The notes below the pieces were generated by a model. It had not been told where the DNA came from, did not search any database, and worked only from the letters and a program-made list of their open reading frames with translations. The position numbers and the translations under genes were made by a program. From Roseimaritima multifibrata (GTDB lineage Bacteria; Planctomycetota; Planctomycetia; Pirellulales; Pirellulaceae), in contig NZ_CP036262.1 in NCBI RefSeq assembly GCF_007741495.1, positions 2,108,001 to 2,172,000 on the forward strand: a stretch of DNA of 64,000 nucleotides, given 5' to 3'. This document shows positions 1 to 64,000 of the stretch, piece after piece (the stretch's first letter is position 1; the number at the start of each line of letters is the position of its first letter).

Positions 1-18
1 AAGAGCGATTTCTTCATG

Positions 19-2523
19 CTACTTTTCTCCTTCTTTACCTGAGGTATCGACCGCTGGGGATTCGTTAAATCTTTCCGGTCGGTATTCAATCTCTCTAGCA
101 AGTACCAGTTCCCGGATCGGACTGGCGAGCGGTTGCTGTTTCAGTTGGAGCACCAATTGATCGGCTAGGTCGTATGCCCCGCTTTCTAAGGCGGCACACA
201 AGCAGCCGTAGAGAAACTGCGGTGATGCTTCATTGTAGGCTTCTTCGGCATAGTCGCTCAGCATCGCGGTCGCCCCCGATTGGATGTAGGTGTCGACCAA
301 GATTTGCAGTGGTTCTGCCGCTGCTGGGATGTCATCCGACGTGATTGGTGGATCCGATCCTTCCATGAGTAAAAACGACGAATCGTCCGATGTGGAATTA
401 GGCTGGTCGGTGGTGTCTGCCGCCAGGGACCGAAACCAACTGGCGGATCCGGCATCGATTCTTTCTTGGTCTGCCAGTTCCCGTTGACAGCGAAAGAAAG
501 AAGCTAACAAGAATGGATCGCCAGGAAAACGTGCGCGGCCAACGGTCAGGACTCGGAGGGCCGCATAGTGCAAATCCATTGCCCGGAAGACTTCGGCCTG
601 TTCAAAAATCGCTTGCGGCGAAATGGAATCGAGGGCCCCTCCAAATCGATCCCGGTCGAAAGCGGAGCCGGTCGAAGTCGGCGGTTCATACTGCCAGTAC
701 CGGTGTTCAATCGTTTCTCGATTCTGAAGGATTTGGATCATACGGCGGACGTAGCCTTCGTCGCCAGCAAACGCAAAAGGAAGTGTTGCCGAGTCGAGCG
801 AGAGCGGTTTCCAGGGGGTTTCCTCTAGGCCTCGGATCAGATCTAGGTTGTGGTTGGATATGCAGAGAAGCGAGGTGTCTCTTTCGGCAAACGTCAGCCA
901 GTACCCGCCCGCCGATCCGTCGGTGCGCCAGTATCGCATCAGTCGATTGCGTTTCAGATCGCTCAGCAAACGAATGTGTTGCTCAAGGCGTCCTCGGCGG
1001 ACGGCTCGCAGCGGTATGTCTTGCAGTTGCAGTTTCTCTTGGCCTGCTAGAGGTGATGGAAGTTCGGGAAGGACCCACGCCAACATTGCCGCACTGCGGG
1101 TGGTGTCCGCAAACGCAGTCCCATGCGGATGCGTCTCCTGCAGGCTGTTGCGCAGGAGGCGGTAGTCCTGACGTTGATCGACACCCCAGCCAAACGTCGC
1201 AAAAAGCCCGCTGCTCCAGGCTGCAGCGAACAGGAGGAGTATCGGGATTCCCATACGCTTTATCACAGACCCGTCCGGCGATAAGTCGCCTGTGCATTGC
1301 ACGTCCCCAGGCGACGCAGCGACCGTCTCGATCCCGGCGATTGGGCGACGCCAGCGGAAAGCCAGGTTCCCCGTCATCCAGAGAATGGCCAAAGGGAGGT
1401 TTTGTAGCGAGGCCCAGGCAAACCACTGGGCGACTGCAAACGAGAGCAGGTCGAAGCGGTTCGTCCGCCGATTATCTGTTGTGTTGATGAAGAGGTCGAC
1501 GATCCAGGTTGCGGTCAGCGCCAAGAAGTAAAATTCTTGCCATCCCCAAGCGTTTTGCAGCATCGATCCCCACTCAGTGCCCGCAAGGACATACGTTGGG
1601 TTTGGGATGAACGGAAGCAGGGCCTGCAGTGAGTCGTTCCAGGCGAAAATTCCGCGAGGATTACAGCAGCCCCCGATGGTGATCGCGGCTAAACACGCGA
1701 CGAACCATTTGCTGGAGATCACTGTCTGCTTCCATGCATCGAACAACGCCAAAACGCAGAGGATTCCACCGAACGCGATGCCCGCTGCGAGGTTGCTCCA
1801 GACCGCGAATGCCAGCAGTAATCCCACAAACAAACTTTGTGGTGGAACATCGGCCGCTGGTTCGTCCGCGGAATCTTTTGGGGCCGTTGTGCGAAATCGA
1901 TAGAGGATCCAGAGCGGTAAACCTGCGATTCCGATTAAGTCATAAACCACCGGCTGAAGGCTTAGCGATTCGGAGAGCGTGATCGTCGTCAGTCCCAGCA
2001 GGACCAAAAGTCTTGGCGTTAGACCTTCCTTCGATCGCTGTTTCTTCCAAAGAAAACCCCCAACGATGGCAAGAAACGCCAAGCGGAATAGCATCCAACC
2101 GTTGAATCCTAAGGTTTGTTGGACGGCATAAAGAGGCAGTCCACCCAGCCAGTCAGCTTCGGATCCGGATTCCAGCGAAAGAAGTGAAGCACTGGGCTGG
2201 GGCTGCCCCTCCCAAGCCGCACGCCCACGACTCATTTCCCACCAAAGTCCATCGCCACTGATCGGTTGGCAGACGATCAAAAGCAGCAGTGCGACGAGGC
2301 ATACAAAAGGAAGCCACGCCAAGCGATCGCGAGCCGTCTTGGACGCAAGTGGATTTGCGGACGATGAGGCTTGTTCAGCAGACGGGCCCGAGTGAGCGGA
2401 ACTTCGAGGCCGTGAAACGCGACGTTTCGACAAAAGAAACCTCCGGCAAAATTCGCAAAGGAAGACAAGAACAAGAGGTTTTAAGAATGCGACGTCAACG
2501 GCGCGGACGCGACCATCCATCAT
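19..2523 (-). CDS. Large polytopic membrane protein of unknown function with soluble C-terminal region
   Basis: The protein is about 834 residues if translation starts at the paired ATGs near 2523. The frame stays open to a GTG at 2574, and neither start has a convincing ribosome-binding site. After a basic N-terminus the first half carries many hydrophobic segments separated by short loops, with a Trp-rich loop (DGLWWEMSRGRAAWEG) after the first clear one. The layout recalls membrane glycosyltransferases of the GT-C/ArnT type, but I see no catalytic motif that proves it. The C-terminal third is hydrophilic and has TPR-like helical stretches (FEQAEVFRAMDLHYAAL). It is the first gene in the window, so its downstream partner is not visible. 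Real gene, unknown function; the glycosyltransferase idea is only a resemblance. Confidence 0.7.
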   Translation of the reverse strand: MMDGRVRAVDVAFLKPLVLVFLCEFCRRFLLSKRRVSRPRSSAHSGPSAEQASSSANPLASKTARDRLAWLPFVCLVALLLLIVCQPISGDGLWWEMSRGRAAWEGQPQPSASLLSLESGSEADWLGGLPLYAVQQTLGFNGWMLFRLAFLAIVGGFLWKKQRSKEGLTPRLLVLLGLTTITLSESLSLQPVVYDLIGIAGLPLWILYRFRTTAPKDSADEPAADVPPQSLFVGLLLAFAVWSNLAAGIAFGGILCVLALFDAWKQTVISSKWFVACLAAITIGGCCNPRGIFAWNDSLQALLPFIPNPTYVLAGTEWGSMLQNAWGWQEFYFLALTATWIVDLFINTTDNRRTNRFDLLSFAVAQWFAWASLQNLPLAILWMTGNLAFRWRRPIAGIETVAASPGDVQCTGDLSPDGSVIKRMGIPILLLFAAAWSSGLFATFGWGVDQRQDYRLLRNSLQETHPHGTAFADTTRSAAMLAWVLPELPSPLAGQEKLQLQDIPLRAVRRGRLEQHIRLLSDLKRNRLMRYWRTDGSAGGYWLTFAERDTSLLCISNHNLDLIRGLEETPWKPLSLDSATLPFAFAGDEGYVRRMIQILQNRETIEHRYWQYEPPTSTGSAFDRDRFGGALDSISPQAIFEQAEVFRAMDLHYAALRVLTVGRARFPGDPFLLASFFRCQRELADQERIDAGSASWFRSLAADTTDQPNSTSDDSSFLLMEGSDPPITSDDIPAAAEPLQILVDTYIQSGATAMLSDYAEEAYNEASPQFLYGCLCAALESGAYDLADQLVLQLKQQPLASPIRELVLAREIEYRPERFNESPAVDTSGKEGEK

Positions 2524-2574
2524 CGCACAGATTCTCAGCTGGTTCGAGTCCGCCGCAGAATCTTTTCTGCGCAC

Positions 2575-3696
2575 TCCGTTGAGCGGGAAAGATGCGGTGG
2601 TGAATTTAGGAAAAGTAGAAAGTAGGCCGGACCAAAGAGCGATAGCGATGCCGTTCCGGCGAATGATCGCTCCTCGTAGCTCCGCCTCTCCGAGGCGGAG
2701 AGATCCGTAAGCACGAGTCTCGGAGAGACTCTACTACGTGCCTGACGTGTAAACCGATGAGGGGATTCCGTGCGATGCCGTTCCGGCGAATGATCGCTCC
2801 TCGTAGCTCCGCCACTCCGGACGTGCGATTTATTAGTTGCGGTTTCCTTGCGGAATGCAGCGGAAGCGAGAAACGTCGGCCCTCACGTCCCCTCGTCGGC
2901 TTGTCCGACAGGGACGCAAGATTTGAAATTAGAGCTGGTCGCCCCCAGGTTATCGCAATCCGAGCTGGATGCGTTTTTTTAGCCATTCAAACTAATTTCA
3001 AATCTTTGCTTCATGCCAGGCAAGCTGGCATGGGGCTGATAAATCGCACTCTCCGAGGCGGAAAGATTCGCAAGCACGAGTCTCGGAGAGACTCTACTAC
3101 GTGCCTGACGTGTAAACCGATAAGGGGATTCCGTGCGATGCTGTTCCGGCGAATGATCGCTCCCCGTAGCTCCGCCACTCGGGACGTGCGATTTATTAGT
3201 TGCGGTTTCCTTGCGGAATGCAGTGGAAGCGAGAAACGTCGGCCCTCACGTCCCCTCGTCGGCTTGTCCGACAGGGACGCAAGATTTGAAATTAGAGATG
3301 GTCGCCCCCAGGTTATCGCATCCAGTTCGGATTGCCGCTTTCAGCGGCAATCCGAACTGGATGCGTTTTTTTAGCCATTCAAACTAACTTCAAATCTTTG
3401 CTTCATGCCAGGCAAGCTGGCATGGGGCTGATAAATCGCACGCTCCGAGGCGGAGAGATCCGTAAGCACGAGTCTCGGAGAGACTCTACTACGTGCACCC
3501 ATAAATTTTACGTCCTGAGCGAAAGGTTACACTCTCCGCTGCCGTATTCGATCGACAGCCCGGTTACTCAACGGCTGCGTATTTTCGTTTTCTGTGAAAT
3601 CTGCCGCAGGCAAATCCTGCGGCTCGCAATTGATCTACAATAGGCAAAACAGCCGCACTAAGATTCCCTCCTTATTATTGACATGGCTCTTACATC
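2575..3696. repeat. Intergenic block of 1.1 kb made of duplicated hairpin-rich repeat units
   Basis: No gene is supported here. A unit starting at 2774 is repeated from 3137 (period 363), and a shorter copy of its ends starts at 2647. Within the unit are a small hairpin around GCCAG-gcaag-CTGGC, an imperfect palindrome in CACGAGTCTCGGAGAGACTC, and, in the second copy, a perfect 23-bp hairpin at 3317-3365. The first copy is 29 bp shorter at exactly that hairpin: its left arm and loop are missing. Parts of the same family lie in opposite orientation at 20206-20845. The open frame at 2757-3374 is repetitive because the DNA is. Confidence 0.85.
3317..3372. repeat. Perfect 23-bp hairpin with TTC loop followed by seven Ts
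   Basis: The arms 3317-3339 and 3343-3365 pair perfectly around the loop at 3340-3342, and T residues fill 3366-3372. On the plus strand this has the form of an intrinsic terminator. It lies inside the repeat unit and not directly behind a gene, so it is more likely a structured mobile or regulatory repeat that may also stop transcription entering from the left. Confidence 0.8.
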
Positions 3697-6687
3697 ATGT
3701 TCCTATCTTGTTTACGGTTCGTCAGCGTCACCTGTTTGCTTGTGGTTTTCTGGGGGCAACATGCCCGCGGCGAAGATGCGCTAACGGAAGCCGTCGGAAC
3801 CGAAACCCCCGAAGTTGGGGTGTCCGCTGCAATCGCTCAGGAAGCTCTGGTCACGCCGTCTGAAGTGAAGGTCGAATTGGCCGCTTCGGAACCGGACGTG
3901 GTCGATCCCGTGGCAATTCGCTTTGATGAACAGGGGCGGATGTGGGTCATCGAAATGCGAGACTACCCGCTGCCGATTCCGGGCAAACCACCTACGGGCC
4001 GGATTAAGGTTTTGCAGGATTCGGATCATGATGGAATCTATGAAACAGCGACGACCTTCGCGAAGGACTTGGTTTTTCCAACGGGACTGCAGCCTTGGCA
4101 GGATGGGGTTATTGTCACCGTTGCCGGGCAGATTCTTTTCCTTGCGGACGAGGATGGCGATCTGAAAGCGGATCGAACCGAAGTCTGGTTTGAAGGCTTT
4201 GCTCAAGAAAACGAACAGCTTCGAGCTAATCACCCGGTGGTCGGCCCCGATGGACTGGTCTATGTCGCCAGTGGTCTGCGTGGCGGCTCGGTGGTTAGCA
4301 AAAACGAAAAATGGGAATCCGATGCCCCGGTTGATTTGCGTGGCGTCGATTTCGCTTTTGATCCACAGGGTGGATTCTTTGGCCCGGTTTCTGGGAACAG
4401 CCAGTACGGACTGACGATCGATGACTTCGGGGTTCGCATCGGCTGCAGTAACCGTCGTCCTGCGATTCAGGCGGTCCTTCCGCTGGACGCGATCCGATCC
4501 CGTTCGGGAATGGCTCCGGCCGATGCCCTGCATGACGCCGGATTGTCAGGGGGCGATTCCGAAGTCCGCCCGATCGCTAAGGCTTGGACGACCAGCAACT
4601 TGCACGCCGGTCAATTCAGTGCCGCCTGTGGTGTCTTGCGAGGTTGTGGTCCGGGAATGCCAGCGGAGTGGCGTGATTCCTTGTTCGTCTGTGAGCCGAC
4701 ATCCTACTTGGTCCAGCGGCAACAACCGGTGGGAGATCGAGCCGTTTTGCAGTTCGAACGGAGCCCCGGGATCGAATGTCTGGCGAGTAAAAATTCGTGG
4801 TTCCGCCCTGTCGATTTAGCTTATGGCCCTGATGGCTGTCTGTACGTTGTCGACATGATGCGTGCAGTGATCGAACATCCGCAGTGGATGCCCGAAGAAT
4901 TAAAGACACGTGCCGATATGCGATGGGGAGACACCCAAGGACGGATTTGGCGATTAAGTGCCGCCGATTTCGACGGGGCCTCAGCTGGCCGTTTGTTAGG
5001 CAATACGAAAGACGTTGAAAGTTTGAAAACGGGGGCGTCCGGTCGATCTGCAAGTGCTGACGGTGAAGCGATGGGTGCGATTGCCAACTTGGGTTCCAAT
5101 GACCCGTGGCGAAGAGAGTTGGCATCGCGCAAGTTGTGGGAAGCAGCAGCGTCCGCGGATGGGAATTCCCTTGAAGTTCTGATCAGCCATTTGAATCAGT
5201 GGATGCTTAGTGAAGCCAACGCTCCGGAAGGGCTGGCCCGTGCGATTCAGTTTATGGATCGGCAAGACCAATTCACGGCCGATTTGCAGCAGCGGTTTTT
5301 GAAGCACGATGATCCTCGCATCCGAGCGCTGGTTGTTCGCTTGCTGGAATCCAAACAGGCTTTGCCAGAGGAAATGGCGTTGGCTCTGGCCAGCGACGTG
5401 AGTCCGTTGGTTCGGTATCAGGTTGCGATCGCGTTGACAAACCATCAGCCGATGGCTCCAGCGCAAATCGCTGCCTTTTCGGCGATCGCAGCGGAGGACG
5501 CCGGCGACGTCTGGTTTGACAAGCTTTGTTTCGCGTTGCCGGCTGAATCGGCTGCGAAAGTTTTGGAAAATCTATTGGCCAATTCCGAGGTCGATCTTCC
5601 GTTATCGTTTTGGCAGGGGCTTGCCAAACCAGCCGGTAAGGCTGATCCAAAGTCCTTGGTTTCACTGTTGGAAATCGACGACTCGTCCGCTCCAAAAGGA
5701 TTGGCTGTCTTTGCTGGGTTGGCGTTGCCCGCCAACTGGAACGCAGACTCTGCCGATGCAAAAAAGAAGATCGAAGGCATTCAGCAATTGGCCGAAGAGC
5801 GAGCCTTGGATGCGGAAGCGGACGCCGCGGTCCGCCAGCTGGGGATTACGATTCTGGGACGGGCCGCGGACAAAACGGCAAAGCTTCGTCCGCTGCTAGA
5901 CGAAAGCACGCCGCCTGCACTGCGGGCATTGGCGCTGGGGCACTTGATGCGTAACGATCAAGCCTGGACGTTGGAATGGCTGGGGGAGAATTTTACTTCG
6001 CTTGTACCTGTTGTCCGTTCGGCAGGCATTCAAGGATTGATGCGTAGCTCCGCTGGAATTCAGTGGTTGCTTGACCGAGTCGAAGAGGGAGAGATTCGCG
6101 GCAGCTTGATCGGAATCAGCAATATCCAGCGTTTGCAGGCTTCCAAGGATAAGGCGATTTCAAAACGCGCCAAAGAACTGTTCGCGGCCAGCAATGCCAA
6201 CCGAACGCAAACGATTAAAGAGTATGCGGCATCGCTGATCGGCGACGGGCATGCGTTGAACGGCCGAAAGCTGTTTGTGCAGCACTGTGCCAATTGCCAC
6301 AAAATCGACGACATCGGGATCGATGTTGGTCCCGATATCTCCGACAGCCGCACCAAGACGGCTCCTTATCTGCTGACAGCCGTGCTGGATCCCAATGCGG
6401 CGATCGACGCGGCCTACAGCCGGTACACGCTGTTGACCGTTGATGGCACGGTTCATGATGGACTGCTTTTGTCCGATACGGGGGAGGCTGTTATTTTGCA
6501 AATCCCGGGTGGTGAGCGGGTGGAAGTTGCACGCGATGAGATCGAATCGATGACGACCAGCGGCGTTTCTCTGATGCCCGAAGGGTTTGAGCAACTGGTG
6601 AATGTCGATCAAATGCGCGACCTGATCAGCTTTTTGAAGAACTGGCGATACCTGGACGGAGCGATTCCGATTTCCGACCGTCGCTGA
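3697..6687 (+). CDS. PVC-type haem-binding protein: beta-propeller dehydrogenase-like domain, HEAT-like repeats and C-terminal CxxCH domain
   Basis: 996 residues with an N-terminal signal peptide (FVSVTCLLVVFWG, cleavage near residue 25). Residues ~50-400 match the PVC membrane-bound dehydrogenase N-terminal domain, a beta-propeller with loops such as VAIRFDEQGRMWVIEMRDYP and DGCLYVVDMMR. Residues ~470-840 are Ala/Leu-rich HEAT-like helical repeats. The C-terminal haem domain holds C864-A-N-C867-H868 followed by DDIGIDVGPD, then the usual tail about inability to bypass mandated loss of activity is absent and an L/I-rich sensor-like region closes the protein. The family is secreted and typical of Planctomycetes and Verrucomicrobia, where it is thought to act in redox steps of polysaccharide breakdown. 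The substrate is unknown. The gene stands alone; the next ATG lies 100 bp downstream. Confidence 0.93.
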   Translation: MFLSCLRFVSVTCLLVVFWGQHARGEDALTEAVGTETPEVGVSAAIAQEALVTPSEVKVELAASEPDVVDPVAIRFDEQGRMWVIEMRDYPLPIPGKPPTGRIKVLQDSDHDGIYETATTFAKDLVFPTGLQPWQDGVIVTVAGQILFLADEDGDLKADRTEVWFEGFAQENEQLRANHPVVGPDGLVYVASGLRGGSVVSKNEKWESDAPVDLRGVDFAFDPQGGFFGPVSGNSQYGLTIDDFGVRIGCSNRRPAIQAVLPLDAIRSRSGMAPADALHDAGLSGGDSEVRPIAKAWTTSNLHAGQFSAACGVLRGCGPGMPAEWRDSLFVCEPTSYLVQRQQPVGDRAVLQFERSPGIECLASKNSWFRPVDLAYGPDGCLYVVDMMRAVIEHPQWMPEELKTRADMRWGDTQGRIWRLSAADFDGASAGRLLGNTKDVESLKTGASGRSASADGEAMGAIANLGSNDPWRRELASRKLWEAAASADGNSLEVLISHLNQWMLSEANAPEGLARAIQFMDRQDQFTADLQQRFLKHDDPRIRALVVRLLESKQALPEEMALALASDVSPLVRYQVAIALTNHQPMAPAQIAAFSAIAAEDAGDVWFDKLCFALPAESAAKVLENLLANSEVDLPLSFWQGLAKPAGKADPKSLVSLLEIDDSSAPKGLAVFAGLALPANWNADSADAKKKIEGIQQLAEERALDAEADAAVRQLGITILGRAADKTAKLRPLLDESTPPALRALALGHLMRNDQAWTLEWLGENFTSLVPVVRSAGIQGLMRSSAGIQWLLDRVEEGEIRGSLIGISNIQRLQASKDKAISKRAKELFAASNANRTQTIKEYAASLIGDGHALNGRKLFVQHCANCHKIDDIGIDVGPDISDSRTKTAPYLLTAVLDPNAAIDAAYSRYTLLTVDGTVHDGLLLSDTGEAVILQIPGGERVEVARDEIESMTTSGVSLMPEGFEQLVNVDQMRDLISFLKNWRYLDGAIPISDRR

Positions 6688-6787
6688 CAGGCATGCTTCC
6701 GTGCGATACGATTGATGGAGTCTTGGCAACGGTCTGGCGGACCATGCGGTGCAACCGTTGTCGTCGGGCGAACGATCGGCATGGCAG

Positions 6788-7759
6788 ATGACATCAGTAG
6801 TTGACGGTTACGCAGAAATCGACGGAATTCGGCTGAAGCTATCGCATCCGCATACCTCCCCAGCACAGTGGATCGGGCAGCGCGAGATTCTGACCCAGTT
6901 ATTGGCATGCTGGGTGATGTTGGACGATAGCGATCTGCCATTGACGCCACGTTTGATCGGTTCGCCAGGAATCGGGAAAACGCAGCTGGCGATCGCTGCG
7001 GCGCAGACCAGCCAACGGCCTCTGTATATTTATCAGTGCACCGCGGATACCCGCCCCGAAGATCTATTGATCACGCCCGTCTTGGCTCAAGACGGAAAGA
7101 TCGCCTACCACGCATCGCCGTTGGTCACCGCGATGCTTTGTGGCGGGGTCTGTGTGCTGGATGAAGGGAACCGCATGAATGAAAAGTCGTGGGCCAGTTT
7201 GGCTCCGCTTTTCGATCAGCGTCGCTATGTCGAATCGATCGTGGCGGGGATTTCGATTCCGGCGCACCGTGAATTCCGCGCCGCGGTCACGATGAATCAA
7301 GACGAATCGACGTTCGAAATTCCCGATTACATCCTCAGTCGTCTGCAGCCAACATTGCCGGTTGGGTTTCCGAATAAGCAAGACGAAATGTCGATCCTGC
7401 AGTACCACCTGCCATTTGCCGAACCTGAGATGTTGGCAATGACGGTTGAATTTCTGCAGAACGCTCATGAGCTGAAACTTGATTTTTCACCTCGCGACGG
7501 GATCAACCTGCTCCGGTTTGCTTTGAAGCGGATGGCTCAGGATTCCGATCATCCGTTGTCGCGTGATGTCGCCTGGCGTGAGGCTTTGGAGCGTTGTTTG
7601 GGAGAAGACGCCGTCGATCTAGAAGCGTTGGCAGAGCGGCAGCGAAGAACTTTGGGAGGCGACAACGTTCCCTTGGGGCTGGGAGACTTCTTTTTTGATG
7701 CGGGGGACCCGCTGCACCCCGACTGCGATGACGATGAAGAAGATGACCAGTTAGAGTAG
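6788..7759 (+). CDS. MoxR-like AAA+ ATPase
   Basis: About 323 residues from ATG 6788. The frame opens earlier at a GTG (6749) that adds 13 residues without family support. Walker A is G58-SPGIG-K64-T65 and Walker B is VCVLDEGN, with D125 and E126. A sensor-1-like stretch (AAVTMNQDE) and a C-terminal lid with an acidic tail ([10 protein letters not shown]) follow. MoxR-type AAA+ proteins act as chaperones that activate partner proteins, usually together with VWA-domain proteins. No VWA gene adjoins it here, so the client is unknown. It follows the haem protein on the same strand and may share its transcript. Confidence 0.87.
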
Positions 7760-7839
7760 CTTCCTCCGGCTTTTTGCAGCGGCCCTTTCAGGTCGCTATG
7801 ATAGTCCCTTCCACTGTCCCACCTTTCAAAGTTCCCGCC

Positions 7840-8907
7840 ATGCTAAACCTTTCGTTTTCTGTCACCCGTCGCAAGTCGATCCTGACTTTTCTTGCCGTGG
7901 GGTGTGTTTGTGCTGTTGGGCTGGCGCTGAAGCCTGCCGATTCGCCCGCGACGAACATGCAGACCTTTGCCGTTTCTTGGCTTGATTCCCTTTCCAAGGA
8001 ACAGCAAGCAATCGCTCAGATTCCTTACGATTCTCCAGAACGTCTGGGCTGGCACTTCATTCCAAAACCGGAACGCAAAGGGGTCCCCTTGCGGGACATG
8101 AATGACGCGCAACAAGCCTCTGCACTGCGATTGGTTCGCGCTGCATTAAGCGAAATGGGCTACAACAAAGCGCAGCAGATCATGTCTCTGGAAGGCGTCC
8201 TGCGTCAGTTGGAAGGTCCCGGCAGCGAGCAACGCCGCGACCCGCGGAAGTATTACGTGACGATTTCCGGCGATCCTCGCAAAACCGATGCCGATACCCC
8301 TTGGGGCCTCAGCTTTGAAGGCCACCACTTGTCATTGAATTTTGTCTGCCGAGGCGACCAGATCGTCGACAGCACCCCGCAGTTTTTCGCCACCAATCCT
8401 GCCGAATTGAAGACCGAAGTCAAAGGACCGATCCGCAAAGGAACACGTGTGCTGGCCGCGGAAGAGGAACTTGCTTTTCAGCTTTACTTATCCCTTGATG
8501 AAGCTCAGCAAAAGTCCGCTTTGATCGCTGAAGAGGCGTTGAAAGAGATTCGTTTCGCCGGCGAACCGCAGGCGGAAGTGTCGGCTCCCGAAGGGATCGC
8601 ATTTGGCAAACTGAATCCGGATCAAGCGAAGCTGTTGGTAAACTTGGTTGACGTCTATCGGAACGCCGTTCCAGCCCCCGTCGCCGAGAAGCGGCAAGCT
8701 TTGATCAACCAGTCGGGTTGGGACAAAGTTCACTTCGCATGGGCCGGAGCAAGTAAGCCAGGAATCGGGCATTACTACCGCATCACCGGTCCGACTTTCT
8801 TGATCGAATTTGTCAATACACAGCCCGACGCATCCGGAAATCCCGCGAACCATATCCACTGCGTATGGAGAGATTTGACCGGCGATTTCGACCTGCCGAT
8901 CAAGTAG
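7840..8907 (+). CDS. DUF3500 family secreted or membrane-anchored protein
   Basis: 355 residues from ATG 7840; an in-frame TTG at 7774 would add 22. A basic N-terminus (SVTRRKS) precedes a hydrophobic segment (ILTFLAVGCVCAVGLAL), so the protein is exported or anchored. The rest matches DUF3500: a W-F-P-x-x-R-K-G motif near residue 75, the RLVRAALSEMGY helix, an R-D-P-R-K-Y-Y strand, and the block WGLSFEGHHLSLNFV that is the most conserved part of the family. An HYYRITGP strand and an N-H-I-H-C-V-W-R-D-L motif near the C-terminus add further His and Asp residues. The function of the family is not established. Confidence 0.85.
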   Translation: MLNLSFSVTRRKSILTFLAVGCVCAVGLALKPADSPATNMQTFAVSWLDSLSKEQQAIAQIPYDSPERLGWHFIPKPERKGVPLRDMNDAQQASALRLVRAALSEMGYNKAQQIMSLEGVLRQLEGPGSEQRRDPRKYYVTISGDPRKTDADTPWGLSFEGHHLSLNFVCRGDQIVDSTPQFFATNPAELKTEVKGPIRKGTRVLAAEEELAFQLYLSLDEAQQKSALIAEEALKEIRFAGEPQAEVSAPEGIAFGKLNPDQAKLLVNLVDVYRNAVPAPVAEKRQALINQSGWDKVHFAWAGASKPGIGHYYRITGPTFLIEFVNTQPDASGNPANHIHCVWRDLTGDFDLPIK

Positions 8908-9526
8908 AAGCTGTCGCAACGTTTTGAAGTCGCCGAGATTGTCGGGGACTGTTCGGGGCAAGTTCTCTTGCTTGCCCGTACGCTCGAAAGAGATCGCCTG
9001 GGGGAGCAGACGCTGCGGATCTTTCGGATCCCAGCCCGCCGCGTCAGCGAGGGATCGCGTCTCGTTCTTAATATTGCTGGCTTACGCGTTTTGATGCTGC
9101 GTTATTTGGATGCATTCCCCTCTGTCTTTGTGTCGGCCCTTCGGGCCTTTTCGCTGGCACTTTTTCTCATTCCGGGGGCTTCACCCCCGGCAGTGACTGT
9201 GTCGACCCTTCGGGCCTAGAAAGTATGGGAGCCTTTGAGGCTTTGCCGCACGACAGTAATTGCCATTTATAAATTGCACGTCCCGAGCGAAAGGCGACAA
9301 TTCCTAGCTCAATAAGCCGTGACGCAGCGAGGTGGGATTTCGGCAGACTTCGGGGGCTCCCCTCTCTTTTTGCTAGCAATTATAGGAGTTGTGCTCAGCT
9401 TGCCGGTGAGTCTTGGGCGAGCTCGCTTCTTGCGGCGCGTTTTGCTAACGTTCCCTTCGCCGATGCACGATTGGTTGATGATGGGTTGGCAGAATTGGGG
9501 TGAACGCATACTAGAGGCTTAATACG
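8908..9526. other. Intergenic region with short GC hairpins and one copy of the dispersed ATAAAT motif
   Basis: No gene is supported in these 619 bp. It holds a GGCCC-ttc-GGGCC hairpin at 9135-9147, a CCGGGGG/CCCCCGG hairpin at 9172-9190, and the best-preserved plus-strand copy of the dispersed motif at 9269-9300. An open frame at 9319-9522 could encode 67 residues with a hydrophobic middle, but it has no good start context and no recognisable family. Confidence 0.6.
9269..9300 (+). repeat. Dispersed intergenic motif, best-preserved plus-strand copy
   Basis: This copy reads ATAAATTGCACGTCCC and continues directly as GAGCGAAAGGCGACAA. Near-identical copies lie at 3501-3531, 20808-20840 and 63013-63044. 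Partial copies are at 20684 and 22763, and minus-strand copies at 20210-20243 and 62713-62742. All sit between genes. Confidence 0.75.
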
Positions 9527-10006
9527 TTGGAACCACAAAAATCGGTCATCGCTAAGGGGCCGGGAAAACGGTCCGGTTCGGTTTTGGTTTATGATCCGAA
9601 CCCACTTTCCCTGATCGCAATGGCCGGAGTGTTAGACTCCGAGGGGCTTGCCTGCCATTGTGCACGATCTGCGGATGCGGCACTCAAAGGAGTCCAGCCT
9701 CCTGCTGCGATCGATTTATTGGTCGTGGACGTCGCCGACGACGCTCCTGCGGCGCTGGAGCTGGTCAAGCAGATCCGCGAGAATCCGGCGACCGAGAGCC
9801 TGCCTGTGGTTTTGATCGCCGATGCCCAGTGGGCGGGTCTTGAGAAGAAGACGGCCCAGCAGACCGCGGTCCACTGTTTGTTTAAGCCGATCGACCCGAC
9901 CGCCTTGATGGCGGTCGTGGATCAGGCGATGTGGATGCCTCATTTGGTCAACCAGCATCGCCGCCGGGGAAGTCGTCCTTCGCGTCCCGGTTGGGTTACG
10001 CTTTAA
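9527..10006 (+). CDS. Stand-alone, atypical response-regulator receiver protein
   Basis: 159 residues. The TTG start at 9527 follows an AGAGG ribosome-binding site about 10 bp upstream. The receiver fold spans residues ~17-140. The likely phosphoacceptor is D68 at the end of strand 3 (LLVVDVADD) and the conserved lysine is K120 (CLFKPID). Strand 1 reads SVLVYDPNP, so only one acid (D23) stands where most receivers have two, and magnesium-dependent phosphorylation may be weak. A short basic tail (QHRRRGSRPSRPG) follows, with no output domain. No histidine kinase is adjacent. It is convergent with hom and overlaps the 3' end of that gene by 11 bp. Confidence 0.75.
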   Translation: MEPQKSVIAKGPGKRSGSVLVYDPNPLSLIAMAGVLDSEGLACHCARSADAALKGVQPPAAIDLLVVDVADDAPAALELVKQIRENPATESLPVVLIADAQWAGLEKKTAQQTAVHCLFKPIDPTALMAVVDQAMWMPHLVNQHRRRGSRPSRPGWVTL

Positions 10007-11300
10007 CGCGTAAACGAACGACATTACCGCAGACTTCTGGCAGCCCTTCAATGGCTGTCGCCGCACGGCCAGCGGCCCCTTCGGGGGCCTCGTGGGTCAT
10101 CACCACAAGGGGAACCGTCGTTCCATCGCCGCGGCCATCGGGTTCATGCTGGATCACCGAGGCGATCGAGATGCCCTGTTCTCCAAGGGCTCCCGTGATT
10201 TTCGCAAGAACGCCTGGTGAATCGGCGACATGCAGGCGGAAGTAGTATCGGCCAGGCAATTCGTCAAAGGCACGCAAGCGAACTCGTGGAGGCCCTGCGG
10301 AGGAGAACAGTTCCAGGGTCTGGAATGTCAGTTTGGTCCGTCCGACGGCCGTGTCGATGATGTCTGCAACCACGGCGGAGGCGGTCGGCATTTGGCCTGC
10401 TCCCAGTCCGTGGTAGAAAACGGGACCGACGGCGTCCCCAACAACCGCGATCGCATTGAACGCGTCTTGGACTTCGGCCAGAGGCAGCCCTGCGCGAACG
10501 AGCGTCGGGGCGACGTGCAGTTCCAGACCCGCTTGATCTAAGTGGGCGGTCGCCAGCAGTTTGATGCGGTAGCCAAGTTCGCGAGCGTACTGCAGGTCGG
10601 CGGGGTCCAGTTGGTCAATTCCGACGCGTGGGATGTCTCGCCAACTAACATGAGCTCCGAACGCTAGGTGGGCCAAAATGGCCAGTTTCTGAGCGGCGTC
10701 GGTGCCGTCAACGTCCATGGTCGGGTCGGCTTCCGCATACCCTTTTTCCTGAGCGATTTTGACAGCCTGATCGTAGGGCATGCCCAGCCGGTCCATCTGA
10801 GTCACGATGAAGTTGCTGGTTCCATTCAGGATGCCTTCCAGAGAGGACAGCTGATTGGCCGACAGGCATTGGCTGATATTTGTGATGATCGGAATCCCGC
10901 CAGCGACCGAGGCCTCAAAGGCGATACTGCGGCCAAGCTGTCGAGCTTTTTCGAAAAGCTCGGGGCCATGTTCGGCGAGCAGGGCTTTGTTGGCGGTGAC
11001 AATATCTTTGCCCGCTTCCAGCAATTGCAGCATGATCGAGCGAGCCGGTTCCAGGCCGCCGATCAATTGGGCGACGACCGTGATGTCCGGATCGTCCAAG
11101 ACATCTTGAAGATTGTCCGTTAGGACGTCCTCTGGCAGGTCGGCTAGGCGAGCTTTGGATTTGTCGCGTACGACAACTTTTTCCAGCCATAACACGCGGC
11201 CGGCGTGACGTGCCGTGCGGTCTCCGTGGTCAAGAAGCAGTTGGGCGACTCCACTACCGACGGTTCCCATTCCGACGATGGCGACTTTGGTTTTTTGCAT
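9996..11300 (-). CDS. hom: Homoserine dehydrogenase with C-terminal ACT domain
   Basis: 434 residues from ATG 11300; the frame remains open upstream to 11405 but the protein family starts here. The enzyme reduces aspartate semialdehyde to homoserine with NAD(P)H, the branch point to threonine and methionine. The nucleotide-binding motif VGMGTVGSGVA lies near residues 9-19. The catalytic domain shows GILNGTSNFIVTQM and the family signature GYAEADPTMDVDGTDAAQK. The C-terminal ACT domain (YYFRLHVADSPGVLAKI) is the usual site of allosteric control by an amino acid such as threonine. It is encoded alone, divergent from the TerC-family gene. Confidence 0.96.
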   Translation of the reverse strand: MQKTKVAIVGMGTVGSGVAQLLLDHGDRTARHAGRVLWLEKVVVRDKSKARLADLPEDVLTDNLQDVLDDPDITVVAQLIGGLEPARSIMLQLLEAGKDIVTANKALLAEHGPELFEKARQLGRSIAFEASVAGGIPIITNISQCLSANQLSSLEGILNGTSNFIVTQMDRLGMPYDQAVKIAQEKGYAEADPTMDVDGTDAAQKLAILAHLAFGAHVSWRDIPRVGIDQLDPADLQYARELGYRIKLLATAHLDQAGLELHVAPTLVRAGLPLAEVQDAFNAIAVVGDAVGPVFYHGLGAGQMPTASAVVADIIDTAVGRTKLTFQTLELFSSAGPPRVRLRAFDELPGRYYFRLHVADSPGVLAKITGALGEQGISIASVIQHEPDGRGDGTTVPLVVMTHEAPEGAAGRAATAIEGLPEVCGNVVRLRVKA

Positions 11301-11477
11301 AGCTTTGACGCGTTCCGAAAATCGAAGCGAGGTGGGCTGAAAAGGAAAGATCTGAGCGAATGCCTGCAATCGTAACGCCTGACCGGTACCTGCGGCACCT
11401 CCCATCCGTTCAACCCTTTTTCACTCTTTCGTTCTCCGCTACATTTTGCTCCGCTACTCTTTTCCCTCTCTGGCGGA

Positions 11478-12314
11478 ATGAATTCGATGGACAATCTGGC
11501 ACATCATCTCTTTACCCTGCTAATGCTGACCCTTTTGCAGGCCGTATTAGGGTTCGATAACCTGCTTTATATCTCGATAGAATCGAAGCGTGTGCAGCCC
11601 GATAAGCAGTCCTTTGTGCGGAAATGGGGGATTGGCTTAGCCATTTTGCTAAGAATTGTGCTGCTCTTCATCGTCGTCGGAGCGATCGAGAAATTCCAGG
11701 CTCCTTTTTTCTCACTAGCGTACGAAGGGATTGTTGAAGCGGCCTTTAACGTCCACAGCTTTATCGTGCTGATGGGGGGGGCCTTTGTGATCTATACGGC
11801 GATCAAAGAAATTTCGCATATGTTGGCGGTCGACGAAATTGAACACGACGACCAGAAAAAGAATTCGGTCGGCAAGGCGATGTTTTGGATTGTCGTCATG
11901 AACTTGGTCTTTTCGTTCGATTCGATCCTAAGTGCCATCGCGTTGGCAGGACGCAAAGACGAAGTGACCGGAGCTCCGATCATCGATACCGCGGCCATGG
12001 TCGTGATGTCGTTGGCAATTGTGTTTAGCGGATTGATGATGATCCTGATGGCCGACCGAGTCGCAGAATTTCTCAAACGGAATCGACTGTTTGAAGTTCT
12101 CGGTTTGTTCATCCTCTTCATCGTGGGGATCATGTTGGTATCGGAAGGAGGCCATCTGGCTCACCTTTCCTTCTTCGGGCATCCTGTCGAAGCAATGGAA
12201 AAAAGTACTTTCTACTTCGTGATCGCAGTGCTGGTCGTCGTCGATCTAGCCCAGGGCCGGTTCCAAAAGAAGTTGTTAGCACAAAAGCAACGAGAGATCG
12301 CCACAAAGCACTAA
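11478..12314 (+). CDS. TerC-family integral membrane protein, probable metal (manganese) exporter
   Basis: 278 residues with about seven membrane segments. Both TerC signatures are present: LQAVLGFDNLLYI with D27 in the first helix, and NLVFSFDSILSAIALAG with D148 in the middle of the protein. These acidic residues are thought to form the metal site. Characterised relatives (YkoY/YceF, Alx) export manganese, some under riboswitch control; I found no convincing riboswitch in the 177-bp gap with hom. A second ATG three codons in (11487) is an equally good start. The C-terminus is basic and cytoplasmic-looking. Confidence 0.88.
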   Translation: MNSMDNLAHHLFTLLMLTLLQAVLGFDNLLYISIESKRVQPDKQSFVRKWGIGLAILLRIVLLFIVVGAIEKFQAPFFSLAYEGIVEAAFNVHSFIVLMGGAFVIYTAIKEISHMLAVDEIEHDDQKKNSVGKAMFWIVVMNLVFSFDSILSAIALAGRKDEVTGAPIIDTAAMVVMSLAIVFSGLMMILMADRVAEFLKRNRLFEVLGLFILFIVGIMLVSEGGHLAHLSFFGHPVEAMEKSTFYFVIAVLVVVDLAQGRFQKKLLAQKQREIATKH

Positions 12315-13094
12315 ACACGAACGCAACAAAGCAAGTACGGCCGGTTCCCACCGGCCGGGTCAACCATCCGACCGGTGCCCCACAAGGAACAGGCGGCGAG
12401 GCCGGTGCTTACTGCTTTCTTAGCGGAACGGCGCGAGCCGTCCGGCAATCGCGTTGAATACACAATGAATTTTCCGGTAGGCATGTGCCCGGTGCGATAG
12501 GAAAGCCGCTCGCAGATTCCAATGAGATGGTATTGGGCTCGCGCCGTTCCGCTAAGAAGGTTGGCCGTTGGCGGCGCAAGGCCAAGGCAGTCAGGTTCCC
12601 ACCGGTCAAGTCAACCGCCTCGCAATCCGCGCGGAGCCCCACAAAGTACTAGGCAGCAAGGCCGGACGGCTCGCGCCGTTCCGCTAAGAAGGTTGGCCGT
12701 TGGCAACGCAAGGCCAGGGCAGTGGTCAAGTCAACCGCTTCGCACCTCGCTTGGAGCGCCACAGGGAACAGGCAGCGAGGCCGGACGGCTCGCGCCGTTC
12801 CGCTAAGAAGGTTCACAAGCATCGAGCCCAGCGGACGACCTAACTGCCCGCCCATTCCACTCAGACGCCCGCAGCCCACAAAGAACTCCTTCACTCCTTC
12901 ACTCCTTCACTCCGTGTCTCCGTGTCTCCCTGTCTCCCCCTCTCCCCCTCTCCGTAAAATAAATCAGGGGAAAAGGTGAAACCGTTGCCCCGTGGCTTGA
13001 ATGGGGGGCCGTGGTATGCGATTCTTAGGAACCTAATGTCGCGGGCTATGGCCTGCGGACTCCCGTTCCTGCCCGATCTGCGATCTTTCCAACC
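12315..13094. repeat. Intergenic tandem repeats with an inverted partial copy and a low-complexity pyrimidine tract
   Basis: No gene is supported. A unit beginning GGCTCGCGCCGTTCCGCTA starts at 12536, 12668 and 12787, with spacings of 132 and 119 bp, the last copy truncated. A reversed copy of its first 30 bases lies at about 12415-12445, and a copy of its second half at 12357-12404. A GGCCGGT-tccc-ACCGGCC hairpin sits at 12339-12356 just behind the TerC gene. From 12886 to 12955 the plus strand is a CTCC-rich tract (ACTCCTTC three times, then GTGTCTCC variants). The apparent frames here translate the repeat. Confidence 0.8.
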
Positions 13095-14966
13095 ATGCGT
13101 TCTCTCCTCGCCATCCTGATCGCTCTAATCCCGATGGCCCTTTCGGCCGTTGCTCAAGAGGTGACCGAAGCGGTCGCCACTACGGATTCCAGCCAGTACC
13201 CATTGCTAATCTTGGTTGTCGGCATCGTTTCGGTGTTGGGGCTGATCATTGGCTTTCGCATGAACGCCTTCTTAGCGTTGATCATCGCTGCATTGATTAT
13301 CAGCCTGATGATTGTCGGCGACGATGGGTTTGATATGGCGGAAGCGGGCGTTCGAATGCATGCCGTGGTGAGTGCCTTTGGCGATTCCGCCGGCGGGGTT
13401 GGGATCGTGATCGCGATGGCGGCGATCATCGGTAAGTGCATGCTGGATAGTGGGGCTGCCGACCGCGTTGTCCGGACCGCTGTCCGGATTACGGGGATTG
13501 AAAAGGCATCCGTCGGTTTGATGGTCAGCGGGTTTGTGCTGGCGGTCCCTGTTTTCTTCGATACGGTTTTCTATCTGTTGGTGCCGCTGGCACGCAGTTT
13601 ATTTAAACGAACCAACCGCAACTATTTGCGATATCTGATGGCGATTGCGACCGGTGGAGCGATCACCCATACATTGGTTCCTCCCACGCCAGGGCCGCTG
13701 TTGGTCGGTGCGAACTTAGGGATCGACATTGGCACGATGATGTGGGTTGGAACTCTGGTGGCGATTCCGGCAGCCATCGTCGGGTTGTTGTTCTCGATTT
13801 TTGTCGATCGCTTTATGCCGGTTCCGATGCGGCCTCTGGGGCCCGGGGAAGAAAAGCACGAAACCCTCCGCGACGATCAACTCCCTTCGCTTGCGCTTTC
13901 ATTGTTGCCGATCATCTTGCCGGTCGTTTTAATCGGAATGGGGACTTTGGCGACCACCCTTGCAGACAAGGAAGATCGTGGTCGACTGGTCGCATCCGAT
14001 CTATTGGCGCCCGAGGAATTACGAACCGAACTGCGGGCGGATTACCAGTCAGATGCACCTTCCCCTGGCCGGCAATTGTTGGATTCGGCCGTTTTGTCGG
14101 AAGATCAACGATCTTTCCTGATGGCCGAGGGGCCGGTCAGTGAAGTCGACCGCCAGCGAATGGCGGACATTTTGAACGAGGTTTTCCTGGCGAAAGATTT
14201 CTATTCCGAAGGGGCCTACCTTGGAATTGCGATCTCCGATGTCGCCAAAAGCCAATTGTCTGCGGACCAGGTACGTCTGAAGCCCGTCCTGCGTCGCCGC
14301 ATGAACCGAGCTCTCTTAGAGGACGCCTTTCCGACGCTGATTAAGCCCCATGAATGGAACTCGCCAAGTCGTTTGTGGGCTAATCGCTTGTCGTTGTGGA
14401 GCAATGCAAACTTCGCCCTATTGTTGGCCGCGTTGTGTGCGATTGCAACATTAAAGGTCGTGCGTAATCTGACGCTAAAAGACTTGGGCAGCGAAGTCGA
14501 AGAAGCTTTGATGAGCGGGGGAATGATTATTCTGATTACCGCTGCCGGAGGTGCGTTTGGGGCGATGCTAAAAGACGCTCAGGTCGGGACGGCGATTCAA
14601 GGCTTGTTCGCTGGATCAAGTGGCGGCGGTATCAATCTGCTGCTGCTGGCCTTTACAATTGCCGCTGTCCTGAAAGTGGCTCAAGGGAGTAGCACCGTTT
14701 CGATGATTGTTGCCTCGGGAATGGTCGCCGGAATCGTGACCGGACAGGACCTTGGCTACCATCCGGTTTATCTGGCTACGGCCGTTGGATCGGGGTCGTT
14801 GATGGGGAGCTGGATGAACGACAGCGGGTTCTGGGTATTTGCTAAGATGGGCGGATTAACCGAAGGTGAAGCACTACGAAGTTGGACCCTGTTGCTGGCG
14901 GTTCTCTCATTGACCGGGCTGGTTTCGACAATCGTGTTGTCAATAATCCTCCCTATGGCCAGTTGA
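13095..14966 (+). CDS. GntP-family permease with a large central insertion
   Basis: 623 residues, against about 440-450 for typical gluconate:H+ symporters of this family. The N-terminal half shows GntP hallmarks: GFRMNAFLALI, SAGGVGIVIAMAAIIGKCM, VPVFFDTVFYLLVPLA and ITHTLVPPTPGPL (H192). The C-terminal half shows KVAQGSSTVSMI and GSGSLMGSWMNDSGFW. Between them, residues ~290-433 form a hydrophilic charged insertion not expected in the family (RGRLVASDLLAPEELRTEL and onward). An N-terminal hydrophobic stretch ending in AVAQE could be a signal peptide or an extra helix. The likely substrate is a sugar acid or other hydroxy acid, not provable here. A small membrane protein gene follows after 10 bp. 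Confidence 0.92.
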   Translation: MRSLLAILIALIPMALSAVAQEVTEAVATTDSSQYPLLILVVGIVSVLGLIIGFRMNAFLALIIAALIISLMIVGDDGFDMAEAGVRMHAVVSAFGDSAGGVGIVIAMAAIIGKCMLDSGAADRVVRTAVRITGIEKASVGLMVSGFVLAVPVFFDTVFYLLVPLARSLFKRTNRNYLRYLMAIATGGAITHTLVPPTPGPLLVGANLGIDIGTMMWVGTLVAIPAAIVGLLFSIFVDRFMPVPMRPLGPGEEKHETLRDDQLPSLALSLLPIILPVVLIGMGTLATTLADKEDRGRLVASDLLAPEELRTELRADYQSDAPSPGRQLLDSAVLSEDQRSFLMAEGPVSEVDRQRMADILNEVFLAKDFYSEGAYLGIAISDVAKSQLSADQVRLKPVLRRRMNRALLEDAFPTLIKPHEWNSPSRLWANRLSLWSNANFALLLAALCAIATLKVVRNLTLKDLGSEVEEALMSGGMIILITAAGGAFGAMLKDAQVGTAIQGLFAGSSGGGINLLLLAFTIAAVLKVAQGSSTVSMIVASGMVAGIVTGQDLGYHPVYLATAVGSGSLMGSWMNDSGFWVFAKMGGLTEGEALRSWTLLLAVLSLTGLVSTIVLSIILPMAS

Positions 14967-14976
14967 GCAGATTCGC

Positions 14977-15276
14977 TTGGAACAATTCACAGACCCTCCA
15001 GAAGCAGGCCATTCGAATGGAACGCCTGCGAGGCTTGGCTGTTTTCCCGGTTGCCTACCGATTGCCGGGATTACGATCGCCGCTGCCTTGTTGCTGTATG
15101 TCAACGGAGGCGTCGTCAAGGCCTGCTACGATGCACTTGCCGAGCAGTACCCAAGGACCTTTGGAAAAGAGGATGTCGCACAGATCGTGATGTTCGTCGC
15201 ACCGGTCCTCCTGCTGATCGTCGAATGGACCACCTTGGATTTCTTGCGTCGAATGCTCTTTTCGCGAAGAGCATAA
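14977..15276 (+). CDS. Small two-helix membrane protein, probable partner of the GntP permease
   Basis: 99 residues from TTG 14977, 10 bp behind the permease stop. Two hydrophobic segments are clear (LPIAGITIAAALLLYVNGGVV and IVMFVAPVLLLIVEWTTL), separated by a charged loop (LAEQYPRTFGKED), and the tail is basic (RRMLFSRRA). I recognise no family. The close spacing suggests co-translation with the permease and a role in its assembly or activity; that is inference. The Pro/Gly-rich first 25 residues suggest the true start could be further in, although no ATG is available there. Confidence 0.6.
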   Translation: MEQFTDPPEAGHSNGTPARLGCFPGCLPIAGITIAAALLLYVNGGVVKACYDALAEQYPRTFGKEDVAQIVMFVAPVLLLIVEWTTLDFLRRMLFSRRA

Positions 15277-15388
15277 TGCGTTGGCTTCCGCGGGCGTAAG
15301 ACGTCCGGTAGCGACGTTTGCCAGGGTGTGGGGTAAACCGCTAGGTTCCACCGTCTGGCGATGGTCGATAGGTGTTGAATCGGGAGCT

Positions 15389-16519
15389 TTAATTTGCGAA
15401 CAGCGTGCTGCGGACTTCCTGGTCCAGCGTCGCCCGTTCGCTCATCGCTTGTTGGAAGGATTTAGCGTCCAGCGTGTAAACGACCGCGTCGGTAAGTGCA
15501 TCGACGTGAGCATTACGCGGTTCTCCTGTCAGCAAAGCGGTCTCGCCAAAGAAATCACCCGGGCCGATAGTCGCGACTGGTTGATTGCCTGGGTCGCGTC
15601 GTACTTGTAATTGACCGTCTCGAATCAGGTAAAACGTCTCTCCTGGAGCTCCTTGCTGAATGATTCGCGTTCCCTTCGCATGTTTTTCGACCTTCATCCG
15701 GTCTGCCAATTGAGTCATGGTCCGGATGGTGACCCCGGAGAAGATATCGCATCGTGAGAGCATTTCGCCGATTTTGGCAGCTTCGCTAACTCGGGTATCA
15801 CGGGCGATATGTCCGAAATCCATTTTGACGATCCGGTCGGCAACATCCAGGATTCGATTGTCATGGGTGACAATCACGATCGCGGTCCCGCGTTCTCTAG
15901 CCTGTTGCTGGAACAGCGTCACCACTTGTCGCCCCGATTCCTCATCCAGAGCGGCGGTCGGTTCATCGGCCAGCAAAATATCGGGTTGATGAACCAAGCC
16001 GCGTGCCACGGCCACTCGCTGTTTTTGTCCACCGGACAGGCTGCCCGGTTTGTAATGAATCCGCTCCCCCAGGCCGACCGCTTCCAACATTTCCTGACAC
16101 CGTTGGTTTTCGGTACGTCGCGGCGACCGATTCGGCTGCAGTTCCAGAGCCATCCGCACGTTCTGCAGTGCCGTCAAAGATGAAAACAGATTATGGGCTT
16201 GGAAGATAAACCCTAACCGCCTGCGTAGCCGATTGATTTCAAGGGTGGTCGAATCATGGAGGGGCTGCCCGAGGACAAACAGCTTGCCTTGCTGGACACG
16301 CCTGAGAGTTCCAATCAAGGTAAGGAGTGTCGTCTTACCCGATCCACTTTGCCCCGTCATGATGACAATTTCGCCTGGCCGAACGGTCAGGCGGTTATCG
16401 AAAAGCACCTGTTTCCTGGCATCTCCCATTCCGAAATGATGCTGCACGTCGCAGACTTCAATCGCTGGCTTTGTGCCGGCTTGGGCGTCGAACTGCGTGG
16501 CAGGAGCGTTTTCTGTCAT
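15389..16519 (-). CDS. devA: DevA-type ABC exporter ATPase fused to a cyclic-nucleotide-binding domain
   Basis: 376 residues. The ATPase spans ~18-245: Walker A G56-QSGSG-K62-T63, signature LSGGQ at 161-165, Walker B ILLADEP at 181-187 and H-loop H219. It is of the MacB/LolD/DevA type, with the match to DevA inferred from its neighbours. Residues ~250-376 form a cNMP-binding-fold domain with a good phosphate-binding cassette (FGETALLTGEPRNAHV). This suggests that transport is gated by a cyclic nucleotide or similar ligand. The usual length of such ATPases is about 230-250 residues, so the domain is a true addition. It is transcribed divergently from the membrane-fusion and permease genes, with only 51 bp between starts, where both promoters must lie. 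Confidence 0.92.
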   Translation of the reverse strand: MTENAPATQFDAQAGTKPAIEVCDVQHHFGMGDARKQVLFDNRLTVRPGEIVIMTGQSGSGKTTLLTLIGTLRRVQQGKLFVLGQPLHDSTTLEINRLRRRLGFIFQAHNLFSSLTALQNVRMALELQPNRSPRRTENQRCQEMLEAVGLGERIHYKPGSLSGGQKQRVAVARGLVHQPDILLADEPTAALDEESGRQVVTLFQQQARERGTAIVIVTHDNRILDVADRIVKMDFGHIARDTRVSEAAKIGEMLSRCDIFSGVTIRTMTQLADRMKVEKHAKGTRIIQQGAPGETFYLIRDGQLQVRRDPGNQPVATIGPGDFFGETALLTGEPRNAHVDALTDAVVYTLDAKSFQQAMSERATLDQEVRSTLFAN

Positions 16520-16570
16520 ACTATTTATTCATCATTTCAGTTGCTTACTTTTCCCATCTGCAGACTTATT

Positions 16571-17797
16571 ATGGATCATTGTCCGCTATCGATCGGCAGT
16601 CGCTGTCGTACTGTTTATCGTAGCACACATCCAGTTGCGATCGGGGTGGTCCTCGCCATCGTATCGGCTGGTTGTCAACCGAAATCCAGTCCAACGCCCG
16701 CTCGCACCGAAGTCGTCCGCTTGTCCTCGTTATCGGCTTTAGGAGCGGCACCAGGAAAGGCAATTGTTTCTCAGGGACAATTGCTTCCAGAAAGTGGATT
16801 GATCGCTGTTGCCGCGGGTCCTGGGGATCGTTTGGCCGAACTATCGGTACGAGAGGGACAAGTGGTAAAGGCGGGGGAGTCGATTGGTCGGCTGGCCAGC
16901 CAGTCCGCTCGAGAGGGTGAATTGGCTGTCGCGGAAGCTCAATTGGCCGAAGCAGAGCAGCAGTTCGCCGCAGGTCAGGCGGTTGCTCAAGCCGAATTAA
17001 GCGTCGCTGAAATTGGTTTTCGACAAGCCCAACTGAAGGTTTCGCAGGCCGAGGAAGAATACGCGCGTGAACAGGCCGCCGGAGGACAGTTGCAAACCTT
17101 GACGCAGCAGATTGCTTTCGGCGAAGAAAAACTGAGCCAACTGCGGCGAGCGGCGAATGATCCGGATGCTGGAAATCTGGTGACCGCCAACTCGATCCAG
17201 CAACAGGAACTGACGGTCAATCAGGCTCGAGCCAATCTGCTGTCGGCCAAAGCGGAGGCGGAAGATCTGATCAAAGCGGGACGGCTGGCGGTTGAAGCGG
17301 CTCAGCAGCAGCTGGAAACGGCCAAGTTGAAAATCGAATCCGCCGAGGTTTCGTCCGCTTTTGAATCGCTTGCTGAGCAAATCAAACTTCTGAAATTGCA
17401 GGTCGAAGCCAGCCGACTGCTCAGCCCCATCGACGGGACGGTGGTGACGGTTCAGATGCAGGCAGGTGAACCGACGCGGGGGACGCCGATCGTACAAATC
17501 GCCAACCTGGACAAAATGATTTGCCGGGTCGAAGTGAACGTTGCCCAGTTGTCTGAAATTGAAGTCGGATCCCAGGCGGCGATCACCAGCCCCGCCTTGG
17601 CAACCGCACTCCGGGGGAAAGTGCAGTCCGTTAGCCGCGTCATCGGATCGCCTCGCTTGCCCGATCCCAACCCGCTTGCTCAGACCGATTTTCGTACTGC
17701 CGAAGTCGTGGTTGTGATCGATCCCGAGGACGTTCCTCACGCCGCCGATCGGATTCAATTGCAGGTGGATGTCGCTATTGAGAGTTCAGGTCAATGA
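16571..17797 (+). CDS. devB: DevB/HlyD-type membrane-fusion protein, probable lipoprotein
   Basis: 408 residues from ATG 16571. An N-terminal hydrophobic segment ends in VSAGC (C35), a plausible but imperfect lipobox, so the protein is probably anchored in the periplasm. Residues ~75-105 and ~310-345 form the split lipoyl/barrel-sandwich domain (VREGQVVKAGESIGRLAS and LLSPIDGTVVTVQMQAGEP). Between them lies a long Ala/Glu/Gln-rich coiled-coil hairpin (~110-300), the part that contacts an outer-membrane channel. A beta-barrel domain follows. Its last four bases overlap the start of the first permease gene (ATGA), indicating coupled translation. Together with DevC and DevA it should form a tripartite exporter; the cargo is unknown. 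Confidence 0.9.
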   Translation: MDHCPLSIGSRCRTVYRSTHPVAIGVVLAIVSAGCQPKSSPTPARTEVVRLSSLSALGAAPGKAIVSQGQLLPESGLIAVAAGPGDRLAELSVREGQVVKAGESIGRLASQSAREGELAVAEAQLAEAEQQFAAGQAVAQAELSVAEIGFRQAQLKVSQAEEEYAREQAAGGQLQTLTQQIAFGEEKLSQLRRAANDPDAGNLVTANSIQQQELTVNQARANLLSAKAEAEDLIKAGRLAVEAAQQQLETAKLKIESAEVSSAFESLAEQIKLLKLQVEASRLLSPIDGTVVTVQMQAGEPTRGTPIVQIANLDKMICRVEVNVAQLSEIEVGSQAAITSPALATALRGKVQSVSRVIGSPRLPDPNPLAQTDFRTAEVVVVIDPEDVPHAADRIQLQVDVAIESSGQ

Positions 17798-18969
17798 GGC
17801 AGACGCCGATCGCCTGGAAAAATCTGACGCACCAACCGGCCAGGACGGTCGTATCGATTGGTGGAATTGCGTTTGCGATTCTGTTGATGTTCATGCAACT
17901 AGGATTCCTGGGCGCCGTCGGCGATACGGCGACAAAGGTCTACTCGCGGCTGCCTTATGATCTGATCGTTCGCTCTCCAGAATACCTGCACGTCTACGAT
18001 CCAAGGTCGATTCCGATTGCGTTGGAAATGCAGCTTGCCAGCCTCCCAGCGGTCGCATCGGTGAAACCACTGAATCTGGGCGTGACTAGCTGGCAGAATC
18101 CGTTGAATAAGGAATTTCGAGTGGTGGCGGTCGTCGGAATCGATCCCAATGACAGTCCGCTACAGTTGCCGGAACTCAAGCAGCAACTTCATCTGCTGCA
18201 GCACCCGGAGCATGTCATCATGGATCGCACCAGTCGGTCCGATTTGGGGCCGCTGGATCAGCATCGTTTTTCCGACGCCGATATCGGCCGCAATCCAAGT
18301 ATCAATGATCACGTGGCGACGATCGTTGGAACGGTCGAAATGGGGACCGGGTTAGCTGCCAACGGGCAGGTCATCACGTCGGCGGAAGGTTTTCAAGGTT
18401 ATGTCCCCGGCAGTGATCCGGACCGCACTTCGATGCTGTTGGTGCATTTGCGCGATGGGGTCGAACCTGAGGCGGCTCAACAACAACTGCGTGACCACTT
18501 GCAGCGTTTAGGGGGCGAGAACGCTTTCATTCAAGTCCTTACCTGGGATCAGGCCGTGCAAGCGGAACGGACACGCTGGTACTGGGAAACGCCGATCGGA
18601 ATCATTTTTGCGATGGGAGTCGCTTTGGCGGTCGTGGTCGGAGGCGTGATTTGTTACATGGTCTTGGCCGCCGACGTGTTGGCTCATCTGCCTGAATACG
18701 CCACGTTAAAAGCGATGGGCTACAGCAACCGGTTTCTCGGACGCGTCCTGTTGTCCCAGTCCGCACTACTGGCGGCGGCCGCCCTGCCCCCTGCCCTGCT
18801 GAGCGCACTTGCACTCTATGCGCTTACTTCGGCTTTGGCGGGTGTGTCGATTCAGATGACCGGGGAAAGGGTCGCTTTGGTCGCCCTGCTATCCCTTGTG
18901 ATGTGTAGTGTTGCCGGGATTGTGGCGCTGCGAAAATTGGCGAATGCGGAACCTGTGAACCTGTTTTAG
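17794..18969 (+). CDS. devC: DevC-type ABC exporter permease (first of two)
   Basis: 391 residues. It opens with the DevC/FtsX-like pattern TPIAWKNLTHQPARTVVSIGGIAFAILLMFMQ, with one transmembrane helix at ~20-40. A large extracytoplasmic MacB-like domain (~45-265) follows, then three helices at ~268-292, ~320-350 and ~360-380. The C-terminus ends VALRKLANAEPVNLF, a conserved FtsX-family tail. It overlaps the fusion-protein gene by four bases and is followed after 29 bp by a paralogue. Two different permease chains next to a single ATPase suggest a heterodimeric membrane domain. Confidence 0.9.
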   Translation: MRQTPIAWKNLTHQPARTVVSIGGIAFAILLMFMQLGFLGAVGDTATKVYSRLPYDLIVRSPEYLHVYDPRSIPIALEMQLASLPAVASVKPLNLGVTSWQNPLNKEFRVVAVVGIDPNDSPLQLPELKQQLHLLQHPEHVIMDRTSRSDLGPLDQHRFSDADIGRNPSINDHVATIVGTVEMGTGLAANGQVITSAEGFQGYVPGSDPDRTSMLLVHLRDGVEPEAAQQQLRDHLQRLGGENAFIQVLTWDQAVQAERTRWYWETPIGIIFAMGVALAVVVGGVICYMVLAADVLAHLPEYATLKAMGYSNRFLGRVLLSQSALLAAAALPPALLSALALYALTSALAGVSIQMTGERVALVALLSLVMCSVAGIVALRKLANAEPVNLF

Positions 18970-18998
18970 TTTCCTTCAACTGATTGTTCTGCAACAAG

Positions 18999-20165
18999 AT
19001 GTCGCGCACACCCTTAGCATGGAAGAATTTGACCAGTGACTGGCGTCGGCTGTTTCTGGGCGCTGCCGGAGTCGGTTTCGCCGCCGTCCTGATGTTCATG
19101 CAGAATGGTTTTCGAAATGCACTGCTGGATAGCCCAGTGCAGATTTTGAAAGCGGTCGATTGCGATTTGGTCGCGACCAGCCGAGCTCGATTTTCGTTGA
19201 CCAGTGAGCATCGGTTCTCTTACGACTTGCTGAACCAAGTCGCGGCCGATCCCGACGTGATTTCTGCGATTCCGATTTACATCGAACGGGCGCGTGCTCA
19301 AATCCGAGTCGTTGGCAATAAGCGTCGTCCGATTCGAGTGGTTGGGATTCCACTAGATTTAAATCGGTTCTCGCTTCCGGAAATCCATGATCAATTGTCG
19401 GCGTTGGAACCGCCCCGCTCTGCTCTGCTTGATCGGCGAACACGCAGCCAATACGGGTTTGCTGTCGATGATCTTGATAAGTTAGCAAGTCAATCGGTTG
19501 AACTGCTGAATAACGATATTCGGATGGTCGGAACGTTTGGGCTTGGGACGGACTTCGCCAATGATGGGACGGTCCTGCTTAGTCAGGATAACTTTGCCCA
19601 CTACTTCCCGTTTCGAGGATCCGGAGATCCTTTGTCGGTCGTCGATCTTGGGCTGATCCATCTGAATCCGGACGCCGATCCGGTGATGGTTGCCAAACGC
19701 CTGCAGTCGCTTGCCCCGGATGTTTGGGTGGTCACGCCGCGAGAGGATTTGGTTCAACGAGAAATTCAGTTTTGGAATACGCAGACGCCCATCGGAATGA
19801 TTTTCTTTATCGGTTCGATGATGGGATTCGCGGTGGGAGTCATTATCTGTTATCAAATTTTGTTCACCAGCATTCATGATGCGATGCCAGAATTTGCGAC
19901 TCTGAAAGCGATGGGGTATCCCAATCGGTATTTTTTAGGATTGGTGGTCCGGCAATCGTTATACCTGTCATTGATCGGGTTTCTCCCTGCCCTGTTAGTC
20001 AGCTGGGGACTGTTCCAGGTGCTGCAAACGACGGTGGGATTACCGATGTTGATGGACCCTTGGCGGATCGGTTCGGTGCTGGGGCTGACCGTTTTGATGT
20101 GTTTGGTTAGCGGGATTTTGGCCCTGCGAAAATTGATCACTGCCGACCCTGCCAGCCTGTTTTAA
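18999..20165 (+). CDS. devC: DevC-type ABC exporter permease (second, paralogous to the first)
   Basis: 388 residues from ATG 18999; a TTG at 18984 would add five. The domain order is the same as in the preceding gene. The start is SRTPLAWKNLTSDWRRLFLGAAGVGFAAVLMFMQNGFRNALLDSP. A periplasmic domain and three C-terminal helices follow, and the end is ILALRKLITADPASLF. Conserved stretches shared with the first copy include WETPIGIIF/WNTQTPIGMIF and ATLKAMGYxNR, so the pair arose by duplication, yet the periplasmic domains differ strongly. That is the pattern expected of a specialised heterodimer. Last gene of the exporter operon; a repeat block follows. Confidence 0.9.
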   Translation: MSRTPLAWKNLTSDWRRLFLGAAGVGFAAVLMFMQNGFRNALLDSPVQILKAVDCDLVATSRARFSLTSEHRFSYDLLNQVAADPDVISAIPIYIERARAQIRVVGNKRRPIRVVGIPLDLNRFSLPEIHDQLSALEPPRSALLDRRTRSQYGFAVDDLDKLASQSVELLNNDIRMVGTFGLGTDFANDGTVLLSQDNFAHYFPFRGSGDPLSVVDLGLIHLNPDADPVMVAKRLQSLAPDVWVVTPREDLVQREIQFWNTQTPIGMIFFIGSMMGFAVGVIICYQILFTSIHDAMPEFATLKAMGYPNRYFLGLVVRQSLYLSLIGFLPALLVSWGLFQVLQTTVGLPMLMDPWRIGSVLGLTVLMCLVSGILALRKLITADPASLF

Positions 20166-20860
20166 AGGGGAAGATGGAAGCGCCAGAGACTGAGCAAGTA
20201 GACGATTGATTATCGCCTTTCGCTCGGGATGTGAAGTTTATAGGAGGCACGTAGCACGAGTCTCTCCGAGACTCGTGCTTGCGGATCTCGCCGCCTCGGG
20301 GGACGTGCGATTTATGAATGGTCGAACTTCAGGTATCCATACGGAGTCGGCCACATGCCAGCTTGCCTGGCATGAAGCAGAGATTTGAAGTTAGATCAAG
20401 TTCTGAATAGCTCGCGCCTCCGGTTCGGCTTGCCGCTGAAAGCGGCAAGCCGAACCGGAGGCAATGCGATGAGGGGGACCGCTGCTAATTTTAAATCTTT
20501 TGTTCCTGTCGGATAAACCGACCAGGGGACGCTGTTCCATCGCGTTTAGGCGGTCAACATTGGTTGCACCTTTTGGGGACAAGCCTGGAAGAAGCAGAAT
20601 GACCAACTCTAATAATCGCAACTTCAAAACTTGCGTCGTGGAGTGGGATTCCATCGGCGCAGCGAATTTCAAACCTGTCATTTATAAATCGCACATCCCG
20701 AGAGGCGGAGCTACGAGGCCCGGTCATTCGCCGGAACGGCATCGCTATCGCTCTTTGGTCCGGCCTACTTTCTGGTTCCCCGCGAAAGGCTTTAATAAAC
20801 GTCACCTATAAATTTCACGTCCCGAGTGAAAGGCGACAACTTATTAAAACGACAGCCCAT
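20166..20860. repeat. Intergenic repeat block, same family as 2575-3696 but mostly reversed
   Basis: No gene is supported in 695 bp. From the left it holds a reversed copy of the dispersed motif (20210-20243), a perfect 12-bp hairpin with TCC loop (20253-20279), a reversed small hairpin with GCCAG-cttgc-CTGGC (around 20356-20373), a perfect 22-bp hairpin (20416-20462), a partial plus-strand motif copy (20684-20703) and a good one (20808-20840), 20 bp before the 3' end of the NfeD-family gene. Confidence 0.85.
20416..20462. repeat. Perfect 22-bp hairpin with GAA loop, reversed homologue of the 3317 hairpin
   Basis: Arms 20416-20437 and 20441-20462 pair perfectly around the loop 20438-20440. 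Read on the minus strand the loop is TTC and the arm begins GCCTCCGGTTCGGCTTGCC, against GCATCCAGTTCGGATTGCC at 3318. The three differences are each matched by the complementary change in the other arm. Confidence 0.85.
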
Positions 20861-22429
20861 TTAGACGCTTCGCACGACGACGCGTGTGCCGCTCTTTTTG
20901 ATGATTTTCAGTGATTGGTCGGGATCGATAAAATCCCCTTCGGTAACGACGTCGACAAATTGTTCGCCGAATTGGGCTTTTCCTGATGGCCTGAGTGCGG
21001 AAACGCTTTGCCCTAGGTCTCCGACTTGCACGATCGACCAGCCGGGAGCCTCTGGGGTCGAAGCTGCGATCGATGCCACACTAAGGTCCTCCGCCGAGGG
21101 GGGCTTGAGCGCAAATCGACCGAGCGGCCCTGGCATGTTTTCCGAATACGTCAGCATGAAAATCCCCAGTACCGCACAGGCTAGTAAGGACATGACAACG
21201 GTCCCCACGCTGACCCCTAAGTGCTGCCAATCGAATGAATTTTCAGGGATGAAAAAATGCTGTGATGCCATCACCAGCGAAACGAGTAGCATGGCTATCC
21301 CTCCCACCCCAGCGATTCCGAACCCGGGAATGACGAAAAATTCTAGCCCGATGAAAGTCAACCCAAGGACAAACAGCAGGACTTCCAGCCAGCCGCTTGT
21401 CCCGCCCAAAAAGCGGCTCCAGAAAAAGGTTGTGAAACAAAGCGTTGATAGGAAAGCACCAATTCCAATCCCCGGAGCACTCAGTTCGAACAGCAGTGCA
21501 CCGAAGCCGACGATCAGCAGCAACGCGGTGACAAGCGGATGGTTTAGTACGACCACCGCAGCATCCCAACGGTCGGGTCGGATGGTGGGGATCGGCGATT
21601 CGATATCCAGAAGCGTCGCCAATTCATCCAGGTCTTCTGCCGCGTCATTGGCGACGCCTAACTCCACGGCTCTTCTTCCGTTCAGAGTGAGGAACCTGTT
21701 CTCTTTTGCTTCAAAAACCGGTTTTCCTTTGGTCCATTCGTCGGAATCAGGAATCGATTCCCATTCATCCGTAGTGAAGAATGCACGTTTCCCATCGGTC
21801 TTGTGGGTCCCTTCGAAAACCGTAACGTCTTTGTCGACCATCGCCTCCGCAAGTGCCGGGGATCGTCCGGAAGCTTCCGCGATCGCGCGAACCTGCGCCA
21901 CGAAGACGCTTCTTGCTTTGGCATCGACATACCGGAACGCCGAATCACTTCCGGCGACAATCGCTCCGGCATCACCAAAACGAGCCGAGGAAGCGATCAC
22001 AATCCGATCGGTTGCCAAAGCCGTCAGCGCGGCTCCGCTGATCGCTTCGTTATCGATGTACGCGACCGTCTGGATGTCTTTGGTTTTTTGTAGGCGATCG
22101 ATCAGTTCCATCGTCGTGCTTAGATAGCCGCCTGGACTGTCGATATGCAGGATGATCATGTCTGGATTTTTCGCGACGGCTTCGTCAAATTTCCGCAGCC
22201 AGATCGCACCGCTGAGTGGGGTGATCATCCCTTCGATGCGGATCATCTGTGCGGTCAGCAAAGGTCCCTGCGGTGACGGTGATTCCTCAGCCGCTGGTTC
22301 GGTCGCCGGTGTTACATCCGGTTCCGCTGCCCAGGAACCACTGGGCAGCACGATTGCCGAGCAAACAATCAAGACGCAGTAGGCGAACAAATAGTCGATC
22401 GAGAGCTTACGCAAACGAAAGCGAACCAT
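20861..22429 (-). CDS. NfeD/ClpP-class membrane serine protease
   Basis: 522 residues, the long form of the family. A signal sequence occupies ~10-34 (ending SGSWAAE). Residues ~57-280 are a ClpP/SppA-like protease domain with HIDSPGG at 96-101. The nucleophile is probably S131 (NEAISGAALTALATDRI) and the lysine partner K171 (YVDAKARS), giving a Ser-Lys dyad. Four to five membrane helices follow (~295-440), and the C-terminal NfeD OB-fold domain (~455-520) ends VVVRSV. Relatives cleave stomatin-like proteins and affect membrane quality control. No stomatin/SPFH gene is adjacent, which is unusual for the family. Confidence 0.92.
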   Translation of the reverse strand: MVRFRLRKLSIDYLFAYCVLIVCSAIVLPSGSWAAEPDVTPATEPAAEESPSPQGPLLTAQMIRIEGMITPLSGAIWLRKFDEAVAKNPDMIILHIDSPGGYLSTTMELIDRLQKTKDIQTVAYIDNEAISGAALTALATDRIVIASSARFGDAGAIVAGSDSAFRYVDAKARSVFVAQVRAIAEASGRSPALAEAMVDKDVTVFEGTHKTDGKRAFFTTDEWESIPDSDEWTKGKPVFEAKENRFLTLNGRRAVELGVANDAAEDLDELATLLDIESPIPTIRPDRWDAAVVVLNHPLVTALLLIVGFGALLFELSAPGIGIGAFLSTLCFTTFFWSRFLGGTSGWLEVLLFVLGLTFIGLEFFVIPGFGIAGVGGIAMLLVSLVMASQHFFIPENSFDWQHLGVSVGTVVMSLLACAVLGIFMLTYSENMPGPLGRFALKPPSAEDLSVASIAASTPEAPGWSIVQVGDLGQSVSALRPSGKAQFGEQFVDVVTEGDFIDPDQSLKIIKKSGTRVVVRSV

Positions 22430-22857
22430 GCGAATCTCCCTCTAATAAATGCCCTCGAACAGGACAGAAACAGTGAACAACGTATTTTAGCAGAATTGGC
22501 GTGGACGTTTTTTGATTCGGTTTGGCGGCGGAATCAAACTTCACCCTTCCCGTGGCGGCCTGCCGAGCTAATCGAAAGGCGACCATCACTAAATCGACAA
22601 GCCGTTGGGCATTGGTGTCGACGCAAATCTTGGGGCCTCGAATCACGCTGGCGGAGAGGGATCGAATGGGGGGAGGCATTCAGGTAGCTGCCAGTTGTTG
22701 TACCGACCGGGACGAGCCCGGCGGAAACAAACAAGAGCAGCCTGAACGGAAATCGTCAACTTATAAATCGCACGTCCCCAAAAAAACAGCATTCCACGAA
22801 ATCAACGCGAGGCCGAGGGGAACGGTAAATTCTAAACATCGGCCGACCAAGCCGGTG
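22430..22857. other. Intergenic region with a partial copy of the dispersed motif
   Basis: 428 bp without a supported gene, between two minus-strand genes. A partial plus-strand motif copy (ATAAATCGCACGTCCCC) starts at 22763 and runs into an A-tract. The frame at 22522-22920 overlaps the lipase 3' end and shows no protein-like features. No clear terminator is visible. Confidence 0.5.
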
Positions 22858-23781
22858 CTAACGAACGGCTTCTTCGGAGTCTGTCGGTTCGCCCTTGGGT
22901 TCGGGAGCGGGCATCGCTAGTTCGTCCGCCTTTGTGGCTGCTTCGCCATGACGACGATCCGATGCATCTTCTTGTGCGGCGGGTAAGATGGCATCGATGT
23001 AATTGTGGATGCTATGATCGCTAAAGTGATCGATCTTCCAACGCCGCAGTCCTCTCGCGAATCCTCTGGCTCGATCCATAAACCGTCGCATTCCGGTTAG
23101 TTTTCGGATTATTCCATTGCGGTTCAGGTAGACTTCTTGGCCCGCGTGTCGGTATCCCAACCAGGCCGGTGGGACTCGCGTCACGATATCGTTGTTGTTG
23201 ACCCAGCGGTAATGGTCCAGTTCGACGTAGTTGACGTAGGCGTTGTCACCGACTCGTGGGCTGCCGTAGGTAAACAGTGCCGAAGGATTGCAGGCGATAT
23301 GTGAAAGAAAGCAACGGCCTGCCGAAATGGTTGCCATCGCTCCGCCCAACGAATGTCCGCAGAACCATAGTGGAAGATCATTGTCGGTTAAAGCGGTTTC
23401 CAGTTCCGGCCATAGATCGTCCACCTCTTTCTTAAAACCGCGATGGACCTTACCGACGGTTTCGGCCAAGACCGCCGTCGCGTCGACGTCGGCTTGGATG
23501 TCGTTCCATTCGTTTGGTTCGGTACCCCGGCATGCGATGATGCAATCGTTGTCGTTGCGGAATCGAAAGGCCTGTGAACCGTCATTGTCAAACAGAGTGA
23601 CATCGGGGAAACCGATCGCGATTGCCGCGCGAGTCGCCTCCGCTTCGTCGTTGTAGGAAACCATTGAAAGTTCGGCGAACAGCAGTGATTTCTCGAGGAA
23701 CGACAGGTTCTCCACCGGTCCGGTCACTTTGGAATGAACCACCAACGGGACTTCATCATGGTCCTTGATCAGGCTTGGCAT
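22858..23781 (-). CDS. Class 3 lipase-like alpha/beta hydrolase
   Basis: 307 residues. ATG 23781 is chosen because AGAGGTG stands at good spacing before it; the open frame extends to 23925 across the uvrC 3' end. The nucleophile elbow is GHSLGG with S144. Other hallmarks are CRGTEPNEW (oxyanion region), TYGSPRVGDNAY, D198 (NNNDIVTRVPP) and H256 (DHFSDHSIHNY), so the full Ser-Asp-His triad is present. No signal peptide is visible, which suggests a cytoplasmic or non-classically exported enzyme. The C-terminal ~40 residues are charged and Ala/Pro-rich. Class 3 relatives hydrolyse triacylglycerols or phospholipids. It lies 10 bp behind uvrC and is probably co-transcribed with it. Confidence 0.9.
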   Translation of the reverse strand: MPSLIKDHDEVPLVVHSKVTGPVENLSFLEKSLLFAELSMVSYNDEAEATRAAIAIGFPDVTLFDNDGSQAFRFRNDNDCIIACRGTEPNEWNDIQADVDATAVLAETVGKVHRGFKKEVDDLWPELETALTDNDLPLWFCGHSLGGAMATISAGRCFLSHIACNPSALFTYGSPRVGDNAYVNYVELDHYRWVNNNDIVTRVPPAWLGYRHAGQEVYLNRNGIIRKLTGMRRFMDRARGFARGLRRWKIDHFSDHSIHNYIDAILPAAQEDASDRRHGEAATKADELAMPAPEPKGEPTDSEEAVR

Positions 23782-23791
23782 GGAATCACCT

Positions 23792-25132
23792 CTATCGATC
23801 CAAAGTGGCTTTGTTGCGTAAAATATGATGGTAGTGCTGAGCGAAACGGTGGGATTCGTCTCGCACGTATTGTAGTAAACGGAGCGCGAAGGCGGACCTG
23901 CTAAGTCGTAGCGGTTCGCTTTCACCCGGACGGAAAATCTCTTCTTCCCGTTTCGCCAGGGAAATTAAAGTTGGCGGTTCGATCTGTTGGTCTCGAAAGG
24001 CCGCGATCGCCGCATTCAGTTGTCCCTTGCCACCGTCGATAAGGAGGATGTCTGGGAAAGATTCCTGTTCGTCCGCCAGTCGCCGAAACCTTCGCGAGAC
24101 AACTTCGTGAATACTTCGGTAATCATCAATCCCTTTGACATCCTTAATTCGGTAGCGTCGATAGCCCGGTTTAAAGGGAAGCCCGTCGATGAATTGGACC
24201 AAACTGGCGACCGTTTCTCCGCCACCTAAGTGAGCGATGTCGACTCCTTCAATCACACGCGGTGTTTCTTTTAGGCCAAGCACTTTGCGGAGACCGTTCA
24301 GTCCCTTTTTCGGATCGATGTAGAAAACTTCGGGTTGGGCGTGTGTTTCCAGTTCGCCACGCTCATCCAGTTTTTCCAACATCTTTAATTCATCGCGCAG
24401 GACCGCGGCTCGCTCGAAATCGAGGGCTTTACTTGCGGTCAGCATTTCCGTTTTCATTTCATTCAGCAATTTTTGCTTGCCGCCATCCAGGAAAGTCTGT
24501 AAACGCCGGATGTCGCGGCGATAGGCTTCCTTGGTGATTCGCTGGTTGCAGGGGGCGGTGCACTGCTGGATGCTTGCCAATAAGCATGGCCGAAACCACT
24601 TCCAACGCTCGTCATCTTCGTGAATGTCGAGCGTGCAGGTGCGAAATTTGAAGATCCGTTGGAGGACTTGAATGGCACCTCGCAGGGAGCCCGCACTGGT
24701 GAACGGGCCGTAAAGTTTGACCCCTTTTTCTCTTGGTTGGCGGGTGACTTCGACACGAGGGAATTCTTCGTGCGTCGTGATCATTAGGTACGGGAAGGAT
24801 TTGTCATCCTTCAAGTCTTTGTTGTGCTGCGGCTGAATGTCTTTGATCAGACGAGCTTCCGCCAGCAATGCGTCGACTTCGCTATCGCAAGGCATGAAGT
24901 CAATGTCAGCGATCTCGCCAACCCAGTCGGCGGTCCGTGAATCGGCGGCCGCTGCCTTCAGAAAATAGCTGCCGGCCCGGCTCCGCAGGTTTTTTGCTTT
25001 CCCTACGTAGATGACTCGCCCGGCGACATCTTTCATCAAATAGATCCCGGGCGTCTGTGGAAAAGACTTAACCTTTTCCGCTGCGCGTCGGTTGCCAATT
25101 CCAATTGGCGGTGTGGGATCCTGGGGTGTCAT
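23792..25132 (-). CDS. uvrC: Short UvrC-type excinuclease subunit lacking the HhH domain
   Basis: 446 residues against about 600 for most UvrC proteins. The GIY-YIG nuclease is intact at the N-terminus (G29-I30-Y31, Y42-V-G and LRSRAGSYF), the site of the 3' incision. A Cys cluster (RPCLLASIQQCTAPCN) and the UVR motif (LDFERAAVLRDELKMLEK) that binds UvrB follow. The RNase H-like domain for the 5' incision carries GVDIAHLGG, LLIDGGKGQL and DESHRFA. The protein stops at HHILRNKATLDR, where the tandem helix-hairpin-helix domain would start. The frame ends cleanly, so this looks like a natural short form and not a frameshift. Confidence 0.93.
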   Translation of the reverse strand: MTPQDPTPPIGIGNRRAAEKVKSFPQTPGIYLMKDVAGRVIYVGKAKNLRSRAGSYFLKAAAADSRTADWVGEIADIDFMPCDSEVDALLAEARLIKDIQPQHNKDLKDDKSFPYLMITTHEEFPRVEVTRQPREKGVKLYGPFTSAGSLRGAIQVLQRIFKFRTCTLDIHEDDERWKWFRPCLLASIQQCTAPCNQRITKEAYRRDIRRLQTFLDGGKQKLLNEMKTEMLTASKALDFERAAVLRDELKMLEKLDERGELETHAQPEVFYIDPKKGLNGLRKVLGLKETPRVIEGVDIAHLGGGETVASLVQFIDGLPFKPGYRRYRIKDVKGIDDYRSIHEVVSRRFRRLADEQESFPDILLIDGGKGQLNAAIAAFRDQQIEPPTLISLAKREEEIFRPGESEPLRLSRSAFALRLLQYVRDESHRFAQHYHHILRNKATLDR

Positions 25133-25463
25133 TCAAAAACCTTTTTTAGGGCTATTATCAGGCAGCGATCCCTAAAGGCAAGGTTTCCCGCTCAGAGAGA
25201 GAAGGAATCCGAACCGATTGGCGGGAAGTGACCAGCCCCCAGAAAACGATTTTCCAGCCGCACGGCAGAAGGGCCAAGCGGATTTTTTGACAGCCCCCCA
25301 ATTCGGTTTAAGGGCTGTCCTGTTTTGCCTAGGTCAGATGGCTAGCAAGCGAATTGATTCCGCCGGCTAGCCACTTCTGTTGGCGTCCGAAGGGTTGGTA
25401 GGGGAATGTATTGATAGGAACACCCCCTACCGCTCTATCGTAGCGAACGCGGTCACCTGTCGG
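25133..25463. other. Intergenic region with two modest inverted repeats
   Basis: 331 bp between two minus-strand genes, no gene supported. Inverted repeats GACAGCCC/GGGCTGTC (25289-25319) and GGTAGGGG/CCCCTACC (25397-25431) lie behind the M16 peptidase. Neither has a T-run on the minus strand, so I do not call them terminators. Confidence 0.45.
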
Positions 25464-28262
25464 TTACTTCTCAGCCTGCGGTGCTTCTGCCGCTTTCTGG
25501 AAATCGCCCGCAACGGCGATCACCAATTTGTCGACGTCGATGAATTCGCGTAATGCGGCATTCACCTGGTCGACGGTCAGGGCTTCGATGCTCGCTTCAT
25601 TTTCCTGGTAATAGTCCATCGTCCGCTGATTGAAGATCGTGGACATTAGGGTGGATGTCAACGATTTGTCGTTGGTGCGTTGGACTCGCTGGCCATCTAA
25701 GTAGGCTTTTTTGGCGCGAGCCAATTCATCCTCGGTGACACCTTCTTCCAGGACCTTGGCGATTTCTTCCCGGATGGCGACAAGCAGTTTGTCTTTGTTC
25801 TCCGGATTGGTGATCGCGTACAGCGTAAAGTCGGTGCGGTCATCCCGTTTGCGGCCCGAGACCATCGAGCGAATCGTGTAGGACAATCCATCTTGCTGGC
25901 GAACGCGGTCGGCCAAGCGGCTGCTTAGCGAACCCCCACCTAGGATGAAATTCCCCATCAACAGTGCAGGGTAGCGTTCGTCATCATCCATCAATTCATA
26001 TTGTTGTTGAGCGAACAACATGGCATTCGATTTGTCCGGCGTTTCGATCTGAGTGACACTGCCGGGAACTTTAGGGTGGGCAGGTCGGCCGAATCGTTCA
26101 TAGCGATTCGGGACCGCCCAGTCGTCAAGAACGCTGCTCCATTGCTCAGCGGCTTGTTCAGGATCAAAGTCGCCAACCATGACAATTTCGCCTGCGTGAT
26201 TGCCGATGTAGCCTTCGTAAAGTTCCCGAATCTGTTTGATGGTGACATCTTTATACATCTGAATTTCTTCAGGGATGGTTCGTACGTAGCGGACGTTATC
26301 GCTTGAGTACGGAGACAGCTTTCTTCGGACTTCCGTCGGTGCCAGTGCCTGAGGTTCGTTTTGCGAAGCTTCTAGGCTGGTGACGATTTGTCGCCGGAGG
26401 ACTTCCAGTTCGTCGGCACTCAGGCTGGGGCTTCGCAGTACCTTGCCAACCAAAGCGATGACTTCGGGCACAAATTCTTTTGTCGTGCTGACGTCAACGG
26501 TTAACAGCCCAGGGACCGAGTGAATGCTTAGGTCCGCACGTAGACTGGTCAGTTGGTCCTGCAGTTCGCTGTAGGTTAGGTCCGTGGTCCCACGGGCCAT
26601 CAAAATTCCAAGCAGTTCCGAGGCGGCAATTTTATCGACCAACTTTGTTTCGTTTCCAAAACGCAAAGTTAGTTTCATGTTGACGCTGCCTCCACGAGTC
26701 TTTTTGGGGAGAAACGCGTATTGGATGTCTCCGCTTAAAGTGCCGCGTTCGGTTCGTTGTTCGATAACCGCTGGATCGGGATCAAAGGCTTCGCCTTGTT
26801 CGATCACTTCGCGACCTTTGTAATCCGCCAATTCGGCCGATAGATTCGGAGCCGCAGGGATATCGATTCGGTCACTTTTTTCACTTGGGATAAACAGACC
26901 CACGGTCCGGTTGTTGCGAGTGAAATATTTCTTGGCAGCCGCCTGAACTTCTTCGGTCGTCATGTTTTCAATGCGGTCGCGGAAGAGGAAGTAAAGCCGC
27001 CAGTCGCCCTGTGCTGCCCACTCCGAAAGGGAGACTGCGATTTTGTCGCTGTTGGTCGCTTGCAGTTCCCGGTTTTTTAGGATTTGTTGACGGGCGCGAT
27101 CGACTTCTTTGTCGGTAATCGGGTTTTGCTGCAAATCGGTTTCGATGATTTCCAGCATCTCGGTGCGAACGGCTTCAATCGAAGCGTCGGCCGGAATCTG
27201 CACCAACGTCATGAACAAGCCAGGGTCATGAAACGCATTGGCCATTGCGTAAACGTTGCTGGCCATTCCGGTTTCAACCAGTTTGGTATACAGCCGACCG
27301 CTCGGTTTATCACCGAGGACATACGTCAGAATTTTCATCGCCGCGAAATCTTCGTGGGCGCTTCCTGGAATGTGGTAGGCAGCTCCAACCCACGGAACAT
27401 CGCCAACGCGACGCAATACAACGGTTCGCTCGCCGTCCTGAGCCGGTTCCGTGGTGTAGGTTCCATCGATCGGCGTTTCGGGGCGAGTCAGCGACCCGAA
27501 ATGTTCCTGAATCATTTCCAGGGTACGCTCCGTATCGAACTTGCCGGCAACCACCAGCATCACATTGTCGGGGCGGTAGTATTTTTTGTAGAAACGACGC
27601 AGGCGAACCACAGGTACACGTTCGATATCGCTGCGGTTGCCGATCGTCGATTGACCGTAATTGTGCCAGTCGTAGGCGGCCGATTGAATTCGCTGCATGA
27701 GTACGCCCGAAGGGGAGTTCTCGCCGCGTTCAAACTCGTTGCGAACGACCGTCATTTCACTTTCAAGGTCTTCACCTAGGATATTGCTGTTCAGCAGGCG
27801 GTCGGCTTCCAACGCGATCGCAAAATCAAGATTCTCTTCGGTGGCAGGAAGGGTTTCGTAGTAGTTGGTACGGTCCATCCAGGTGGTGCCATTGAACGTG
27901 GCCCCACGATCTTGCAGCAATTGTGGGATGTTGGGACGCGCGGGGGTCCCTTTGAACAACATATGTTCCAGCAGGTGAGCCATTCCGGCTTCCCCGTAAC
28001 CCTCGTGACGTGAACCGACGAAGATCGTCATGTTGACGGTGACAAGTTCCTTGGAAGGATCAGGAAAGAGGAGGACTCGCACCCCGTTTTCCAGCTTGTA
28101 TTCAGAAATTCCTTCTATCTGTGCGACTGGTTTCGGTGCCTGCATCGATGCCTCTTGCGCGCTCAAGCTAGTGGTGAATAAAATTGCTGCAAGCAATACC
28201 AACATCTTCCTTCCTACTCGATCTATAAAATAATTGGAGAGATCGATTACAAGATGGTTCAT
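25464..28262 (-). CDS. M16-family zinc metalloprotease (fused two-domain form), secreted
   Basis: 932 residues from ATG 28262, preceded by a textbook AGGAGG at about 8 bp. The signal peptide ends near TSLSAQE (residue 37). The first M16 domain carries the inverted zinc motif H96-L-L-E99-H100 and the third ligand E176 (VVRNEFERG), so it should be active. The second M16 domain (~530-930) lacks HxxEH and, as in other fused pitrilysin-like proteins, probably shapes the peptide chamber. Regions such as RRFYKKYYRPDNVMLVVAGKFD are typical of the family. It is expected in the periplasm, degrading short peptides. It is divergent from the Rieske gene. Confidence 0.94.
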   Translation of the reverse strand: MNHLVIDLSNYFIDRVGRKMLVLLAAILFTTSLSAQEASMQAPKPVAQIEGISEYKLENGVRVLLFPDPSKELVTVNMTIFVGSRHEGYGEAGMAHLLEHMLFKGTPARPNIPQLLQDRGATFNGTTWMDRTNYYETLPATEENLDFAIALEADRLLNSNILGEDLESEMTVVRNEFERGENSPSGVLMQRIQSAAYDWHNYGQSTIGNRSDIERVPVVRLRRFYKKYYRPDNVMLVVAGKFDTERTLEMIQEHFGSLTRPETPIDGTYTTEPAQDGERTVVLRRVGDVPWVGAAYHIPGSAHEDFAAMKILTYVLGDKPSGRLYTKLVETGMASNVYAMANAFHDPGLFMTLVQIPADASIEAVRTEMLEIIETDLQQNPITDKEVDRARQQILKNRELQATNSDKIAVSLSEWAAQGDWRLYFLFRDRIENMTTEEVQAAAKKYFTRNNRTVGLFIPSEKSDRIDIPAAPNLSAELADYKGREVIEQGEAFDPDPAVIEQRTERGTLSGDIQYAFLPKKTRGGSVNMKLTLRFGNETKLVDKIAASELLGILMARGTTDLTYSELQDQLTSLRADLSIHSVPGLLTVDVSTTKEFVPEVIALVGKVLRSPSLSADELEVLRRQIVTSLEASQNEPQALAPTEVRRKLSPYSSDNVRYVRTIPEEIQMYKDVTIKQIRELYEGYIGNHAGEIVMVGDFDPEQAAEQWSSVLDDWAVPNRYERFGRPAHPKVPGSVTQIETPDKSNAMLFAQQQYELMDDDERYPALLMGNFILGGGSLSSRLADRVRQQDGLSYTIRSMVSGRKRDDRTDFTLYAITNPENKDKLLVAIREEIAKVLEEGVTEDELARAKKAYLDGQRVQRTNDKSLTSTLMSTIFNQRTMDYYQENEASIEALTVDQVNAALREFIDVDKLVIAVAGDFQKAAEAPQAEK

Positions 28263-28347
28263 GGCAGCCTCCTGATTGGGTATTTTTCTACACTGGAACA
28301 ATTTGAATTGTACCGCCCCCAGCACATCCTCAAACCCTACAGCATTC

Positions 28348-28671
28348 ATGACGGCCCCCACCCAGACTCCCGTATGGCGTCGAGCATGCGAAGGTCACGA
28401 ATTATTGGACTCCGCGGCGATCGAAGTGGTTGTGGAGGGGGCCGTACTGGCGATCTTCCGCGAGCAGCAGACGCTTTACGCTCTCGATGCGATGTGTGCC
28501 CACCAAGGAGGCCCAATCGCCAAAGGAGCCGTTCACAACGGTTGTGTGACCTGTCCCTGGCACGGGTGGCAGTATGAATTGGCAACCGGAAAGCAGACGA
28601 TCCACAATCAGAAACTGCTGGAAACCTATCCGGTTAAAGAAGAAGCGGGGGCGATCTGGGTTCAAATATAA
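28348..28671 (+). CDS. Rieske [2Fe-2S] ferredoxin-like protein
   Basis: 107 residues from ATG 28348. Both halves of the cluster motif are present: C50-A-H52-QGGP and C69-PW-H72-GW. The 16-residue spacing between C52-type and second motifs and the compact size fit the NirD/BphF-like ferredoxin group, soluble one-electron carriers for oxygenases or nitrite reductase. No oxygenase or reductase gene lies nearby, so the partner is unknown. The C-terminal strands (LLETYPVKEEAGAIWVQI) complete the fold. It is followed by a clear terminator. Confidence 0.92.
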   Translation: MTAPTQTPVWRRACEGHELLDSAAIEVVVEGAVLAIFREQQTLYALDAMCAHQGGPIAKGAVHNGCVTCPWHGWQYELATGKQTIHNQKLLETYPVKEEAGAIWVQI

Positions 28672-28690
28672 GTGAATCCAGTCGTCCAGC

Positions 28691-28728
28691 CGTTCGGTGA
28701 TACCGCGACCGAACGACTTGCTTTTTTT
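28691..28728 (+). terminator. Intrinsic terminator behind the Rieske gene
   Basis: CGTTCGGT (28691-28698) pairs with ACCGAACG (28708-28715) around a 9-base loop, and seven Ts (28722-28728) follow shortly after. It lies between the convergent Rieske and sulfatase genes and works in the plus direction. Confidence 0.75.
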
Positions 28729-28758
28729 ATCGAATGGAAAGCAAGACGGGGCGATTGG

Positions 28759-30219
28759 CTATAAATCGTTGTTCCGCACGTCGGCCAACTTTTCTTTCAT
28801 CCGTTTTTTCATCTCCGCGACCACGTCCGCGTGTTCTGGTGATTTCGCTAGATTCGTGAACTGCTTGGGATCATTGTCCATATCGAACAGCTCGATGCCT
28901 CCGGAAGCGTCTTCTTTGTACTGGATGTAGGACCAGCGGTCGGTCCGCAGCAAGAACCCTTTTCGCATCGGGGCGACGCTAAACGCTGCATCGCGAACTT
29001 GATATTCGGGATTGTCGAACATCGGTGAGATGTCCTTCCCTTGAACATGATTAGGGACCGGTAATCCACAGAGCGACGTGACGGTCGGATAGAGATCAAG
29101 CAATTCGACAAAGCTGTTGCAGACAGCCGGTTTTTTTCCGGGAACACGGATGATCATTGGGACCTGAGCCGATTCATCGCGAAGGGATACCTTTGCCCAG
29201 AAATCGTGCTCGCCAAGATGGTAACCATGGTCGCTGGTGAAGATCACGATCGTGTTGTCCAGTTCTCCCGATTCACGCAGTGCGGTCATTACTTTGCCGA
29301 CTTGAGCGTCCATGAAAGCAACCGAAGCGTAGTAGCCCCCAATCGCTTTGCGCTGTCGTCGTTCGTCCATCTTCATGTTGACACTGGTCTTGTAATTGAT
29401 TCCGGCTTTGGGGGTGTCGTCCCAGTCGCCGGCGACTCGTTCTGGTAATTCCAGTTTGCTGTACGGTTTGAAAGGAGGGAAGTAATTGGCCGGGGCGACA
29501 AACGGGACATGGGGGCGAACGAAGCCGACCCCTAGCCAAAACGGTTGGTCCCGTTTGGTTTCCAGTAGTTCCACCGCTTTGGCGGCCGTCATCCCATCGG
29601 AGTGGACCATGTCGTCCCCATCGGCTTCGACAACAACAAACGTGTTGCCGCCGACGACAGGTCTTTTGCCATCGGGATTTCCCTCCAAAGTTTCCCCGTC
29701 CCCTTTGGCTTTCCATTCGGGGCCCAAGCTATTGAATCGCTCGGTCCATGAATGCACGTCGTCGGCACCATTGCCCCCGTCGTGATCCCGTCCATCGCCC
29801 CCGATAAGAACTCCACCAGGAATCCCCATGTGAAAGATTTTGCTCACGCGAGCGGCGTAGTATCCGTTGTCTTTAAATACCTGTGACCAGGTTTGGCGAT
29901 CGCCGATTTGCGGCCGAGGGTTGGTGTAGCCCAAGACTCCTGTGGCATGGGGATAGTATCCCGACATCAACGATGCGCGAGAGGGGCCGCAGTAGGTGCC
30001 CTGGCAGTAGGCCTGAGTAAAACGTGTCCCTTCCGCAGCCAATGCATCGATGTTTGGCGTTTCGCAGACCGTGTTGCCATAACAGGAAAGGGCCGTCGAG
30101 GTCAGGTCGTCTGAAATGATAAAGAGGACATTCATCGATTCCTTGGCGAGTGCCTGTCCGGCAAACAGGAGGCCAAAAACGCAACTAAACAACATCGTTC
30201 GCATGGTAAAACTCGGCAA
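28759..30219 (-). CDS. Secreted sulfatase, iduronate-2-sulfatase-like
   Basis: 486 residues; a second in-frame ATG five codons in is also possible. The signal peptide ends at GQALAKE (about residue 26). The metal site starts with ISDDLT (D37, D38). The formylglycine motif is C77-GPS-R81, so C77 should be converted by a formylglycine-generating enzyme. Further hallmarks are PHATGVLGY, GVGFVRPHVPFVAP, IVIFTSDHGYHLGEHDFWAKVSL and the C-terminal LFDMDNDPKQFTNLA, all typical of S1 sulfatases of the choline/iduronate type. Planctomycetes encode many such enzymes for sulfated polysaccharides. It stands alone with no linked carbohydrate gene. Confidence 0.95.
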   Translation of the reverse strand: MPSFTMRTMLFSCVFGLLFAGQALAKESMNVLFIISDDLTSTALSCYGNTVCETPNIDALAAEGTRFTQAYCQGTYCGPSRASLMSGYYPHATGVLGYTNPRPQIGDRQTWSQVFKDNGYYAARVSKIFHMGIPGGVLIGGDGRDHDGGNGADDVHSWTERFNSLGPEWKAKGDGETLEGNPDGKRPVVGGNTFVVVEADGDDMVHSDGMTAAKAVELLETKRDQPFWLGVGFVRPHVPFVAPANYFPPFKPYSKLELPERVAGDWDDTPKAGINYKTSVNMKMDERRQRKAIGGYYASVAFMDAQVGKVMTALRESGELDNTIVIFTSDHGYHLGEHDFWAKVSLRDESAQVPMIIRVPGKKPAVCNSFVELLDLYPTVTSLCGLPVPNHVQGKDISPMFDNPEYQVRDAAFSVAPMRKGFLLRTDRWSYIQYKEDASGGIELFDMDNDPKQFTNLAKSPEHADVVAEMKKRMKEKLADVRNNDL

Positions 30220-30339
30220 GAGCAGCAGGCGTCAAAGGGGCTAACGGTCAAAAGCTGAAATAGAATTATAACGAGAGATGACGCTGGGATCGCGAAAGAA
30301 AAGTCTCGCGATATTTTCGCGCCTTTTCGGGGAGAAAAC

Positions 30340-30369
30340 ATGGCTACAAGAAAGCATGGCTACAAGAAA
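30340..30369 (+). repeat. Short direct duplication next to the insertion sequence
   Basis: ATGGCTACAAGAAA occurs at 30340-30353 and 30356-30369, period 16. It lies outside the insertion sequence and inside the gap behind the sulfatase start. Confidence 0.6.
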
Positions 30370-30414
30370 ATATGGCAACCACCGCATCCCTTTATCGGCA
30401 TCGTCCAGGGGGGA

Positions 30415-30423
30415 GCGTGGGAC
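30415..30423 (+). repeat. Target-site duplication, left copy (GCGTGGGAC)
   Basis: Identical to 32126-32134; the two copies abut the terminal inverted repeats exactly. Confidence 0.88.
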
Positions 30424-32125
30424 TGGACCGTCAAAAAGAAGGCCGTTTTGGTAAGCACGGTAAAAATTTGGATTGGAAGCTGCTACGAACTTTCGTATTG
30501 GTTGGTTACGAAATCTCCCAAAGCGAAGGAACGCAACAGCGATGGCATTATTCACAAATTCTCTCGGTCAGTACAGCTCATCTCTTTATGAAACCGCACG
30601 CACATTGCTGCGAAGTCGAAATAATCAGGCTGTCAGGGCTGAACGGATCAAACAAGAAAATCGCCAGTTACGAGCTTCTCTTGAGCAGCAGCAGCGATGC
30701 CTCGACCAAGCGAAGCACGATCTGCGAGAGGCTCACGCTGAGATCCAATCACTATGCGAGCAACAGCGGCAATGCCGCAACAGAGTTCCAACGCTTCGGG
30801 GCGATCTACCATTGCCAGGACATCAATACGGTGCTGCGACGATCGCCTTGTGCTTGAACCTTGCTCGTCGTATCGGCTTTCGACCAGCGGTGTCCGCTCT
30901 TCAAATCGTCTTTGAAGCCTTTGGGATCATCAGTAAAATCCCCACGGCAGAAACCATCCGTACATGGGCGTGCCGCGCCGGAGTGGCAGTTCTCGGGGAA
31001 CCTCCGGAGGAGGCTGACGATTGGATCTGGATGGTCGATCACTCCAACCAAGTCGGACAAGAGAAGGTTTTACAGGTACTCGCCATCCGGGCCAAAGATT
31101 TACCGCCGCCGGGTCAAACACTCGCTCGTGAACAACTTCGACCACTGGCCGTTCGCCCGGGAATCCAGTGGAAACGCGACGACATGCGGCAAGTGTATCG
31201 CGAGCTTCAGGCGATCCACGGCACGCCAAAATTCTTGCTTAGCGACGGGGCGGTAGAACTACGTGAGAGTGCGGATGTACTGCAAAACGCAGAAAGATCA
31301 ACCATCGTACTGGGTGATTTCAAGCACTTCGCCGCCAATGCATTGGAGCGAATTTTGAAAAGCAACGATCGCTTCCAAAGCTATCTGAGCTGGTTAGGCC
31401 GCAGTCGCTCTACGGTACAACAGACCGAGCTGTGTCACCTCACACCGCCAACGCTCAAGACCAAGGCTCGCTTCATGAATCTTGGACCAGTTCTGCGTTG
31501 GGGACAGATGTTGTCCTACCAAGCGTCGCATCCGCGGTCGAGGTCTCGGCAAGGTGTCACAGCAAAACGCTTCAATGAAAAATTCGGTTGGATTCGTGGC
31601 TATCGGGAGGACTTGTCGATTTGGAGTCGATGCCAAAGGGTTATTCAGATCGGCCTGCGATTGATCAACCGAGAAGGGCTCGCTCATGGAACAGCGAAGA
31701 AACTTCGCAAGGCGTTTGAAGACGAATGCCAAGATCAGCCAGCATGTGAAGTATGTGACAGATTAATCGAAACGCTCATCGAATTTGTGCTGGCTAACGA
31801 ATCGAAGCTAGCCACGCGAGATCGCGCCTGGTTATCAACCGAAAACATGGAGTCAAGTTTCGGCGCATTTAAACAACTCGAAGGTCAGCAGAGCAAAGGC
31901 GGATTGACCAGTTTGGTATCGGCGATGCCGATGGTGCTTCGTCGCTGGGACGCTTCGTCAGTGCGTACGTGTCTGTCGTCTATTTCAACCAAGCAAATGC
32001 GTGCCTGGGTGGAGGATAATCTTGGTCAGACGCTTAATTCGAAACGACGGATCGCCTTTGCCGAAGCATCCCTGGAATCTCTCGGGTAGTGCAAAATGCA
32101 GCACCAAACCATTTTTGACAGTCCA
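30424..32125 (+). mobile_element. Insertion sequence of 1702 bp with intact ends
   Basis: The left end reads TGGACCGTCAAAAA (30424-30437) and the right end, read inward on the minus strand, TGGACTGTCAAAAA (32125-32112): 13 of 14 bases match. Immediately outside, the 9-mer GCGTGGGAC is present exactly at 30415-30423 and at 32126-32134, as expected for a target-site duplication. The interior is filled by one gene with DDE-type features. Intact ends, an exact duplication and an uninterrupted frame point to recent transposition. The site lies between a sulfatase gene and cca, three bases beyond the cca stop codon. The family is not one I can name. Confidence 0.9.
30542..32089 (+). CDS. Putative DDE transposase of an unassigned family
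   Basis: 515 residues from ATG 30542; a TTG at 30473 would add 23. The first ~110 residues contain a strong coiled coil (RAERIKQENRQLRASLEQQQ onward), typical of multimerisation or DNA-end pairing. A helix-turn-helix-like region follows (IALCLNLARRIGFRPAVSALQ). Candidate catalytic acids are D166 (WMVDHSNQVGQ), D235 (FLLSDGAVELRE) and E434 or E437 (STENMESSFGAFK), in order and each at the end of a predicted strand or start of a helix. About 200 residues separate the second Asp from the Glu, so a large insertion domain is implied. Its position inside matched inverted repeats is the main reason for the call. I cannot assign it to a known IS family. Confidence 0.82.
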   Translation: MALFTNSLGQYSSSLYETARTLLRSRNNQAVRAERIKQENRQLRASLEQQQRCLDQAKHDLREAHAEIQSLCEQQRQCRNRVPTLRGDLPLPGHQYGAATIALCLNLARRIGFRPAVSALQIVFEAFGIISKIPTAETIRTWACRAGVAVLGEPPEEADDWIWMVDHSNQVGQEKVLQVLAIRAKDLPPPGQTLAREQLRPLAVRPGIQWKRDDMRQVYRELQAIHGTPKFLLSDGAVELRESADVLQNAERSTIVLGDFKHFAANALERILKSNDRFQSYLSWLGRSRSTVQQTELCHLTPPTLKTKARFMNLGPVLRWGQMLSYQASHPRSRSRQGVTAKRFNEKFGWIRGYREDLSIWSRCQRVIQIGLRLINREGLAHGTAKKLRKAFEDECQDQPACEVCDRLIETLIEFVLANESKLATRDRAWLSTENMESSFGAFKQLEGQQSKGGLTSLVSAMPMVLRRWDASSVRTCLSSISTKQMRAWVEDNLGQTLNSKRRIAFAEASLESLG

Positions 32126-32134
32126 GCGTGGGAC
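32126..32134 (+). repeat. Target-site duplication, right copy (GCGTGGGAC)
   Basis: Identical to 30415-30423. It ends three bases before the CTA (32138-32140) that is the minus-strand stop codon of cca. Confidence 0.88.
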
Positions 32135-32137
32135 ACC

Positions 32138-33415
32138 CTAGGAAAGGAGCCCCGTCGATCGCATCCACTCGCACGCCGCTTCGGGGGAATTCAGTTCTTC
32201 GTCTAGCTGAGCTGCCCGCACCGCCTGCAAAATTTCGCGAAAACGGGGGCCTGGTCGCAAACCCAATTTCTTCAGCGTTTGCCCGTCGATCAAAGGTGGC
32301 GGGTCCAATTGTTCTTGCGGCCAGGAAAGTCGTTGTTCGACAAACCGTATTCCTTCTCCTTTGATGCCGGATAGTTCGTCCGTTGCCCGCAGGCTTGCCG
32401 CCGCCACTTCCAGGGCTGTCTTGCTGTCGCGATGAACCAGCAGCGGTTGGACGGTCGACCAGGGAAGTTTGTCGGCTTGCGCGAAGTGGGAATAGTTCGA
32501 CGCAGCGAACAGGGCGGCGTCCCGTTCGTGAGTCGACAATTTCCAGGTATGAAACAACTGCTGGATGATGGAGGCTGTCTGGTTTTGGTCGTAGGCATGA
32601 CGATCGGGGATCCCCAGCATTGCAATCGCCGTAGCGGTATCGGGATTGCGGCGGGCCTGTAACCAAGTCAGCCACTCCTGGGAAACTTGCCCGCTGCGTG
32701 CTGCCGTCGGAAGCAGATGGGGGGCGAGTTCCAATTCCTCCAACGCCTTGATCGCATGGTTCGCCCTTGGGCTGGCAAGCATGCGCCGCATTTCGGCTCC
32801 GATACGTTCCCCGCTGACTTGGTCAATTTGCGGCGCAAACTGTCGAACGGCTTGAGCGGTTGCCGGTTGCAAGCGGAATTGCAGCAACGACGCGAAGCGG
32901 ACGGCTCGCAACATTCGTAGTTTGTCTTCTGCGAATCTTTGGTCGGCGTCGCCGATGGCGCGGATCACTTGTTCCTGTAAATCGGCTTGGCCGCCAACAA
33001 AATCGATTACCTTGTCGGCCAGCGGATCATAAAAGATTCCGTTGATCGTAAAGTCGCGGCGAAGGGCATCTTGTTCGGGATCGCCAAAGTGAACGGAATC
33101 TGGGCGTCGGCCATCCGAGTACGTACCGTCGCTGCGGAAGGTTGCGACTTCCACAGGCTGGCAAAGGCTCCCCTTGTCGGGAAGCACATTGATGACCCCA
33201 AAAGAAGCTCCGATCGCTAGGGTTCGTCCTTTACCGAAAATCTTCTGGACGCGAGTGGGCGTAGCATCGGTGGCAATATCAAAGTCTTTGGGATGTATCC
33301 CTAGAAGTGCGTCACGCACGCAGCCGCCAGCAAGGAACGCAGTGTGGCCAGCGGTTGCCAATTTTTCGAGAACTGCAAACGCGTGCGCCGAGGATTCGTC
33401 GCGACGAATAAGCAT
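32138..33415 (-). CDS. cca: CCA tRNA nucleotidyltransferase / poly(A) polymerase family
   Basis: 425 residues. The class II nucleotidyltransferase head shows LAGGCVRDALLG (G30-G31), the metal-binding D44-F-D46, and RRDFTINGIFYDP. The RNA-binding neck and body carry RFAEDKLRMLRAVRFAS and a long helical tail. The enzyme adds CCA to tRNA 3' ends or A-tails to RNA; sequence alone does not decide which. A CCA-adding enzyme is needed here because the tRNA-His gene of this window does not encode CCA. The reading frame is intact although an insertion sequence sits three bases past its stop codon, so any native terminator has been displaced by 1.7 kb. Confidence 0.93.
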   Translation of the reverse strand: MLIRRDESSAHAFAVLEKLATAGHTAFLAGGCVRDALLGIHPKDFDIATDATPTRVQKIFGKGRTLAIGASFGVINVLPDKGSLCQPVEVATFRSDGTYSDGRRPDSVHFGDPEQDALRRDFTINGIFYDPLADKVIDFVGGQADLQEQVIRAIGDADQRFAEDKLRMLRAVRFASLLQFRLQPATAQAVRQFAPQIDQVSGERIGAEMRRMLASPRANHAIKALEELELAPHLLPTAARSGQVSQEWLTWLQARRNPDTATAIAMLGIPDRHAYDQNQTASIIQQLFHTWKLSTHERDAALFAASNYSHFAQADKLPWSTVQPLLVHRDSKTALEVAAASLRATDELSGIKGEGIRFVEQRLSWPQEQLDPPPLIDGQTLKKLGLRPGPRFREILQAVRAAQLDEELNSPEAACEWMRSTGLLS

Positions 33416-33520
33416 GGGTAAAACCGATCAACAATTAGCAGCGAAAGAGAAGGGCCGATTTTATCGTGTTTGCCAGTTTTGTTTACCGCAGAGAACCATT
33501 GAATCGGCAATAATCTTGAA

Positions 33521-34480
33521 TTATCCCCGCCGCAGTCGGTCGATGAACTCCAGTTTTCGGGCGACCGGCGGGGTGAAAACTTCCGGGACCAAATCAAGCA
33601 TCCCCATGTCCCGGTTCATTTCGTTTGCGGCGACGCCAACGCGTTGGTAAGCGGTAAGCATCGATTTGAAATCATGGGGGTCAAATTGACTCCAGCCAAA
33701 ATGCTGCGTCGTGTTGAGGAGTGCGACAATGTCTAAGAAGGTTCCGAACGTTTCAGCGAAATCTTCCCAGGGATGCATGGTCGCATATTCCGACACAAAT
33801 TCCTGCTGCCAGTGCTCGTTCGTATCGGAGGCATAATACGCATCTTTGGCAACCGAATAGCGGGGCTGTCTCTCGTCCCCAAAGGCTTTACGGAAATCCT
33901 CAAGGCAATTGGAGGCGACGACCACTTCCCAGTAGTAATGCCCCAGTTCGTGACGAAGGTGACCGACCAGAGTTCGATGGGGTTCGCGAAATTTCACGCG
34001 AATTTTTTCGCGGTGAACACTATCGGCTTCCGCTAGATCGACCGAAACACAGCCGTGCGCGTGGCTGGTCGCCCCCGATTTGAATTCAAAATACAGCTCC
34101 GGATTTTGCCCGTGGAGCGGGAACCCTAAACCTTCTAGGTCGTAGAGGACGCGATGCTTGGCCCGCTCAAGTTTACGCCACTTCTTCAGATTTCCTGTGA
34201 CGGTCAGGTCGGGGAGCACCCGGTTCAGTTGACAGTAATTGCAGAGTTCATTTCCCGCTTGCACGACGCCGCGGTTGCAGAAGGAGTGTTTTAAATAGTT
34301 TTTGCATGCCCGCAGTTCGACGGCACAGCTTGGATTCCCGCAAGCCCACGGTCCGTCCGTCTTCCCCGCAGAGGTAATCTGTCGGCAGAGGGGGCACATG
34401 CGGACACGGTTCTGGCAGCGTACGCAGTGAGTACTTCCAAAGAAAAGCTTGTTGCCACACTGACAGGGGAACGTAATCAT
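33521..34480 (-). CDS. Zinc-ribbon protein with HExxH metallopeptidase domain
   Basis: 319 residues from ATG 34480; an upstream TTG would add 12. The N-terminus is rich in CxxC knuckles (CQC, CVRC, CPLC, CGNPSC, CNYC), about four zinc ribbons within residues 6-83. The C-terminal half contains H177-ELG-H181 and downstream acids (EDFAETFGTFLDI) that could supply the third zinc ligand. This is the architecture of the putative zinc-binding metallopeptidase family (Peptidase_Mx), seen in many bacteria and still without a proven substrate. No signal peptide, so cytoplasmic. It lies upstream of cca on the same strand with a 105-bp gap. Confidence 0.87.
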   Translation of the reverse strand: MITFPCQCGNKLFFGSTHCVRCQNRVRMCPLCRQITSAGKTDGPWACGNPSCAVELRACKNYLKHSFCNRGVVQAGNELCNYCQLNRVLPDLTVTGNLKKWRKLERAKHRVLYDLEGLGFPLHGQNPELYFEFKSGATSHAHGCVSVDLAEADSVHREKIRVKFREPHRTLVGHLRHELGHYYWEVVVASNCLEDFRKAFGDERQPRYSVAKDAYYASDTNEHWQQEFVSEYATMHPWEDFAETFGTFLDIVALLNTTQHFGWSQFDPHDFKSMLTAYQRVGVAANEMNRDMGMLDLVPEVFTPPVARKLEFIDRLRRG

Positions 34481-34664
34481 CTGCGAATCGGGTCTTTCAA
34501 AATGCGGTAACGGCAATTGCGGAGTGAGCAGCAGGGGGGCGTTCCCTCAGCGGGAATCACATCCCCCGACGGAATCGGCCCTGTCCCGCACGAGCCCGTC
34601 GTATACGATGTTGTAGGGGTAGCAGGTCATCTTATACAGCCTTTCTCTTCTTCGACGGTTCACT

Positions 34665-36335
34665 ATGTCTCGACACTCACTTGCCGTGCTGATCGTGGTC
34701 GCTGGCGCCATGGTTTGGTCTCCGGTTCATGCTTTCGCTCAACGGGGACAACTTCTGGAAGGTTTGTTTCGCTCGGTCGTCGAAGCGGAGCTTGAACGAG
34801 CTCGCGAGCAAGAGGAAGCGGCCCGCAGGCGAGCCGCCGACGCGGCAAATCGTCCGCTTCCCAGCGGTCCGCCGCCCCACCGGCTTCCCGATGCGCCTCC
34901 TCCGCGTCCTCGCCCCAATTCTGCAAATTCAGGGCCAGATCGGAAGCGTCTTGAATCTTTGCGGGATTTGCTGGATCGTTTTTCGCATCATTCCAGCGAT
35001 TTGGCTACCCAGCTTCGGCAGCCGTCGAACCGGATTCCTGGGGTTCGTGAATTGGTTGCCCCTGCCCTGCACCTGCAAGCTCATGCCGACGCGTTGGCCC
35101 GCCAAGCCGCTGCCGAAACCAATTATCGAAACCTGATCGGAAACTATGAGGAACTGGACGGCGATTGGCGACAGCTCTCGTTCTCATTGCGATCCTTGAG
35201 CGGGTTGTCGGCCCAGACGCGACGAGACGTCGATGCCTTGGATGACTATAGCAATCAAATTTGCCGGATTCTTGGGATCGAAACCCAGTTCAATCGTGAG
35301 CGAATGCAGGACTTATTGGTCGCTTGCACCACCTATATGGAGGTGCTGCTGGACGATTTAAGGTACATGCGTTCGGTGCCAGGGCAGGAACGTCTGATTC
35401 AGGACGGCCGTATTTTGGAAGAACGTTTACGGCGAGAAGCGACGTTCGTTTCCAAGGGAAGCTTGGGCGAAATCATGCCTCGGTTTCACCAGTTTGTCAC
35501 CGAATGGCGAGTCTATTCGGCCCGTTTGTATGATTTGAATGACCCGTACATCGATCGTCGATTGGAACGGATCCGCCACTGTGGCAGCGAAGTCTTTGCA
35601 CTGTTGTCGATGCCTGCCTCGCCTGACATGGGGTACTTCCAGCACATTGCCAATCGGCTTCACTCTGAAGTTTTGCAGCTGATGGATGGGCTTTCGATTC
35701 GAGCCCTCGCACGCTTGCCTCGCGAACAGCAGAACCGCATCCTGGCCGATACAAGGCAACTGTACCGAGCAAGTGATGATTTGAAAAAACATGCCGATGA
35801 AGGGGACGACGATTTGGCGCATCTTCGTGAAGTGGTTAACGATATCGATCGTCGCTGGCATGCCTTGGAATCTCAGATCAGCGGGCTACCAAGTGTTCAG
35901 CCGAACAATCTGGCTGCGATCAATCAGTACACCCATGAATTGTTGGATATTGTTGGAACGCACCAGGCATTGGATCGGGCCCAAGCCATTCAGTTGGCCG
36001 CTGCACTGGAAGGGGAAGCGGAGTATCTGTTTGCGGATATTCAGCGGTACCGTCGTTATTACACGCCGGCTAGTTTCGCGAGTAGCTTTTTGGGGAATTC
36101 AGACCAGTTTCTGCAGCTTTCCCGTCGCTTGCATTCCCAATTGGCCAACGATGCAAACCTAGGTGCCCTGCAAGAGACCGGGGGCTTGCTGCTAAAGACT
36201 TGGGATCAGCTATCGGGCGAAGCGAGCACGCTATCGCAGCATGGATTGGCCGGGTCACGTCCTGCCAGGATTCAGAACGGGATCCGGGAGACCGCAAAAA
36301 CGATGGCTGATCTGGCGGCGATGTTGATGGAATAA
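34665..36335 (+). CDS. Secreted, mostly helical protein of unknown function
   Basis: 556 residues with a signal peptide (LAVLIVVAGAMVWSPVHAFA, cleavage near residue 25). Residues ~35-60 are a charged helix (EAELERAREQEEAARRRA), followed by a Pro-rich linker (~64-90, PPPHRLPDAPPPRPRP). The remaining ~460 residues are predicted all-helical and contain loosely repeated blocks of about 130 residues, each with an LxxRLxxL-like helix and a D/E-rich turn. I recognise no family. Probably periplasmic or cell-envelope associated. It is monocistronic, divergent from the metallopeptidase. Confidence 0.75.
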   Translation: MSRHSLAVLIVVAGAMVWSPVHAFAQRGQLLEGLFRSVVEAELERAREQEEAARRRAADAANRPLPSGPPPHRLPDAPPPRPRPNSANSGPDRKRLESLRDLLDRFSHHSSDLATQLRQPSNRIPGVRELVAPALHLQAHADALARQAAAETNYRNLIGNYEELDGDWRQLSFSLRSLSGLSAQTRRDVDALDDYSNQICRILGIETQFNRERMQDLLVACTTYMEVLLDDLRYMRSVPGQERLIQDGRILEERLRREATFVSKGSLGEIMPRFHQFVTEWRVYSARLYDLNDPYIDRRLERIRHCGSEVFALLSMPASPDMGYFQHIANRLHSEVLQLMDGLSIRALARLPREQQNRILADTRQLYRASDDLKKHADEGDDDLAHLREVVNDIDRRWHALESQISGLPSVQPNNLAAINQYTHELLDIVGTHQALDRAQAIQLAAALEGEAEYLFADIQRYRRYYTPASFASSFLGNSDQFLQLSRRLHSQLANDANLGALQETGGLLLKTWDQLSGEASTLSQHGLAGSRPARIQNGIRETAKTMADLAAMLME

Positions 36336-36361
36336 AACCATAACCGGTTTTCGGTCGCCCT

Positions 36362-37717
36362 CTATGCGGCGACCGTTGCAGGTTTCGGTCCCCTTTTGGT
36401 CGCCCCCGCGAACATCTTTACAAAGCTGACGACAAACATCCAAGTGATTGCATAAAATAGAACCAAACCGGTCGTCGCCCACCAAACCGGTGAATCCTTC
36501 GGCACGATTTGCAGAACCATTTCCGCAACCGGGTGATGGATCGCATACGCGACTAACGCGTTTTGTCCAAACAGGGCAAACAAGCGGAATCTCATGCTGC
36601 CAATGTCGCAGGCCAACACAAACATCGCATAAACCAGACAGGTAAACCCTGTCGAGAACCAAATAAAGCTTTGTGTGACGACTCGTTTATCCATCATCCA
36701 GTAGTTCAGTTTTCGTTGCTCGGTTCCCGCCGGGACGGTAAACGGTGGTTCTGCCAGCAGGGAACGCCAGGAACGATCGGTGGCGTTTGCCCAGGGGGGG
36801 ACGACTGGCGATTGGGCAAATTTGTCGTTCGCCTCATTCGCTACGGGAATCGAATTTTCTGGGCGGACATCGTAAAGCGTCGTGAGGCAGGATGCCGCAT
36901 ATCCCAAAGACATTAACCCGATCCCCCAAAGAACAAGGGTTGTTGCGGCACGTCGAATCGACGCAGCGCTTGTCATCAGGTCGTAGGTTAGCGTTCCCGC
37001 AAGCATCACCACGCACCAACTGATAAGCCCAAACAGTCCGCCATCCCAGGCACGGCGCCCCGTGGTCCCCAGCAGTTCGTCCAGCCAGTTTGGTTGCCCG
37101 TAGACAAACCAATAGTTGAACCAATCCGAAAGGAAGATGTGCAGCAAGGAAAGAGTGATCGCGATACCTAGCCGCACTTTCGGCGACGTTTCAATGATCG
37201 GTAACAGCAGTAACTGTGCGACGCCAATGATCGCCAGAACCTCCCACAGGTCTGCCTTGATCATTTCGGCAACAAATTTTTGCACCGCGGCGGTATCGAT
37301 CGCTTGCCAGGAATCGAATTCATTGCCAAGTCCGTAAAGCACCAGTGACAGTAGCACCAAGCCTAGGGAGCGGCGGACGATCGCCGTCCAAACCGCGACG
37401 CGTCCCAGTTGAGGAAGTTTTCTCAGTACCGATAACCGGAACGAAAACCCACAGGCAAACAGGAAGCCCGGCATGATCGAATCGGCCCAGCTGAAGTGGG
37501 TGTTGTTGTGCTTGAGCACCTGATGGGTCACTGCCAACCCGCCCAGGAAGTTGACAATAAACATTCCCGCGACCGCATAGCCGCGAAACTGGTCCATTGA
37601 CACGACGCGCGAAGGAGAGGCCTCCGCTGTGTTTGGTGTTGGCGGAACGTTTGGTGCTGACGATGTTTTCGACGAGTTTTTCGACGATGTTTTCGATGCT
37701 GCGGTCAAAATCGACAT
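36362..37717 (-). CDS. Multi-pass acyltransferase-like membrane protein (DUF5009/HGSNAT type), second of a tandem pair
   Basis: 451 residues from ATG 37717; a TTG at 37738 would add seven. A Ser/Thr/Ala-rich cytoplasmic lead is followed by SMDQFRGYAVAGMFIVNFLG, the hallmark start of the heparan-alpha-glucosaminide N-acetyltransferase-like group. Ten or so membrane helices follow, with a large loop at ~290-350 (VVPPWANATDRSWRSLLAEPPF). The end, AYAIHHPVAEMVLQIVPKDSPVWW, includes an H-H pair in a helix. Relatives transfer acetyl groups across the membrane to sugars of extracellular glycans. The gene directly follows its paralogue and is surely in one operon with it. Confidence 0.85.
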   Translation of the reverse strand: MSILTAASKTSSKNSSKTSSAPNVPPTPNTAEASPSRVVSMDQFRGYAVAGMFIVNFLGGLAVTHQVLKHNNTHFSWADSIMPGFLFACGFSFRLSVLRKLPQLGRVAVWTAIVRRSLGLVLLSLVLYGLGNEFDSWQAIDTAAVQKFVAEMIKADLWEVLAIIGVAQLLLLPIIETSPKVRLGIAITLSLLHIFLSDWFNYWFVYGQPNWLDELLGTTGRRAWDGGLFGLISWCVVMLAGTLTYDLMTSAASIRRAATTLVLWGIGLMSLGYAASCLTTLYDVRPENSIPVANEANDKFAQSPVVPPWANATDRSWRSLLAEPPFTVPAGTEQRKLNYWMMDKRVVTQSFIWFSTGFTCLVYAMFVLACDIGSMRFRLFALFGQNALVAYAIHHPVAEMVLQIVPKDSPVWWATTGLVLFYAITWMFVVSFVKMFAGATKRGPKPATVAA

Positions 37718-37750
37718 GTTGATTTCCGAAGTGGACAAATTCTTGCCGCG

Positions 37751-38989
37751 TTACAAGCGAAGGAAAATCTTCTGTTTCTCTAAGCTGCGAACAAATGTCC
37801 AAGTGATTAGAAAAAACAACAACAATCCCAACGTGACATACCAACCGGGGGAATCTTTGGGGATAAAAGGTTTCACCGCTTCACCGACCATTTCGTGCAA
37901 GACATAGGCAGCCAGCGCGTTGGTGCCAAATGTTTGCAGAAAGGAGGAATGGAATCCTCGTTGGTCGCAGGCCATGTAGAACAGCAGATAAGCCAGCACC
38001 GACACTCCTGCACTGAAGGTCATGTAGGAGAGCGTTCCTCCACGCTGGCTCATCATCCAGTAATTCCACTTGCGTTGTTCTTGGTCAGGTGGAGCCACAA
38101 AGGGGGGCTCTGCAAACCAGTCGCTCCAGTGCTTGGCAGATGCCCAACGCTGGAATTGTGCCTCTGTTGGCAGGACAGGGTCGCTGGCAAGTTTGGAATC
38201 GCTGAGGGACGACTGCAAGTTCGGAGGGACATCGTAGAAACGTGTCCCGCAAGAGATCAGATATCCGGCCGCCACCAAGCAAAGTCCCCAGCATGCCAGG
38301 CGTCTCCGTGGCACCTTGTTGATGTTGGCAATGATCAGGTCGCAGGTAAACGTTCCCATCATCGCTGGAATCGTCCAGGTTAGGAAAGCCAAGGGCCCGC
38401 CGTCGATTCCATTGGGACTGGTGTTTACCCATTCGAAGTTAAACCAGTAGGAAAGCAGCACGTGTAGTATTGCGCTACCGGTCATCCAGAGGATTCGGAC
38501 CTTGGTTCCTGCCGCAATCACCGGTAGCAGCCACAGAGACGTGACCGCAATGTGCATCAGTGTTTGAAACCAGTTTCGTTTTACCAGTTCCGGAAGGATT
38601 CCCCCCGGCCCAAGCGCCACCAGTTCTTCCCAATTACTTGCTCGTGCTGAAACGTTATAAATCACCACGGATACCAGCATCAGGCCAAGCAGTCGCCGCA
38701 CCATTCTTAGATTGGCGGCGGTCGCCCCGTCACGCTTGATTCGCCGTCCGAAAGTCAATCGAAAGGCAAAGCCAACCGCAAACAGGAACTGCGGCATGAT
38801 CGTATCGGCATAACTGCAGTAGTCATGACTATGTTTTAGGACCGCTGGGGAAACGGCAAAACTGGCCAAAAAATTGACCAGCAACATGCCAGCGACCGTG
38901 TAGCCACGGAACTGGTCAAGCGACAAAATGCGTTTCCTACTGACGTCCTTTTCGGCTTCCGCCGAAGGTTGGTCCTTCGCTGCCATCAT
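37751..38989 (-). CDS. Multi-pass acyltransferase-like membrane protein (DUF5009/HGSNAT type), first of a tandem pair
   Basis: 412 residues. It has the same layout as the following gene: LSLDQFRGYTVAGMLLVNFLA near residue 22, SYADTIMPQFLFAVGFAFRL, a loop WSDWFAEPPFVAPPDQEQRKWNYWMM, and the end LAAYVLHEMVGEAVKPFIPKDSPGWYVTLG. The shared loop motif AEPPF...EQRKxNYWMM marks recent common origin. In place of the H-H of its neighbour it has L-H-E, a difference in a likely active-site helix. Two diverged copies could acylate different glycan positions or act as a heterodimer; that is inference. Confidence 0.85.
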   Translation of the reverse strand: MMAAKDQPSAEAEKDVSRKRILSLDQFRGYTVAGMLLVNFLASFAVSPAVLKHSHDYCSYADTIMPQFLFAVGFAFRLTFGRRIKRDGATAANLRMVRRLLGLMLVSVVIYNVSARASNWEELVALGPGGILPELVKRNWFQTLMHIAVTSLWLLPVIAAGTKVRILWMTGSAILHVLLSYWFNFEWVNTSPNGIDGGPLAFLTWTIPAMMGTFTCDLIIANINKVPRRRLACWGLCLVAAGYLISCGTRFYDVPPNLQSSLSDSKLASDPVLPTEAQFQRWASAKHWSDWFAEPPFVAPPDQEQRKWNYWMMSQRGGTLSYMTFSAGVSVLAYLLFYMACDQRGFHSSFLQTFGTNALAAYVLHEMVGEAVKPFIPKDSPGWYVTLGLLLFFLITWTFVRSLEKQKIFLRL

Positions 38990-39082
38990 TTCTGCGTTCC
39001 CTCTGCCCGTGGAAAAAATAGGTCCGCTGGGCGGTAAGGAACCTATCGCGACCAGGAAAGGTTGGTCGGACTTTTACGGCAA

Positions 39083-39424
39083 CTAAGGTGCCGGCTTTGC
39101 AGCCGCTTGAATTGCTTTGATTGCGGCTTCGGAATCGGTACGTACTTTGTCATCCTTTGTTGTTTTGATGGCTTTCTGCAGTTCAGGGATCGCTGATTCA
39201 GCGGCTGCCCCCATGTTGCCCAGTGAGCGAGCTGCTTGCGCATTTTTCTTTAAGCTGTTCTTGCGATGTAACATTTCGATCAAATATTCGATTTTTTGAT
39301 CGTCGGTTTTCGCCATCTGGGAAGGCGATTGAGGTTCCGTGGCGGTTGGTTCGGGATCGCCGCCACAGCCCATGATCGAAAGAGTGCTCACGAGAAGAAG
39401 TATTGAAAAAACAGATCGCAACAT
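39083..39424 (-). CDS. Small lipoprotein with HEAT-like helices
   Basis: 113 residues. The signal peptide ends in the lipobox LSIMGC (C20), so the mature protein is lipid-anchored. After a Pro/Thr/Ser-rich linker, helices such as KKNAQAARSLGNMGAAAESAIPELQKA follow, resembling one HEAT repeat (A-A-R-x-L-G-x-M-G). The function is unknown. It precedes the DUF1559 gene in the genome, which lies upstream on the same strand 117 bp away. Such small HEAT lipoproteins are common in planctomycetes. Confidence 0.75.
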   Translation of the reverse strand: MLRSVFSILLLVSTLSIMGCGGDPEPTATEPQSPSQMAKTDDQKIEYLIEMLHRKNSLKKNAQAARSLGNMGAAAESAIPELQKAIKTTKDDKVRTDSEAAIKAIQAAAKPAP

Positions 39425-39541
39425 CCACGAATCTCCTGAATGTCAAAAGGTTAAAGACAGTGTCGAAAGAGTTTCGACACTGTTGTGAAAAGAGGTGCCG
39501 GTGATCGTTGCTATCGGAACCGGCTGGGATCGATGCCTGGG

Positions 39542-40687
39542 TTACAGGCCGTTGGTTTCGCCGCCACCGATGGTTGAGCTATTCCGATAGAGCACCATGT
39601 CGACGGTTTCGCTGACAAACCGTACGGCCCCGTCGGCGAACACGAACATCCCACCGCTAGGGTGTTGGCTGCGGAAATTGGAAGTACTGTTTAGGCCGCC
39701 GTTGGCGCTGCTGCGCGTATCCCGCTGTTGGGATGCGCGGTCGCCGCCAAGCGCCATGTAGCTGTCGGTGACTGGCCACTTGTTTAAACGTTCCATTGTG
39801 CAACCGAAGGCGTTGGTTCCCAGTACATCGGGTTGGTCTTCGTCGCCCGGTTGTCCAATCAACCAGCCGGTATTTGCTGGAAAGCGTTGCCCATTGAAAA
39901 CAGGGTCGGTGCAGTTAACGCCTCGGCAAAGTGGCCAGGCATCGCCGCCTGCTGCTTCCCCAATCGCGAAAGTGTTGCTTGTCCCGTCGGTAATTTCGGC
40001 GAACCGAGTATTGGATGCTCGGTTGAACATTCCTTTTTCCGAAGCCGGGATCGGTCCGTTCAGGTAGCCTTTGCGAGCCCCTTTCCCGCGACGTCCGTCG
40101 GCGGCCAAAACGAATCCTGCAGCCTGTTGGTCGGCGCGATCCCAGTCGACAGCCCACGAGTCATTAATGCCTTTGCAGAACGCATAGTGCATGGCCCCAA
40201 ATTGAGGCACACCAACGCCGGGGCTATGGATTTCATCGCCCGAAGGTCCCCATAAATCAACAGGGTTCCGTGGTCCGTTGGTTGCCGATGGGCAGACCGT
40301 CGATGGAACCACTGTTAGCTCTGCATCCGAACTTGCCGCTGCATCGTACCAGTCAGTGGAGACGTTTGGCGTGTCCTTGAGATTTGACTGTTCCATGTAG
40401 GGTAGCAGTGAGATCAACGCGTGCGATTGGACATACATGTAACCATCGCCTGCGGCACGCGGTGAATCGCCTCTGGGAAAGGCGTTAAACACATCGTGGA
40501 ATGTATGCAACGTAAGACCTAGTTGCTTCATATTGTTGCTGCACTGCATTCGGCGAGCGGCTTCGCGAGCCGCCTGAACCGCAGGTAGTAGCAGACCGAC
40601 CAAGACACCAATGATCGCAATCACGACCAACAATTCAACCAGTGTGAAGCCTCGTTTCAGATAACGAGAATCTGCAGCAAGCGCCAT
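39542..40687 (-). CDS. DUF1559 protein with type IV pilin-like N-terminus
   Basis: 381 residues from ATG 40687. The prepilin motif KRG-FTLVELLVVIAIIGVL starts at residue 12, with the processing glycine before F14 and E18 (pilin Glu5). The helix continues LLLPAVQAAREAARRMQCSNN, the invariant DUF1559 junction. Central motifs include NMKQLGLTLHTFHDVFNAFPRG and TSNTFAIGEAAGG. The C-terminus has the expected FRSQHPSGGMFVFADGAVRFVSE (H-x-G...DG). The family is greatly expanded in planctomycetes and is thought to be processed by prepilin peptidase and exported by a type II secretion-like system. Its role remains unknown. Confidence 0.95.
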   Translation of the reverse strand: MALAADSRYLKRGFTLVELLVVIAIIGVLVGLLLPAVQAAREAARRMQCSNNMKQLGLTLHTFHDVFNAFPRGDSPRAAGDGYMYVQSHALISLLPYMEQSNLKDTPNVSTDWYDAAASSDAELTVVPSTVCPSATNGPRNPVDLWGPSGDEIHSPGVGVPQFGAMHYAFCKGINDSWAVDWDRADQQAAGFVLAADGRRGKGARKGYLNGPIPASEKGMFNRASNTRFAEITDGTSNTFAIGEAAGGDAWPLCRGVNCTDPVFNGQRFPANTGWLIGQPGDEDQPDVLGTNAFGCTMERLNKWPVTDSYMALGGDRASQQRDTRSSANGGLNSTSNFRSQHPSGGMFVFADGAVRFVSETVDMVLYRNSSTIGGGETNGL

Positions 40688-41124
40688 AGCATGGCTCCAA
40701 TTAGAAAAGGACAAGCGCCAACTGAAAGTTAGCGAAAAGCAATCGCAAGCGACGAACGTCACTTCAAATGTGCTAATTCACGTTGTACGGTGCGGCGAAC
40801 CGCAAGTCAACTTTTTTGTTGCCGTGGAAGTTAGTTATCTCGTTAAGATTTCTAACCGAGGGATAGAGACGTTTCGCGGGTTCGGTGGCGACTGTGCTCC
40901 GGTGCCTTCGCAAGGAGCATGCTCCGGTGCCTTTGCGAGGAGTGTCCCCCGGTGCCTTCATAAAGAGTGTGCTCCGGTGCACATCGGGCATCGCTTGTTG
41001 GCTGCTTGCCGCTGGCGAATTTGCCACGCTAAAACAAGAAACGATCCGAGAAAGGGCAAACGCATTCGTTTGCCTTGATCGTGGAAACAGCGGTATTCGC
41101 TGGAGATAAATCGCTAGGCGATTT
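40688..41124. repeat. Intergenic region containing 25-bp tandem repeats
   Basis: Three full 25-bp units lie at 40896-40920, 40921-40945 and 40946-40970, starting GCTCCGGTGCCTTCGC or a close variant, with a ten-base partial unit at 40971-40980. Frames on both strands in this stretch merely translate the repeat. No gene is supported. Confidence 0.8.
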
Positions 41125-41532
41125 TTAAGCGTCTGATGCGCTGGAGGTCATCGTGAACTGAGGTTCAAATGCGGTGGCAAAGTCGTACGCATCGTTAAAA
41201 TCTTCGCGGCGGTCCGAATCACTTTTTTTCATCTGTTCGATGTCGATCAGGTTGTAGACCAGTTCACCGAAATCGCCGGTGCTGTGCAGGCCCCAGCGAT
41301 TGAGGACTAGGCGAGCCATATACCCGTATTGGTCCAGGGCATAAATCCGGCAGGCTTCGCAGAGCTGTTGTCCGGAGATGTGTCGGGCTTCGTCTGAATC
41401 GGGAAGACCGGATTCGTGCATTCTCAGCACGTCATGAGCGTAGGCAAGGGCCTCGCGAATGAACTGGTACGCTTCAACCTTGTACCTTTGGTCCCGGTCT
41501 AACAACTCGGCAATTGCATGAATCGCGCTCAT
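41125..41532 (-). CDS. Minf_1886 family protein (Planctomycetes/Verrucomicrobia-restricted)
   Basis: 135 residues. The family blocks are clear: YKVEAYQFIREALAYA near residue 17, ISGQQLCEACRIYALDQYGYMA at ~52-73, VLNRWGLHSTGDFGELVYNLID, and the end SDSDRREDFNDAYDFATAFEP. This small, predicted helical cytoplasmic protein is restricted mainly to the PVC bacteria and has no known function. Its start overlaps the PSP1 gene stop by four bases (ATGA), so the two are translationally coupled. The constant pairing hints at a shared role. Confidence 0.88.
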   Translation of the reverse strand: MSAIHAIAELLDRDQRYKVEAYQFIREALAYAHDVLRMHESGLPDSDEARHISGQQLCEACRIYALDQYGYMARLVLNRWGLHSTGDFGELVYNLIDIEQMKKSDSDRREDFNDAYDFATAFEPQFTMTSSASDA

Positions 41533-42428
41533 TTGTCTTTATCCTGCGGTTTCTTTTGTTTTGCAACTTTTGCTGGTTTTTTCGAGACGCTTAGGACATC
41601 TGCCAGCACTACTAGGACACGTCGATGGTCTTCTGTCTGCGCCAAAATCTGTTGAGAAAGAATCTCGTGCCCCAGAACTTTAGCCCGCCCTTCGGCCGTG
41701 ACGATTTCACTTCCGATCGGCGGCAATTCTCGCTTCAATTCTTCGTATGTATCATACTCGTACCTCAAGCAACACTTCAGTCGGCCACATCTTCCCGAAA
41801 TTTTCGACGGATCGAGCGTCGCCTTTTGCAATTTCGCCATTTTCATTGAAACGGGCGGCATTTTGGACAGATGAGTGTTGCAGCAAACCGGTTTCCCGCA
41901 GTCTCCGTAATCCGCTAGCAATCGAGCTTCATCACGGACGCCAATCTGTCGCATTTCGACGCGAGTCTGGAAGTCTGAAGCGAGGCGTTTTACCAGTTGG
42001 CGAAAATCGACCCGACGTTCGGCCAGGTAATAGACGACGATCAATTCTCCACCAAAGATGTGTTCGACATCGACCAACTGCATCTCCAGCTGGCACTCAG
42101 CGATCACTCTCTTGCAGGTCTGGAACTCTTGTTCGGCTTTGGTTTTTAAATGGGCCAGTTCGTTTTCGTCGACTGCGGAAACCTGCCGCATGACCTGCCC
42201 CTCGGGGGGGGATTCCAGCAGCGAAGTTGCCTGGGGCGTCGCTTCGCAGAGGACTTCTCCCATTTCCACCCCACGCGGTGTACGGCCGATGACTCGGGCT
42301 CCGTACCGCAGGTTCTGCTGGGATTTTAGGATGCAGAGGGTCCGCATCGCACCGCAACGGACGATATAACGCCCGCCTGCCGGTCGTTTTTCAGCCAACT
42401 CAGACGCTGCCGGTTCCTTCGAAGTCAT
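41529..42428 (-). CDS. PSP1 domain protein (YaaT/RicT-like)
   Basis: 299 residues from ATG 42428; the frame is open to 42467. The PSP1 core spans ~60-260: YGARVIGRTPRGVEMGEV, FGGELIVVYYLAERRVDFRQLVKRLA, and the cysteine-rich block DYGDCGKPVCCNTHL...GRCGRLKCCLRYE. That block holds the six or so Cys residues that in Bacillus RicT help bind [4Fe-4S] clusters. RicT with RicA and RicF controls RNA processing and phosphorelay output. A Lys-rich tail ends the protein. It overlaps the Minf_1886 gene by four bases. Confidence 0.92.
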   Translation of the reverse strand: MTSKEPAASELAEKRPAGGRYIVRCGAMRTLCILKSQQNLRYGARVIGRTPRGVEMGEVLCEATPQATSLLESPPEGQVMRQVSAVDENELAHLKTKAEQEFQTCKRVIAECQLEMQLVDVEHIFGGELIVVYYLAERRVDFRQLVKRLASDFQTRVEMRQIGVRDEARLLADYGDCGKPVCCNTHLSKMPPVSMKMAKLQKATLDPSKISGRCGRLKCCLRYEYDTYEELKRELPPIGSEIVTAEGRAKVLGHEILSQQILAQTEDHRRVLVVLADVLSVSKKPAKVAKQKKPQDKDK

Positions 42429-42544
42429 CCATCCGTTCCGTGAAATAAGGCGGCGTAGGCGATACAAGAGATCACAGCCTTCATTATACGCTAGATCTCC
42501 CTTTCCCGGCGGTCATTGGCACCGAAGTTCGCGGGATAGACGCG

Positions 42545-43576
42545 TTATTTGGCCTTGGGAGTTGTCCAGTCCCAGGATTGTCGAATGGAGAGCAGTCCAT
42601 TTTTTCGCGTTCCGACCAATAGTTCGGACCCGTTTTGCCAATGGAGGGACCAGATGCCACTTGGGGCGGCTTCGGGGGAAGCGACGATCGTTCCGTCGGC
42701 GGTCATGATGTGAATCTGTCCGTTCAGTTCCGCTGCGGCGACCAAGCCTGAGGAGGAGACCGCGATATCGGAAACCCAGTCTTTCATCTTGGCGATTTCG
42801 ACCGAATCCCCTTCCCCGTCGGGGCAGCGGAAAACTCGATTGTCGGCGGTCCCTACAATCCATTGATCGCCACTGCGATCGACACACCAAAGGGCTGCTT
42901 CACAGACCGTCTGGACCGCGGTGCTTTCCAGGGAAGGAAATTTTAGCAGGTGTAATTTTCCACTGCCGTCGGCAACGGCAAGGTGGTCTCCCTGCGGAGC
43001 TAGTTTCAGGTCCATTACCGCTTGCGGGCCTAATTCCACGGAATGGCTTATTTTCTTTTGTTCCAGATCCCAGATCATGACTTTGCCAGCTTCGTTGCCA
43101 GCGATCAGTTGCTTGCCATCTGGCGAAAATGCCAAGGCTCGTGTCCAACGTTCAAAAGCTCCTTCGTGGACTTGATCCTTGCTGTCTTTCAAATTGCGGA
43201 TGACCAGATTGCCACGGTAATCGGTGCTGGCCAGTTGGCTTCCGTCAGGGCTTGCTGCGACAGCCCATACGCTGGCGGGCTGATTGTAGGCAACCGCTCG
43301 ATCGGACGCATCGGATTTGCCAAGGGCGACGGCACCCTCTCGCAGCAACAGTCCTTGGGCCGTAGCCACCGCGATATCGCCTGTTTTGCCAATGCTGGTG
43401 ACCGAGGTGACCCACTGGCTGGTTTCGGCTTGTTCCGGAGCCGGATCGGCGGGAGCTTCTGTGGAGTCTTCTGCGATCAAGGCGGACGTGCTGGCTGTCG
43501 CTAGCCATCCACAAAGAAGAAAAACAGTAAGGCATTTGGAAAGGGAAGACTGAATCATGGTTTTTTTCTGAGGCAT
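42545..43576 (-). CDS. Secreted WD40-like beta-propeller protein
   Basis: 343 residues (a second ATG six codons in is also possible). The signal sequence is VFLLCGWLATASTSALIAED. Repeats with the WD40-like pattern follow: SVWAVAASPDGSQLASTDYRGNLVIRNL, TRALAFSPDGKQLIAGNEAGKVMIWDL, AVMDLKLAPQGDHLAVADGSGKLHLL, and weaker ones to the end. Roughly six or seven blades fill the protein. A scaffold or binding role outside the cytoplasm is likely; no enzyme motif is seen. It lies 69 bp downstream of cheB on the same strand and could be read from the same transcript, though nothing links it to chemosensing. Confidence 0.82.
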   Translation of the reverse strand: MPQKKTMIQSSLSKCLTVFLLCGWLATASTSALIAEDSTEAPADPAPEQAETSQWVTSVTSIGKTGDIAVATAQGLLLREGAVALGKSDASDRAVAYNQPASVWAVAASPDGSQLASTDYRGNLVIRNLKDSKDQVHEGAFERWTRALAFSPDGKQLIAGNEAGKVMIWDLEQKKISHSVELGPQAVMDLKLAPQGDHLAVADGSGKLHLLKFPSLESTAVQTVCEAALWCVDRSGDQWIVGTADNRVFRCPDGEGDSVEIAKMKDWVSDIAVSSSGLVAAAELNGQIHIMTADGTIVASPEAAPSGIWSLHWQNGSELLVGTRKNGLLSIRQSWDWTTPKAK

Positions 43577-43645
43577 CTAAGGAGGGAAACCAAGTTGAAT
43601 TGGAACGCTGATTTTTTAGGCGGGATTCAGCATTGACCGAAGAGG

Positions 43646-44734
43646 CTATTTTAAGCCCTGTTGAATCGCCGATCCAGTTCGAACCGCCCAACGGGTTAAA
43701 TAGACTGGAATTTCGTCCACCGCTAGGCTTACATCGATGGCATTTCGTTCAACAGCCGCTCGAGGCATCCCGTAAATGATGCAGCTCTCTTCGTCTTGAG
43801 CGACCGTATGCCCACCAGCGGCGTGCATGGCAACAATCCCATCGACTCCATCTTGTCCCATTCCTGTCATGATGATTGCCAGGGAAGATTCAGGGCGGGA
43901 CATCGCCAAGGTGTTAAAAAGGTGGTCTCCGGCTGGTCGGAAGCCACCGATTGCATCGCCGTCGGACAATTCGATACGTGAATGGGGATCGACTCCAACG
44001 TGTCGACCATGGGGGGCAATAAAAACGACACCCGGTTCAAGAGGTTCGCGGTCGATCGCCGTTTTGACCGTCAGCGGCGAAACGCTATTCAGCCAATGCA
44101 CAAAACCGTCGGCAAATGCCCCCACGATGTGTTGGACGACCACGATACTTGCAGGGAAATCCGGCGTCAGCCCTCGCAGTAAAGTCGCTAATGCCGGTGG
44201 TCCTCCGGTCGACGCGACGATCCCAATGCAGGGGATTTCCGCCCCGGTTCGCTGTTCCGCAACCCGTTGCACTTCGGCTTCAATGGCCGGTACTGCCGCC
44301 GACGGGGTCTCACGCGTACGGTGGTGCCGGATCACAACGACATCGGCAAGGGCTTTCACGTGCTGAATGATTTCAGCCGCCTGGTGTTGAAAATCTGCGT
44401 GAAAGACGCCCGTTGGTTTGCTCAGGACCGTCAGGGCACCTGCCTGCAACGCTTGCATGCTGCATTTGATTTCCCTCGCTTTTAGGCTTGCCGAAATGAT
44501 CACGATCGGGGTTGGACATTCGATCATGATTTCCTTGGTGGCTTGAAAACCATCCAGATCAGGCATGTTGATATCCATGGTGATCAAGTCCGGTTTTAGC
44601 CGCATTGTTTCGGAAATCGCCTGCCTACCGTTTGTTGCGAAGCCAACGACCTCAATGTCCGCGTCCGACTGCAAAATCGCAGCCAACATCTCTCGTGCGG
44701 TCGGAGAATCATCAGCAATTAGTATTCGAGGCAT
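43646..44734 (-). CDS. cheB: CheB: chemoreceptor glutamate methylesterase/deamidase with receiver domain
   Basis: 362 residues. The N-terminal receiver has D8/D9, the phosphoacceptor D54 (ITMDINMPDLDG) and SKPTG. The C-terminal methylesterase has the catalytic triad S175 (GIVASTGGPP), H202 (VVQHI) and D295 (MTGMGQDG). Phosphorylated by CheA, it removes methyl groups from receptor glutamates and so resets sensitivity. It is the last gene of the chemosensory cluster, 12 bp behind cheA, in the place taken by WspF in Wsp systems. Confidence 0.96.
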   Translation of the reverse strand: MPRILIADDSPTAREMLAAILQSDADIEVVGFATNGRQAISETMRLKPDLITMDINMPDLDGFQATKEIMIECPTPIVIISASLKAREIKCSMQALQAGALTVLSKPTGVFHADFQHQAAEIIQHVKALADVVVIRHHRTRETPSAAVPAIEAEVQRVAEQRTGAEIPCIGIVASTGGPPALATLLRGLTPDFPASIVVVQHIVGAFADGFVHWLNSVSPLTVKTAIDREPLEPGVVFIAPHGRHVGVDPHSRIELSDGDAIGGFRPAGDHLFNTLAMSRPESSLAIIMTGMGQDGVDGIVAMHAAGGHTVAQDEESCIIYGMPRAAVERNAIDVSLAVDEIPVYLTRWAVRTGSAIQQGLK

Positions 44735-44746
44735 CTTTCAAAATCT

Positions 44747-47134
44747 CTAAAGCAACTGGTGAGCGGTCTTAAGTAAAATTTGCTGATCAAAACTTCCTTT
44801 TTCAATATAAGCGTTCGCCCCAACGTCGATGCCACGTTGCTTGTCGTGATCGCTTCCTCGGGCGGTTACCAAGATAACCGGAACCTCGGAATGCGAGGGC
44901 TGTTTCCGGACCCTATCGGTTAATGTGAACCCGTCCATTTTGGGCATGTCGACATCACTGACAATCAAGTCAAACGACTGTTCCTGAAGGATTTGAAGGG
45001 CGTTTTCACCATCGGTGGCTCCGGCAACATCGAAACCGGCTGTCTGGAAAATGTTGACCATCAATGTTCGCGTGGTGACTGAATCTTCGACAACCAGCAC
45101 TCTTTTGGGCGGAGAGAGCTGCAGGCCGCTGGCAGAGTTTACCACGGAACGCGTTTTTATTCCCAATGCGGTTCGCGTGACATTGGTTGCATTGATGACC
45201 AAGGCAACCTGCCCAGAAGGGAGCAGTGTGCAGCCGGAAAAATGACGAAGACGCCGGACGCGAGCCCCCAGGTTTTTCACCAAGACCTCCTGTTCGCTAT
45301 GGATTTCGTCAACGGCCAGGGCGACGCGATGTTCGCCGACGGCAAGGATTACGGCCAGACGCTTAGCATTTCCAGGGGGAGGCGGTGGCGTCAGTCCCAA
45401 AGCGGTTCTCAGGGCGACCAGACGTGTGGGTTTGCGATTTCGAATGAAGACTTCGTTGCCGCCGACCATTTTTAGGTCGCTGGCATCAAAGCGAATCACC
45501 TGTTCGATGACGGGCGTCGGGATCGCGAACTGTTGCTGATGCGTTTCCACCAACAACGCCCGGATGGTCGTCAGCGTAAGTGGAACCAGTAGCGTGAATT
45601 TCGTTCCTTGCCCCTCGGTGAATTGGACGTCGACAGACCCATGCAGTGATTCGATTTGGTTTTGTACGACATCCAGTCCGACCCCGCGGCCGGATAGGTC
45701 GGTCACCATCGGAGCGGTCGAAAAACCTGCTGCGAATACCAGCCGAGCTTGCTCGTGCGGGGCATCGGGGATATCGATCCCGTGCCGTGTTGCCGTTGCG
45801 CGGATCTTTTCGAGGTCAAAGCCACGCCCGTCGTCACGGACCACCACCTCCACCTGCCCGCCTCGCAGCGATGCCGAGATCACGATGTTTGCTTCGGGAT
45901 TTTTACCCGCTGCGATCCGTTCAGGGCTGCTTTCGACTCCATGATCGGCCGCATTGCGAACCAGGTGAATCAACGGATCCTTCAGGCCTTCCAGGACGGA
46001 GCGATCGACTTCAACGCCGTCAAATTGCAGGTCCAGGTGGATTTGTTTATTGGAGGAACTGGCAATATCACGCACGACCCGTTCCAGGCCGCTACATGCT
46101 GCCGCAAAAGGGAGCATTCGGACATTGTAAATTTCGTCATCAAGGACTTGGCACGTTTGCTTCAGGTGCCGGACGTCGTTGTCAAATCCGCCCGCGAGCG
46201 ATTCTAGTTTGGAAGTTAATGCTTGAATGCGGTCATGCGTTAATGACAAGGCTTGCAGCGGCTGGCGATTTTCATCGTCGGCGATCGGGTCTTCAAATCG
46301 ATGGAGGGTTTCCCGTAACAATGCTTCGGATTCACGCCACTGTTTCCGCAGTTCATAGGCTGAATCACGCAATTCCGAAGCTTCCTCGACGCGGCAAGCA
46401 AATCGGCCTCGAGCGACCAACAGTTCTCCGCTATGGGCTAGCAGGGCATCCAGTTTTTGTGATGAAACCCGGATGGTTGCGGCAGTCATATCGCGCGACG
46501 GTCCCGCAGCGGGAGCGGAGACGTCGGCGGGGGAGGTGGCGGTTTGCTGTGCGGGGGCGAGTTCGGAGGCGGTCGGTTCGTTCGATGTCGCTGAGGGATT
46601 AGCGTTCGAATCGACGGACGGATTTTGCGAGAGCTCTGTTTGCTGCGAAGGGGTTTTCTCTGCAGGGGCTTTCTCTGCAGCTGGGGTTTCAGATGGGGCT
46701 GAGGTGGCACCTAGGTCAACGGCTTGTTCTTGCTCGATCGACAGTTCGGACAGATCGTTTAACAGTCCGTGAAGTGGGGCTTCTGTCAAACGATCGCCGG
46801 CCCGCATTCGTTTCGCGTAGTCTTCGATGGCGTCGACACTCGCCAGCAGAACCGACGTCTGTTGTTTGTTTAGATCGGTTTCCCCTTCACGCAGTTCGCT
46901 AAACAGATCTTCCATCGAGTGACAGGCGTCACGAATTGGATCGGCATGGACGACGGCGGCAGCCCCTTTCAGGCTATGGGCGGCGCGGAACAATCGAGCG
47001 ATCGCTTCGGATCGTTCTTCAGGCGAGGGCTTTTTTTCTAGCGTCAATAGATCTTTGCTGAGGCCTCCAACATGTTCTTGGAGCTCATCTAAGAAGGTTC
47101 CCATCAGCAATCGTGCTAGTTCTTGCCTATCCAT
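44747..47134 (-). CDS. cheA: CheA-REC hybrid histidine kinase
   Basis: 795 residues. Domain order: Hpt (~1-115) with the phosphorylation site H53 (AAHSLKGAAAVV), a long Ala/Pro/Ser/Thr/Glu-rich linker (~150-205), dimerisation helices, HATPase (~370-510) with HLVRNAADHGVE, VVRDDGRGFDLEKI and GRGVGLDVVQ, CheW-like domain (~515-650), and a C-terminal receiver with D727 (IVSDVDMPKMDG). No separate P2 domain is visible. The attached receiver makes it like WspE or FrzE and gives it a built-in phosphate sink or output. Its start lies 3 bp from the stop of the receptor gene. Confidence 0.95.
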   Translation of the reverse strand: MDRQELARLLMGTFLDELQEHVGGLSKDLLTLEKKPSPEERSEAIARLFRAAHSLKGAAAVVHADPIRDACHSMEDLFSELREGETDLNKQQTSVLLASVDAIEDYAKRMRAGDRLTEAPLHGLLNDLSELSIEQEQAVDLGATSAPSETPAAEKAPAEKTPSQQTELSQNPSVDSNANPSATSNEPTASELAPAQQTATSPADVSAPAAGPSRDMTAATIRVSSQKLDALLAHSGELLVARGRFACRVEEASELRDSAYELRKQWRESEALLRETLHRFEDPIADDENRQPLQALSLTHDRIQALTSKLESLAGGFDNDVRHLKQTCQVLDDEIYNVRMLPFAAACSGLERVVRDIASSSNKQIHLDLQFDGVEVDRSVLEGLKDPLIHLVRNAADHGVESSPERIAAGKNPEANIVISASLRGGQVEVVVRDDGRGFDLEKIRATATRHGIDIPDAPHEQARLVFAAGFSTAPMVTDLSGRGVGLDVVQNQIESLHGSVDVQFTEGQGTKFTLLVPLTLTTIRALLVETHQQQFAIPTPVIEQVIRFDASDLKMVGGNEVFIRNRKPTRLVALRTALGLTPPPPPGNAKRLAVILAVGEHRVALAVDEIHSEQEVLVKNLGARVRRLRHFSGCTLLPSGQVALVINATNVTRTALGIKTRSVVNSASGLQLSPPKRVLVVEDSVTTRTLMVNIFQTAGFDVAGATDGENALQILQEQSFDLIVSDVDMPKMDGFTLTDRVRKQPSHSEVPVILVTARGSDHDKQRGIDVGANAYIEKGSFDQQILLKTAHQLL

Positions 47135-47137
47135 GGG

Positions 47138-49651
47138 CTAACGATCGCCCTCGGTCAAGGAAGCGAGTTCGGTGCTGACACCGTTCAGATTTTCTGCAGC
47201 AGCTTGGATTTGGCGGATCGATTCGACGCTGTGTTTGATCACCGTGTCGATGTTGCGGACACCGTCGGTCAGTTGTCGAACGCCTGCGGCCTGTTGATTG
47301 GCCGAAGCGGAAATCTGAGTCGCGGTACGGACCGATTCGGCAAGCGTGCCGGCGAGTGCATTGATGGTTTCGCCTGCTTGCGTGATAACTTCGTTGGCAT
47401 CGGCTACCGTTCGCGTTCCATGTTCGGTGGAGAGCACCGCATCGTTGGTCGCTTTTTGGATTTCGTTCAGGATGGTTCGGACCTGAGCGGTCGCTTTCTT
47501 CGACTGGCCTGCCAGCGATTTCACTTCCGCAGCGACGACCGCGAACCCTTTGCCATGCTCACCGGCTCGAGCCGCTTCGACGGCAGCATTGAGGGCGAGG
47601 ACGTTTGTTTGTTCAGCGATGTCGTTGACCGTCGCCGTTATTTCGCCGATCGCCTGAGCTCTTTCGGCCAGCATCAGCATGTTCTGGGCGATCGATTCGA
47701 CTTGCTGTTTCACATTTTCCATCGAATTGACCGCTCCATCGATCGCGTTACGACCGGCGGTCCCGACTTCGTCGGTGTGGCGTGCGGACTGAGCGACCTC
47801 GTTGGCTCGCTGCGCAGCCTGCTGCGCACTTTGGGCGATCTGTTCGGTGGTCGCTACGACTTCGGCGACCGTCGCAGCTTGTTCCTGTGTGCCCGTGGCT
47901 TGATCGGAGGTCTGGGTGAGGATCTGTTGACTGGCATTGGCCAGTTTTTGCACCGCATTGCGGATCGATTTGAACAATTTTTCGCGTTGCTGTTCGTTTT
48001 CGACTCGGCGCGTAATATCCTGGGCCGTCACGATAAACAGCAGTTCCCCCTGGTAGTTCATCTCGGCGATTCGAACCGCAAGCGGGAAGTGGGAACCGTC
48101 ACGTCGACGTCCTTCGACCTGCAATTCTTCACCAAGCAGACGGACCTCTCCCGGTTGCAGGATCACATCGTCTTTGCGGTCATCCGAATGTGCCAGGAAT
48201 GCGGAGAGTCGACTGACGTTTTGACCAACGATTTCTTCTTTTAGATATCCGAAAATTCCGGCCGTCGCGGAGTTGCATGAGAGGATCGTGCCTTGCGGAT
48301 CGAGCGTGAACAAAGCATCCGCAGCCGAATCGAGAATGGCTTGTGTCCGAGCTTCATCGGCACTCAGACGTGTGATGGTCGTCCGCAGATTATCGGTCAT
48401 GCGGCCGAACGAGGAACTGAGAGTCGCGACTTCGCCCAGTCCTTTGTTGCTTGGCAGTTCGCACTGCAAGTCGCCTCCAGCAATGGCATCGGCGATCACC
48501 GACAGGTTGGTCAACGTGGAAGTGATTCGTCGCGAGAGGAAATAGGTCAGTGCAGCGGCCAAAGCCAAAACCGCCAATCCAATCCATAGGAACCCAGCCG
48601 CTAGTCGACGCAAGGATCCCAGCGCCGAAACCGCGTCCTCGCTAACGGCCACGACCCAGTAGCGACTGTAGTCTTCGGGGGCGTTGAAATAGATCCGCCG
48701 ATGGGTGACGACCAACGGTTCCGACCGGGACAACTTGTTGGCAGGGATGTAGGCTTGGTGCGAGTCATGTTCACGGTTATACCGTCCCGACGAATCGGAT
48801 TCTTTTAATAGGTTGCCGCGAAACTTTCGCCGAAGATCAAATCGATCGGCACTAAAAGGAGCGACATCACTATTGGGGTTCGCGTAAAGGAACCGCATTT
48901 TTTCGTCGGCGATTTCAATCACCAATTCTTGGTCTGCTGTGTCTTCCCCGTCGCTGGCACTGGTGGCGGCTCGCGTGAAGACCTCGGTGGCGTTCAAAAC
49001 AATGCAGTACACTCCGCGAAATGCGGGTGCCGAAACGCTGGTTGGGGCGGAGAAATAGGGGGTGCAACACCGGATCAACGCGTTCCCCGTTTCCGGGTCT
49101 TGATAGGTCGGCGATAGGTAAACTTTTCCTGTCTGGAGACCCGAGGCGGCTACAAAAAAAGCTTCGTTCTGAACGTTGGTGCCGATGTTGGTCTGTTGCC
49201 GAGGACCTGCCGGTGTCCGGATCATTTGGAACACCTCGTCGCCATTCTGATCGTAGAGGATGCAGGCCGAACGTTCTTTGGCCAAGTTCATTTGGGCCGC
49301 CAAGACCTGTTTCAATTTGTCCAGCCAAAACGCGGTGTCGGTCCCTTCTGCAGTCGGATCGGCACCAGGGGTTTCCTGGTTATCGCGGGCTCGCACAATC
49401 CCGGCGATCACGGGAAAGCTGGCCATGTTCAACGCATCGGCTCGCGTCACATCCAGAGTGTGCTGCATGCTGCTGGCGATCTCGTTGGTTTGCGCCATCA
49501 TGCGGCTGAGCGTCATCTCTGTGACGATCTTGCGGCTTTGCTGGAAAGCCAGGTAACCCATGAACGCAAGCGATGTCAAAATGATAATACAAGTTGCAAT
49601 CGTGATCTGCAGACGGAGCGACAGCTGGCTGAGGCGATTCTTAATTCCCAT
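47138..49651 (-). CDS. Methyl-accepting chemotaxis protein with periplasmic sensor, HAMP and PAS domains
   Basis: 837 residues from ATG 49651; a GTG 21 bp upstream is less likely. TM1 is at ~13-33 (ITIATCIIILTSLAFMGYLAF). A large periplasmic region (~35-345) resembles a double Cache sensor, and TM2 lies near LAAGFLWIGLAVLALAAALTYFLS. HAMP is followed by a PAS domain (ILDSAADALFTLDPQGTILSCN) with its C-terminal cap. The signalling hairpin shows LALNAAVEAARAGEHGKGFAVVA. Many Ala-rich heptads with E/Q pairs offer methylation sites for CheR and CheB. There is no CheR-binding pentapeptide at the C-terminus (ends LASLTEGDR). In Wsp terms it stands for WspA. Confidence 0.94.
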   Translation of the reverse strand: MGIKNRLSQLSLRLQITIATCIIILTSLAFMGYLAFQQSRKIVTEMTLSRMMAQTNEIASSMQHTLDVTRADALNMASFPVIAGIVRARDNQETPGADPTAEGTDTAFWLDKLKQVLAAQMNLAKERSACILYDQNGDEVFQMIRTPAGPRQQTNIGTNVQNEAFFVAASGLQTGKVYLSPTYQDPETGNALIRCCTPYFSAPTSVSAPAFRGVYCIVLNATEVFTRAATSASDGEDTADQELVIEIADEKMRFLYANPNSDVAPFSADRFDLRRKFRGNLLKESDSSGRYNREHDSHQAYIPANKLSRSEPLVVTHRRIYFNAPEDYSRYWVVAVSEDAVSALGSLRRLAAGFLWIGLAVLALAAALTYFLSRRITSTLTNLSVIADAIAGGDLQCELPSNKGLGEVATLSSSFGRMTDNLRTTITRLSADEARTQAILDSAADALFTLDPQGTILSCNSATAGIFGYLKEEIVGQNVSRLSAFLAHSDDRKDDVILQPGEVRLLGEELQVEGRRRDGSHFPLAVRIAEMNYQGELLFIVTAQDITRRVENEQQREKLFKSIRNAVQKLANASQQILTQTSDQATGTQEQAATVAEVVATTEQIAQSAQQAAQRANEVAQSARHTDEVGTAGRNAIDGAVNSMENVKQQVESIAQNMLMLAERAQAIGEITATVNDIAEQTNVLALNAAVEAARAGEHGKGFAVVAAEVKSLAGQSKKATAQVRTILNEIQKATNDAVLSTEHGTRTVADANEVITQAGETINALAGTLAESVRTATQISASANQQAAGVRQLTDGVRNIDTVIKHSVESIRQIQAAAENLNGVSTELASLTEGDR

Positions 49652-49672
49652 GTCGGATTCTCGCGAGAGCAC

Positions 49673-50212
49673 CTATTCGATTTCGTCGATTTGTAGTTTG
49701 TCCCACTGCAGTAATTTCATGCCATCCAGAACGATACGTCCGTCCGGAGTACAGCCTAGCGTCCGGTCTCGGAAAACCGATGGACTGCAGTGAAAGGGAA
49801 GTAGGTCGTGGCGGTGGAGGCTTTGAACTTCGTCGACCTCGTCTACTACGACCGCTAGCGAGGGCGATTCGGTTCCCAGGACAAGCAGTCTCCAGTCGGA
49901 TTTGGGAGGCCACGGGACGCCAATTAATTTTGCCAGATCGACGACCAAAACCACGTTGCCACGCAGGTTGGTCAGTCCGGTGAAGTGGGCCGGGACCGCG
50001 GGGATAGGGGTGATCGAAGGCATTCGCATGACTTCGTTCACGAATTGAGTTGCGATGGCAAACCGTTGATCCGCGATTAAAAAATGGACAAATTCCAAAA
50101 TGTCCTTTGGATTCGCCGCGGCTGCGGGAACCTGGGCAAGCCGGTCCGCTCGCGCCGCCAGGATCGCTTCTTCCCGGGATTGAATGTCGGGCTGACGAGG
50201 ATCAAAAACCAT
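49673..50212 (-). CDS. cheW: CheW-like adaptor (second in cluster, WspD-like position)
   Basis: 179 residues. An N-terminal extension of ~40 charged, Ala-rich residues (SREEAILAARADRLAQVP) precedes the CheW fold: FVHFLIADQRFAIATQFVNEVMRM, GLTNLRGNVVLVVDLAKLIG, and VVVDEVDEV. CheW joins receptor and CheA in the array. Its extension resembles that of WspD. It lies between cheR and the receptor gene. Confidence 0.93.
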   Translation of the reverse strand: MVFDPRQPDIQSREEAILAARADRLAQVPAAAANPKDILEFVHFLIADQRFAIATQFVNEVMRMPSITPIPAVPAHFTGLTNLRGNVVLVVDLAKLIGVPWPPKSDWRLLVLGTESPSLAVVVDEVDEVQSLHRHDLLPFHCSPSVFRDRTLGCTPDGRIVLDGMKLLQWDKLQIDEIE

Positions 50213-50237
50213 CTAGCAGCCTTCCGGGGTCTCGGGG

Positions 50238-51653
50238 TCAAATGGGGTGTGTGACTTCGATCTGATCCATCTGACGCTGTGCCGTTTCCATCATTTCGGC
50301 AGCCGTTCCTTCGCTAAACGGTAGTATCGCGTCCTTGCCAAGTTCTCGAGATAAGTCTCGAGCATTACGGAACTGGCGCCATGCTGCCGCGTGGTTCCCT
50401 CGTCGCTGTTGAATCGTCCCGAGCAAAAATTGGGGATCGACTAACGATCGGTCCAAAAATACGGCCCGTTGCACCGAATAAAAGGCATCTTCGGTACGAC
50501 CGGAATGAAACAACAAGAGGGCATATCGATAATGTAGCTCGGGGGACAACGCGTGCTCGGCAATTGCTTGGGGAAATTGCTTTAAAGCTTGAGCTACATC
50601 TTGAGTCGCCAGCAATTTTAAATCGCGAAGATAGCTGGCCAATGATTGCTTGTTAGAAGCGGCGGCAGAGGAGACGTTTGGATCCGGTGAGGGGGCGGAT
50701 TGAGCAGGATTGATCGGATTTGCCGTAGGAACCGGAGGAACCGGATCGATTGGCGGCTGCGGATTCCAGAGCGGCGTGGTTTCGGGACTGAAGAAGCGGC
50801 TCGGTTTGGTAAGCGTGTTGTCATGCTTCACACCCAGGCTTCGATAGAAAAATCCTCTGTCGTTCGATATCAGTTCGACAGGAAGATCTCTGTCGAGTGG
50901 CGGATCGCCCGACGCGGTGATCAGGACCCCGCCGTCCGCTAGGCATTCGACCAATCGCCGGGTCACCATCTTGATCATCGATGGAGAGAAATAGATCAGG
51001 ACGTTTCGGCATAAAATCAAATCCTGTTGTGCCGTCCCATTTCCGACATCGGGGTAGGGGCTGGTCGCCAGGTTGAGAAATTGGAAACGAATTTGTTTTG
51101 CAAGATTCGGGTCGACGACGTACTGGTCGCCCTCCTGGGAGAGAAACCGGCTGGTCCGTTTTTCGGCCTCGCCTCGCAAAGACCACTTTCGGTACCTACC
51201 AAGTCGAGCCCGCTGCAAGGCATCGTGGGAAATATCCGTGGCCAGGATTCGTGCCCGGTCCTCCAGTCCCTGCTGTGCCAGAAGCATCGCTAATGAATAG
51301 GCTTCCTCGCCGCTCGAGCAGGCAGCGGACCAGATCCGCATCGGACGGTGTACGCTCCTTTCGGGAATGATTTCAGCAAAAACCTCGTCGCGGATAAATT
51401 CAAAATGTTTGGGTTCGCGAAAGAAGAAGGTTTCGCCAATGGTTAGCTGTTCGATGAAAGCGGTCATCGAATCCTGGTCGGCAAGCAGGGCTGCGGGGAG
51501 GTGTTCGGCTTGTTCGATTCCCATTTGCTGCATGATTTTTACGGCGGCGGTGGTCACCGACGCCTGTTGTTCCGGACGGAATTCCAGCCCACTTTGATCA
51601 TGGATCAAACGGAGAATGCGGCTGTAAGTTGAATCCGCCCAGGTTAGGTGCAC
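50238..51653 (-). CDS. cheR: CheR methyltransferase with C-terminal TPR-like region
   Basis: 471 residues from GTG 51653, which overlaps the stop of the upstream cheW gene by one base (TAGTG). The N-terminal helical domain leads to ETFFFREPKHFEF. The SAM-binding fold shows IWSAACSSGEEAYSLAMLL, ILATDISHDAL and DLILCRNVLIYF. After a Pro-rich linker (~300-330), the C-terminus has TPR-like helices (LSPELHYRYALLLFHSGRTEDAFYSVQRA). The CheR-TPR form is that of WspC. It methylates receptor glutamates with S-adenosylmethionine. Confidence 0.94.
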   Translation of the reverse strand: MHLTWADSTYSRILRLIHDQSGLEFRPEQQASVTTAAVKIMQQMGIEQAEHLPAALLADQDSMTAFIEQLTIGETFFFREPKHFEFIRDEVFAEIIPERSVHRPMRIWSAACSSGEEAYSLAMLLAQQGLEDRARILATDISHDALQRARLGRYRKWSLRGEAEKRTSRFLSQEGDQYVVDPNLAKQIRFQFLNLATSPYPDVGNGTAQQDLILCRNVLIYFSPSMIKMVTRRLVECLADGGVLITASGDPPLDRDLPVELISNDRGFFYRSLGVKHDNTLTKPSRFFSPETTPLWNPQPPIDPVPPVPTANPINPAQSAPSPDPNVSSAAASNKQSLASYLRDLKLLATQDVAQALKQFPQAIAEHALSPELHYRYALLLFHSGRTEDAFYSVQRAVFLDRSLVDPQFLLGTIQQRRGNHAAAWRQFRNARDLSRELGKDAILPFSEGTAAEMMETAQRQMDQIEVTHPI

Positions 51654-52174
51654 TATCGGGGTTCCTGTGTCGCGGCACGATCGGCCAGTTTCTCATGCAG
51701 GCAAGCAAACTGCTCCGCCGATAAGATCGCCTCAGGGTCGGTCAGATAGACAAGTCCGTATTCGGTCTTGGCCACGCCGGTTATCCAGGAGGCATGTTCG
51801 CATGGAGTGCTAAAACCTGCCACTCTTTTGTCATCCGATTCCGGTTCCGGAGGCTCGGAATCGCGATTTAGAGCATCAAACCTTAAGGGAACCAAATCGA
51901 TTGCTTTTGTCACTCGCAGGGCAAGCGACTGGTTCGATAATCTTACGACGACGAAATGTTCCTCCGCAGAAACCGGAGTGACGGTTTGGTCGATCAACTG
52001 ATTCAACGATACGACGGGAACCAGTTCGCCTCGCAGATTCAGCAGCCCTTCGATAGGGTCGGGGGCTTCCGGGAAGGGAGTCAGTTTCACTGCCCGCAGT
52101 ACTTCACCGACAATCGAAGCGGGGAAGCCAAAATACTGCTTACCCGCTTTGACAACCAATATCTCGATATCCAC
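51653..52174 (-). CDS. cheW: CheW-like adaptor (first in cluster, WspB-like position)
   Basis: 173 residues, a single CheW domain: EILVVKAGKQYFGFPASIVGEVLRAVKL, GLLNLRGELVPVVSLNQLI, FVVVRLSNQSLALRVTKAIDLV, and the end EYGLVYLTDPEAIL. First gene of the chemosensory cluster, 34 bp behind the DUF1501 gene on the same strand. That small gap leaves little room for a private promoter, so read-through from the DUF1501/DUF1553 operon is possible. Confidence 0.93.
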   Translation of the reverse strand: MDIEILVVKAGKQYFGFPASIVGEVLRAVKLTPFPEAPDPIEGLLNLRGELVPVVSLNQLIDQTVTPVSAEEHFVVVRLSNQSLALRVTKAIDLVPLRFDALNRDSEPPEPESDDKRVAGFSTPCEHASWITGVAKTEYGLVYLTDPEAILSAEQFACLHEKLADRAATQEPR

Positions 52175-52208
52175 AAGCGATACTCCTGTCCCAAAAGAAC
52201 TTTAGGCA

Positions 52209-53645
52209 TCAGACAAGTTTCTCGCAGAATGCCCCTTCATTGATGGTTGGACGTTCTGGCCGCCCTTTATGAATATAGGTCAGTTCCATATTGCTCAACC
52301 CAAGCAAATGCAAGATGGAGGCGTGTAGGTCATGGATGTGCAACCGATCTTCGACAGCATGCAGCCCTAAATCGTCTGTCGCCCCGATCGTTTGACCTCC
52401 ACGAACACCTCCTCCCGCCATCCACATTGTGTAGCCGGTTGGATTGTGATCCCGACCATTGCCCGCTTCGGACATTGGCGTACGACCAAATTCACCTCCC
52501 CAAACTACCAAGGTTTCGTCCAACAAGCCACGTTGTTTAAGATCTTTCAATAAAGCGGCGACTGGTTGGTCGGTCTGTTTGCACAGTTTCGAATGGTTGC
52601 GTTCGATGTTGGAGTGTGAATCCCACTTGCTGCCCGCTCCATGGTAAAGCTGGACGAACCGGACTCCACTTTCGGACAATCGCCGAGCCAGCAAGCACAT
52701 TTTGCCGAATTTCGCCGTTTCTGGCTGATCCATCCCATACATTTTTTCGGTTTCTGCAGTCTCCTGAGACAGGTCGATCGCTTGAGGTGCTTCGGCCTGC
52801 ATGCGGAATCCCATTTCATAGCTGGCGATTCTCGCTTCCAGTTCCGATTGCTCGGGGTGTCGGTCGGCGAACTGCTGATTGATTTGGTTTAAGAAATTAA
52901 GTTTCCCCATCTGTCTGCGGTCGGTGAACCCTTCGGGCGCCGTCAGGTTGGGGATCGGTTGACTTCCCTCGCTAAAGCGGACCCCTTGGTACAGGGCTGG
53001 CATGAAACCGGCGCCCCAGTTTCGTGGTCCATTGACGACGGAGGAACGCGTGTCCTGCATGACCACAAAATTGGGTAGGTCAGCATTCTCGCTCCCCAGG
53101 CCATAACTAACCCAGCTGCCCAGCGACGGCCGTCCACCGAGGATCGAGCAGGTATTCATTTGGCAGACACCCGAGGAATGGTTAATCCCTTCGGACCAGC
53201 AGGATCGGATCACCGCCATGTCATCGACACATTCGGCCGTATGGGGCAACCAGTCGGACACCCAAGTACCCGCCTGTCCGTGCTGCTTCCATTTTCGTTT
53301 GGATTCCAGCAAAGGAGAGCGGGATTCACCCATCGCCGTAATCACTTCGCCGAAACTATCGGGAAGCTGTTTCCCATGCAATTTGTTCAGTAGCGGCTTG
53401 GGGTCAAACATGTCGATATGGCTGGGGCCGCCTTCCATGAAAAGGAAGATGACCCGTTTCGCTCGAGGCGTAAAATGCGGGCTGCGAGCGGCTCGGTTCA
53501 GGTCGGCGACGTTGATCCCAGGTGCAGCCGCTTGAACCTTTGGTCCCGCCATCATGCCTGCCAATGCGACCGCTCCGAACCCCGCGCCGCTTTGAGTTAG
53601 GAAGGCCCGCCGAGACGTTGGGATTTCGATGATTGGTTTTGCCAT
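52209..53645 (-). CDS. DUF1501 protein with Tat signal
   Basis: 478 residues. The twin-arginine signal TSRRAFLTQSGAGFGAVALAGMMAG is followed by processing near VQAA (residue 40). The fold belongs to the alkaline-phosphatase/sulfatase-like superfamily. Conserved parts are VIFLFMEGGPSHIDMFDPKP, RPSLGSWVSYGLGSEN, VWGGEFGRTPMSEAGNGRDHNP and GGGVRGGQTIGATDD, with several Asp/His residues likely to bind metal. In planctomycetes it almost always pairs with a PSCyt1/DUF1549/DUF1553 gene, as here (65 bp upstream). The joint function is not established. Confidence 0.95.
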   Translation of the reverse strand: MAKPIIEIPTSRRAFLTQSGAGFGAVALAGMMAGPKVQAAAPGINVADLNRAARSPHFTPRAKRVIFLFMEGGPSHIDMFDPKPLLNKLHGKQLPDSFGEVITAMGESRSPLLESKRKWKQHGQAGTWVSDWLPHTAECVDDMAVIRSCWSEGINHSSGVCQMNTCSILGGRPSLGSWVSYGLGSENADLPNFVVMQDTRSSVVNGPRNWGAGFMPALYQGVRFSEGSQPIPNLTAPEGFTDRRQMGKLNFLNQINQQFADRHPEQSELEARIASYEMGFRMQAEAPQAIDLSQETAETEKMYGMDQPETAKFGKMCLLARRLSESGVRFVQLYHGAGSKWDSHSNIERNHSKLCKQTDQPVAALLKDLKQRGLLDETLVVWGGEFGRTPMSEAGNGRDHNPTGYTMWMAGGGVRGGQTIGATDDLGLHAVEDRLHIHDLHASILHLLGLSNMELTYIHKGRPERPTINEGAFCEKLV

Positions 53646-53710
53646 GATGTTTCCTCGCTTTATGAATCGTTTGTTCTGAAAAGTGACCGGTTTCGCGTTC
53701 GATAGCGTGG

Positions 53711-56700
53711 CTAACGAACGTAGAGAAACTCATTGGAGTTCAGCAGCGAATGACAAAAGTCGATCAACGCGGCGTCGGCGGGGGTGCCTTGTCCTGAGTC
53801 ACTGACGCTGGTTTCCAGGTCAAATTTATTATTAGTGCTGTCTTTCAGGACGCCGGGCTGGGCCTCGAATTTCCAGTAGGCAACCGTTGCAGGGAGTGGA
53901 TTGGGGGCAAACAGCATGAGCTGCTCTTTGTTGAGGGTTGTGTCCGAAATCCGCACGTCGTCGATCAGGCCATCAAACCGGCCTCCTTTCCCGTTGGTCC
54001 GACCGCCGATCGTCAGTGGTTCCGAATTGCCCAGGCCGCCGACAATGTCGTGTTCGATCACGGCGATGTTCATAGGCTCTTCTTCGTTGGAAAGATCCTT
54101 CAGGTAGAAGGTCACGGTCCCTTTGGAGTCTTTGGTTGCTGGCTGAAACGCTGCGGCAACGAAGTAGGGTGTATCCAGTTTCACGTCTTGGTCCGAAAAG
54201 ACCGCAGCCTCACCAAAATCGCCGGAAACTTTCTCGCCCCACATGTGCAGGATCAGTGTCCTTGGTTTTCGACGCGACCCTTCGCCAGAAACTCCAAACG
54301 ACCATCCCGGCTGCTTACTGTTGGGACTCCATTTGGCCATCAGTGGACGAACCATTCCCGAGGTATAAACGCTGCGTATCTGGAAGAATGTTTCGATGGT
54401 CATGTTTTTCATGTCCAGTTCGGGATCGTTGCTGCGACGTGGCAGTAACAGATCCTTTTGGTCCATCAATGCAACCGCTTGACCATCGCGGTAAGGCAGG
54501 CGAGCGGCCACCAATGTCGACGTGGATTCCGTATCATCGGCTTCCAGTCGCTTTTGCTGTTCTTTGAGGAACGACAGGGACGCTTCCAGTTCGTCGGTGG
54601 TTGGTTCCCGGCCGCTGATCAATCGCCAGGCCAGCCGAACACGTTCGCTCGGGTTCTGCTCGGCTTTGCGGATGCGACTGGCAAACGCGGTCGCATGTTG
54701 CAGATAGATGGGGCTGTTGATTAACAACAAAGACTGGATGGGGGTGGTCGTCCGATTTCGTGAGGATTCACTACTGAAGAACTGCGGCAGGTCAAAGACA
54801 TCCATCAGTGGATCGCGAGCGTTCCGCATCACGCGGGTGTAGATACTGCGTCGTGGGACATCGGAAAGCGTGCTGGGGCCGCCGGCTCGTTCATCCAAAC
54901 GTCCACTGACCATCAAAACCGAATCGCGAATCTGCTCGGCGTCCAAGCGAAGAACGTTGCCTCGCCAGTACCGTTCATTATGCGGGTCGATTTCCTGAAA
55001 CGCCTGCATCTGAGGATGTGAGGAGGATTGCCGATAGGTTTCCGACAGCACAATCTGACGGTGAAGCCACTTAAAGCTCCAACCGTTTGCGACGAACTGC
55101 GTCGTCAGCCAGTCGAGTAATTCGGGATGGCTGGGAGGACCGCCTAAGCGACCGAAATCACTTGAATTTGGAGCAAGTCCCCGGCTGAAGTGGTATTGCC
55201 AGATGCGATTGACGATGACGCGAGTCGATAGCGGGTTATCGGGTTGCGTTAGCCATTTTGCGAAGGCGGTCCGTCGACCTGTCGACTGAAGTTCTGTATT
55301 GGGGGTGTAATCGAGCGGCGAAGGATCAAGGATCGTCAGGACGCCCGGTTCAACCGGATCTTTGGAGCGTTTGGGAATCAAGACCGGCGGGGCTTCGGTC
55401 CCTAGATCCTCGATCGTCATCGCGGTCGGTAGTGGCTTCGGTTTCTCCGCCTTCATTTTGCCAAGTTGTTTCTTCAGTTCCAGAACTGCAGTCTTGTCTT
55501 CTTTCTTGAGGCGTGATTCCAAGCGGCTGTATTCAAACAAAACCTGGCGGTGCACCAGTTCATGGATCTGGTGTTCGTAGGGCGAGCGTTCTTCGCTTGT
55601 TTTGTCCATGATCAACTGAACGTCCGCGGGGAATTTGATGATCGCTCGTTTGGCCGCACTCACGCGGTAGGGGGCTTCGATTTTGTCGATTTTTGCTTGG
55701 ATCGAGGCGGTTTTCTTTTCCCAAATGGCTTGTTGTTTTGCGTGTTCGGCAAGCTCTTCTGGGGAAGCAACCACGGTCCCATCTTTGGGAAGGACCGCGG
55801 CAAAGACCGCTCGCAAGCGAAAATAGTCACGCTGCAAAATCGGATCGAATTTGTGATCGTGGCACCGTGCACACTGCATGCCCATTCCTAGAAAAACATC
55901 CCCGGTGGTGTCGGTGATGTCGTTCATGATCAGGTCCCACTGACCACGAGCATCGCGGCTGTTGTATTCGTAAATCCAGTGCCGCAGGTATCCCGTTGCG
56001 ATCAATGCGTCGGGATCGTCCGGGTACATTTCGTCTCCGGCGATCTGTTCGGTGACAAAACGGTCGTACGGTTTGTCTTCGTTCAGCGAGCGGATCACGT
56101 AGTCGCGATATTGCCACGCATCGGGACGGTAGAAATCGGCTCGGTAGCCATCGCTGTCGGCGTATCGGACCAGATCCAACCAGTGCCGTGCCCAACGTTC
56201 ACCATACTGGGGCGAATCAAGCAGCCGCTCGACAAGTTTGGGGTATGCGTCCGGCGAACTGTCTTCGATGAATTCTTGGACCTGCTCGGGCGTGGGAGGA
56301 AGTCCGGTCAGATCATACGACAGCCGGCGAAGCAACGCCGCACGATCGGCCGGAGGCGCTGGCGATAGATTGGCGGCTTGCTGTTTTTGTAATATGAACG
56401 CGTCGATCGGATTTTTGCTCCAGTCCTCGATGCGATACGAAGCGGCCGCCTGGTCGCTCCCCTGAGTGGCGGGAGTGGGGATTTCGACAACTGTCGGGAC
56501 CGGCGGGTTGGTCAGCGGCTGGAACGCCCACCACTGGCGATCTTCTTCGGTTAGTTTGGGTTTGTCTGTCCGAACGGGGGCCGACGGATCGGCGCCCGGC
56601 CAAGGGGCTCCAAGCGAAACCCAACGCTCAAGGATTTTAATTTGCTTGTCCGGCAATTTCCCGGAAGGTGGCATTTCGAAGCCTTCGTAGCGGACGGCTT

Positions 56701-56989
56701 CAATCAGCAGACTTTCGTCAATTTTCCCCGGGACCACGGCCGCTCCCGATTCGCCCCCCGCCAAATGGCCACCAAGCGTGTCCAGACGCAGGTCTCCACG
56801 CTGTTTCTCTTCGCCGTGGCAAGAAAAACACTTTTCGGCAAGCAAAGGGCGAACCTCCACTTCGAAGAATTTTGCCTCTTCGGGCGAAATGGGCGAAGGT
56901 GAGCCGGCGAATGCGGTTAGCCCCCCAAATATTACAAAACAAATAAGGAGGGCTAATAACATTGACAGGGTTTTAGGCGGGATATTCAT
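53711..56989 (-). CDS. PSCyt1-DUF1549-DUF1553 protein with LamG-like insertion
   Basis: 1092 residues from ATG 56989; the frame is open to 57028. A signal peptide precedes the planctomycete cytochrome C domain with C54-FS-C57-H58 (haem c) and MPPSGKLPD. DUF1549 covers ~180-390 (LRRLSYDLTGLPPTPEQV, YGERWARHWLDLVRYADSDGYR and a second CARCHD motif). DUF1553 starts near 590 (FAKWLTQPDNPLSTRVIVNRIWQYHF). A LamG-like beta-sandwich (~860-1060, LTIGGRTNGKGGRFDGLIDDVRIS) interrupts it before the conserved end CHSLLNSNEFLYV. It is probably a secreted cytochrome-type protein acting with the DUF1501 partner. Confidence 0.94.
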   Translation of the reverse strand: MNIPPKTLSMLLALLICFVIFGGLTAFAGSPSPISPEEAKFFEVEVRPLLAEKCFSCHGEEKQRGDLRLDTLGGHLAGGESGAAVVPGKIDESLLIEAVRYEGFEMPPSGKLPDKQIKILERWVSLGAPWPGADPSAPVRTDKPKLTEEDRQWWAFQPLTNPPVPTVVEIPTPATQGSDQAAASYRIEDWSKNPIDAFILQKQQAANLSPAPPADRAALLRRLSYDLTGLPPTPEQVQEFIEDSSPDAYPKLVERLLDSPQYGERWARHWLDLVRYADSDGYRADFYRPDAWQYRDYVIRSLNEDKPYDRFVTEQIAGDEMYPDDPDALIATGYLRHWIYEYNSRDARGQWDLIMNDITDTTGDVFLGMGMQCARCHDHKFDPILQRDYFRLRAVFAAVLPKDGTVVASPEELAEHAKQQAIWEKKTASIQAKIDKIEAPYRVSAAKRAIIKFPADVQLIMDKTSEERSPYEHQIHELVHRQVLFEYSRLESRLKKEDKTAVLELKKQLGKMKAEKPKPLPTAMTIEDLGTEAPPVLIPKRSKDPVEPGVLTILDPSPLDYTPNTELQSTGRRTAFAKWLTQPDNPLSTRVIVNRIWQYHFSRGLAPNSSDFGRLGGPPSHPELLDWLTTQFVANGWSFKWLHRQIVLSETYRQSSSHPQMQAFQEIDPHNERYWRGNVLRLDAEQIRDSVLMVSGRLDERAGGPSTLSDVPRRSIYTRVMRNARDPLMDVFDLPQFFSSESSRNRTTTPIQSLLLINSPIYLQHATAFASRIRKAEQNPSERVRLAWRLISGREPTTDELEASLSFLKEQQKRLEADDTESTSTLVAARLPYRDGQAVALMDQKDLLLPRRSNDPELDMKNMTIETFFQIRSVYTSGMVRPLMAKWSPNSKQPGWSFGVSGEGSRRKPRTLILHMWGEKVSGDFGEAAVFSDQDVKLDTPYFVAAAFQPATKDSKGTVTFYLKDLSNEEEPMNIAVIEHDIVGGLGNSEPLTIGGRTNGKGGRFDGLIDDVRISDTTLNKEQLMLFAPNPLPATVAYWKFEAQPGVLKDSTNNKFDLETSVSDSGQGTPADAALIDFCHSLLNSNEFLYVR

Positions 56990-57072
56990 GCCCTTAGTAT
57001 GACTGATTTTGCTGGCAATTGCCAACAACGATTGCAGCTGTTTTTGGCTACAATGTTCAATACCTGACCGTA

Positions 57073-59235
57073 ATGTCTCTCACCATGGTTACGAATCCAC
57101 CGATGAAAAAACTGATATCACACAGTCGCGACCTAAAAGCCAGTCACGGCGCTGAAGTGAATTTCTGGAAGCAAAGGGTCTGTCGAATCGGACTGTGGGC
57201 GCTGGCCGTCGCATTTGTTTCCTCGCACGCGATGGCGGCCCCACCGGTTCGGAATTACGACGTTGTGGTTTACGGAGGAACTTCCGCGGGCGTCGCGGCG
57301 GCGATTCAAGCCAAGCGGATGGGCAAGACTTCGGTGATTGTCTGTCCCGATCTCCATTTGGGTGGATTGACCAGCAGTGGGCTGGGGTGGACGGACAGCG
57401 GGAAGAAATCGGCCGTTGGTGGGTTTGCACGCGAATTCTATCAAAAATTGAAGGCTCACTACGATCAGCCGTCGGCTTGGCGACAACAAAAAGCGAGCGA
57501 GTACAGCCGCTACAGTGCTGACCAGGATGCGATGTGGGTGTTCGAACCGCACGTCGCCGAAGCGGCTTACGAAGCGATGATCGCCGAAGCCCAGGTTCCC
57601 GTTTATCGTGATTCCTGGCTGGACCGTGAATCGGGCGTCAAAAAGGAAGGAACACAGATCGTTTCGATCCGGATGCTGGATGGGCAGGTCTATGCAGGGA
57701 AAATCTTCATTGACGCCACCTACGAGGGTGATCTGATGGCGGCTGCCGAAGTCGATTTCCATATCGGCCGCGAAGCCAATTCGGTTTATGGCGAAACCTT
57801 AAACGGCATTCAAAAGGTTCGTACGACAAAACATCAGTTCGATTATGCCGTCAGCCCCTACGTTGTCCCCGACGACCCTCAAAGTGGTTTGTTGCCACGG
57901 ATCCACGACAAACCGATTGCCGCGGATGGTGAAGGCGACAATGGCGTGCAGGCTTATTGCTACCGCATGTGTTTGACGAATTTCGATGACAATCGTGTCC
58001 CTTTTCCGAAACCTGATAATTACGATCCAATGCAGTACGAACTGCTGGCACGCTACCTCGATGGCGGTTGGCGTCAGGTTTGGCGGAAATTCGATCCCGC
58101 ACCAAATCACAAAACGGATACGAATAATCACGGAGCGTTTTCGACTGACAACATCGGGATGAATTACGACTACCCGGCTGCCAGTTACGAACGCCGCGAA
58201 GAAATTTTGCAGGAACACCGGGATTATCAGCAGGGACTGATGTGGTTTTTGGCCAACGACCCGCGGACCCCTGCGGACGTTCGAGAGCGGATGTCGAAGT
58301 GGGGATTGTGCAAGGACGAATTTCAGTCCAGTGGCCACTGGCCGCACCAGATTTACGTCCGTGAAGCTCGCCGGATGGTCAGCGATTTCGTGATGACCGA
58401 ACTTCATTTAACCAAGAAAAAACCGACTCCTAAATCAATTGGTCTGGGATCCTACAATATGGATTCTCACAACATTCAGCGTTACGTCGACGCGAGTGGA
58501 CACGCTCGGAATGAAGGGGATATCCAGGTCAGCCCCGGCGGACCGTATCAGATCAGCTATGAAGCGATCATTCCCAAGTCCGAACAATGCACCAACCTGT
58601 TAGTGCCGGTATGTCTTTCGTCATCGCACATCGCCTATGGATCGATCCGGATGGAACCGGTCTTCATGATCCTTGGTCAGTCGGCAGCGACCGCCGCGGC
58701 GCTTGCCATCGATAGCGAGCAAAGTGTTCAGGAAGTTCCCTACGAGCAATTGAAAAAACAGTTGCTAGAGGACAAGCAGGTGCTGGAATACGACATTAAG
58801 AACGAACCGCCTGCCGGGTTGCTTCCCAAGGCATTGCCGGGGTCGGTCGTGGACGATACGGCTGCGACCCTGTCGGTCGGTTGGCAGACGAGCGGTTCGG
58901 TGAAACCGTACGTGTTGTACGGGTACCTGCACGATGGCAATGAACGGAAAGGCGAATTGGAGGCGACCTATACCTCCGAATTGAAACCTGGACGCTATGA
59001 GGTTCGGGTTTCTTACACCGCCAATCCAAACCGTGCTTCCAACGTTCCCGTGGTCGTATCTCACGCCGACGGCGAAACCGAAAAGCAAGTCGATCAGCGG
59101 AAGTCGCCGGAATCCGAAAACGGATTTCACTCCGTCGGAACCTATCGGTTTGACAAGACCGGAAAAGTTCAGATCAGCAATTCCGGAACGACGGGACACG
59201 TGATCATCGACGCGGTACAGTTTCTGCCCCGCTAG
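57073..59235 (+). CDS. Secreted FAD-dependent oxidoreductase with golvesin-like C-terminal domain
   Basis: 720 residues from ATG 57073; ATGs at 57085 and 57103 are alternatives and a TTG at 57019 is unlikely. A signal peptide (IGLWALAVAFVSSHAMAAP) precedes the Rossmann motif YDVVVYGGTSAGVAAAIQAKR. The FAD_oxidored block continues with LHLGGLTSSGLGWTD and FIDATYEGDLMAAAEVDF. Residues ~590-720 are a beta-rich domain (YTSELKPGRYEVRVSYTANPNRASNVPV and HVIIDAVQFLP) of the golvesin/xanthan-lyase type that may bind carbohydrate. The gene is divergent from the DUF1553 gene and shares its promoter region. Substrate unknown. Its stop overlaps the convergent protease gene by four bases. Confidence 0.92.
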   Translation: MSLTMVTNPPMKKLISHSRDLKASHGAEVNFWKQRVCRIGLWALAVAFVSSHAMAAPPVRNYDVVVYGGTSAGVAAAIQAKRMGKTSVIVCPDLHLGGLTSSGLGWTDSGKKSAVGGFAREFYQKLKAHYDQPSAWRQQKASEYSRYSADQDAMWVFEPHVAEAAYEAMIAEAQVPVYRDSWLDRESGVKKEGTQIVSIRMLDGQVYAGKIFIDATYEGDLMAAAEVDFHIGREANSVYGETLNGIQKVRTTKHQFDYAVSPYVVPDDPQSGLLPRIHDKPIAADGEGDNGVQAYCYRMCLTNFDDNRVPFPKPDNYDPMQYELLARYLDGGWRQVWRKFDPAPNHKTDTNNHGAFSTDNIGMNYDYPAASYERREEILQEHRDYQQGLMWFLANDPRTPADVRERMSKWGLCKDEFQSSGHWPHQIYVREARRMVSDFVMTELHLTKKKPTPKSIGLGSYNMDSHNIQRYVDASGHARNEGDIQVSPGGPYQISYEAIIPKSEQCTNLLVPVCLSSSHIAYGSIRMEPVFMILGQSAATAAALAIDSEQSVQEVPYEQLKKQLLEDKQVLEYDIKNEPPAGLLPKALPGSVVDDTAATLSVGWQTSGSVKPYVLYGYLHDGNERKGELEATYTSELKPGRYEVRVSYTANPNRASNVPVVVSHADGETEKQVDQRKSPESENGFHSVGTYRFDKTGKVQISNSGTTGHVIIDAVQFLPR

Positions 59236-60095
59236 AGGTCTTCGTAAGCCATATCAAAGGTGTCCGCCTGACTGAGGTCACCTGTTTTTAAACCAAGGCT
59301 AAACCAGCGAATCCGTTGTTCGCTGGTTCCGTGGGTGAAGAGGTGTGGTTTAACGGTCCCCGTCGCTTGCATTTGCAAACGGTCGTCACCGATCGCGTTG
59401 GCGGCGTTAAGGCCTTCGGCAATATCGCCTTTCTCAAGGCTGCCGAATCGCTTCTGTTCGTAATGAGCCCAAACGCCAGCGTAGTAGTCAGCCTGCAGTT
59501 CTAAGCGAACCGAAAGTTGGTTGTATTGCCGTTCGCTAAGGCGAGCGCGCTGCTGGTTCATCCAGTCGGTTCGCCCGAGAAGGTTTTGAACGTGGTGTCC
59601 GACTTCATGGGCAATCACGTAGGCTTGAGCAAAATCGCCTGACGCCCCTAGTTGTTGGCTCATCTGATCAAAGAACGAAGTGTCCAGGTAAACCTTGGAA
59701 TCGGCCGGGCAGTAGAAGGGGCCCGTCGCTTTGGTCGCTTGGCCGCAGCCACTGTTGACCAGATCTTGAAAGAGGACCATTTCAGGGGGCTGGTATCGTT
59801 GGCCGCTGTCAGCAAATAGCGGAGTCCAGACATCTTCGGTGGATGCCAGGATCACGGTCGCGAAATTTCCGGCCGCCTTTTCTCGTTCGCTTAACGGGGC
59901 CGGTTCGGCGCCGGGGCCAACGGCGGCGCCTGGCGGCGGAATATTGTTTAGTAATTTTGCGGGATCCCCTCCCATCAACATGACGATGACCGCCACGACC
60001 AGAATTCCAATTCCACCGGTGGCGGCTACTTTGGGCGCTCGTTTTCCGCGGCGATCGTCCACGTTCGAACTTTGCCGTCTTCCGTCTAATCGCAT
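59232..60095 (-). CDS. ypfJ: YpfJ-type neutral zinc metallopeptidase
   Basis: 287 residues. A basic cytoplasmic lead (RRQSSNVDDRRGKRAPK) precedes one membrane helix at ~25-42, so the enzyme is anchored and faces the periplasm. Hallmarks are CGQATKATGPFYCPADSKVYLDTSFFD, the zinc motif H163-EVG-H167-HVQ, and LELQADYYAGVWAHY with the third ligand. The end HGTSEQRIRWFSLGLKTG is also conserved. The family is widespread and its physiological substrate unknown. Confidence 0.94.
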   Translation of the reverse strand: MRLDGRRQSSNVDDRRGKRAPKVAATGGIGILVVAVIVMLMGGDPAKLLNNIPPPGAAVGPGAEPAPLSEREKAAGNFATVILASTEDVWTPLFADSGQRYQPPEMVLFQDLVNSGCGQATKATGPFYCPADSKVYLDTSFFDQMSQQLGASGDFAQAYVIAHEVGHHVQNLLGRTDWMNQQRARLSERQYNQLSVRLELQADYYAGVWAHYEQKRFGSLEKGDIAEGLNAANAIGDDRLQMQATGTVKPHLFTHGTSEQRIRWFSLGLKTGDLSQADTFDMAYEDL

Positions 60096-60348
60096 CGCAG
60101 CTACCCTTCAAAAATATTTTGGAATTGAGACCGGCTTTGTGATTTCATTATTGTCCCCCACCGGCCGGTGGCACAGGCCCAGTACCTTGTCAAACACTTG
60201 GTTTTTGTCGCCAAACGGTGTGGCTGCACAAAAAGGTTTTTTTGTCTGGTGATTGGCCCGAGGCGGTGTTTGCAGCACCATACCCCCGCAAAATCGATTC
60301 CTGTTCGAAACGGTTTTCAGGAAAGTTTCCGATTTCTGCCATCGCTAA
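60096..60348. other. Intergenic region with a 14-bp perfect palindrome
   Basis: No gene is supported. CCACCGGCCGGTGG (60158-60171) is a perfect palindrome 63 bp upstream of the ypfJ-like start and could be a dimeric regulator site. Nothing else is distinctive. Confidence 0.5.
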
Positions 60349-60377
60349 TTGACCCCGAGGATCGGTTTGGCTAAATT
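60349..60377 (+). promoter_or_regulatory. Sigma-70-type promoter for tRNA-His
   Basis: TTGACC (60349-60354) and TAAATT (60372-60377) are separated by exactly 17 bases, and the mature tRNA starts 15 bases after the -10 box. Confidence 0.75.
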
Positions 60378-60392
60378 CTGGGCTCCGATACG

Positions 60393-60466
60393 GTGGGTGT
60401 AGCTCAGTTGGTTAGAGCGTCGGATTGTGATTCCGAATGTCGGGGGTTCGAGTCCCCTCACTCACC
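60393..60466 (+). tRNA. tRNA-His (anticodon GTG)
   Basis: The 74-base cloverleaf folds fully: acceptor GTGGGTG with CACTCAC (one G-U), D stem GCTC/GAGC, anticodon stem TCGGA/TCCGA with loop TTGTGAT (anticodon 60427-60429), and T stem GGGGG/CCCCT around TTCGAGT. The base before it (G60392) can serve as the G-1 that pairs with C73 and is the identity element of histidine tRNA. CCA is not encoded (CTT follows C73), so the 3' end must be added by the nucleotidyltransferase. Confidence 0.97.
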
Positions 60467-60604
60467 CTTGCTTTCTACTATTTAGCAAGCCATCTAGCGG
60501 TGTAACGATGCTGGTGGTTTTTTAGTACGGAAGCGTTGGGTTGGCCGTGGTGGGGTTCGTTGGAATTCTCCCCCGTTTCAGCCGCTGCTCGAGTGGAGGA
60601 TTCA

Positions 60605-61045
60605 ATGCGAGTCGCAACCGCTAGACGGCACAGTGGTTTAGAGCTGCGGATGACGCCGATGATCGACGTCGTTTTTCTCTTGTTGGTCTTTTTTCTTTGG
60701 ACCAGCAGCTTTAATGAGCCCGAATTTGATTTGCCCAGTTCGGTTGCTGCTGAACAAACGGCCGCTGCAGAAGCTCGAGGCCAACAAACCAACCAGCCGG
60801 AAGCCTTTGATGAAATAATCATCTTGGTCTCTCCGCCCGATTCCCCCAATCCGCTTCAATTGAACGGGCAACCGGTCCAGTCGTTACAGATTCTGCGAGA
60901 TCAGCTGGCGGAAATCGCTGGTCTAAGTGCCGATCCTTCGGTGATTGTGGACCCCACCGAAACGACCGAGATCGGACGTGCCGTCGCGGTTTACGATATC
61001 GCGCGATCCGCCGGTTTTAAGAAGGTTCTGTTCGCTGCGAAGTAA
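60605..61045 (+). CDS. exbD: ExbD/TolR-family biopolymer transport protein
   Basis: 146 residues from ATG 60605, which follows GGAGGA at good spacing; the frame opens earlier at 60536. The signature LELRMTPMIDVVFLLLVFFLW includes the membrane Asp (MTPMID) needed for proton use. The periplasmic domain (~45-146) starts with an acid/Ala-rich linker and ends ARSAGFKKVLFAAK. ExbD works with ExbB to drive TonB-type or similar envelope machines. No exbB gene adjoins it; the neighbours are tRNA-His and purB. Its partner must be elsewhere. Confidence 0.92.
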   Translation: MRVATARRHSGLELRMTPMIDVVFLLLVFFLWTSSFNEPEFDLPSSVAAEQTAAAEARGQQTNQPEAFDEIIILVSPPDSPNPLQLNGQPVQSLQILRDQLAEIAGLSADPSVIVDPTETTEIGRAVAVYDIARSAGFKKVLFAAK

Positions 61046-61169
61046 CGCCAATACTTGGCGGGTTCTGCCCGACTCGCTAGGTTGCTAGCTTCGCAAATGT
61101 CGTTTGCGGCTGCCTGCGGTGGCTTTGGCATTCGGTTATTGACTCCCCCCTTTTTCTGGAGCTCCCCTC

Positions 61170-62597
61170 GTGTCGGTTGAACTTCCTAACGTCCTTGCTT
61201 CTCGCTACGCCAGCGATGCGATGGTTCATCTCTGGTCGCCCGCCAATAAAGTTGTTCTCGAGCGGGAGCTGTGGGTCGCTGTCATGGAGGCGCAGTCCGA
61301 TCTGGGAGTCCCTCTTTCCGATGACGTCGTTCCCGATTACTTGCGAGTTCTTTCGCAGGTCGATCTCGATTCGATCGACGCCCGCGAACGCGTCACCAAG
61401 CACGATGTCAAAGCGAGAATCGAAGAATTCAATGCATTGGCAGGGCACGAGCACATCCATAAAGGAATGACTTCTCGCGACCTGACCGAAAATGTCGAAC
61501 AGCTGCAAATTCGTTCGGCGCTTTCGCTGGTCCGTGACCGTACGGTTGCTGCTTTGACTCTGATCGGCGAACGGGCGGCGGAGTACCGGGAATTGGCGAT
61601 CGCTGGACGAAGCCATAATGTTCCGGCTCAGGTAACCACTGTCGGCAAACGTTTCGCTTCGATTGCCGAAGAATTGTTGATCGGTTTGGAGCGGATTGAA
61701 CAATTGCTCGAACGCTATCCGCTTCGCGGAATCAAAGGACCTGTTGGGACTCAGCAGGACATGCTGGATCTGTTCCAAGGCGACCCTGCCAAGCTCGCCG
61801 CATTGGATCAGCGGATCGCTGAGAAACTTGGGTTCAGCAACTGTTTTACATCGGTCGGGCAGGTTTATCCACGGTCTCTGGATTTCGATGTGGTGTCGGC
61901 TTTGGTGCAGCTTTCCTCGGCGCCAGCTAATTTCGCTCGGACGTTGCGGCTGATGGCAGGCGCGGAACTGGCAACGGAAGGGTTCAAGCCCGGCCAGGTT
62001 GGATCGTCGGCAATGCCGCACAAAATGAACGCTCGGTCTGCGGAACGAATCGACGGTTTTAGCGTGATTCTAAGAGGCTATTTGAGTATGGTCGGTGGGC
62101 TGTTAGGCGACCAATGGAACGAAGGGGATGTCAGCTGTAGTGTCGTGCGCCGCGTTGCCCTTCCCGATGCGTTTCTCGCCATCGATGGTCAGTTGGAAAC
62201 GTTTTTGACCGTTCTTTTGGATTTCGGGGCTTACCCTGCAGTCATCGAGCGTGAACTGCGCCGCTATCTCCCTTTCCTGGCGACGACGAAGATTTTGGTT
62301 GCCGCCGTCAAATCGGGCGTCGGACGCGAAACGGCTCACGAAGCGATTAAAGAACATGCCGTCGCTGCGGCACTCGCAATGCGGGATAGCGGGCGTGATG
62401 ACAACGACGTTATCGAACGGCTGGCGGCCGATGATCGGATTCCAATGGACGCCGCAGCTCTGAGTGCGGCCATCGGTTCACCGGCGTTGTTCATCGGAAA
62501 TGCGGCAAACCAAGTCGATCAGGTTTTGGGAAAAATCGAAAGTGTCGCGGCAAAGTATCCGGACGCTGCCAAGTATCGTCCCGGTTCGATTCTGTAA
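61170..62597 (+). CDS. purB: Adenylosuccinate lyase
   Basis: 475 residues from GTG 61170. The enzyme catalyses two steps of purine synthesis: release of fumarate from SAICAR and from adenylosuccinate. Conserved blocks are the substrate-binding TKHDVKARIEEF and HIHKGMTSRDLTEN, GRSHNVPAQVTT, and the flexible signature loop G278-SSAMPHKMN-287 that carries the catalytic serine. KGPVGTQQDML and CSVVRRVALPDAF also fit. The protein belongs to the longer, human-like branch of the family. It is monocistronic. Confidence 0.96.
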   Translation: MSVELPNVLASRYASDAMVHLWSPANKVVLERELWVAVMEAQSDLGVPLSDDVVPDYLRVLSQVDLDSIDARERVTKHDVKARIEEFNALAGHEHIHKGMTSRDLTENVEQLQIRSALSLVRDRTVAALTLIGERAAEYRELAIAGRSHNVPAQVTTVGKRFASIAEELLIGLERIEQLLERYPLRGIKGPVGTQQDMLDLFQGDPAKLAALDQRIAEKLGFSNCFTSVGQVYPRSLDFDVVSALVQLSSAPANFARTLRLMAGAELATEGFKPGQVGSSAMPHKMNARSAERIDGFSVILRGYLSMVGGLLGDQWNEGDVSCSVVRRVALPDAFLAIDGQLETFLTVLLDFGAYPAVIERELRRYLPFLATTKILVAAVKSGVGRETAHEAIKEHAVAAALAMRDSGRDDNDVIERLAADDRIPMDAAALSAAIGSPALFIGNAANQVDQVLGKIESVAAKYPDAAKYRPGSIL

Positions 62598-63144
62598 GTC
62601 GACGCGGCAAATTGTTGCGGTTATTTTCGTGACGGACGTCAAGTGGTTCGCGGTTTGTTGATTTAGGGATTGTCGCCTTTTGTTTCGCGAAAGCACGCTT
62701 CTTTTGAAGTTACTTTCGCGGGGGACGTGAAACTTATAGGTGACGATTTCAACCCTGCCCATCCGAGTCTGAGTGCAGTGCTTTCAGCCCAGCGGGCGGC
62801 AGATACTTGCCGTTGGCGTAAGCCAACGGAAACCTAGCGTGCGCATGAAAGCCCAGCGGGCGACAGACCAGGGTGGTTCTGTCGCCCGCTGGGCTTTCCT
62901 TTCGCGATACCCACTCCGGCGGCTGACGCCGCCGGCAAGTATCTGCCGCCCTCCGGGCTACCTGGTTACTCGATCCCATGTAGGCTCGTCAACGGCTGCA
63001 GACCCTTCGTTTATAGATTTCAGGTCCCGAGCGAAAGGCGACAATCTTTCTCCGCTTTCGCTTCAATCGACAATCCGCTCGCCCTGTTCCGTTACGAAGA
63101 TTTTCCATGACCATGACCATGACTATTGGTCACAATCTTTTGCA
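62598..63144. repeat. Intergenic region with nested palindrome and two copies of the dispersed motif
   Basis: No gene is supported in 547 bp. From the left: a reversed motif copy (62713-62742), the nested palindrome 62786-62959, and a plus-strand motif copy (63013-63044). The frame at 62773-63339 runs through the palindrome and into the folK 3' end and is not credible. Confidence 0.8.
62786..62959. repeat. Nested palindrome (two hairpins, one inside the other)
   Basis: The outer arms 62786-62812 and 62933-62959 match at 25 of 27 positions (core GGCGGCAGATACTTGCCG). The inner arms 62847-62867 and 62878-62898 are a perfect 21-bp inverted repeat with a 10-base loop. Inner and outer arms share the AGCCCAGCGGGCG theme, so they are related to each other. 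Confidence 0.85.
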
Positions 63145-64000
63145 CTACGTTTCTCGAAACCAGTTTCCGTCATTCGTCGCTGGTTCGATGGTGCACTGCA
63201 GGGAAGCGAAGGCAGAGACCAGTTCCTGTACGGCCCAGTCTTCGTCGTCAATTTCCAGCCGATATTCCGGCCAGTCGCCGCCGGTTGGCCACATCTGATG
63301 GGGCGCTGGCCAGCGATGTGCCGCGGCGGTTTGCTGTAGACGGACGACCAATCTTGGCCAGTCGGGGCGCCAGGTTCGTTCGGGTTCGTCGGCAGGTAGT
63401 TCCTGCCGGGATGGAAGTTTCGGTAGGGAGGCTGCGATCCATGGTCGGTCGGATGGTGCGTTCCAACCTTCGTCTGCACGGTTGAGCCCCGCCGACGACC
63501 AGTCGGTTGTGTGAAGACTGTCCGGAGTCGGGGCGAAAACCGCGTTTGGTAAATCCTCTTCATCGGGTACCGATTCGGACAACGCCGAGGCTGGGAGCGA
63601 CTGAATCTGAAGCTTTTTGGCAACCCTGTTGCAGATGCGATTGCGTGTTTCTAGGTCTCCACCGACAAGAGCCAACGACGGCGGGGCGGCCTGTAGGTGG
63701 TCGACCATGCGTTGAATCGACCAGCCGAATCGTGGGTCTTTCCATTCGGGAACAACGTCGCATGCAGGTTTCAAGACAAACATACGGGCGGTGTAGCGGG
63801 GATGGGGAACGATCAGGTCGGATCCGCCGCCCGTTAAATCACCGTACAGGACGACGTCCAAGTCGATCGATCGAGCATCCCAGCGGATCTTTCGCGTCCG
63901 CCCCAGTTCCGTTTCGATCTGCTGCAGCCAATTTAAAACTTCGCGTACCGAAGCGTCTGTCTGGAAAGCAGCCACCGCATTTAGAAACGGTTCTTGACCG
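63145..64000 (-). CDS. folK: FolK (HPPK), 3' part, with a C-terminal extension; runs off the window
   Basis: The gene continues past the right edge: the frame stays open to base 64000 and reads GQEPFLNAV before the GTG at 63975, which fits the conserved HPPK interior, so that GTG is not a start. Visible HPPK parts are VREVLNWLQQIETELGR, the signature RWDARSIDLDVVLYGD with the two metal Asp residues, and the LIVPHPRYTARMFVLKPACD block. The enzyme pyrophosphorylates 6-hydroxymethyl-dihydropterin in folate synthesis. HPPK normally ends soon after this; here about 180 more residues follow (from LALVGGDLETRNRICNRVAKKL), of no family I recognise and rich in Trp and Pro. Confidence 0.9.
   Translation of the reverse strand, partial: GQEPFLNAVAAFQTDASVREVLNWLQQIETELGRTRKIRWDARSIDLDVVLYGDLTGGGSDLIVPHPRYTARMFVLKPACDVVPEWKDPRFGWSIQRMVDHLQAAPPSLALVGGDLETRNRICNRVAKKLQIQSLPASALSESVPDEEDLPNAVFAPTPDSLHTTDWSSAGLNRADEGWNAPSDRPWIAASLPKLPSRQELPADEPERTWRPDWPRLVVRLQQTAAAHRWPAPHQMWPTGGDWPEYRLEIDDEDWAVQELVSAFASLQCTIEPATNDGNWFRET

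Follow-up and report, generated by a model that had tools for sequence, protein, structure and literature searches.

Between two genes of the Roseimaritima multifibrata genome (G000; 7.2 Mb in one contig), within the 64,000-nucleotide stretch of DNA analysed here (the window), lies a long open reading frame enclosed by short inverted repeats and an exact duplication, which raises the questions of whether this locus is a recently moved insertion sequence (IS), to which transposases its protein is related and how its insertion sites are chosen. Both neighbouring genes are on the minus strand; judged by eye, the frame at 28759-30219 is sulfatase-like and that at 32138-33415 is CCA-adding-enzyme-like, three bases separating the stop codon of the latter from the end of the right target duplication. 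Elsewhere in the window, a tRNA-His (GTG) at 60393-60467 is the sole tRNA or Rfam match. The features of the element are the following (TIR, terminal inverted repeat; TSD, target duplication):

30424-32125, plus strand: complete IS of 1702 bp, with a second, 100% identical copy at G000:3186878-3188579
30415-30423, no strand: left copy of the 9-bp TSD, GCGTGGGAC
30424-30437, plus strand: left TIR, TGGACCGTCAAAAA, with the same ends on the second copy and on three MITEs
30479-30540, plus strand: leader hairpin, arranged alike in eight elements of the sub-group; its folding is weak in the window itself
30525-30530, plus strand: Shine-Dalgarno GAAGGA, within the 3' arm of the hairpin
30542-32089, plus strand: transposase gene, 515 aa, ATG start at 30542
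31037-31039, plus strand: codon of D166, putative first catalytic acid, invariant in 13 diverse relatives and on beta-1 of the model
31244-31246, plus strand: codon of D235, putative second catalytic acid, invariant and at the end of beta-4 in the model
31850-31852, plus strand: codon of E437, putative third catalytic acid, in an invariant E437-S438-x-x-G441-x-x-K444
32112-32125, minus strand: right TIR, TGGACTGTCAAAAA (minus-strand reading), matching the left TIR at 13 of 14 positions
32126-32134, no strand: right copy of the 9-bp TSD, GCGTGGGAC

The 14-bp TIRs with their 13/14 match and the identical 9-mer abutting both, as given in a preliminary description made from the letters alone, were confirmed, and the enclosed 515-residue frame is real from its ATG, relatives starting translation at the same place, behind a conserved hairpin that holds the Shine-Dalgarno. 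The recent movement proposed there is borne out by the second copy, which lies on the opposite strand, is identical over all 1702 bp and is bounded by its own 9-bp TSD, GGCTGGGGG. This was the one further near-identical copy found by the genome search. The expectation of several copies thus held in that further copies exist, but their number is modest: besides the two full copies there are a single fragment and three MITEs. The fragment is a decayed left end (169 bp, 92%; G000:68705-68871; L003), which adjoins a tandem array with a unit of ~42 bp, TTCCGTCGGAGCGTTTGGCCCTGTGTGCACTGTCCCCGCAAGAG. The MITEs, found by a TIR search, are each 181 bp long (G000:135674-135854, 3168401-3168581 and 5306117-5306297) and combine the ends of the IS and 9-bp duplications with interiors unrelated to it. 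A scan of 60 relatives for an empty site found no homologous intergenic stretch, so that the evidence of insertion comes instead from the TSDs and the second copy.

The protein was modelled with AlphaFold2 from six sequences at moderate confidence (pLDDT 71, pTM 0.60), the model being poor after E437. Its N-terminal part consists of a long helix (14-79) followed by helices at 98-145, and its core runs strand-strand-strand-helix-strand-helix-strand, after which come an insertion of helices at about 314-420 and a further helix from 434 to 446. The best PDB matches in Foldseek were Hermes (E 3e-5), the P element (5e-5) and the IS256-type ISCth4 (1e-4), all RNase H-like with helical insertions, in agreement with the RNase H-like core that was looked for in the structure prediction. 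The predicted domain layout is therefore an N-terminal, orfA-like coiled coil, HTH-like helices and an RNase H-like DDE domain carrying a helical insertion. Across a set of 13 diverse sequences, the relatives in which share 17-46% identity with the window protein, D166, D235, D259, H262, E437, S438, G441 and K444 are among the residues that do not vary. Both aspartates first put forward as candidate acids thus proved invariant, as did one of the two glutamates offered for the third place, E437; E434 was rejected, since position 434 varies in this set. The catalytic set can be taken to be D166-D235-E437, with the spacing of ~200 residues between the second and third acids noted earlier and the helical insertion within it.

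The preliminary description could assign the protein to no named IS family, and library searches concur: Pfam, NCBIfam, PHROG and PADLOC models and PDB sequences returned nothing past coiled-coil noise or chance matches. Transposase_mut (IS256/Mutator) was matched neither by the window protein nor by five close members with E values up to 10 allowed, nor by any of the 13 diverse members with E up to 1, and there was no ISNCY model match. The Pfam or NCBIfam transposase models for ISL3, IS66, IS4, IS5, IS1 and IS3 did not reach cut-off in the members scanned, the best sub-threshold family match being NF033579 (IS5), for which one relative from Persicobacter scored 32.5 bits (cut-off 140). It could nevertheless be that the protein is a strongly diverged member of a named family with the same fold (IS256, ISL3 or IS66), or that it is already in ISfinder, for example under ISNCY. 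ISCth4 is among the best fold matches, D259-x-x-H262 resembles the D-x-F-H motif of ISL3/MULE-type enzymes, the HTH region of the Persicobacter relative weakly matches IS5/IS6 models (E 6e-8, below cut-off), and the ISNCY group ISMae2 makes 9-bp duplications. Against such an affiliation, which we regard as possible and rather doubtful, no transposase model of Pfam or NCBIfam reaches cut-off in any member scanned, and every annotated plasmid relative is labelled "hypothetical protein", as was anticipated for such proteins, implying that NCBI's own transposase models miss them. The identical copy with its own TSD, the RNase H-like model, the invariant D-D-E and the lack of library matches together support an intact, recently moved IS whose DDE transposase stands outside the named families.

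Relatives are known from Planctomycetota, Cyanobacteria, Gammaproteobacteria and Bacteroidota, with similar ends and, in most, 9-bp TSDs. Five planctomycete relatives share 39-46% identity with the window protein (GTDB contigs), and tblastn on plasmids recovered others at 21-26% in Nostoc, Calothrix, Gloeothece, Thiodictyon and Persicobacter. A broader alignment (A3) gave positives in 29 of the 398 genomes surveyed from the planctomycete class, against three among 392 spread evenly over the phylum; three candidates were scored per genome in both surveys, so that copy numbers from them are minima. Three planctomycete loci (L007, L008 and L010) appear, from their equal lengths, to be the contigs of the matches in G752, G765 and G700 and are thus not independent of them. 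Phage records contained no relative, and neither did a first IMG/VR scan with a narrow alignment; two IMG/VR contigs filed as viral (L106 and L107) do carry family members, each a full one with the TIR TAGGGTGTCAAAAATTT, the TSD TCACTATGT and a common insertion site.

The ends of the relatives read TRGR[C/G]TG... or nearly so (TGGCCTGATGAAAC, TGGGCTGCGCGAAATC, TAGGCTGTTGACTTTG, TAGGGTGTTCAA, TAGGCTGATCGGAAG and TAGGGTGTCAAAAATTT). Matching 9-bp TSDs bound the elements in L008, G373, L018, L019, L023, L026, L027, G405, G491 and L106, as well as three copies in G646; copies that lack a matching TSD come mostly from draft contigs, among them several relatives in draft genomes (L007, L009, L010, L111, L116, L117 and L119). 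The Persicobacter plasmids (L024 and L025) carry multicopy relatives with good ends, TAGCCTGTCGAAAATTC, and no matching TSD. On the Thiodictyon plasmid pTs485 (L020:947-3206), a relative is nested inside another element of ~300 bp, which has the ends CAGGGCAATCGCATCAAG and a 10-bp duplication, GCGGCCTGCC. The flanks in L009 and L010 are inverted rather than direct. A different insertion mode, suspected at first, was set aside, as such flanks are expected when two copies lying inverted in the same repeat recombine; mis-joining of contigs is a further possibility. Of 15 distinct TSD forms, 13 start with G and 11 finish with C; a strict GRYNNNRYC consensus for all TSDs was dropped because the inner positions vary.

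In many relatives the gene is split into a coiled-coil orfA and a DDE orfB. The cyanobacterial elements have an orfA of ~82 aa that overlaps orfB and begins, with FKSP...coiled-coil, as do the close relatives of the window protein; in three of them (L018, L023 and L026) the heptamer A-AAA-AAG stands in the orfA phase and permits a -1 shift into orfB, and in L027 an A9 stands at another offset. Overlaps with assorted offsets also occur in G373, G766, G646, G491 and L106. The gene of the window sub-group is a natural fusion of orfA and orfB, which suggests that the fused protein may be the active form. Eight elements of this sub-group have a hairpin in the 60 nt preceding the start codon, with GAAGGA in its 3' arm about 11 nt upstream of that codon. 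Its folding z-scores range from -2.2 to -5.5 in seven elements, that of the window being weak (-1.3), and changes in the stem are partly compensated (CTGTTGCG/CGCAACAG in L007, CTGCTACG/CGCAGCAG in L116 and CGGTTGCG/CGCAACCA in L108). In other ISs, leader hairpins mask translation of read-through transcripts, and a similar role is likely for this one.

The choice of target is clearest in the relative of G373, which is present in 18 identical copies of 1706 bp. All 18 lie inside AGGC-NNN-GCCT (AGGCNNNGCCT); 16 have the identical 9-bp TSD GGCNNNGCC, and the other two look recombinant. This core is usually the centre of a longer palindrome with outer arms, GTTCCCAGGCTCCGCCTGGGAAC, present about 115 times. 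A marker for it, CCAGGCNNNGCCTGGG, has 115 matches on one strand and 118 on the other, most sites being counted once from each strand, against 0/0 for the reversed control, and AGGCTCYGCCT has 194 matches against 14 for its control. The palindrome also occurs at about 42 places in G750, where the survey with the A3 alignment detected no element, so that the palindrome is not a product of the element. Such specificity might be only apparent if a non-selective transposase left copies that survive in harmless intergenic repeats; the repeats are intergenic by nature, and the window copy lies outside the common repeat of its own genome. Yet selection against gene disruption is unable to pick a single nucleotide, whereas each of the 18 identical copies occupies one and the same nucleotide of the 11-bp core, and the second copy and the MITEs of G000 at a single nucleotide of a ~390-bp repeat, so that survival at harmless sites is a very improbable account. 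This 18/18 pattern cannot arise from selection for harmless sites, and the simplest cause of fixed-nucleotide insertion is that the transpososome recognises its target.

The transpososome could also recognise an extruded cruciform or hairpin rather than a sequence. At 11 of the 18 G373 sites the arms GTTCCCA...TGGGAAC show perfect complementarity at all 11 positions scored, with the cut straddling the centre, and at one further site there is a single mismatch; moreover, a G405 copy splits the palindrome CCCTCCCGGAGGGAGGG at its centre, its target CCCT-CCCGGAGGG-AGGG being likewise palindromic. Several G373 sites, however, have badly broken outer arms while AGGC...GCCT is intact in all, and the target of the second G000 copy, GGCTGGGGG, is not a palindrome. 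For these two reasons recognition of the sequence is favoured, and a cruciform target appears unlikely. In G646, two of the three copies use one 9-mer in opposite orientations (GGGTGCCCC and GGGGCACCC).

In G000 itself, the targeted repeat is marked by GGGGGAGAGGGNNNGGG, with 56 and 49 matches against 0 and 3 for the control. The marked repeat is part of a dispersed unit of ~390 bp, with roughly 100 marker matches, that ends in inverted repeats of 26 bp, TGAAGAAAGTCTGGCTCCCCTCGCCC, and has an inner inverted pair of G-rich arms separated by ~124 bp (examples at G000 C1:326860-327001, 831018-831158 and 3186859, and L036-L045). The second copy and all three MITEs occupy one nucleotide position of this unit. 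Because the repeats surrounding the MITEs are alike for ~390 bp, the three may not be independent insertions, as the repeat could have spread carrying a MITE; the second copy is an insertion event separate from them. The window copy lies outside the ~100-copy repeat, and its target, AGGGGGGAGCGTGGGAC, merely resembles it. Insertion into dispersed extragenic palindromes is thus seen in G373 and, in G000, for the second copy and the MITEs, not for the window copy.

The sequences themselves demonstrate the 9-bp duplication, the existence of several identical copies, MITEs that share the ends of the IS and fixed-position insertion in dispersed host repeats, and the identical copies with separate TSDs would attest catalysis and transposition indirectly. 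The explanation as a whole, that is, an autonomous IS with the fold, D-D-E and target recognition described, whose transposase family is absent from the available curated libraries, is very probably correct. The N-terminal part of the transposase, with its HTH-like helices and coiled coil, would bind the ~14-bp TRGR(C/G)TG... ends, the coiled coil being predicted to serve oligomerisation, and the RNase H-like D166-D235-E437 site with its helical insertion would join the ends to staggered 9-bp cuts. The transposase itself may recognise a short core in host repeats, AGGC-N3-GCCT in the one relative and GGCTGGGGG within GGGGGAGAGGGGCTGGGGGAGAGG in G000. Low synthesis of the enzyme would be ensured in the window sub-group by the Shine-Dalgarno-covering hairpin, which would form on read-through transcripts, and in relatives with split genes by a -1 frameshift from orfA into orfB. 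On balance, and with appreciable reserve, we favour the broader reading of a separate DDE family, spread over at least four phyla and absent from curated libraries, in which protein-DNA recognition directs insertion into host-specific palindromic repeats, either precisely at their centre or at a single fixed position, sub-groups being matched to different repeat families.

Recognising these elements fills a gap in transposase annotation, as a relative could be detected in about 7% of the genomes sampled from the planctomycete class, and plasmid-borne members from Cyanobacteria, Gammaproteobacteria and Bacteroidota are annotated as hypothetical. It also ties the spread of an IS to planctomycete repeat families that are themselves poorly understood. 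A transposase that consists of a single protein and selects an 11-bp palindromic core at 18 of 18 sites would offer a compact model of DDE target selection, and the family offers natural transposase-target pairs for testing the determinants of choice.

Among known systems, the general marks of a DDE-type IS are present here, namely TIRs with a TSD and a predicted RNase H-like fold with three invariant acids. IS256/Mutator-like elements, hAT elements (Hermes) and the P element likewise have an RNase H-like DDE core in which a helical insertion separates the second D from the E, and make 8-9-bp target duplications; the window element has the combination of 8-9-bp TSD and helical insertion expected of IS256. 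It differs from all three in its ends, in matching neither Transposase_mut nor any other DDE model and in its coiled-coil N-terminus, which in many relatives is a separate orfA. IS10 and IS50 of the IS4 family share the 9-bp duplication and a partly symmetric target preference, but no DDE_Tnp_1-type match reaches cut-off here, and the predicted insertion is helical rather than made of beta-strands. IS3 and IS1, like relatives of the window element, have a short orfA overlapping orfB, with A-AAA-AAG in the three cyanobacterial cases; by contrast, no rve or IS1 model matches here, the DDE spacing is ~200 residues with a helical insertion, and the window element has no separate frameshift.

IS1202 and other ISNCY members resemble the element in being unclassified ISs, 1.5-1.7 kb long, that encode a large DDE transposase. 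IS1202-family TSDs are 3-5, >15 or 0 bp long, and ISAjo2-type ends read TGT...ACA (PMC10132070), whereas the window element has a 9-bp TSD, TRGR ends and no ISNCY model match. A functional parallel lies in the REP-targeting elements IS621, IS1397, ISPpu9/10, ISPa11 and ISRm22, which belong to the IS110, IS3 and IS4 families and insert at a fixed position in dispersed extragenic palindromes, REP-directed insertion being known in members of the IS3, IS110, IS4, IS256 and IS5 families (PMC1525189). The present family shares fixed-position insertion into such palindromes, but the library searches show no relationship of its transposase to theirs, and the 9 bp that it duplicates lie at the centre of the palindrome. 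What is new relative to known REP-directed ISs is the transposase family together with the exact central 9-bp duplication.
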